In this document: one piece after another, positions 1 through 26,525 of the stretch
Layout: every line of letters begins with the position of its first letter
How positions within the stretch are numbered: position 1 is the first letter of the stretch
DNA from: a virus
Virus record (IMG/VR): IMGVR_UViG_3300023184_003291
Span: 1-26,525 of that record
DNA: 26,525 nucleotides
Reading direction: 5' to 3' (one strand)
The notes under the pieces: generated by a model
Seen by the model: only the letters and a program-made list of their open reading frames with translations
What the model was told of the DNA's origin: nothing
Database searches by the model: none
Translations under genes and position numbers: made by a program

Positions 1-927
1 GTTGATGTTTTGTTTATACCATTCATAAGTATTTTTTAATCCTTCATCTAAACTTATTTGTGATTTCCATCCCAACTTATTAATCTTACTGACATTCAAT
101 ACTTTACGCATAGTGCCGTTCGGCTTCGACTCATTCCATACAATAGGACCATTATATCCGATGACATCACAAATCTTTTCTGTCAACTCACGAATTGTTA
201 TATCTATTCCTGTTCCCACATTTATGATATCAGCACTATCATAATTCATCATACAAAAATGACATGCATCTGCCAAATCATCAACATGAAGAAATTCGCG
301 CATAGGAGTTCCATCACCCCAACATTCTACATATGATTTATCATTTATCTTTGCATCATGTATCTTACTTATAAGTGCTGGTAAAACATGTGAAGTTTTC
401 AGATTGAAATTGTCATTAATTCCATATAAATTTGTCGGCATTAATGAGATAGTCTTAAAGTTATACTGATCACGATAAGATTGGCATAACTTTATACCAG
501 CAATCTTTGCTATTGCATATGCATCATTTGTCTCTTCAAGTGGACCTGTCATCAATGATTCTTCACTAATAGGAACTTTAGCATCTTTAGGATATATACA
601 TGATGATCCTAGAAATAATACTTTTCTTACATCATATCGGTGTGATATATCAATAAGATTTGTCTGTATCATAAGGTTTTGATAAAGAAAATCACCTTTA
701 TATGTAGAGTTGGCTAGAATGCCGCCAACTTTAGCAGCAGCAATAAACACATATTCAGGGCCAGCATTTCTATAAAATAGATCAACACTTCGTCTGTGTG
801 ATAGATCATACTTTCCTCTATCAGCGGTTAGAATATTTTTATATCCTTTATTTTCCAGACATCTTACAATAGCAGAACCTACTAGCCCTGTATGCCCAGC
901 AACAAATATTCGCGAATCACTTTTCAT
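1..927 (-). CDS. fcl: GDP-L-fucose synthase (GDP-4-keto-6-deoxymannose epimerase/reductase), C-terminus cut by window
   Basis: Converts GDP-4-keto-6-deoxy-D-mannose to GDP-L-fucose with NADPH in the cytoplasm, the second step after Gmd. The reading frame is open from ATG at 927 to the window edge (309 codons, no stop), so only the last few residues are missing; E. coli Fcl is about 321 aa. An N-terminal Rossmann motif GHTGLVG (residues 11-17) binds NADP. The short-chain dehydrogenase triad is intact: S108 in GSSCIYP, and Y137 and K141 in YAIAKIAG. The family signature MPTNLYG and the [12 protein letters not shown] stretch typical of GDP-fucose synthases are also present. The start overlaps the gmd stop by 11 bp, so the two are translationally coupled. 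Family identity is very secure. Confidence 0.95.
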
Positions 928-1924
928 TTTCGCACATGTCCTTTACTAGATTTTTAAATGAGATTCGAGGTTCCCAACCAAGGACTTCTTTCGCTTTGGT
1001 GGCATTACCTAATAGTGTATCTACTTCTGTAGGCCGAAAGTATCTAGAATCAATTCTAAAGATGATTCTGTCATTATCCATACCAAGTTCATTTAATCCT
1101 TCACCATACCACTTAATATTCATACCAAAATACGGTGCTGCCTCTGAGATGAAATCTTTTACAGAATATTGTTCTCCTGTTGCAATAACAAAATCATCTG
1201 GTTTATTCTGTTGGAGCATTAGCCACATCGCACGAACAAAATCTTTAGCATGCCCCCAATCTCTTTTAGCATTTACATTACCTAGATAGATGATATTACC
1301 CTCAAGGCCATGATCTCTGATCTTACGCAGCCCATTAGTAATCTTCTTTGTTACGAATGTATCTCCTCGCCTTGGGCTTTCATGATTGAATAGTATACCA
1401 GTGCAAGCATACATGTTATATGCCTCACGATAGTTCTTTGTAATCCAATATCCATATAGTTTGGCTACACCGTATGGGCTCCTTGGATAGAATGGAGTAG
1501 TTTCGGATTGTGGAATTTCTTGCACTTTACCAAACATTTCTGATGTTGATGCTTGATATAACCGAGTATTTCTTTCCATACCAAGAATTCTAATTGCTTC
1601 GAGTAGTCTTAGTGATCCCAGACCATCGACTTGCCCAGTATATTCAGGTGTCTCAAAAGATACTTTTACATGACTCTGGGCTCCCAGATTATATATTTCA
1701 TCGGGCTGAACCTTTTTAATAATATTAATTAGATTACTTGAATCTGTCAAGTCGCCATAATGTAAATGTATATCATTATAGATATGATCTATTCTTCCTG
1801 TATTGAACGAAGAACTTCTTCGGATAATACCATGAACTTCATAATTCTTTTCAAGAAGAAGTTCGGCTAGGTAGCTTCCGTCCTGACCTGTAATGCCAGT
1901 AATTAAAGCAATCCTTTTTGACAT
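917..1924 (-). CDS. gmd: GDP-mannose 4,6-dehydratase
   Basis: Dehydrates GDP-D-mannose to GDP-4-keto-6-deoxy-D-mannose, the first committed step to GDP-L-fucose. At 335 aa it is close to the usual length of the family. It opens with the NADP-binding [14 protein letters not shown] (residues 10-23) and the [13 protein letters not shown] motif specific to GMDs. Catalytic residues are visible as T127-S128-E129 in STSEMFG and Y151xxxK155 in [12 protein letters not shown]. The C-terminal substrate region [12 protein letters not shown] is intact. It overlaps the nucleotidyltransferase gene by 1 nt and fcl by 11 nt. Gmd without Fcl can feed rhamnose or perosamine routes, but the adjacent fcl and the GT10 gene upstream argue for fucose. 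Confidence 0.96.
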
Positions 1925-2952
1925 TATATAAAATCTCCTAAATTATCAACGTCTCTTTGTATATTGATAGCTTCGGCTGATGGATATGGATTAGAATTGC
2001 TATAATCGTTTATGATTATTCTCTTAGAATGATGTATTTCCATGAGCAGATCACATTTACTAAATCCTAAGTTATCTAGCATATTCCGCGTTATATCATA
2101 ATACTTCTTTTTTCTTGCTGTCACGAAAACGATCTTAAACCCTCTGGCCTGTTTATCGACTAATACACTATGATTTTTATGCAGCAATTCATAATCAGTA
2201 TGATAACTATTTTTACCATACTGTCCCTTATTTTTAATCAGCACACCATCAATATCACATAATATTGTTGGCTTATTGTTATATTCGCGCCATGCATCAA
2301 GAGTTCCTACATTGAAATAATTATCAACATTAGTATTAATAAAGACTTCTCCACTCATAATCATATAATCTATTATATCAGAAAGAAAGATTTCTTTTTT
2401 ATTTGTTGATAGTTTTTGACATGCGATCTTATATAACTCAGGATTAGAAAACTGATATCCGCCAACACAGAAATTATCAGATACGATTCGCTTTTCTATG
2501 AGACTAGAGATTATTCCCTGGTCATTAGATATGACATAACCAAGTTGTGATACATTCTTAAGTGTTGGATAGTCTGATAACTTGGCCGTATATGCAGCAT
2601 TGCCTTCTGCGAATCTGAAATCAAAATAACTATCACAATCTTTTACTAGAAATTTTTCTGTGATATTAGCCTCCTCGATAGCACGAAGCACAGTTTCAGC
2701 CGGACCATTTGTGGGTTCATCCAGAATAATAATATTGACCTTTGCATCTCCAAAGCATTCTTCTAATATACGCTTAGATTCAAATTTCACATCATGCTCT
2801 CTGAGTATAACAATGTGTATTGTATTTCCATATTGGAGACTATTGAGTGACCTTTCAATCATCAATTGCCCATTATAGTTTGTAAGAAGATATTTTGGAC
2901 GTAGATCAGGAAAACGAGTTGATCTACCCGCACATGGCATTATTATATCCAT
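1924..2952 (-). CDS. Fusion of sugar-phosphate nucleotidyltransferase and HAD-type phosphatase domain
   Basis: Two domains are visible in 342 aa. Residues 1 to about 225 form a nucleotidyltransferase: the glycine-rich [16 protein letters not shown] (G9, R13, K20) matches the NTP-binding P-loop of RmlA/LicC-like enzymes, and KDCDSYF (D105, D107) is the metal-binding part. Residues from about 228 form a HAD-like domain with DIDGV (233-237) as the nucleophile motif, VTARKKKY as the second motif and a late [14 protein letters not shown] loop. It would activate a phosphorylated sugar or alcohol with CTP or GTP. The substrate cannot be read from sequence. It overlaps the kinase gene by 10 bp; GGAG lies 5 nt before its ATG. 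Together with that kinase it looks like a kinase-nucleotidyltransferase pair that makes a second activated donor. Confidence 0.82.
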
Positions 2953-3683
2953 AAAGACTCCACATTATTAATAATAAAAGACTGATCATGTTTAGTTCGA
3001 CAATAAGGAAATACTCTTAGTAGCATAATTATAGTGAATATATTATATTTCGCACAGTCATAATTATATGATATGGCATCATGTATTATTTTCATCTTAG
3101 CATCGAGATTAACTTTTGTATTTCGATTGAACCATCCGCATATCAAATCCTGATTCAACTTAGCAATATCAAAAACATAAGAATCATATTCGGATGTTAG
3201 TGGATCGATCATATAGAAAGAATCTTCATTCTCTCTATATATAATATTATCAAGTGTGAAGTCACCATGATATATACTTTGTGGTACCTCTTTGGGCAAT
3301 CTATCCAATAATGATTCTAATGTAAATGAAAAATATTGAAAATCTATCTGAGATAACTTATCCTGATATATTTCCGTATAATCTTTTATAGTGCTATCGG
3401 CCGAAAACTTATTGAGTGTATCGATTATAAATTCTATTAGTTTATCTGGCTTATTATACATCAAATAACTACAAACGTCAAGCCCTTTAATATATTCCAT
3501 ATCGATACAGTTATATGACGAATCGATTATCTCGGGCATTTTAACTATTGTAGAAAGGGCTTGCATTCTTTCTAAATTTCTATCAACATCAAACATCTTC
3601 CGAACAAAATAATCTTCTCCGTTCGACATCAACATAATTCTGGAATTCGAATGGCCATTCAAATCTTTTATTAATTTTTCCAT
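2943..3683 (-). CDS. Aminoglycoside phosphotransferase/choline kinase-like small-molecule kinase (LicA-like)
   Basis: The 246-aa protein carries the catalytic loop of the APH/choline kinase superfamily: HGDFTLDNII (residues 139-148), giving catalytic D141 and metal ligand N146, followed by the DFG-equivalent MIDPLTSEYDS (D160). The N-lobe has VRKMF (K29) as candidate ATP-binding lysine and MEYIKG as hinge. The lid is short compared with full-length choline kinases. It probably phosphorylates a sugar, amino alcohol or similar small substrate. The downstream overlapping gene is a nucleotidyltransferase, the same order of activities as LicA-LicC, so the product may be its substrate; that link is inference. 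The start overlaps the upstream glycosyltransferase-like gene by 13 bp. Confidence 0.78.
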   Translation of the reverse strand: MEKLIKDLNGHSNSRIMLMSNGEDYFVRKMFDVDRNLERMQALSTIVKMPEIIDSSYNCIDMEYIKGLDVCSYLMYNKPDKLIEFIIDTLNKFSADSTIKDYTEIYQDKLSQIDFQYFSFTLESLLDRLPKEVPQSIYHGDFTLDNIIYRENEDSFYMIDPLTSEYDSYVFDIAKLNQDLICGWFNRNTKVNLDAKMKIIHDAISYNYDCAKYNIFTIIMLLRVFPYCRTKHDQSFIINNVESLWI

Positions 3684-4378
3684 AATTCCATATCATCTCT
3701 GATAAGAGAATGTTTGCCGCCATTGTAAGGACCAGCAGAAAAAGGATTATTCATATCCACATAACATAGATTTTCACCAATAAGATTATTATTTCTTAAT
3801 GTAGCTTTGAGCATTTCTTCACCATTCATTTGATATCCAGCATTATAATAATCTTCCATCATATGATATGTTGACATGTATTTGTTCATTACTGATGAAC
3901 TGCCAAAAGCAAACTGATCGTTACCAAAATCTCTAGTGATAACCATACGGCAGTTAGGAATATAAATTTTAGTCTTATCCATTTTACCGAACGGTATAAC
4001 ACCATTAATAGCATAATCAAATCGCGTCTTGATTACCCAGTCATATTGATTATTTACTATTTCATTTTTGATCTTGAGCAGACATGATTGAAATAAAGAA
4101 TAATACGCATATACCATATTACTTGGTGGGAATTTTTCAGGATCAGGAGTATTTGTATATTTACTATCTAATTTTGTCTTATCAAAGATGCTTAATTCAT
4201 CTGTGATAAAATCAACTGGCTTATATAAATCGATCACATCTTTGATATCATATACTCTATTTTTCCAAGTATGAATAAAGATATCAGTATCATAATGATC
4301 TAATACATTTTTCTTTAAATATTCATATCCCTTTGCATATGATCTTGGTTGCCCTGAAATGCAGACAGCAATTTTCAT
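3671..4378 (-). CDS. Putative glycosyltransferase of uncharacterised family
   Basis: This 235-aa protein starts with a beta-strand and loop, MKIAVCISGQPRSYAKG, then DIFIHTW, a pattern seen in little-studied glycosyltransferase-like proteins of polysaccharide loci and large viruses. A YDWVIKTRFDYAI stretch (residues 112-124) supplies an R-x-D that may stand in for the metal/sugar-nucleotide DxD. A later MNGEEMLKATLR segment may hold the catalytic acid. No signal peptide or membrane segment is seen, so it should act in the cytoplasm. ATG at 4378 overlaps the GT10 stop by 4 bp (ATGA), with GGAG 10 nt upstream. The donor and acceptor are unknown, and the glycosyltransferase call rests on fold-like features and its position in the cluster. 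Confidence 0.6.
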   Translation of the reverse strand: MKIAVCISGQPRSYAKGYEYLKKNVLDHYDTDIFIHTWKNRVYDIKDVIDLYKPVDFITDELSIFDKTKLDSKYTNTPDPEKFPPSNMVYAYYSLFQSCLLKIKNEIVNNQYDWVIKTRFDYAINGVIPFGKMDKTKIYIPNCRMVITRDFGNDQFAFGSSSVMNKYMSTYHMMEDYYNAGYQMNGEEMLKATLRNNNLIGENLCYVDMNNPFSAGPYNGGKHSLIRDDMELWKN

Positions 4379-5262
4379 TTGTTGATAACTCCACGATATA
4401 CATTATTATCAAACCATGTATTGAATCTATTTAAATCTAAAACTTTATTGTTTGGATTCAGTATAGGTTGACTCAGCATTTCGTTATAATTATCATCATT
4501 AGTATCAAGAGAAATAATATGTTCTAGCATATCCGCATCTGTTTCATAATTATGTCTTGATATGAAAGCCTTTGAATTGAAGTCCATCTCGACGGTTGGG
4601 CTGCCCCAATAGATAGGAATAGTATTCATATACAATGCATGAAATAGTTTTTCTGTAACATATCCTGGATGAGATCCATTCTCATAGCAAAGATTGAACT
4701 TATGTGAACGCATAAACTCAAATTTAGTTTTTTGTGCGTTAATACCATCCCGAGGTAAAACATAACCTGTATTATTGAATAGTGGACCACCACTATCAAT
4801 CATCTTATACTTTGATATGAAATGAAACGCATCATTTCTTTCAGCACAAGATCCATTGGCCACAATGAAACTACAGAATGAAGTTTTATCACTCGCTGTG
4901 CCGGTTCTTAGAACATCTCTTATATCAGGCAAATCAATCTTATTGATATGTACCCAGTTATCAAGTACATACAAAGGCATTCTATAATGCCTAGGCATAT
5001 CCAAATGATCGAATGTAATAGCAAAATGACAATTATAATTTTGTGGTCTGCGATTCTCGCCAGTGAAGAATATCTTTACATTATGCTTTGCGTTGAATAA
5101 TCGATTCTTTACTCCAAAAGTCTCATCACAAAATATGAGATAGTCTGGATTATCATCATCACGGATAATATCATATTTCTTTGATAATGTATCAATGAAG
5201 AAATCATCAAGAGTTCCAAAATAATCAGTGAAGCCTAATCTCAATATTGGCTTAGATTGCAT
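4375..5262 (-). CDS. GT10 family alpha-1,3/1,4-fucosyltransferase
   Basis: The C-terminal half carries the GT10 donor-binding signature: KFNLCYENGSHPGYVTEKL followed by FHALYMNTIPIYWGSP (about residues 188-222), which binds GDP-fucose. An upstream IFFTGENRRP motif is also typical of the family. It would transfer L-fucose from GDP-L-fucose to a GlcNAc/Glc-type acceptor. The frame is open to an ATG at 5304, but ATG 5262 is preferred. It has AGGGA 8 nt upstream and overlaps the upstream stop by 11 bp, like its neighbours, whereas 5304 would overlap by 53 bp. With this start the protein is 295 aa. It lies in the same operon as gmd and fcl, which supply its donor. There is no membrane anchor, as in bacterial GT10 enzymes. 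Confidence 0.88.
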   Translation of the reverse strand: MQSKPILRLGFTDYFGTLDDFFIDTLSKKYDIIRDDDNPDYLIFCDETFGVKNRLFNAKHNVKIFFTGENRRPQNYNCHFAITFDHLDMPRHYRMPLYVLDNWVHINKIDLPDIRDVLRTGTASDKTSFCSFIVANGSCAERNDAFHFISKYKMIDSGGPLFNNTGYVLPRDGINAQKTKFEFMRSHKFNLCYENGSHPGYVTEKLFHALYMNTIPIYWGSPTVEMDFNSKAFISRHNYETDADMLEHIISLDTNDDNYNEMLSQPILNPNNKVLDLNRFNTWFDNNVYRGVINK

Positions 5263-5863
5263 ATACTGTATCCCTATGGCTAACATCACATTTACGATAA
5301 TCATAGTGGAACAGAAAGTCTTCTATTGAAGAATTAGTATCTTCAACTATGATTGTGGGTCTGAATGTTTCAATAGTGTTCATAGCACCCAATAATATTT
5401 TATATTCATAGCCTTCAGTATCTAACTGGATCAAATCACATTCGGGCAACATCATATCATCGATACGAAATGTGGGGACTATTGAACCTTTTGTGCTTCT
5501 GACTGTGTTCATTCCACGATTTCTTTCATGATTTCTGACAACAGAAACCATCTCATGCTTATCCCCTAATGCTCCTTGTATTTTTATAACATTGTCTATC
5601 GGGCAGTTCATGACTAGGCAATGAAAGTTCATTGGATCTGGTTCAAATGTGTATACGATACTAAACAACTGTGAGAGTAGTCTAGGAAAAATACCGCAAT
5701 AACCACCTGCTTGAACTACAACATTAAATTTCTTTGTGTGTCTAAGATATACTTCTTTATCAGAATTCTTCCAACCGTCGATGATGTCTGTAAATGCACC
5801 ATCATCCTTTATCTTATACCAATCCTTAACTCCATCGACTTCATATTCAATATTTTCTATCAT
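5252..5863 (-). CDS. FkbM family SAM-dependent methyltransferase
   Basis: The 203-aa protein matches the FkbM methyltransferase pattern. VVVQAGGYCGIFPRLLS is a modified motif I, in which the usual D/E-x-G-x-x-x-G appears as Q-A-G-G-Y-C-G. YTFEPDPMNFHCL is motif II with the acidic SAM-ribose residue. CDLIQLDTEGYEYKILLGA is the strongly conserved FkbM LD-x-E-G motif, and TIIVED follows. Such enzymes O-methylate sugars or other hydroxyls, which fits a glycan cluster. The start overlaps the upstream methyltransferase stop by 4 bp (ATGA). The acceptor is unknown, and the degenerate motif I leaves some doubt about activity. Confidence 0.85.
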   Translation of the reverse strand: MIENIEYEVDGVKDWYKIKDDGAFTDIIDGWKNSDKEVYLRHTKKFNVVVQAGGYCGIFPRLLSQLFSIVYTFEPDPMNFHCLVMNCPIDNVIKIQGALGDKHEMVSVVRNHERNRGMNTVRSTKGSIVPTFRIDDMMLPECDLIQLDTEGYEYKILLGAMNTIETFRPTIIVEDTNSSIEDFLFHYDYRKCDVSHRDTVYAI

Positions 5864-6450
5864 GGCTTGATCCAGAACCAGACAAAGTTTTTAGAATTAT
5901 TCAGAGGTGTTCTGATCCGATTAGTTTCTCTATATCGCTTGATAGCATCGACAACAAATTTTACCTGAATATCGTGCCCAAAGATATAACCATTCTTTTT
6001 AATCTTAGGATAATACAGTTCAATATCATTGTGTATGGAATCTTCTGTTTGATCTCCATCAACCAATACAAAGTCGAGAGATTCATTTGCTAATTGATCA
6101 GTTGCATCAACAGACTTCTTCTTGATAAGTTCAAATCTTTCACCAAAGGGACTCATATTTTGATGAAGTGTCTTTTCATAGCTATTCATATCTTCTTGTG
6201 TCCGAACAACATCAATAGCAGTATATGTTATATAAGGATCGATACCATATAGTTTCTTTATGTTTGGGCATGATTCTAATAATACATGACTAGTCTCACC
6301 CTTCAGCACACCAATCTCTGCTCCAATCACATCACCTCTCATCCGATTGATATATGAAATCATTCCATATGCTGGAAGAAATGTAAGTGGCCATAGTCCG
6401 ATCTGTTTCTGCTGTTCAATATTGAAAAATTCTGGATTATCAGTTATCAT
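5860..6450 (-). CDS. Class I SAM-dependent methyltransferase
   Basis: Rossmann methyltransferase features are clear in 196 aa: motif I GAEIGVLKGETSHVLLE, an acidic strand KLYGIDPY, and motif IV SLDFVLVDGDQTEDSIHNDI followed by YYPKIKKNGYIFGHDI. The VDGDQTEDSIHNDIELYYPKIKKNG arrangement (acidic, H, then the K-x-G-G/Y-like turn) resembles the Methyltransf_24/cephalosporin hydroxylase-like group, often found in sugar clusters. It probably methylates a sugar hydroxyl, though the substrate is not readable. ATG 6450 overlaps the stop of the upstream gene by 11 bp, with GAGG about 6 nt before it. It is the second of two consecutive methyltransferase genes, so the glycan may be methylated at more than one position. 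Confidence 0.78.
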   Translation of the reverse strand: MITDNPEFFNIEQQKQIGLWPLTFLPAYGMISYINRMRGDVIGAEIGVLKGETSHVLLESCPNIKKLYGIDPYITYTAIDVVRTQEDMNSYEKTLHQNMSPFGERFELIKKKSVDATDQLANESLDFVLVDGDQTEDSIHNDIELYYPKIKKNGYIFGHDIQVKFVVDAIKRYRETNRIRTPLNNSKNFVWFWIKP

Positions 6451-7360
6451 ATAATGCCTCGATCTTTTTCTTTAATTCTGGAATTCTATCATATTGATGG
6501 ACGATAGCGAAAGGTTTATTATTTGGATCAGTAACAACACCATCTTCGTGAATTGTAGGCTGTTCATCCTGATATGCGAGTTTATATAGAACTAACTGTG
6601 TAGGATCATTACTTACGATCTGTCCGATATCACCATGGCCCGCTAAAATAGCCTGTTCTGTTGTACCAAGTTGAATTGCCCATCCACGAGGATATCCTGA
6701 AAAATTAGTCGTCTTATGTATAATCTTATCATCACAATATGGATACTGATTGATAAGAAAATTGAATACTGCTTGATCAACGATAGGAATAGGCCGATTG
6801 ACACTCATTTGGAATATCATCAGCAACAAATCTTTTATATAAGAAAAGTCACCACCAATAGTTCCGACATTATATATAAGGTTCTCTTTCAGTATATTAT
6901 GAAAATATGGACCGAATGTTTCTAATAAATTCTTATTGCCCCATGGTTCATCCTTATACTTCAATCCCTCGGATGAACAAACAATTTTTCTATTACTAAG
7001 ATTGTTTTCTAACCAATCAGAAGGATTTGTTTGGAATATAACATCGCGGGTATCTGTAGTGATCACATATCGATAATCTCTTGGATTGAGTTCACATAGA
7101 GTATTCCACATATAGAAAAATCTTTCGGTGTGTGGTGCACCATTACTCTGAGCCTTGAAACCACCATTCTTTTCTTTATCGCCATATAGAGCAAGTTTGA
7201 CACCGCGTTGAGTCAATTTATCTATAGTTTCTTTAGAAATATTAGTAGCTACAAGAACAACATCTCCTGTAAATCCAGACTTGGCAATCGAGTTGACCCA
7301 ATACTTTAATTGGTCCCAAGAGTAATTAGATGCTCCGCCGATGATGATGTCTTTTGCCAA
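6440..7360 (-). CDS. Putative GT-A type glycosyltransferase, TTG start
   Basis: A 306-aa protein with a beta-alpha-beta start (DIIIGGASNYSWDQLKYWVNS) and a DTRD metal-binding-like motif in YVITTDTRDVIFQTNP (residues 103-106). An NVGTIGG stretch and a PIVDQAVFN segment follow, as in glycosyltransferases that read nucleotide-sugar through DxD. The start is a TTG at 7360. Two things support it: GGAG lies 7 nt upstream, and the first in-frame ATG comes only about 84 codons later, which would remove the nucleotide-binding fold. It overlaps the upstream GT2 gene by 55 bp, the longest overlap in the cluster. The family is not one I can name with certainty. Confidence 0.62.
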   Translation of the reverse strand: MAKDIIIGGASNYSWDQLKYWVNSIAKSGFTGDVVLVATNISKETIDKLTQRGVKLALYGDKEKNGGFKAQSNGAPHTERFFYMWNTLCELNPRDYRYVITTDTRDVIFQTNPSDWLENNLSNRKIVCSSEGLKYKDEPWGNKNLLETFGPYFHNILKENLIYNVGTIGGDFSYIKDLLLMIFQMSVNRPIPIVDQAVFNFLINQYPYCDDKIIHKTTNFSGYPRGWAIQLGTTEQAILAGHGDIGQIVSNDPTQLVLYKLAYQDEQPTIHEDGVVTDPNNKPFAIVHQYDRIPELKKKIEALYDN

Positions 7361-8109
7361 GGATATTCTCCATTATAATGTTGTTTCACTGATTCGTTGC
7401 CTTTGATAAAAAAATCAAGACTACCATACTTCTTTTCCATATTGTCATCAAGTCTATAATTCATCGTATGAAGACCTGATGTATCATAATTTGTATTACC
7501 CATTACTTTACTAATGATATGATAAAATCTTCTATCACCGCCCCAACCAGAGTGCCAATGATTACATACTTTAGTCAGAAATGAAGTTTTGAATATATAT
7601 GATGAGGTGTCGATAAGAAATTCTTGATCTAATTCTTTCTTTGATAGAGACCAATGGATTGGCCATTTGCCAAGACTTTCACAGTTGTCTTCAATGATAA
7701 ATTCACCATTCTTTCCATGGATGTTTCGGAGAGAATACGCCCAATCTAGATTCTTATCTTCTATTGTTGCGACCAAAGTTTTGATATGATCTCTTTCATA
7801 CCAGTTATCTTCATCGAGAAAAGCAATATAATCCGAATTAATAAGATGAGGATATCCAGCATAGATACGATGCCCATAGAATCCATCACCGCCTGTGTTT
7901 TCAGGAGCAATTGTTACTTGGAGATGTGTATTATATTCTGAAATATTAAGGGCAGTTACTTTATTCAAATATTCTGGGCCATCGACAACTACAAGATGCT
8001 TAATGTTCTTATATGTTTGGGTATTCACACTTTCAATTGCTTGAGTTAAATATTCTTGCCCGATTGTAGGCGTAATAACTGTTACAGACTTTTCTATGTT
8101 CAACTTCAT
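7306..8109 (-). CDS. Family 2 (GT-A) glycosyltransferase
   Basis: Classic GT2 N-terminus: VTVITPTIGQEYLTQAIESVNTQTYKNI, with HLVVVDGPE as the strand carrying the nucleotide-binding aspartate. The metal-binding motif is FLDEDNWYERDHIKTL (D99-E100-D101). The C-terminal part has WHSGWGGDRRFYH, where the acidic residue may act as base. At 267 aa it is a single catalytic domain without membrane anchor. The start at 8109 shares one base with the upstream stop (TAATG). It probably adds one sugar to the glycan built by this operon. Donor and acceptor are unknown. Confidence 0.85.
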   Translation of the reverse strand: MKLNIEKSVTVITPTIGQEYLTQAIESVNTQTYKNIKHLVVVDGPEYLNKVTALNISEYNTHLQVTIAPENTGGDGFYGHRIYAGYPHLINSDYIAFLDEDNWYERDHIKTLVATIEDKNLDWAYSLRNIHGKNGEFIIEDNCESLGKWPIHWSLSKKELDQEFLIDTSSYIFKTSFLTKVCNHWHSGWGGDRRFYHIISKVMGNTNYDTSGLHTMNYRLDDNMEKKYGSLDFFIKGNESVKQHYNGEYPWQKTSSSAEHLITLGTN

Positions 8110-8675
8110 TACTTCACCGTAGCGCAGATAACATCACCAGGAATATGACCGTCCAGATAATGAATATTATAATCTGGATTGATTTCTTTAAGGAGACGAA
8201 TAGCATCTTCTTCTTTGACAAAAGACCATTCTTCAGATCCGAAGAGTCGCTTATCATCGATGAAAATAGTATTGTCTTTTCTACCATGTTTAAGTATGAT
8301 ATTAAGTTCATCTATTACAGGTGAACCACCAGACTTGCCGCCAAGAAACTCACCAGAAGCATGTGCGTCGAGCCAGAGAGTCACGGGTTCATCAGGTAAA
8401 ATCTTAAAGATTTCTTCCAGGCAATCGATTGAATCGCCTTGCCAGATTCTAACTTTAGTATTATCTTGGAAAATAATAGACGCATCACTATAAAGACTTT
8501 CATCCAATTCAATAGAATGGATATTATCGAAGCCAGCATCAACAGCTAATTTAACAGTATCACCTAAATATGTGCCAGTCTCAATAAAGACTTTGCCGTT
8601 ACCATATTTTGATAGATATTCGAGATTTAGATGTGATGCTGGCTTCGATTCATCAATGATATTCAACTTAAACAT
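8109..8675 (-). CDS. Methyltransferase-like Rossmann protein, first gene of the sugar operon
   Basis: The 188-aa protein has a SAM-methyltransferase-like core: FIETGTYLGDTVKLAVDAG as motif I (E-T-G-x-x-x-G-D), IHSIELDESLY as the acidic strand II, IWQGDSIDCL as motif III, and VTLWLDAHASGE as motif IV. IFIDDKRLFG follows. Related proteins with this E-T-G-T-x-x-G-x-T motif occur in glycan loci and marine phages, mostly uncharacterised. The start is ATG 8675, with GGAG exactly 7 nt upstream. A TTG at 8681 is also in frame but sits directly against the GGAG. It is the first gene of the 1-8675 run. The upstream 45 bp are very AT-rich, with TATACT- and TATAAT-like hexamers but no convincing -35 box. 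Confidence 0.65.
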   Translation of the reverse strand: MFKLNIIDESKPASHLNLEYLSKYGNGKVFIETGTYLGDTVKLAVDAGFDNIHSIELDESLYSDASIIFQDNTKVRIWQGDSIDCLEEIFKILPDEPVTLWLDAHASGEFLGGKSGGSPVIDELNIILKHGRKDNTIFIDDKRLFGSEEWSFVKEEDAIRLLKEINPDYNIHYLDGHIPGDVICATVK

Positions 8676-8720
8676 AATCAATCTCCATTATATAAAAACT
8701 TCAATAATATATAGTATACT

Positions 8721-8876
8721 TTACAAACACTTTCCAGCAGCAATTCTATGAATATCACCACGGCTAAGTCCCATATCTCTTAGTTCTATGTCGGACATAC
8801 TATTCAGTTCAGCAACTTCTTTATTGAATTCGTTATATGCGATTACAGAATCGATTAGTGCTTTTAGAAACTTCAT
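8721..8876 (-). CDS. DUF1127 (YjiS-like) micro-protein
   Basis: A 51-aa ORF from ATG 8876 with GGAG 7 nt upstream, stop TAA at 8721. The C-terminal half, ELNSMSDIELRDMGLSRGDI followed by HRIA, is the DUF1127 signature (L-x-x-L/M-S-D-x-E-L-x-D-x-G-L-x-R-x-D-I). DUF1127 proteins are abundant in alphaproteobacteria. Some act as small RNA-binding or RNA-chaperone proteins, such as CcaF1 of Rhodobacter. The N-terminal FLKALIDSVIAYNEF helix is amphipathic. It sits between the hsp20 terminator and the sugar operon, so it needs its own promoter or readthrough. A phage copy may tune host RNA metabolism, but that is inference. Confidence 0.85.
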   Translation of the reverse strand: MKFLKALIDSVIAYNEFNKEVAELNSMSDIELRDMGLSRGDIHRIAAGKCL

Positions 8877-8896
8877 TTTAATTCTCCAAAAATAGG

Positions 8897-8946
8897 GTTA
8901 AAAACAAATAAAAAAGATGGTGGCATATTGTGTAAGCCACCATCTT
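8897..8946 (-). terminator. Rho-independent terminator after hsp20
   Basis: An 11-bp perfect stem (8914-8924 with 8936-8946, AAGATGGTGGC and its complement) encloses an 11-nt loop. On the minus strand it is followed by TTTTTT, then ATTTG and TTTTT. It lies 16 bp past the hsp20 stop, making hsp20 a single-gene unit. Confidence 0.9.
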
Positions 8947-8962
8947 GTGACTTCACATGCAG

Positions 8963-9463
8963 TTAAATGCCGCCGGTTGTTTTTTCTGTTAGAAACTCTT
9001 TAGTGGATGTAGTTTCTTCTCCGTTGATATTAATCTTCTTAGCCTTCTTCTCTTCAGGAATAAAGCGTTCAAGCCAAATCTTAAGCATACCATTGATAAG
9101 ATCAGCATTCTTGATCTCGACAGAATCAGCAAGAGAGAACTTGCGAGTGAATGCACGATCCGCAATACCCTTGAAGATATAATCTGTATCAGGAGCATCT
9201 GCTGTTATCTGGCCCTTGACTGTTAGTGTTCCCTCTAATAGTTCCAATTCAAGGTCTTGCTTGCCGAAACCTGCAACAGCGATTTCAATAGTATATTTGT
9301 TATCGCCGACCTTCTTGATATTATAAGGCGGATAAGTTGGAATCTTTGGGATTGTTTCTGAGAATTCGCCCAGTTTCTTGAATAAAGAATCAAAACCAAC
9401 AGTTGACTTTGATAGACCAGGGAAATCAAAAGGATTAAAGTGTGGGATTGAATTGATAGACAT
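8963..9463 (-). CDS. hsp20: Small heat shock protein, Hsp20/IbpA (alpha-crystallin) family
   Basis: ATP-independent chaperone that binds unfolding proteins in the cytoplasm. The N-terminal arm has SKSTVGFDSLFKKL, as in IbpA. The alpha-crystallin domain runs from about YPPYNIKKVGDNKYTIEIAV to the AFTRKFSL and NGMLKIWLER motifs, and the I-x-I-like tail is KKININ. ATG 9463 (166 aa) is preferred because GGAG is 9 nt upstream; an in-frame ATG at 9469 would be only 3 nt from the GGAG. Hsp20 genes are known accessory genes of T4-like phages, where they may help virion assembly. It is flanked by its own strong promoter and terminator, with a structured leader over its ribosome-binding site. Confidence 0.93.
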   Translation of the reverse strand: MSINSIPHFNPFDFPGLSKSTVGFDSLFKKLGEFSETIPKIPTYPPYNIKKVGDNKYTIEIAVAGFGKQDLELELLEGTLTVKGQITADAPDTDYIFKGIADRAFTRKFSLADSVEIKNADLINGMLKIWLERFIPEEKKAKKININGEETTSTKEFLTEKTTGGI

Positions 9464-9469
9464 ATACAT

Positions 9470-9555
9470 ATTCTCCTATAATTAGCGAGGGTTACAATAA
9501 TGTTCTTCCTTAGTAGGCAAGAACATGTTGGGTACGCAATACTTGATCCCAACAG
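9470..9555 (-). promoter_or_regulatory. ROSE-like RNA thermometer in hsp20 5' leader
   Basis: On the minus-strand RNA three hairpins fill the leader. HP1 (9527-9553) has a GUUGGG/CCCAAC stem. HP2 (9500-9526) has an 8-bp AUGUUCUU/AAGAACAU stem extended by CCU/AGG after one bulged G. HP3 (9473-9489) pairs CUCGCU with AGGAG, leaving one G bulged, with a further A-U pair and a 4-nt loop. HP3 reproduces the ROSE hallmark, U-Y-G-C-U facing A-G-G-A with a bulged G, on the Shine-Dalgarno sequence. ROSE elements control hsp20 genes of rhizobia and other bacteria. The start point predicted from the promoter is within a few bases of HP1. Confidence 0.75.
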
Positions 9556-9558
9556 ATA

Positions 9559-9589
9559 TATTTATATCACATTTTTATCAAGTTGTCAA
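9559..9589 (-). promoter_or_regulatory. hsp20 promoter, sigma-70 type with overlapping T4 late-type box
   Basis: TTGACA (9584-9589), a 17-bp spacer and TATAAA (9561-9566) match the sigma-70 consensus on the minus strand. The octamer TATAAATA at 9559-9566 is identical to the T4 late promoter -10 box. The gene could therefore be read both early and late. The late use is inference, since this phage's own late consensus is unknown. Confidence 0.82.
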
Positions 9590-9596
9590 GTGTTTT

Positions 9597-9887
9597 TTAT
9601 CCACCAGCAAAAACAGTTTCTGATCCCTGTGCTACCGCTGTACAATCTGTTAAGCTATCTAGTGCGCGTCCGGCACCTAAACTATTGACAAACACAGTAA
9701 CACTTCCGAGAGTTATAGGAGCAGCATGCATAGGACATGGAGCTCCAAATTTGAGATGTACGGTGTTTGGATCTGTCTGACGACTCCATGCTCTACTATT
9801 TACCATAACATCTTCTGAACCCATTGCTCTTTCCATTGCTGTACAGTGAGGAGAATCCAAATCTCCAAATCTTGTTGCGGCGGCCAT
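9597..9887 (-). CDS. PAAR-domain spike-tip protein (gp5.4-like)
   Basis: The 96-aa protein has PAAR-type organisation: an N-terminal GDLDSPHCTAM, a middle GAPCPMHAAPITLGSVTVFVN, and a C-terminal DSLTDCTAVAQGSETVFAGG. H and C residues are spaced to hold a metal at the apex of a small beta-cone. PAAR proteins sharpen the tip of the T4 central spike (gp5.4) and of type VI secretion spikes. It is encoded a few hundred bases downstream of a beta-helix spike gene, as expected for partners. The start at 9887 has AGAAAG upstream, a weak ribosome site. The stop is 8 bp before the hsp20 -35 box. Confidence 0.88.
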   Translation of the reverse strand: MAAATRFGDLDSPHCTAMERAMGSEDVMVNSRAWSRQTDPNTVHLKFGAPCPMHAAPITLGSVTVFVNSLGAGRALDSLTDCTAVAQGSETVFAGG

Positions 9888-9899
9888 GTTTTATTCTTT

Positions 9900-10421
9900 C
9901 TAAAATGTAGGAGGTGTAAAATTAGCAAAAAAACTAGTAATGAATAGATATCCAACAGTATAACTTCTTGTGATATTCCTATCAATAGATAATGATGTAT
10001 TACCACCGCCACTAAAGTTAATATTTAAAGTATATGTTACTATAATGCTACTAGCAGGATCTTGATTGACTTCATACAAATATGTATTAGCAGGAACATT
10101 ACTAAATCCATTTACTGTTATAGTATCGCTCAAATAATTGTTTGCTAAAAAATATCGATATTTAGCAATGTCATTAAATCCATTTCTATATTGACCACTA
10201 AATGATACGGCACCGGCACTATTTGACGAACCTATTATCACATTACCATCAGGTAAACTAGAAGTTACTGTTACACTAGCAACATTAGCACTAGTATTCT
10301 GTGTAGTGACATTACCCATACCATCATCAGTTGTCGTTGATATCATAATATTAACACTATCTGAGAAGTTTGAATATAATTCTCTTGATGTTAATATAGC
10401 TGGGTCGAGATAATATGACAC
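9900..10421 (-). CDS. Unknown beta-rich protein of the spike module, probable virion component
   Basis: A 173-aa protein that I do not recognise. It is rich in Ser, Thr, Asn, Val and Gly, with alternating hydrophobic strands (ANVASVTVTSSLPDGNVIIG, TITVNGFSNVP, IIVTYTLNINFSGGG). Almost no lysine is present and no catalytic motif is visible. That composition is usual for phage tail or baseplate structural proteins. It begins with GTG at 10421, directly after the stop of the 65-aa gene (TAA-GTG), which argues for coupling. It ends 12 bp before the PAAR gene, so it may be part of the same spike or baseplate assembly. Function is inferred only from composition and position. Confidence 0.6.
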   Translation of the reverse strand: MSYYLDPAILTSRELYSNFSDSVNIMISTTTDDGMGNVTTQNTSANVASVTVTSSLPDGNVIIGSSNSAGAVSFSGQYRNGFNDIAKYRYFLANNYLSDTITVNGFSNVPANTYLYEVNQDPASSIIVTYTLNINFSGGGNTSLSIDRNITRSYTVGYLFITSFFANFTPPTF

Positions 10422-10619
10422 TTATCTTGTCTCTCTAGGCCGAAGGGCTAATAATTTCTCAGTCCATTTTTCTATTTCTTCATGATCAGCATCAGTGTGA
10501 GGTTCTGATGGAATTTCAGGAGCAAACTTAATTAAATTATCAAATGTAGATGGAATATCTTCATACTTGTCGAATGTATGAAGCACACCATCTTTCAATA
10601 TAACAAACTCATGAGCCAT
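10422..10619 (-). CDS. Small unknown protein
   Basis: A 65-aa protein starting MAHEFVILKDGVLHTFDKYEDIPSTFDNLI, with an acidic middle (DADHEEIEKWTEKLL) predicted as one helix. There is no recognised domain, signal peptide or membrane segment. It overlaps the spike gene stop by 11 bp and is followed at once by the next gene, so its expression is locked into the spike module. It may be a baseplate adaptor or an assembly helper, but nothing in the sequence decides this. Confidence 0.6.
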   Translation of the reverse strand: MAHEFVILKDGVLHTFDKYEDIPSTFDNLIKFAPEIPSEPHTDADHEEIEKWTEKLLALRPRETR

Positions 10620-10926
10620 TATTATTTTTCCTATTTTCTCTATACTTCATATATAAAGTTTCTTTCTCTACAGGATTCAAATCAATTCTCGGAGCTTTTT
10701 GGACAAGATGTGTTTTAGATTCAAGAAACATATCTTCACTTGCATTCATATTAATATTCTTAGCATTAAAATTTAGATCACCTTTACAATCAAAATCCAG
10801 ATTGTTATGTCCCTTGATAGTCACATTGTTGTTAGTGTCGATATGAATCGTAACGCCACCTTCGACTTCGATGATTGCTGGCCTATCACTTATCTTTAAA
10901 TAATCAGTTCTAATTCTCTGTAACAT
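10609..10926 (-). CDS. Triple-stranded beta-helix spike protein, gp5 C-terminal-like
   Basis: The middle of this 105-aa protein shows strictly alternating polar/hydrophobic short strands: GGVTIHIDTNNNVTIKGHNN, then LDFDCKGDLNFNAKNINMNA. This pattern is typical of the T4 gp5 C-terminal and VgrG needle repeats, which form the membrane-piercing spike as a trimer. Residues 14-30 (DRPAIIEVEGGVTIHID) resemble the entry into such a needle. There is no lysozyme or OB-fold domain here, so the needle is a free-standing gene rather than part of a gp5 lysozyme, unless gp5 lies elsewhere. It overlaps dut by 17 bp and precedes the PAAR tip gene in transcription order. Confidence 0.72.
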   Translation of the reverse strand: MLQRIRTDYLKISDRPAIIEVEGGVTIHIDTNNNVTIKGHNNLDFDCKGDLNFNAKNINMNASEDMFLESKTHLVQKAPRIDLNPVEKETLYMKYRENRKNNNGS

Positions 10927-11431
10927 TTTTTACTCCTGTCGATCCCATTCCGCCCTTCCGATCTGTCTTAATTTTCGGCTGAATAAGTGTCTCTTCGATA
11001 GTATACTTATCTGATTTTATGAGTTCGCCTTGACAAATTCTATCACCATTATTAATCGTGATGACATTATCAGACATATTATACATAAGAACAAATAATT
11101 CTTCAACATAATCAGAATCAATAATGCCTTGTGCATTAGCAAGAACTAATCCCTGCTTGAGTGATAATCCGGATCGAGGATGAAGTCTTACCGAGTATCC
11201 TATAGGAATATCGAGTATAAGCCCAGTAGGAACCATGATTCTATCTCCCGATACAATCGTAATAGTTCCTTTAGATAAGGATCTTTCAAAGGAAGCATTT
11301 TGTTTATTGAATCCCTTATATGTCACTTTACCTTCAGCATAAAAAGAAATATCAAAACAAGCAGATTGTTCTGTTGCGAACTTGGGTAATTGAATATTAG
11401 GATGTGTCTTATAAATTTTCAATGTAGTCAT
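10910..11431 (-). CDS. dut: dUTP pyrophosphatase (trimeric dUTPase)
   Basis: Hydrolyses dUTP to dUMP and pyrophosphate, keeping uracil out of DNA and supplying dTMP synthesis. All five motifs are visible in 173 aa: I SACFDISF (23-30), II HPRSGLSLK (84-92), III QGIIDSDYVEE (101-111, catalytic D105), IV GDRICQGEL (129-137) and V RKGGMGSTG (158-166). Motif V has Met where Phe is usual. An insertion of about 20 residues (around 36-55) between strands lengthens it compared with about 150-aa bacterial enzymes, as in several T4-like phage dUTPases. CGGAG lies 7 nt before the ATG. It directly follows regA in the transcript. Confidence 0.95.
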   Translation of the reverse strand: MTTLKIYKTHPNIQLPKFATEQSACFDISFYAEGKVTYKGFNKQNASFERSLSKGTITIVSGDRIMVPTGLILDIPIGYSVRLHPRSGLSLKQGLVLANAQGIIDSDYVEELFVLMYNMSDNVITINNGDRICQGELIKSDKYTIEETLIQPKIKTDRKGGMGSTGVKNVTEN

Positions 11432-11455
11432 AATAAATCTCCGTATATAATGTAG

Positions 11456-11857
11456 TTAATACTCTTTTTTAGAACCTATCGAATACTTAGTGACAAGGGT
11501 CCACTCACTCTTTTCTTTATAAGGCAACACTTTGATTTGACTCAGAGAAGCAACAGGATCGGCACTCTTTGCTGGATCAACCAGATCAACTAATTGCCAC
11601 TCATCAAGAAGATTTGCGATAGTATTTCGTCTTGCTTTATCATCAAGAGAAAAATCAGACTTTTTACCATCCAGTAAAAACAATTCTTTAAAATGAATGA
11701 TATAATATTTGCCCTGCTTATGTAGAATGTGACATGATTGATATAATGTATTATCTTTCTTAGATGCAATACCGATGCGAGAAAGAGTTTCTTTCACTTT
11801 CAAAAAATTATCAGGTTCTGGTAGAGTTACCTCGATTAATTCGGTTAGGTTTATCAT
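11456..11857 (-). CDS. regA: RegA translational repressor of early genes
   Basis: RNA-binding protein that covers ribosome-binding sites of phage early mRNAs and lowers their translation. The 133-aa sequence tracks T4 RegA along its length: DNFLKVKETLSRIGIASKKD, then TLYQSCHILHKQGKYYIIHF and KELFLLDGKK, then EWTLVTKYSIGSKK at the end. It has about seven extra N-terminal residues relative to T4. The start overlaps the gp62 3' end by 47 bp, so RegA is made from a frame inside gp62, and AAGGTGGA precedes its ATG. T4 has the same order, 44-62-regA. A similar GGTGGATTG sequence precedes the GIY-YIG gene start and may be a shared target, which is speculative. Confidence 0.95.
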   Translation of the reverse strand: MINLTELIEVTLPEPDNFLKVKETLSRIGIASKKDNTLYQSCHILHKQGKYYIIHFKELFLLDGKKSDFSLDDKARRNTIANLLDEWQLVDLVDPAKSADPVASLSQIKVLPYKEKSEWTLVTKYSIGSKKEY

Positions 11858-12236
11858 TCAATCCACCTTTATTTATTCTTTTTTTTATAACATCAATCTG
11901 ATCAGGGGATAAAACCACCAAAGCACTCTTAGCCTTTTCTTCAGAATACTTATAATACTCTTTAATTGCAGTTACTGCTTCAATAGTAGACCTCTTTTGC
12001 CATCCGCGGAAAGGTCTTTTATATCTCCTTACAGTATTTAGTAGATAGTGATATTGAAGAAGTGGATCGATATTAGGCACTTTATTCATCTCATTAGCAA
12101 ATGGTACACAATCCATATGGTATGATAGCGCCCTATTTACAAGAAATGATTTATATTCCTTCTCGTTTTCCTCAGTTACAACAGATTTCTTCGTCAGGAG
12201 TATAGATGGAACAATGTCTTTAAAAGTATCGGCCAT
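11811..12236 (-). CDS. 62: Clamp loader small subunit, gp62
   Basis: Partner of gp44 in the 4:1 clamp loader that opens and loads the gp45 clamp. The 141-aa protein is shorter than T4 gp62 (187 aa). It keeps the family blocks FKDIVPSILLTKK, FLVNRALSYHMDCVPFANEM, LLQYHYLLNTVRRYKRPFRG and AIKEYYKYSEEKAKSALVVL seen in T4-like marine phages. It is encoded downstream of gp44 but separated from it by two nuclease-like genes. The C-terminal coding region overlaps regA by 47 bp in another frame, and its tail (KGGLNDKPNRINRGNSTRT) is basic. Confidence 0.9.
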   Translation of the reverse strand: MADTFKDIVPSILLTKKSVVTEENEKEYKSFLVNRALSYHMDCVPFANEMNKVPNIDPLLQYHYLLNTVRRYKRPFRGWQKRSTIEAVTAIKEYYKYSEEKAKSALVVLSPDQIDVIKKRINKGGLNDKPNRINRGNSTRT

Positions 12237-12239
12237 AAT

Positions 12240-12707
12240 TCAGTTCCATTTACTTGAGGAGTATTTCTGAAGCATTGTAGCATAATCATTCGACATTGTA
12301 AATAGTTCTTTCATATCTGACTGATCAATAGGAATCGCGATCATATTCCGACCGTCTCCAGTTGTATATGAATAGTATTGCATTTTCTTAGGATCAATCT
12401 CATATATCTTACCATCACTATGGTGAGAAGTTTTATGATTAGGAACAGATACGAAAATAAGTCTTTCGACTGCTAAGCACTTTTTGAGTTGATTGGGTTT
12501 GAAAGTAAATGCATTCTTATATACATATGGCACTTGAGTCTTGACTTCTGTTGTCAGGCCATCAACCACCATATCTTTTTTTGAATCATAAGGATCGATT
12601 GATACTTCAATCTTATATCCCTTAGCAGAGCAAAAATTGGCAAATATAGTTTCGCCAATCTTGCCCATTCGGGTCTTCCGATCATCTTCAACGGTATTAT
12701 TGTTCAT
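12240..12707 (-). CDS. PD-(D/E)XK-like nuclease-fold protein
   Basis: The 155-aa protein has a restriction-nuclease-like core: E19 in the first helix (GKIGETIFANFCSAKGYKI), then KKDMVVDGLTTEVKTQ with D45 and E54-x-K56 as the D...ExK active site. A following strand is RLIFVSVPNH. This matches the PD-(D/E)XK pattern seen in Holliday-junction resolvases and restriction enzymes. No intron or intein is nearby, and it lies between clamp loader genes. It could be a homing endonuclease remnant, a host-DNA-degrading nuclease or a repair enzyme. The start overlaps the GIY-YIG gene stop by 4 bp (ATGA) and the stop is 3 bp before gp62. Confidence 0.62.
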   Translation of the reverse strand: MNNNTVEDDRKTRMGKIGETIFANFCSAKGYKIEVSIDPYDSKKDMVVDGLTTEVKTQVPYVYKNAFTFKPNQLKKCLAVERLIFVSVPNHKTSHHSDGKIYEIDPKKMQYYSYTTGDGRNMIAIPIDQSDMKELFTMSNDYATMLQKYSSSKWN

Positions 12708-13273
12708 TGTCTCACTTTCGTATTATATTTGCTTCTGAGTATGTATGCAATATATTCATCGATAATTGGAATAATAGATTCATCGATTTTACGGTCGTCT
12801 ATGAGATCAGGCAACATATCCAAAGAAACTTTCTTCACATATAGATTATGCGGATTGATATTATCTTTTCTGGCTTTTGTTGCACCAGAATGTCCCTCAT
12901 CAGGATGAGATATATCCAACAACTCTTTCACAAATCGTTTCACTCTATATTCAATAGAAGTTCCAGAATAACCAACATATAAACAATTATTCGATGCTGG
13001 TTCACCATCAAAGATTGCATAATATCCACCAACAACAAAATTATTTTCCTGGTCGTGTCCAAACATGCGATCTAATATAGAATCATTTTTGTGAAAAGAA
13101 ATCTGTAAACATATTTCACCCAACTCTCTTTCTTTTCTATTCATAAAATCAATCACTATCTTAAATGAACATTGATTGACTCCTAATGATACAATACGCA
13201 AAGCATATTTTTGCACTTCATCTACTTCTACATTATCACCATATAAATTTTTATTCGTCTTATACAATCTCAC
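12704..13273 (-). CDS. GIY-YIG-like nuclease domain protein
   Basis: In the middle of 189 aa there is a GIY-YIG-like core: GGYYAIFDG (82-90, replacing GIY), LYVGYSG (98-104, replacing YIG), then R110 in IEYRVKRF and E173 in PIIDEYIAY as candidate catalytic Arg and Glu. An N-terminal region of about 75 residues is not recognised, and no separate DNA-binding repeat follows. The start is GTG 13273, overlapping the gp44 stop by 14 bp, with GGTGG close upstream. Many GIY-YIG proteins in T4-like phages are homing enzymes (Seg family), so this may be a mobile insertion between 44 and 62. The core motifs are altered and activity is uncertain. Confidence 0.62.
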   Translation of the reverse strand: MRLYKTNKNLYGDNVEVDEVQKYALRIVSLGVNQCSFKIVIDFMNRKERELGEICLQISFHKNDSILDRMFGHDQENNFVVGGYYAIFDGEPASNNCLYVGYSGTSIEYRVKRFVKELLDISHPDEGHSGATKARKDNINPHNLYVKKVSLDMLPDLIDDRKIDESIIPIIDEYIAYILRSKYNTKVRQ

Positions 13274-14195
13274 AATCCACCATAATTTCGGTTAAACATG
13301 CGACTAGGTTAATTTCTTGATCGGCTACGAAAGCTGATTGATACTGATACTTTGCAAGAATTACAACGGCCTGTGGAATACTATCTGGTTTAAAATATTC
13401 ATATAGGCTGTCATAAATCTTTCTATAGATTCGTGCTGGCTCAATGTCTGAGTTTGTAACAACCCACTTCCGCATCTCTAAAAAGTCTTTTTGTTTAAGA
13501 TGCTTTGCCAGATCACCTATCTTCCGTATATCGGAAATTTGAGCGACAATACCAGCATCAATAGCACCAGAACTAGCATACTGTTGGAGTTCATTAAGAG
13601 TCCTACGATAGTCTGGAAAATACTTTTGGATAATCTTAACAAGTGCGGAAGAATCATATGGTATACTCTCCTGTTTTAAAATAGTTCCTAGTCGCTTACA
13701 GAATAGCGATGCCATCTCTGGCTTCTCTGCTTTCTGTAGAGTGAAATCAATGACAGAACATCGAGAATGAATAGCTTCAATTAATCTAGACTTGAAGTTA
13801 CATGTGAGGATAAAGGTACAATTTGCTGAAAACTCTTCTATAGCACCACGCAAAGCTGCTTGCGCTTCTGGTGTAATATAATCAGCCTCATCAAGAATGA
13901 TGACCTTATGCCCACCAGTCAGAGAAATAGTAGATGCATAGCCTTTGATTTTTGTTCTCAGTGTATCAATTCCTCTTTCTTCAGAAGAATTGATAAACAA
14001 ATAGTTCAGTCCAATCTCTTCACACATAGCTAACGCAGCAGTGGTTTTACCCACTCCCGCGGTACCCGTTAGCATAAGATTCGGAATAGTTTTAGCATCG
14101 ACATAACCCTGAAAGATTTTCTTGATCCGATCAGGAAGAATGCAATCAGATACACTCTGAGGTCGAAACTTTTCTGTCCAAAGAAATTCATCCAT
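13260..14195 (-). CDS. 44: Clamp loader ATPase subunit, gp44
   Basis: AAA+ subunit that uses ATP to load the gp45 clamp on primer-template. From an N-terminal WTEKFRPQSVSDCILP it shows Walker A GTAGVGKTT, Walker B KVIILDEAD, sensor-1 FILTCN, and the SRC arginine-finger motif in AIHSRCSVIDF. The C-terminal collar has FPDYRRTLNELQQYASSGAI, as in T4 gp44. I place the start at ATG 14195 (311 aa), overlapping the dsbA stop by 8 bp. A GTG at 14210 is in frame but has no better ribosome site. The order 45-dsbA-44 keeps 45 before 44 as in T4, while 44-62 adjacency is lost. Confidence 0.95.
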   Translation of the reverse strand: MDEFLWTEKFRPQSVSDCILPDRIKKIFQGYVDAKTIPNLMLTGTAGVGKTTAALAMCEEIGLNYLFINSSEERGIDTLRTKIKGYASTISLTGGHKVIILDEADYITPEAQAALRGAIEEFSANCTFILTCNFKSRLIEAIHSRCSVIDFTLQKAEKPEMASLFCKRLGTILKQESIPYDSSALVKIIQKYFPDYRRTLNELQQYASSGAIDAGIVAQISDIRKIGDLAKHLKQKDFLEMRKWVVTNSDIEPARIYRKIYDSLYEYFKPDSIPQAVVILAKYQYQSAFVADQEINLVACLTEIMVDCEIV

Positions 14196-14496
14196 TTGAA
14201 TCTTTACCACTCACAATAGTATCATAGAATTCCTCGAAGGTGTTATTTTCTTCCACCTCTTCATTATAATTGGCCTTATAATAGGCCTTTGCCATTCTCT
14301 TGATTAGCTTCTTATCAACACCCAGAGCATCATTGATGTTGTTAACCGCTTCCTTTTGTAGGTCGCGTTCAGCCGACATTCGTGTCATAGAATCATTTAG
14401 TTCCATGATTACACCCTTGATCTTCTTCTTATCTTCAGCAGATAAAGAATTGATGCTTACAAATACAGGTTGATTATGCCCAATACCAATTGCCAT
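14188..14496 (-). CDS. dsbA: DsbA-like double-stranded DNA-binding protein
   Basis: T4 DsbA binds DNA near late promoters and stimulates late transcription. This 102-aa protein matches its C-terminal two thirds: DALGVDKKLIKRMAKAYYKA and, after NYNEEVEE, TFEEFYDTIVSGK. T4 DsbA has DELGVDGKMFNRLLALYHKD and ends EELYDTVF-like. The N-terminus (MAIGIGHNQPVFVSINSLSA) is different and slightly longer than in the 89-aa T4 protein. Its ATG follows the gp45 stop with no gap, and it overlaps gp44, so clamp, DsbA and loader are made together. Confidence 0.82.
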   Translation of the reverse strand: MAIGIGHNQPVFVSINSLSAEDKKKIKGVIMELNDSMTRMSAERDLQKEAVNNINDALGVDKKLIKRMAKAYYKANYNEEVEENNTFEEFYDTIVSGKDSNG

Positions 14497-15156
14497 TTAC
14501 TTACTCTCCAATGCGATAAAGTATTTCAGTTTGCGATTCTTGCTTGTGAACTTTGCGAATCCAGCAAGTGTGACATCAATATTATAATCATCAGGAATAA
14601 CCTTGATGTTTTCTACCTTGAATGTCGCAATGAAATCGCTACCATTATAATCACCAAGTGATAGGCTTGTCCGAAGACTATTTGAAGTATCGTTCTTTAT
14701 ATCATGACAATTTGCATTAAGCTTGCCATTCTTTCCAATAATAGAAAGATTTGGGAAGTTATTCATCATAGCAAGCTTGAGAAGCTTATCTAGAAGCTTG
14801 CTTGTCAATGAAAACTCAACATCGATCTTCTTCATAACTAATTCTTTATCGGGAGGAGAAACGATCAGATTTGGCGAACAAGAATAATAAACAAGTTCTA
14901 CTTCACCATCATTCATCTTCACACTAGTTTCAGTAAATGAAAGGTCAGGAGAATTCATTGTTGTGATATTACCAAGGAATATATTCAAATCATAGATACC
15001 AAATTCATTCGGAATCTCATCATCAAACTCCGCTTCGACAAGCACAGCCTTATCAGGAGACATACTCCGCTGAATCTTACCGCGCCGTAATACTAAACTT
15101 TGATTGATTGAGTGAAAGTTCTTCATAGTAATCATCATATTATCAGATAGCTTCAT
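14497..15156 (-). CDS. 45: Sliding clamp (DNA polymerase processivity factor), gp45
   Basis: Forms the trimeric ring that tethers the phage polymerase and, in T4, activates late transcription. The protein matches T4 gp45 in its start (MKLS then MKNFHSINQSLVLRRGKI), the EIPNEFGIYDLNIFLG block, the TSLSLGDYNGS block and the C-terminal KLKYFIALES. The frame is open further upstream, but ATG 15156 (219 aa) or the adjacent ATG 15159 is chosen. AAGGAG lies 5-8 nt upstream, and T4 gp45 also starts MKLS. T4 gp45 is 228 aa. The gene has its own strong promoter about 35 bp upstream. Confidence 0.95.
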   Translation of the reverse strand: MKLSDNMMITMKNFHSINQSLVLRRGKIQRSMSPDKAVLVEAEFDDEIPNEFGIYDLNIFLGNITTMNSPDLSFTETSVKMNDGEVELVYYSCSPNLIVSPPDKELVMKKIDVEFSLTSKLLDKLLKLAMMNNFPNLSIIGKNGKLNANCHDIKNDTSNSLRTSLSLGDYNGSDFIATFKVENIKVIPDDYNIDVTLAGFAKFTSKNRKLKYFIALESK

Positions 15157-15191
15157 CATATAATCTCCTTTGTGGATTGCTCTCAAATATT

Positions 15192-15220
15192 ATAATAGCA
15201 CAGAAAACTAAAAACGTCAA
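15192..15220 (-). promoter_or_regulatory. gp45 promoter, sigma-70 type with extended -10
   Basis: TTGACG (15215-15220), 17-bp spacer, TATTAT (15192-15197), with TGC just before the -10 (extended -10). It overlaps the last codons of the DUF3310 gene and lies ahead of the clamp-loader-RegA-dUTPase run. Confidence 0.82.
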
Positions 15221-15495
15221 GTGTTTTCTTTGTCATGAACATGAAGTTGGATGATTGCATAATGGATCACTTTAAGTAAATCCTTTCGCCAATCTTCACT
15301 GTCACCTTTCATTCCATATCTCTGAGCATACTTAAGGACATTTCCTATACAGAAACCAGTGCCATGCCCACCATCAATGATAAACTCAGTGGCCTGATAT
15401 TTCTTTTTGGAATAATGCCCATCATATGTAGAGTCTATATAGCTCTTGATTTCATCCAAGAGATGGTCTTCATTGTATTTGTATTCTATTGTCAT
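15217..15495 (-). CDS. DUF3310 protein (phage nucleotide-kinase-like family)
   Basis: A 92-aa protein with TEFIIDGGHGTGFCIGNVLK then YAQRYGMKGDSEDWRKDLLK and VIHYAII, the DUF3310 pattern (F-C-x-G-N-V-x-K-Y-x-x-R-Y plus a second helix with D-L-x-K). DUF3310 proteins are common in tailed phages. They are often annotated as nucleotide-kinase-like, though that activity is not well established and no P-loop is seen here. Histidines in the C-terminal tail (HVHD) are unremarkable. The stop lies inside the gp45 promoter. The ribosome site (GAAAG) is weak. Confidence 0.72.
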   Translation of the reverse strand: MTIEYKYNEDHLLDEIKSYIDSTYDGHYSKKKYQATEFIIDGGHGTGFCIGNVLKYAQRYGMKGDSEDWRKDLLKVIHYAIIQLHVHDKENT

Positions 15496-15504
15496 AATAT
15501 ACTT

Positions 15505-15663
15505 TCAGGGCGTTTGATCTAGGCTCTTCTGTAGTTCAGATACTCGGTGTTCAAGTGTACTGATTGTTGTGTATAGATGCCCAGTATCATGAGGTTCAAT
15601 CCGCGATCTCAATACTTCAATTTATTCTTCTAGAACATGGATATAATATGCATGATTCGTCAT
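15505..15663 (-). pseudogene. Small phage gene interrupted by one in-frame TAA
   Basis: From ATG 15663, with AGGAG 9 nt upstream, the frame reads MTNHAYYIHVLEE, a TAA at 15622-15624, then IEVLRSRIEPHDTGHLYTTI and STLEHRVSELQKSLDQTP to a TGA at 15505. The part after the stop, in the same frame, looks protein-like: EPHDTGH and a coiled-coil-like helix, resembling small phage proteins that continue straight through this point. One base change (for example GAA or CAA to TAA) would explain it. Either the gene is dead, translation restarts at a downstream TTG or ATT, or the base is an error. Confidence 0.6.
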
Positions 15664-15682
15664 TTCATCACTCTCCTATAAT

Positions 15683-15985
15683 TTAAGTTTTGTTTTTCAC
15701 TAATGTTAGAACATTACTCTTTGTATTACTCGAAGATTCAGGCTCTTCTACCCATTTGATATAATCTTCCAGTTCTTGTTCTGTATCAAATATTATAAAT
15801 GTATTAGTATCATTGTCAAGAAGATTACCAATAAAATAAATGCATTTATATGGTTTATCACATCCTGTTTTATGTACAAGATAAAATCCAGGATCTAAAG
15901 CTTCAAGTATTTTTCCATAAGTATAATATCCTTCTTCCATATTATTAAGAAAAAAGTACTTAGAGCATAATGGATTATCGAGCAT
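15683..15985 (-). CDS. Unknown small protein
   Basis: A 100-aa protein with no recognised family. It mixes aromatic strands (GYYTYGKILEALDPGFYLVH, YKCIYFIGNLL, NTFIIFDTEQELEDYIKWVE) and has a Ser/Asn/Lys-rich tail. The composition suggests a compact alpha/beta cytoplasmic protein. It has AAGGAT upstream of ATG 15985. It sits between the glycosyltransferase gene and the interrupted small gene, within the minus-strand run that leads to gp45. Function unknown. Confidence 0.65.
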   Translation of the reverse strand: MLDNPLCSKYFFLNNMEEGYYTYGKILEALDPGFYLVHKTGCDKPYKCIYFIGNLLDNDTNTFIIFDTEQELEDYIKWVEEPESSSNTKSNVLTLVKNKT

Positions 15986-16024
15986 GATTTATCCTTTGTC
16001 TTTGTTTTTAGTAAACCAGTCGTG

Positions 16025-16828
16025 CTATAAGTTACCTGTCATCGCGGCAATCTGTTGCATATTACCAGAAAATGCATATGTTCCAATGTGCTGAGTCTTC
16101 ATCCATGGGCATAACCAGATTTGCCCACCAATTACTCTCCAGTATTGGCAGAACATATAATCTTCTGATAGATATCGATGAGAATCAGGATCAATGACAG
16201 TATCGAAATATGCATGGATATATCTTGAGCCGTCAAAGTTAGCTTGCCCGACATGATCTGGCTTATAGTTTAGATGTGGATATTCTTCTTTGAACTTATC
16301 AAACACTTGCCGCTTAATCATCATATAACCTGTGCCGATTTCCATAACTTCAAGTGGTTCAGTAACCTTGAATTGTTTTGTTCCTGGAACTGGATTAAAC
16401 ACATAATCACCAACAAGCCCATCAAGATCACCAGGATCAAACTTATCATTATCATGATTCTTTTTAGCAGCAGCAAAAATATTTTTCCAATTAATAGACT
16501 TCTTTGGATATGGTCCGCCAATAACATCCTTGTCAAGAGCGATAAGCGCTAGAATATCATTCGGATCGTATGAAATATCCGAATCGATAAACAAAAGATG
16601 TGTGAAGCCAGACCGAAGAAATTCGTCTACTAAATAGTTACGAGCGCGAGTGATCAAAGATTCATTAAACAAAAAGGAAAATCTAATTTCAATACCATGT
16701 TTCTGGCAAATGCCCTGTAAATCAAGAGCAGCTTTTGTGTACATTCCGTGGCAGTTTCCTCCATACATCGGAGTGCAAACAAATAACTTACACTTTCTTA
16801 GGTCTTCAACTTTAATACTCAGTTCCAT
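16025..16828 (-). CDS. GT-A fold glycosyltransferase of a type frequent in tailed phages
   Basis: The 267-aa protein begins with KLFVCTPMYGGNCHGMYTKA and carries a DxD motif in HLLFIDSDISYDPNDILALI (D82-S83-D84). DKDVIGGPYPKK follows, a block I associate with phage-encoded glycosyltransferase-like proteins. GTGYMMIKRQVF and YLSEDYMFCQYWR supply the later acceptor/base region. It lies in the early region rather than the sugar operon, so it may modify DNA or a protein rather than the cell surface; the target is not readable. ATG 16828 has AGGAG 9 nt upstream. That AGGAG sits in a short near-palindrome shared with the diverging gene on the plus strand. Confidence 0.7.
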   Translation of the reverse strand: MELSIKVEDLRKCKLFVCTPMYGGNCHGMYTKAALDLQGICQKHGIEIRFSFLFNESLITRARNYLVDEFLRSGFTHLLFIDSDISYDPNDILALIALDKDVIGGPYPKKSINWKNIFAAAKKNHDNDKFDPGDLDGLVGDYVFNPVPGTKQFKVTEPLEVMEIGTGYMMIKRQVFDKFKEEYPHLNYKPDHVGQANFDGSRYIHAYFDTVIDPDSHRYLSEDYMFCQYWRVIGGQIWLCPWMKTQHIGTYAFSGNMQQIAAMTGNL

Positions 16829-16831
16829 ATT

Positions 16832-16841
16832 GGAGTGCTCC
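16832..16841. promoter_or_regulatory. Back-to-back Shine-Dalgarno pair between divergent genes
   Basis: The near-palindrome GGAGTGCTCC gives GGAG on the plus strand for the endonuclease (11 nt before ATG 16847) and GGAG on the minus strand for the glycosyltransferase (about 9 nt before ATG 16828). Only 18 bp separate the two starts, leaving no room for promoters. Confidence 0.6.
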
Positions 16842-16846
16842 TCATT

Positions 16847-18475
16847 ATGAATGTCAAAAAATATATTCTAGATCAGTGTTTCACCAAAAAAGGTAGTCTT
16901 AATAATCGGTCATGTCTCTTATCGTGGTGGGCCAACAGAGGTGACATTAATATATATAACACAATCATAGACGATACAAAATTCTTACCAATTGATTGCC
17001 TTTACTCTGAAAGACTTTATTCTATTACACATGATATACCAAATAGACCTACTTGTCAAGTCTGTAAGGTTGCTTTCGTAAAATTCAATTCATATAAAGA
17101 AGGATATTATCGATATTGTTCCACATTCTGCTCAACACAATCTATGGATAGAAACGATAAAATATCTAAAAGTCGTCAAAGCATAGACAAAAAAAAGATG
17201 GTTGAAAAGATGGTAGCCACTAACATGAGTCGCTATGGAGTAAAATTTACTACACAGGACGTATCGATACAGAAAAAAACACGAAAAACAAAACTCGAAA
17301 GATATGGAAATGAAACATATAACAATCTAGATAAAGCAAAGGAAACAAATCTGGCTAAATATGGAACTGAATATACATGTCTAGCCGAATCTGTGATGGC
17401 CAAGTCAAAAGATACTATAATGAATCGAACTCCTCAACTATTTGATCCCGACTGGCTAATACACAATAATAAAACGAAAACCCTGAGCGAAATGTCATCC
17501 GAATTGGGTGTTACATATAGAACTGTCTGGTTAGCATTTGATAGGTTAGGATTAGAACCTATATTCTATAGACCAAAATATAATAGAATCGAGATGGATA
17601 TTTACAATTTCATAACAAAGGAACTGGAATATACAGATGATGTTAGAAAAAATGACAGGACAATCATAGGTCCAAAAGAACTTGATATATATATTCCTGA
17701 TAAGAATCTGAGTATCGAGTTGAACGGCATCTATTGGCACTCATATGATAGCAGGCCCACTTCTGTAGAGAAAAATCGGCATCTGCATAAAAGAAACTTG
17801 TGTATAGAAAAGAACATAAAACTACTCCAGATATGGGACACTGAATGGATAGAAAAGAATCATATCATAAAGGATATTATTCGCAGATCATTGGGTCTAT
17901 CTAAAAGAGTCATATATGCTAGAAATACTTTTGTTCGACATGTCACATCCGAAGCATCAAATAAGTTTCTGCTCGACAATCATATTCAGTCTGGAAAAAA
18001 TGCACGATATCGATATGGGCTTTACACAAAAGAAGATGAACTTGTATCCATAATGACTTTTTCCCGACCAAGATTCGACACTAATACCGATTATGAAATG
18101 ATCCGATTCTGTTCCAAAAGTAATATTCATATAATAGGCGGTATCAAAAAACTGTATGCAGCATTTATCAAAGAGATTCAGCCAAATTCTGTAATATCAT
18201 ATTCGGATCGCCGGTTCTTTGCTGGTGAATCTTATATGAAACTGGGATTTGAGAAATCCACTCGATCAGATACAACGATAGATTATTTCTGGGTGAAGAA
18301 CAATCGAATTATAAATCGTCTGAATACACAAAAACACAAATTATCGGCACTATTAGGAAACACAAACTTTGATGTGTTGTTGTCTGAAGACGAAAATCTA
18401 TTCAAGAATGGATATAGAAAATTATATGGTTGTGGTCATGACACTTGGATATACAGAAAAAAAGGGGAGCAATGA
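16847..18475 (+). CDS. Free-standing homing endonuclease with Vsr-like (EDxHD) nuclease domain
   Basis: The only plus-strand gene in the window; 542 aa from ATG 16847. A GTG at 16835 is in frame but falls in the GGAG. Domains in order: a zinc ribbon (CQVCKVAF then YCSTFCS), repeated DNA-binding motifs of the NMSRYGVKFTTQD / LERYGNETYNNLDKA / NLAKYGTEYTCL type, and a helix-turn-helix (KTLSEMSSELGVTYRTVWLA). A Vsr-like nuclease core follows: EMDIYNF, GPKELDIYIPD, LSIELNGIYWHS, LLQIWDTEW. Last comes the C-terminal domain with SIMTFSRPRF, IRFCS, SYSDRRF and LGFEKST that accompanies this family. Such enzymes copy their own gene into empty sites. The reading frame is intact, so it may be active. 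Confidence 0.87.
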   Translation: MNVKKYILDQCFTKKGSLNNRSCLLSWWANRGDINIYNTIIDDTKFLPIDCLYSERLYSITHDIPNRPTCQVCKVAFVKFNSYKEGYYRYCSTFCSTQSMDRNDKISKSRQSIDKKKMVEKMVATNMSRYGVKFTTQDVSIQKKTRKTKLERYGNETYNNLDKAKETNLAKYGTEYTCLAESVMAKSKDTIMNRTPQLFDPDWLIHNNKTKTLSEMSSELGVTYRTVWLAFDRLGLEPIFYRPKYNRIEMDIYNFITKELEYTDDVRKNDRTIIGPKELDIYIPDKNLSIELNGIYWHSYDSRPTSVEKNRHLHKRNLCIEKNIKLLQIWDTEWIEKNHIIKDIIRRSLGLSKRVIYARNTFVRHVTSEASNKFLLDNHIQSGKNARYRYGLYTKEDELVSIMTFSRPRFDTNTDYEMIRFCSKSNIHIIGGIKKLYAAFIKEIQPNSVISYSDRRFFAGESYMKLGFEKSTRSDTTIDYFWVKNNRIINRLNTQKHKLSALLGNTNFDVLLSEDENLFKNGYRKLYGCGHDTWIYRKKGEQ

Positions 18476-18486
18476 AGCTCCCCTTT
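18457..18486 (-). terminator. Strong terminator of the wHTH gene, shared with endonuclease 3' end
   Basis: A perfect 10-bp stem (18461-18470 with 18477-18486, AAAGGGGAGC and complement) has a 6-nt loop and is followed on the minus strand by seven T. The endonuclease stop codon (18473-18475) lies in the loop. On the plus strand the hairpin ends in CTTTCTTG, so it may work weakly in that direction too. Confidence 0.87.
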
Positions 18487-18507
18487 CTTGTCGCACATTA
18501 GAAAATA

Positions 18508-18942
18508 TTACGCCGCGATGCGGTACAACATCTTCCGCACACCATTTACAATGCGAACATTGCTATAGATGGTATGACCTTCAACATTACGAAGATCGGA
18601 AATGCGCTTATGCACAGTTTCCTTCGTGACATTAGCTAGCTGGGCCAGCTTCGCTACACTAATACCCGAACCAGTGTTATACTGGCGAAGATACTTTGCA
18701 ACACGAGAAAGCTCTGTGGACTGCTTCTTATTCGTATCAAAGCGATAATAAAGCTTCCGCTTTCCCTTTACAGTACGATAGTTGCTGTAAATATTATGAC
18801 CCTCAATAGTGCGAAGATCAGAAACACGCTTTGCGACCGATTCGACAGGCATGCCAGTCAAATAAGCCAGCTTAACAGCCGAGATACCCTTGCCGGTATT
18901 ATTACGGCGAAGATACTTGGCAACACGAGTAAGTTGAGACAT
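18508..18942 (-). CDS. Tandem winged helix-turn-helix DNA-binding protein
   Basis: The 144 aa consist of two copies of one domain (about 1-68 and 78-144): LTRVAKYLRRNNTGKGISAV / LSRVAKYLRQYNTGSGISVA, then KRVSDLRTIEGHNIYSN / KRISDLRNVEGHTIYSN, then a wing strand KRKLYYRF / VRKMLYRI. Most positions are identical between copies. Each repeat reads as a winged helix in which the KRxSDLR helix would enter DNA. Two fused domains could bind a dyad as a monomer. The gene is a single unit with a near-perfect promoter, a highly structured leader and a strong terminator. It is therefore likely an early, tightly controlled regulator. Its targets are unknown; a dyad in its own promoter spacer is a candidate. 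Confidence 0.75.
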   Translation of the reverse strand: MSQLTRVAKYLRRNNTGKGISAVKLAYLTGMPVESVAKRVSDLRTIEGHNIYSNYRTVKGKRKLYYRFDTNKKQSTELSRVAKYLRQYNTGSGISVAKLAQLANVTKETVHKRISDLRNVEGHTIYSNVRIVNGVRKMLYRIAA

Positions 18943-19018
18943 TCAGTTTTTCTCCTAGATTAGCCGCTGTATGATTGACGATACAAGAAGATGACCAGCG
19001 GCTTAATTCATCATCTTC
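18943..19018 (-). promoter_or_regulatory. Structured 5' leader with H-type pseudoknot potential
   Basis: On the minus-strand RNA four segments occur in the order A1-B1-A2-B2. A1 GAAGAUGA (19018-19011) pairs perfectly with A2 UCAUCUUC (18994-18987), and B1 AGCCGCUG (19003-18996) pairs perfectly with B2 CAGCGGCU (18969-18962). Interleaving gives an H-type pseudoknot (8-bp stems, loops 7, 1 and 17 nt) or two exclusive hairpins. B2 ends 5 nt before the AGGAG (18952-18956), which is 9 nt before ATG 18942. The predicted transcript starts at or within A1. Confidence 0.68.
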
Positions 19019-19022
19019 AAGT

Positions 19023-19051
19023 ATTATAGCATGGTTTTTAGACCATGTCAA
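19023..19051 (-). promoter_or_regulatory. Consensus sigma-70 promoter of the wHTH gene with dyad in the spacer
   Basis: TTGACA (19046-19051), 17-bp spacer, TATAAT (19023-19028), with TGC before the -10: a perfect consensus with extended -10. The spacer holds the inverted repeat CATGGT (19030-19035) / ACCATG (19042-19047), a possible operator that a bound protein would use to block polymerase. Confidence 0.9.
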
Positions 19052-19116
19052 TAGGGTTTTACGACTGGACACTCATTCCGTCGGGAGAGGGCATAATAGC
19101 GGATGTCGGCATGCCG

Positions 19117-20316
19117 TCACCGCGGAAGAGTCCTCTCATCCGGCACTTCTACAGGAATAGGTGCAATAGTTTCATCAAGTTTCTTATAAAGATCCATGAA
19201 AGCAGTCTTAGTATCAACATCAAATCGATTGAGGCAAAGCTGGATTGCTTTTTCACGATTCTGCTTGAAGATAGAATATGCTTCACAGATATGGACAAGG
19301 CGCCGTGTCGAAATAATTTCGGAGATAGCGCCCTCAAAGAAAGACTTTCGGACAACATCAGCCCATGACACAAGTTTTTCTGCAAATTCCGTATCTTCAA
19401 TATTGAAAGATGCAAGGACATTTGTCAGAATCTTTTGCTCAACAGACAGTGCAGGATATTCTTGCTCAAGTGTAATACTGAACCGTTCAAGGAAAGCCTC
19501 ATTCATAACATTAGTTCCGATGAAGCGACCATCATCAGAACCCTTGCCCTTAGTGTTAGCAGTAGCAACTACTGTAAAACCTGGCATCGGAGTAATGACT
19601 TTATTAATTTTCTTGAGATAGATCGGTTTGCCTTCAAGGATCGGCTGTAAGCACATAAGCTTATTCGAGCCTAGATCGACTTCATCAAGGAGAAGAACAG
19701 CGCCGCGTTCCATTGCGACAACGACCGGGCCATTCTGCCACACAGTCTTGCCATCAAGAAGTCGGAAACCACCGATCAAATCATCTTCATCCGTTTCGAT
19801 TGTGATATTGACACGGACACACTCGCGGGACTCTTGACTACAGACTTGCTCGACCATCATAGTCTTTCCGTTGCCGGACAAGCCCGTGATATACATCGGA
19901 TAGAATCGACCCGACTTGATAATAGTCCGAACATCAGCAAAATGCCCGAAAGGAACATAACCCTTTGCTTTGTCAGGAACAAGATTGACGGCTGAAGGAA
20001 TATTCAGATTGATAGCAGCAATTGCCATTTCAGCTGAATTGATTGCTGCGGTCGGCACTGTTGGCATAACAGGAGCCAACACACTCTTTACACTCTTTTC
20101 ATTCTTAATCTTAGGACGACCAGAGGCGAGAACATTCACAAGAGAATACATGCCGCGCCCAGCACGAAGATTGGGATCAAGAGTAAGCCAATTCGGATAC
20201 GGAGTCTTTTTCTTAGCGCAAACATTTAGGATCTGCTGGCGATCAATTGTCGCTATATCTCCAAGGACTGACTTTACAGCATCAAGGAATACATTGCGGT
20301 CAACAAGCTTAGGCAT
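19117..20316 (-). CDS. cobS: CobS-like MoxR-type AAA+ ATPase
   Basis: Phage CobS-type ATPase, 399 aa. Residues 1 to about 115 are an unrecognised N-terminal extension with a Lys-rich, Ala/Pro-rich linker. The AAA+ core starts at GYVPFGHFADVRTIIKSGRF, then Walker A GLSGNGKT (145-152), NITIETDEDDLIGGFRLLDG, Walker B AVLLLDEVD (206-214), sensor TVVATANT and arginine finger FLERF. This is the version found in T4-like cyanophages, where it is annotated as a cobaltochelatase subunit. The neighbouring gene encodes a CobT-like VWA protein, so the two probably work as a MoxR-VWA chaperone/chelatase pair. No cobalamin gene is seen here. It has its own consensus promoter. Confidence 0.88.
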   Translation of the reverse strand: MPKLVDRNVFLDAVKSVLGDIATIDRQQILNVCAKKKTPYPNWLTLDPNLRAGRGMYSLVNVLASGRPKIKNEKSVKSVLAPVMPTVPTAAINSAEMAIAAINLNIPSAVNLVPDKAKGYVPFGHFADVRTIIKSGRFYPMYITGLSGNGKTMMVEQVCSQESRECVRVNITIETDEDDLIGGFRLLDGKTVWQNGPVVVAMERGAVLLLDEVDLGSNKLMCLQPILEGKPIYLKKINKVITPMPGFTVVATANTKGKGSDDGRFIGTNVMNEAFLERFSITLEQEYPALSVEQKILTNVLASFNIEDTEFAEKLVSWADVVRKSFFEGAISEIISTRRLVHICEAYSIFKQNREKAIQLCLNRFDVDTKTAFMDLYKKLDETIAPIPVEVPDERTLPR

Positions 20317-20349
20317 TTATTTCTCTCTTTCGTTCTTGATTATGTGTAT

Positions 20350-20378
20350 ATTCTAGCATGAATAGCCGAATATGTCAA
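20350..20378 (-). promoter_or_regulatory. cobS promoter, sigma-70 type with extended -10
   Basis: TTGACA (20373-20378), 17-bp spacer, TAGAAT (20350-20355), preceded by TGC. The predicted start leaves a leader of about 28 nt. The three-arm element (20390-20417) ends 11 bp upstream of the -35 box. Confidence 0.85.
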
Positions 20379-20389
20379 TCATTATTATC

Positions 20390-20417
20390 GCATAGCTGGT
20401 ATGCTGGATTGCATACC
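20390..20417 (-). repeat. Three-arm inverted repeat element, copy 1
   Basis: On the plus strand: GCATAGC, T, GGTATGC, TGGATT, GCATACC. The last two arms are exact complements (7-bp stem, 6-nt loop) and the first arm is a near copy. It lies between the cobT-like stop (20446) and the cobS promoter, with ATTATTATC on its left. It has the same 7-1-7-6-7 layout as the element at 22690-22717. It has no T-run, so it is not a normal terminator. Confidence 0.75.
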
Positions 20418-20445
20418 GTGTCGCTACTTACAGTTGTGTTCCGTA

Positions 20446-22614
20446 TCATTTGCTATTTCCAGCAATTTTCTTCATGAACCGATTGATAAGAATTCGATTG
20501 ACTGATTTCCTTTCAGAGAATTTCTGGAACTCTTTGGCAATCTTGCTCCGTGTCATGCTTGAATTGACATTCAATTCCGCATCACTATCATCCCGCTTTG
20601 TGGTATTGATTACATAATATTCATCATAACCTTCATTAGGAACATTTACAAACCTATCATTCTTCCATGATGAAGAAATATCTTCTTCATACTTTGCGTT
20701 TTGTAAATCAGGAAAGAATCTGTTTTTCATCATTTTATACTTGAGAGGGCAAAGAAAGAATCCCACAAGATTAGATTTGGTCCGCTCTTTCAGCATATCA
20801 AGCAAGGTTGTAGTGACGGCCCGATAAGTATCGTATATGCCGGAATTGCCTTGTCCCGAAAGCACATATTCTTTTTTAGTCTTAGTATCTTGGATAATAA
20901 TCTTTGATCCTTTACGATAACTTTCACTCGCTACCTGACTTGAGTACCGAATAGGATCAGAGTCGCCGTCAGTAAGGAATACTGTATTGACAATCTGAAC
21001 TTTATTCTTTACACGGAAATCATTAACAATTTTATCCGCAACATATATAGTCTGATTAAGCGGAGTCGATGACATCGGATCGAGCGCACTATATCCCAAA
21101 GTCATACTCCAAAGATACTTATAAGCACTATTCAGTTCTACGGTATTCATCCGTGATGAAAGAATATTCCGTAACTTGAAATTATCGAACACATCATGAT
21201 TACCAGATTTAGGTGTGAAACACTGCCCAGTTACTGATACATTATGTGTCGAAGCACGGAACAAATACACTTCGAAAGGTATCTGAACCCGCTTACAAAA
21301 CATAGTAAGGCTCATAAGTTGCTTGATTGTATACCGCAAATTAGCAGTCATTGATCCTGACCAATCAAGGAAAATAACAAACCCGTGATTTTTACCCTGG
21401 GGGACAACAGAAAGCTTGCGGAAGATATCTTCATTATACTTATAAGAGTGAAGTTTATTCGTATCGATTGTTCCAGTCTTTGCAATTGAAATGCGCGAAT
21501 ATATATCAGCAGATTTTCGCATCTCGAATTCTTTTGCCATATATGACACAGCTGGATTTTCATCCGACATAATCTTTTTGATCATATCAGCGATATTTAT
21601 CTGAGAACTTAATTCTTTTTTGCTGAACTCGATAGCATGTTGGGCCAATACTTTTTTATAATCATCAATGATGTTTTCATAATTAGGAGTGGGCAGATCG
21701 ATATAAATATAATTCACATCACTATTAGAAAGAATCGTTGATTGATTTTCTTCCCAAGCATTATCAGTTTCAGAGTTAGGAACGAATTCATCATCTTTTT
21801 CATCAGCATCTGGATCAAATAAATTTGTTGTGTCTTCGCCAGACTCTTCACCATCATCATCTTCCAATGACATCTCTTCGGTATCAGTTTCTTCTTCCGA
21901 AGCTTCGCTATCAGCATCTTCTTCATAGAAGTCATCTTCGGCTTCCGTTGTGCCCTCATCACTATCATTAGATGAAGAATCTTTTTCTGATTCTTTTTGT
22001 TTTTCACCCTGAGCCTTTGCCCAAGCATAAATTTCTTCGGTCAAATCAATGACTTGTTGGAATGTTTCAGTTTCTCCAACGCGATTTACAAAAACACGCT
22101 CTTCAGGAGAAAATGAAATATTAGAATGAATTGAACCACCTTTATAGTAGATATTGAGTCGATCAATAAAGGACAATGTATTGACATCTTTCTTTGAAGT
22201 GCCAAAGAAATCTCGGCCAATCAGTTCTTTATATCCGATAAGATAATTGCGGCGCGAACCAGGATAACGGCGTTTCTGCCGCTTATCAATTCGAGCATCC
22301 TCAATAACATTCATAAAACTCTTGATAGCAGATGAATATTTCTTGCTATCATCACCATGAAGCTTCTTGGCAATATTCTTGATAGTATCAAGCCAGGCTT
22401 CACAAGGAGTATCAAGAGCATGACCAACTTCATGGACGATAAGCATGTCCCGGAGATCATCACTAATTCCTTTCCAGATGGGCAGAACAAGGACTCGGTT
22501 CTTAACATCGAATGAAGCAGTCTTGGCAGAAGGCGACTGCCGTATATCAATATTTTCCGTAGCAAGCAACTTGGCTAGCTGGGATTTCGTTTCAGGTTCT
22601 TTGGTCATAAGCAT
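20446..22614 (-). CDS. CobT-like protein: HExxH metallopeptidase-like domain, acidic linker, VWA domain
   Basis: The 722 aa fall into three parts. Residues 1 to about 200 include HEVGH (61-65), a zinc-peptidase motif, and NVIEDARID (102-110), which could supply the third metal ligand (E105). Residues 205-285 are a highly acidic, Ser-rich linker, as in CobT. From about 400 there is a VWA domain with the MIDAS motif FLDWSGSMT (D417, S419, S421) and FLTDGDSD downstream. MoxR/CobS ATPases act with VWA proteins to remodel or metallate a target; here a possible protease is added. It lies just upstream of cobS in transcription. The ribosome site before ATG 22614 is weak. Confidence 0.83.
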   Translation of the reverse strand: MLMTKEPETKSQLAKLLATENIDIRQSPSAKTASFDVKNRVLVLPIWKGISDDLRDMLIVHEVGHALDTPCEAWLDTIKNIAKKLHGDDSKKYSSAIKSFMNVIEDARIDKRQKRRYPGSRRNYLIGYKELIGRDFFGTSKKDVNTLSFIDRLNIYYKGGSIHSNISFSPEERVFVNRVGETETFQQVIDLTEEIYAWAKAQGEKQKESEKDSSSNDSDEGTTEAEDDFYEEDADSEASEEETDTEEMSLEDDDGEESGEDTTNLFDPDADEKDDEFVPNSETDNAWEENQSTILSNSDVNYIYIDLPTPNYENIIDDYKKVLAQHAIEFSKKELSSQINIADMIKKIMSDENPAVSYMAKEFEMRKSADIYSRISIAKTGTIDTNKLHSYKYNEDIFRKLSVVPQGKNHGFVIFLDWSGSMTANLRYTIKQLMSLTMFCKRVQIPFEVYLFRASTHNVSVTGQCFTPKSGNHDVFDNFKLRNILSSRMNTVELNSAYKYLWSMTLGYSALDPMSSTPLNQTIYVADKIVNDFRVKNKVQIVNTVFLTDGDSDPIRYSSQVASESYRKGSKIIIQDTKTKKEYVLSGQGNSGIYDTYRAVTTTLLDMLKERTKSNLVGFFLCPLKYKMMKNRFFPDLQNAKYEEDISSSWKNDRFVNVPNEGYDEYYVINTTKRDDSDAELNVNSSMTRSKIAKEFQKFSERKSVNRILINRFMKKIAGNSK

Positions 22615-22650
22615 ATATTCTTGTCCCGTCTTTATCTTGATTATGACTAT

Positions 22651-22678
22651 ATCATATCAGATTGGTGGGCATCCACAA
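22651..22678 (-). promoter_or_regulatory. Possible promoter of the CobT-like gene
   Basis: TTGTGG (22673-22678), 16-bp spacer, TATGAT (22651-22656). The match is weaker than the other promoters here. Support comes from position: the same three-arm element lies just upstream (11 bp away), as it does ahead of the cobS promoter. Confidence 0.45.
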
Positions 22679-22689
22679 GAGATATTATT

Positions 22690-22717
22690 GCATACCTGCT
22701 ATGCAGGAACGCATAGC
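22690..22717 (-). repeat. Three-arm inverted repeat element, copy 2
   Basis: On the plus strand: GCATACC, T, GCTATGC, AGGAAC, GCATAGC. Spacing is identical to copy 1 (7-1-7-6-7), the left flank is the similar GATATTATT, and the stem pair changes together (GG/CC in copy 1 becomes GC/GC here). It lies between the remnant of the small gene (stop at 22727) and the CobT-like gene promoter. The rest of 22615-22726 holds no gene. Confidence 0.75.
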
Positions 22718-22726
22718 TTATTGAAA

Positions 22727-22774
22727 TTATTTGATAATTTCCTTCATTTTTTCATCAGTAATTCCGCGTCCATA
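22727..22774 (-). pseudogene. Detached C-terminal remnant of the 59-aa gene
   Basis: Reads YGRGITDEKMKEIIK then TAA at 22727. If the 22-bp palindrome at 22775-22796 is removed, this joins in frame to the SYS near the end of the upstream coding sequence. It has no start codon of its own. It looks like the original tail of that gene, cut off by the insertion. Confidence 0.55.
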
Positions 22775-22807
22775 GGAATATGATTAATCATATTCCGGAA
22801 TATGATT
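22775..22807. repeat. Three alternating copies of an 11-mer, including a 22-bp perfect palindrome
   Basis: GGAATATGATT (22775-22785), its complement AATCATATTCC (22786-22796), and GGAATATGATT again (22797-22807) abut without any gap. The first two form a perfect 22-bp palindrome centred on TTAA; the last two form another. The array spans the 3' end of the small gene and supplies its stop codon. Confidence 0.92.
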
Positions 22808-22967
22808 TTGCCATTCTGATTTTATCTTGGGAAAAGGTGACTATAGCTCCTGTGTCTAGTGCCACAGTCCACCAGTAATCATCAACACCAGTTTCAATTA
22901 AAATAGCATATCCTCGTCCTAAAGGAGTTTCGACCGATATAGCTTCATTAAGTTGTATTGTGTTCAT
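22788..22967 (-). CDS. Small unknown phage protein, probably truncated
   Basis: 59 aa from ATG 22967: MNTIQLNEAISVETPLGRGY, AILIETGVDDYWWTVALDTG, AIVTFSQDKIRMAKSYSGI, stop at 22788. It resembles short beta-barrel-like phage proteins (ETPLGRG, WWTV, V-T-F-x-Q-D-K-I). AAAGG at the end of the upstream gene may serve as ribosome site. The stop is created by the palindromic array, and a protein-like in-frame tail follows if the extra 22 bp are removed, so the true family length is probably about 73 aa. The function is unknown. The truncated form still contains the folded-looking part and may work. Confidence 0.7.
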   Translation of the reverse strand: MNTIQLNEAISVETPLGRGYAILIETGVDDYWWTVALDTGAIVTFSQDKIRMAKSYSGI

Positions 22968-22974
22968 TTGTATT

Positions 22975-23883
22975 TCAACCTTTATAATTATTAACTAATT
23001 TCATACCATAATTATTGACTTTAGGAAACTTGCTTATATCGATGCCGGGTTTGAACCGAAGAGCAGTGGCCTTGAAAGAATCATAATTGACATAATGGTG
23101 CCAACGATCATATTTCCATACCATTCGTGCAACATCAGGATGCATATCAACAAGCATTTGAGATTTATTGATAGTGCCGACAGGATTCAATGTGCCATCT
23201 CGCCATTTTTCTTTTTCTAGATTACCTTCTTTATGATAAAATTCTTCTGTATTTCCACCCTTAACTGTTTGTGTCGCTGCTTTACCTTGAAGAAAAGCAT
23301 TGAATTGAATCGTGCAATCACCGTCTTTTAACACTCGGAGACAAATATCCGTATCTTCATTATATCTACCGCGCCAACGATGCTTACATTTATTATCAAT
23401 CAGAAGTGTAGAATATATTCGTGTATTAGTTACGAATGGTGGATATGATTGATTGGGTGCAATGAAGAATCTATATTGAAATCCAGAGATAGGCACATTT
23501 TCGTATCTATCAATGAAATCTTCCGCAGCTTTGAATATCACACCAGATTCAACACGAATGCGTAGATTTTGATGAAGCCGATAAAAGTCTGAGATATTAT
23601 CATCTAGCACCCAATGTTTTTCAGCGCCGATAGATATTGCATGATCCCAGCACCAATTTCGCGCACGGCCAGGTCCATCACCATGATTACTAAATGGTGC
23701 AATTAGCAATGTTACATAATCACGGATATTGAAATTATCTAATGCTGCTTCATAATTGTTTTCATCTTGAGGTTCAATAGTAATATAATGAGGCACCTTC
23801 ATCCTTGAGAGTGATCTTGAAGTGATCATCGTTTCATGACGACCTTTCGAAATGATATAAACCGGACTTTTTGGATTTGTCAT
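22975..23883 (-). CDS. TET-associated-type glycosyltransferase (TAGT), putative DNA base glycosyltransferase
   Basis: The 302-aa protein matches the phage TAGT family: VYIISKGRHETMITSRSL at the start, HYITIEPQDENNY, LLIAPFSNHGDGPGRARNWC, WDHAISIGAEKHWVLDDNIS with the D94-D95-N96 metal/donor motif, then the FYRL and GRYNEDTDICLR blocks (E-D base region). Enzymes of this type add sugars to 5-hydroxymethyl-cytosine made by phage TET-like dioxygenases. No TET or cytosine methylase is in this window, so the modified base must be made elsewhere in the genome or the target differs. It overlaps the 114-aa gene by 4 bp (ATGA), which marks a functional pair. Confidence 0.83.
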   Translation of the reverse strand: MTNPKSPVYIISKGRHETMITSRSLSRMKVPHYITIEPQDENNYEAALDNFNIRDYVTLLIAPFSNHGDGPGRARNWCWDHAISIGAEKHWVLDDNISDFYRLHQNLRIRVESGVIFKAAEDFIDRYENVPISGFQYRFFIAPNQSYPPFVTNTRIYSTLLIDNKCKHRWRGRYNEDTDICLRVLKDGDCTIQFNAFLQGKAATQTVKGGNTEEFYHKEGNLEKEKWRDGTLNPVGTINKSQMLVDMHPDVARMVWKYDRWHHYVNYDSFKATALRFKPGIDISKFPKVNNYGMKLVNNYKG

Positions 23884-24224
23884 TCTTCAATCCATCTCTT
23901 TAGAGAATTAGCATCTCTGTCTAAATGTGGATACCATAAACTTTTTGTTTTATCTGCGATTCGTTGTTCATTATCAATCTTATTATAATACATTTCAGAA
24001 AACTTATCAAAGTCTTCTTTATTTCTGAAGTGAATATATATTGTCTTGTATGTTGGATTATTCTCTTGTTCGAATTCAGGCATTCCTACCCAATGATTCT
24101 TTTTTACATTCATATTAAGAATGTCTTCTTCAATGGGAAGACCATGAGACTTAATTGTCTCTTTCTTTCCTACATAGTTATCATAACTACTAGTTTCTTT
24201 CACTTCCGAAATCTTATCTGCCAT
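23880..24224 (-). CDS. Conserved partner of the TAGT glycosyltransferase
   Basis: 114 aa, with a short variable N-terminus and then KNHWVGMPEFEQENNPTYKT, IYIHFRNKEDFDKFSEMYYN and TKSLWYPHLDRDANSLKRWI. The blocks W-x-G-M-P-E-F, H-F-R-N-x-E-D and T-K-S-x-W-Y-P recur in phage proteins found next to DNA-modification or ParB-like genes. I know no proven activity. The coding start has GGAG 6 nt upstream and a consensus promoter about 30 bp away, and the stop overlaps the TAGT start. A role in presenting DNA to the glycosyltransferase is plausible but inferred. Confidence 0.65.
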   Translation of the reverse strand: MADKISEVKETSSYDNYVGKKETIKSHGLPIEEDILNMNVKKNHWVGMPEFEQENNPTYKTIYIHFRNKEDFDKFSEMYYNKIDNEQRIADKTKSLWYPHLDRDANSLKRWIEE

Positions 24225-24252
24225 AATTATCTCCGCTATATTGTAATGCTAC

Positions 24253-24281
24253 ATTATATACTATATCGATCTTAATGTCAA
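24253..24281 (-). promoter_or_regulatory. Consensus sigma-70 promoter of the TAGT pair
   Basis: TTGACA (24276-24281), 17-bp spacer, TATAAT (24253-24258): both hexamers perfect. The -35 starts 5 bp after the gp46 stop, so it separates the TAGT operon from gp47-gp46. Confidence 0.9.
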
Positions 24282-24285
24282 TCCT

Positions 24286-26001
24286 CTAAATTATCAAACT
24301 ACTAAAATTCTTTACCTTTTCGAATCGATACACTTTCTGGAACTTATCCAGCATCTGGTCAGTTTTATGTGAAATCACAAATACATTCGAATCACCGGTC
24401 ATCGCCCACATAATTTTCATTAGTTCGTCTGTTCCGTTAAAATCGAGTGAACCGTCGAACACTTCATCAAGAACCAGAAGATTACAGTTCACACTATTCC
24501 TCATTTTAGCAATAGCTCTCCATGTCAGTAGAAGTGCTAAATCTATCCGCGTTTTTTCTCCCTCAGAGAAATTATGATATGAAAATTCATCTCTATATCT
24601 AGATTTGATCGTTTCTTCAAATTGCTCATTGATATTGAAGTTAACAAAGAATCCCATTTGAGCTAGATATTTGTTGATTAGTTTATTGATTACAGGAAGA
24701 TATTGCTTGATAATCTTAGTCTTGATACCACCATCTTTTAATAGGTTGATAGAAGTTTCGATCAATATTCTATCATTCAATAATGCTTCTTTCTCAATCT
24801 TATATTTCTCCAATTCGTCCACAACCACAATCAATTCTTTTTTATTATTAATAAGTGTATTATCCGAATGCTTAATTCTATTGATATCATCTTCAATATT
24901 ATTGTTTGTCGATACGATTGCTGACAGTTTCGTTTTATTAGATGTAATATCATTTTTGATATTATTGATTTTACTAATGGTTTTTTCTATTGTGGTAATA
25001 TGATCGACACATTTATCAATCTCGGTACCAAGCTTAGTTAGCCCATCCTTGAATTCATCAACCTTTGTTATCGTCTCAATAATAATCTTATCTTTGAAAG
25101 ATTTGACGATTGGTTGCCGACAAGTGGGGCAATCATCATTATCGCAATAGAATGATATTTCTTTCTGAGCCCGATTTAGATTATTCTCTATCTTTGAATG
25201 AAGCGATATCAACTTACTATGCTTGGCCTTTTGTATAGATTGATCTTCGATATTAGATAGTAATGCATCCCTTTGTGTTTCAAGGGATGTGATTTCTACC
25301 AGTATATCCTTATATTGATTTTCATTTTGAATAAAAGATTCTCTCAGTTCAGATTCTCTTAATTCATTATTCTGCTCTAGGCTTGTGATATTCTTTTCAA
25401 TAAAAGATTTCTTATCTAGTTTACCAATATTCGTAATGCGATTTTGATCAATGTTTTCTTTATTGATCTGGAGCTTTTGTTTAGCAACTATATTCATCAC
25501 AGAGAAAATTTGAATATCCAACAAGTCTTCAATAACCACCCTTCGCTCATTAGGAGTCAATTGCATGAACGGTGTGAATGATGCTGAACCAAGAATAACA
25601 ATTTGTGTAAATGATTTCAAAGTCATTTTGAGAATGACCTTTTCCAGATAGTCTTGATAATCTTTGGATGCAGAATCTTGATTGATCATGATATTATCAC
25701 AATAAATCTCAAAGATATTAGGCTTTATGCCACGAACAATTTCATAGTTCTTATTGTTTGTAGAGAATGTGATTCGGACTTCACAACCTTTTTCATTGAC
25801 TGAATTAACAAGACTGCCTTTGTTTATCTTTCGGAACGGTTTACCAAATAAAGCGAATGTTAATGCGTCCAAAATAGTTGATTTACCAGCTCCATTTTCT
25901 CCGACAATCAATGCATTTTGATGTGCATCAAGTTGAATTTCGGTAAAAATGTTGCCAGTTGAAAGGAGGTTTCTCCATTTGATAGTTTGAAATTTTATCA
26001 A
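24286..26001 (-). CDS. 46: Recombination endonuclease SMC/Rad50-like subunit, gp46
   Basis: Rad50/SbcC-like ATPase that works with gp47 to process double-strand ends for recombination-dependent replication and host DNA breakdown. In 571 aa: Walker [10 protein letters not shown] (34-42), the T4-like block [20 protein letters not shown], two coiled-coil arms around a zinc hook DDCPTCRQP (C291, C294), then the ABC signature [16 protein letters not shown], Walker [14 protein letters not shown] and switch FVISHK. The start is TTG 26001, overlapping the gp47 stop by 4 bp. The N-terminus aligns with T4 gp46 there, and no earlier in-frame start lies before the gp47 stop. T4 gp46 is 560 aa. Confidence 0.96.
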
Positions 26002-26525
26002 TCTACTGTTTCCAATGCTATAGCTTCATTATAAATGTCTAACATATATGTCTTCATAATAGCAGAATCAACAGGTAATGTCAAGCCATCAATATACTTT
26101 TTTAGTATCGTTGGAGTATCCTCAGACTCATCCACTTCATCATTAGGATCATTTTCGGTAAATGTAGAAATGTCCTCTACAATAGAAATATCTAGAGGAG
26201 ATGCTTTATAGATTTTATCAAGGAGCATATCAAACGCATAAGGATTTGTCTTATTGACACACACAATCTTAACAAAGCAATTATTATATGTATTGTAATC
26301 AGTAGCATTTATCTTCTCTGTGATATCAGGATGTTTGACATCATCATATGATATCATTCTGAAGATGATGTTTTCATTCTTATGGAATACCAATTTGCGA
26401 GTTTTCGTATCAAACACATGAAACCCTCTTGGATCATTATAGTCTGACCAGGTATACTCAGCAAAAGCACCAAGATAATGTATATTATCGCTAGTGGACT
26501 TATGATGATAATGGCCGCTAAAAAC
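25998..26525 (-). CDS. 47: Recombination endonuclease Mre11-like subunit, gp47, N-terminus outside window
   Basis: The frame is open to the window edge, giving the C-terminal 175 residues. It begins [20 protein letters not shown] and [19 protein letters not shown]. The G-H-Y-H is the last phosphoesterase metal motif of Mre11/SbcD nucleases, and the W-S-D-x-N-D-P-R-G-F-H block is typical of T4 gp47. A C-terminal capping region with an acidic stretch ([16 protein letters not shown]) follows. It is the nuclease partner of gp46 and overlaps it by 4 bp. An internal GTG at 26417 is not the real start. Confidence 0.93.

Follow-up and report, generated by a model that had tools for sequence, protein, structure and literature searches.

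ROSE-like RNA thermometers are defined by a U(U/C)GCU motif and a bulged G (PMC3669281, PMC11182007), and those that have been studied act as repressors at low temperature, opening as the temperature rises (PMC3669281). The ROSE-like elements of Pseudomonas ibpA genes are made of two hairpins, a stable 5' one, which stays closed, and a short one that contains the Shine-Dalgarno (SD) sequence, the U(U/C)GCU motif and the bulged G; the SD hairpin alone suffices, and deletion of the single bulged G abolishes induction in the P. aeruginosa element (PMC3669281). ROSE1 of Bradyrhizobium hspA has four hairpins (PMC3669281) and, like other rhizobial ROSE elements, places a bulged G opposite the SD of class A hsp genes. 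The E. coli ibpA thermometer, the type represented by Rfam family RF01832 (ROSE_2), also precedes a class A small heat-shock gene; its SD stem reads CUC-G-CU/AG-GAG, and further upstream lies a stable hairpin with a bulged G and a CC-UGAU-GG cap. In phages, the leaders described as being under temperature control are those of lambda cIII, of SPbeta blyA (a fourU element) and of a sigma-70 gene of gut Caudoviricetes, the last being a candidate (PMC10586365, PMC11182007). These are not ROSE elements and belong to other genes, and that of lambda cIII closes on warming rather than opening.

Phage hsp20 is a core gene in cyanophages, and its use, heat protection or capsid maturation, is debated (PMC7674155). 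Papers on the cyanophage Hsp20 protein do not discuss the leader of the gene, and a SAR11 survey mentions one possible thermometer (PMC6429828). In agreement with a statement of the initial annotation of the DNA analysed here, we found no phage ROSE element in the open-licence literature on ROSE and RNA thermometers, and phages thus apparently represent a new and widespread setting for a known kind of RNA, undescribed there until now.

The predicted hsp20 transcription unit and its leader

The window, that is, the whole 26.5-kb stretch of DNA analysed, is an IMG/VR record of a virus of aquatic bacteria, with a T4-like gene set, which includes the clamp loader proteins gp44 and gp62, the sliding clamp gp45, a RegA-like repressor, a dUTPase and a SMC/RecF-type ATPase. 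Its hsp20 gene encodes a small heat-shock protein that matches Pfam HSP20 (PF00011; E = 1.1e-15) and PHROG 432 (Hsp20; E = 4.9e-37). The features of the locus are as follows, in the order of transcription.

9561 to 9589, minus strand: sigma-70-type promoter TTGACA-N17-TATAAA (TTGACA 9589-9584, TATAAA 9566-9561), read directly
9526 to 9554, minus strand: hairpin 1, UGUUGGG-AUCAAGUAUUGCGUA-CCCAACA, from fold and comparison
9501 to 9525, minus strand: hairpin 2, UGUUCUU-G-CC-UACUAA-GG-AAGAACA, from fold and comparison
9473 to 9489, minus strand: hairpin 3, the ROSE core, CUC-G-CU-AAUUAU-AG-GAG, from fold and comparison
8963 to 9463, minus strand: hsp20 coding sequence, class A small heat-shock protein, with an open frame extending to ATG 9469, from Pfam and PHROG
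8909 to 8946, minus strand: terminator-like hairpin AAGAUGGUGGC-N11-GCCACCAUCUU-U6, read directly

The promoter would place the transcription start near 9554, and the leader, of about 90 nt (minus strand, about 9554-9464), is predicted to fold into three hairpins. The last of these pairs the anti-SD strand CUCGCU (9489-9484) with the SD AGGAG (9477-9473): CUC (9489-9487) and CU (9485-9484) form the stem around G 9486, which is unpaired in the fold, and the loop covers 9483-9478. In hairpin 2, the stem of which is stable, a single G (9518) bulges out two pairs beneath the loop. The coordinates and letters of leader and promoter, as initially annotated, proved correct on re-reading, and fold and letters bear out the three hairpins, the pairing of CUCGCU with AGGAG around one bulged G, the promoter and the leader length.

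Two ATG codons may serve as the hsp20 start. The annotated one (9469) lies 3 nt from AGGAG, whereas ATG 9463-9461 lies 9 nt from it; because of this spacing, and because relatives such as L001 have their start at the aligned position, ATG 9463 appears the likelier start. At the other end, the terminator-like hairpin suggests a closed, apparently monocistronic unit; its N11 loop puts it outside the range of our terminator scan, which was restricted to loops of at most 8 nt. Further 3' of hsp20 lies an extended block of sugar-nucleotide and glycosyltransferase-like genes (917-8109, minus strand), among which the GDP-mannose 4,6-dehydratase at 917-1924 is identified with an E-value of 3e-146 and the others were assigned by eye.

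The SD stem and bulge of the window are identical in letters to those of E. coli ibpA, of which the stable bulged-G hairpin is the counterpart of hairpin 2, but in E. coli the leader has a greater length, with additional hairpins separating the two, and is under sigma-32 control, whereas the phage leader has a sigma-70-type promoter and scores far below the Rfam cut-off. The window also shares with the Pseudomonas ibpA elements a stable 5' hairpin and a short one in which the SD, the U(U/C)GCU motif and the bulged G come together, and a Pseudomonas-like sequence (L090) has the same bulged-G hairpin as hairpin 2. The layout is that of the short Pseudomonas element plus one extra hairpin, three in place of two; the Pseudomonas elements are bacterial, are under sigma-32 control and have a function shown by experiment. 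With ROSE1, a comparison that rests on the literature, the window shares the bulged G opposite the SD and the class A gene, but it has three hairpins as against four. The initial annotation had described the element as a ROSE of the rhizobial type: the bulged-G pairing of the SD holds, but it is not specifically rhizobial, the letters of the SD stem being those of E. coli ibpA.

Conservation of the bulged-G hairpins in phages and bacteria

The minimum free energy of the whole leader is -22.4 kcal/mol (z = -2.05), a predicted value that is by itself suggestive but weak. We therefore relied on comparison, gathering hsp20 relatives with four protein queries (those of the window, P-SSM4, HTVC008M and HTVC115P) and adding isolates and the nearest cellular matches, which gave 179 distinct hsp20 leaders, 171 of them from virus records and 8 from bacterial assemblies. 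Under a fixed criterion, a bulged-G SD hairpin is found in 170 of the 179 leaders, as against 11 of 371 SD-bearing control genes of the same contigs (3%) and a mean of 11.2 of 179 after shuffling. It is this comparison, and not the folding energy, which places the hairpin above chance. Among the nine leaders that failed, that of L079 did so solely through a wrong choice of start, and a covariance model matches it, while in L265 the ROSE-type element sits before a small upstream gene. In the L187-L194 group the related stem reads UAACUGUCUAAACAAGGAGGUUA, in which a G.A mismatch probably replaces the bulge. The leaders with this stem come from HTVC008M-like phages (L187, L188, L189, L192 and L194) and constitute a natural variant that bears on the role of the bulge.

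The ROSE-type element of L265 (1180-1241) and that of L256 (1189-1250) precede a small frame of 71-79 aa directly 5' of hsp20, which suggests a bicistronic unit; the product of this frame may be phasin-like.

Stem letters change in a compensated way on both sides of the SD hairpin. CUUGCU..AGGAG becomes CUUGCA..UGGAG in L014, L024 and L054, and the bulged G is retained in the compensated stems of HTVC103P (AUCGCUU..AAGGAU) and S-TIM5 (CCACGCUU..AAGGUGG). For 65 model-aligned leaders, both-side changes occur in 244 cells, versus 73 in shuffles, and the covariation score is 0.571, versus 0.158 after shuffling and at most 0.117 with the partners slid. Because this alignment was fitted to the structure, the unaligned tests of the SD hairpin and of hairpin 2 are fairer. 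For the latter, an upstream bulged-G hairpin with at least four stem pairs is present in 89% of leaders and 10.6% of shuffles, an enrichment specific to G, as other bulged letters show none. All four Watson-Crick pair types occur at most of its stem positions, and the changes are always around the bulged G and a C-Y/R-G cap. The covariation that the initial annotation had proposed to look for in related phages was thus found, in the compensated SD stems. These results leave a negligible probability to a fortuitous complementarity between a purine-rich SD and a run of pyrimidines; the modest z-score of the single-sequence fold (-2.05) and the lack of a Rfam match at cut-off would agree with such an accident, which is refuted by the comparison, that is, by conservation, covariation and specificity.

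Searches with existing and new models converge on the same position. At the curated Rfam cut-offs, no ROSE match was obtained in the window or 20 relatives, a tRNA being the sole match, and the E-value mode on 12 short loci returned noise and no ROSE match. The window leader scores 17.5 bits with ROSE_2 (RF01832, cut-off 65) and 16.2 bits with ROSE_3 (RF02523, cut-off 43); it is below the gathering cut-off and so outside both families as curated, and the significant match envisaged initially as an Infernal check did not materialize. Among all Rfam families, the sub-threshold ROSE_2 and ROSE_3 matches fall on the correct spot in the window, and hsp20 leaders account for the five best ROSE_3 matches, as well as for ROSE_2 ranks 1, 2 and 4, in 30 phage records. 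We also built a covariance model of hairpins 2 and 3 (R1) from 17 phage leaders, the window being excluded; this gap-free set was chosen because a MAFFT alignment of 26 leaders, with their varying loop lengths, misaligned the SDs. R1 matches the window at 9525-9467 with 27.7 bits (E = 1.2e-4 in 539 kb), and in 0.79 Mb its matches are nearly all hsp20 leaders, even at E-values up to 10. It misses the S-TIM5 leader, despite the compensated bulged-G hairpin there. A second match in S-PRM1, before the next gene, was discarded as a false positive, with a hairpin-2-like stem only and no ROSE motif. R1 also gives a weak match (14.5 bits) to the E. coli ibpB leader (CUCGCUUCUUAGAAGGAG, L292 402-475, minus strand).

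A scan of IMG/VR with the motif CTYGCTTAANNAGGAGN7ATG, in which hsp20 was not chosen beforehand, identified 80 loci. An hsp20 frame lies directly 3' in 67 of them; eight others run into a contig end, several after an Hsp20-like beginning, and the remaining five, four of which are near-identical, precede something else.

The element is carried by cyanophages (P-SSM4, S-CRM01, S-CAM1, S-PRM1, S-BM3, S-CREM1, Syn19, P-TIM40, P-RSM1 and S-RIM12), Pelagibacter phages (HTVC008M, HTVC103P, HTVC115P and Mosig), the Methylophilales phage Melnitz and the sequenced phage C48C1 (host unstated). Synechococcus phage DSL-LC02 (L087) is without the ROSE hairpin, its SD being in a different stem. Judging from these leaders, a putative ROSE-type switch is present before hsp20 in most of the related freshwater and marine phages.

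The initial annotation had hinted at an alphaproteobacterial origin for gene and leader. In 240 genomes of that class, 8 of the 11 R1 matches, from SAR11, Commensalibacter and others, fall on hsp20 leaders, and for SAR11 the neighbouring genes confirm a chromosomal setting. We compared 37 close bacterial hsp20 genes; an SD hairpin that satisfies the test is present in 31 and a bulged-G hairpin 2 in 28, so that both the R1 matches and a two-hairpin layout in 28 to 31 of these genes attest homology with bacterial ROSE leaders. In the protein tree, 25 phage proteins form a well-supported clade, within which the window Hsp20 lies nearest to L001 and L016; phages and bacteria interleave only in deep, weakly supported parts. 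Cyanophage small heat-shock proteins have been reported to form one clade, nearer to bacterial class A than to cyanobacterial proteins (PMC3827213). In our tree no one bacterial group stands out as the neighbour of the all-phage clade, so the alphaproteobacterial origin is not borne out; plausibly, gene and leader entered phages together from bacteria bearing class A proteins.

Hairpins of the type of hairpin 2 also occur among proteobacterial hsp20 leaders, those of E. coli ibpA and SAR11 included, so that a bulged G appears twice per leader, in hairpins 2 and 3, in phages and bacteria alike. This conserved second bulged-G hairpin points to a poorly understood part of ROSE elements.

Sequence, structure and position together make a strong case that the phage leaders contain a real, conserved ROSE-type element: the leader of a small heat-shock gene, with a series of two to four hairpins, stable on the 5' side (three predicted in the window, hairpin 2 being conserved), and a 3'-proximal hairpin in which U(U/C)GCU is paired imperfectly with the SD around a bulged G (CUCGCU/AGGAG). 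Structure, position, covariation, spread among phages and homology with proteobacterial ROSE leaders are direct observations. As for the initial interpretation as a whole, its ROSE-type architecture, promoter, covariation and translational control at the SD are supported, while a significant Rfam match is missing.

Probable thermal and possible protein-mediated control of hsp20

Most probably the leader works as an RNA thermometer of the ROSE (or ROSE-like) type, by which translation of the phage hsp20 is kept off. By analogy with the elements studied in bacteria, it would repress when cool, melt on warming and need its bulged G. The strong sigma-70-type promoter would yield a leader of roughly 90 nt, the last hairpin of which would bury the SD against CUCGCU, the bulged G keeping the stem weak, whereas the stable hairpin 2 and hairpin 1 would help the RNA to fold or keep the mRNA stable. 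On warming, and perhaps also on loss of bound Hsp20, hairpin 3 would then open and allow ribosome entry, and the chaperone would be made on demand during infection. If this is true, hundreds of phages control the translation of hsp20, one of the commonest genes of aquatic phages, in response to stress; since cultured phage-host pairs are among them, when and why phages make Hsp20 would be directly testable.

In ViennaRNA calculations, the probability that the window SD is unpaired rises from 0.01 at 20 C to 0.06 at 42 C and 0.12 at 50 C, but the trend obtained for the E. coli ibpA control is wrong, and such calculations therefore neither support nor refute melting. For the isolated hairpin, two-state estimates put melting at about 45 C when the bulged G is present and at 69 C when it is absent; they were not relied on, because they depend on the pairs counted.

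The usefulness of a heat signal is not obvious, because the water that many of these phages inhabit is thermally buffered. The leader might instead be chiefly an autoregulatory, aggregation-sensing operator, through which phage Hsp20 would repress its own mRNA until titrated by misfolded protein, melting being secondary or absent; we hold this to be possible but rather doubtful. There is a precedent in E. coli IbpA, which binds and represses its own mRNA via the 5'UTR, with R93 irreplaceable and R97/K98 and the aromatic residue 34 contributing (PMC10474464). The window Hsp20 has equivalents of Y34, R93, R97 and K98 of this patch, and the phage Hsp20s keep R93 (171/172), R/K97 (171/172) and Y/F34 (172/172), R93 being absent from E. 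coli IbpB. Moreover, hairpin 2, distant from the SD, is strongly conserved with its bulged G, as would be expected of a protein site. On the other hand, class A small heat-shock proteins may have kept R93 on other grounds, many phage Hsp20s have a non-basic residue at position 98, and autoregulation is compatible with melting, as E. coli ibpA has both. On the E. coli analogy, Hsp20 autoregulation would thus be a live alternative or addition to the thermometer, and a second input is likely enough to be stated. Along these lines, it is conceivable, if somewhat speculative, that aquatic tailed phages, marine cyanophages and pelagiphages among them, keep a riboregulator of bacterial origin and its chaperone as a heat-shock cassette that senses proteostasis in the infected cell, the tandem bulged-G hairpins serving melting and Hsp20 binding; chaperone output would then track the load of unfolded capsid or host protein, and not the weather.

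The SD hairpin could also be a constitutive damper, or the target of another phage regulator such as RegA, and sense nothing. The window does encode a RegA-like translation repressor (11456-11857, PHROG 242), and regA is just upstream of hsp20 in S-CRM01 and S-CAM1. However, the same hairpin is found in the Pelagibacter phages HTVC115P and HTVC103P (about 54 kb, not placed in Kyanoviridae) and in bacterial hsp20 leaders, the bulged G is retained where stem letters change, and the element is specific to hsp20 and not common to other early genes, which makes a sensorless hairpin of this kind improbable.

Promoters, hairpin 1 and tRNA-like stretches

Whichever the control of translation, promoters differ among phage types. 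Sigma-70-type promoters with at most 2/12 mismatches stand before 68% of the window-type hsp20 leaders and 59% of those of the HTVC115P type, as against 3-4% of shuffles, which supports the promoter initially annotated. The same scan found no enrichment in P-SSM4-type leaders, in which a TAAATA box that resembles a T4-type late promoter lies 5' of hairpin 2. The promoter would accordingly have been swapped while the leader RNA was kept, and it seems that the promoter class changes and the RNA element stays. The -10 region of the window (9559-9566, minus strand) reads TATAAATA, which is also the T4 late-promoter consensus.

Hairpin 1 is restricted to the phage clade of the window and is composed of a covarying stem, in about 20 distinct versions, around the same nearly invariant 15-nt loop (AUNANGUNNUGCGUA). 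Of the 11 stem-forming copies found in viral DNA, eight have a ROSE hairpin downstream of them, in each case followed by hsp20 (8/8). Possible roles of hairpin 1 are those of a 5'-end stabiliser or a protein site.

In L012, L015 and L021, a tRNA-like stretch (GCGGGR...YCCCGC-UCCA), in which ARAGORN calls no tRNA, lies between hairpins 1 and 2, from about 150 to 80 bases 5' of hsp20, and the sequence ends of L008, L009 and L013 resemble it. The layout looks as if the hsp20 leader were freed by tRNA-type processing. In L054, a true tRNA-Met (2849-2925) is located directly 5' of hairpin 2.
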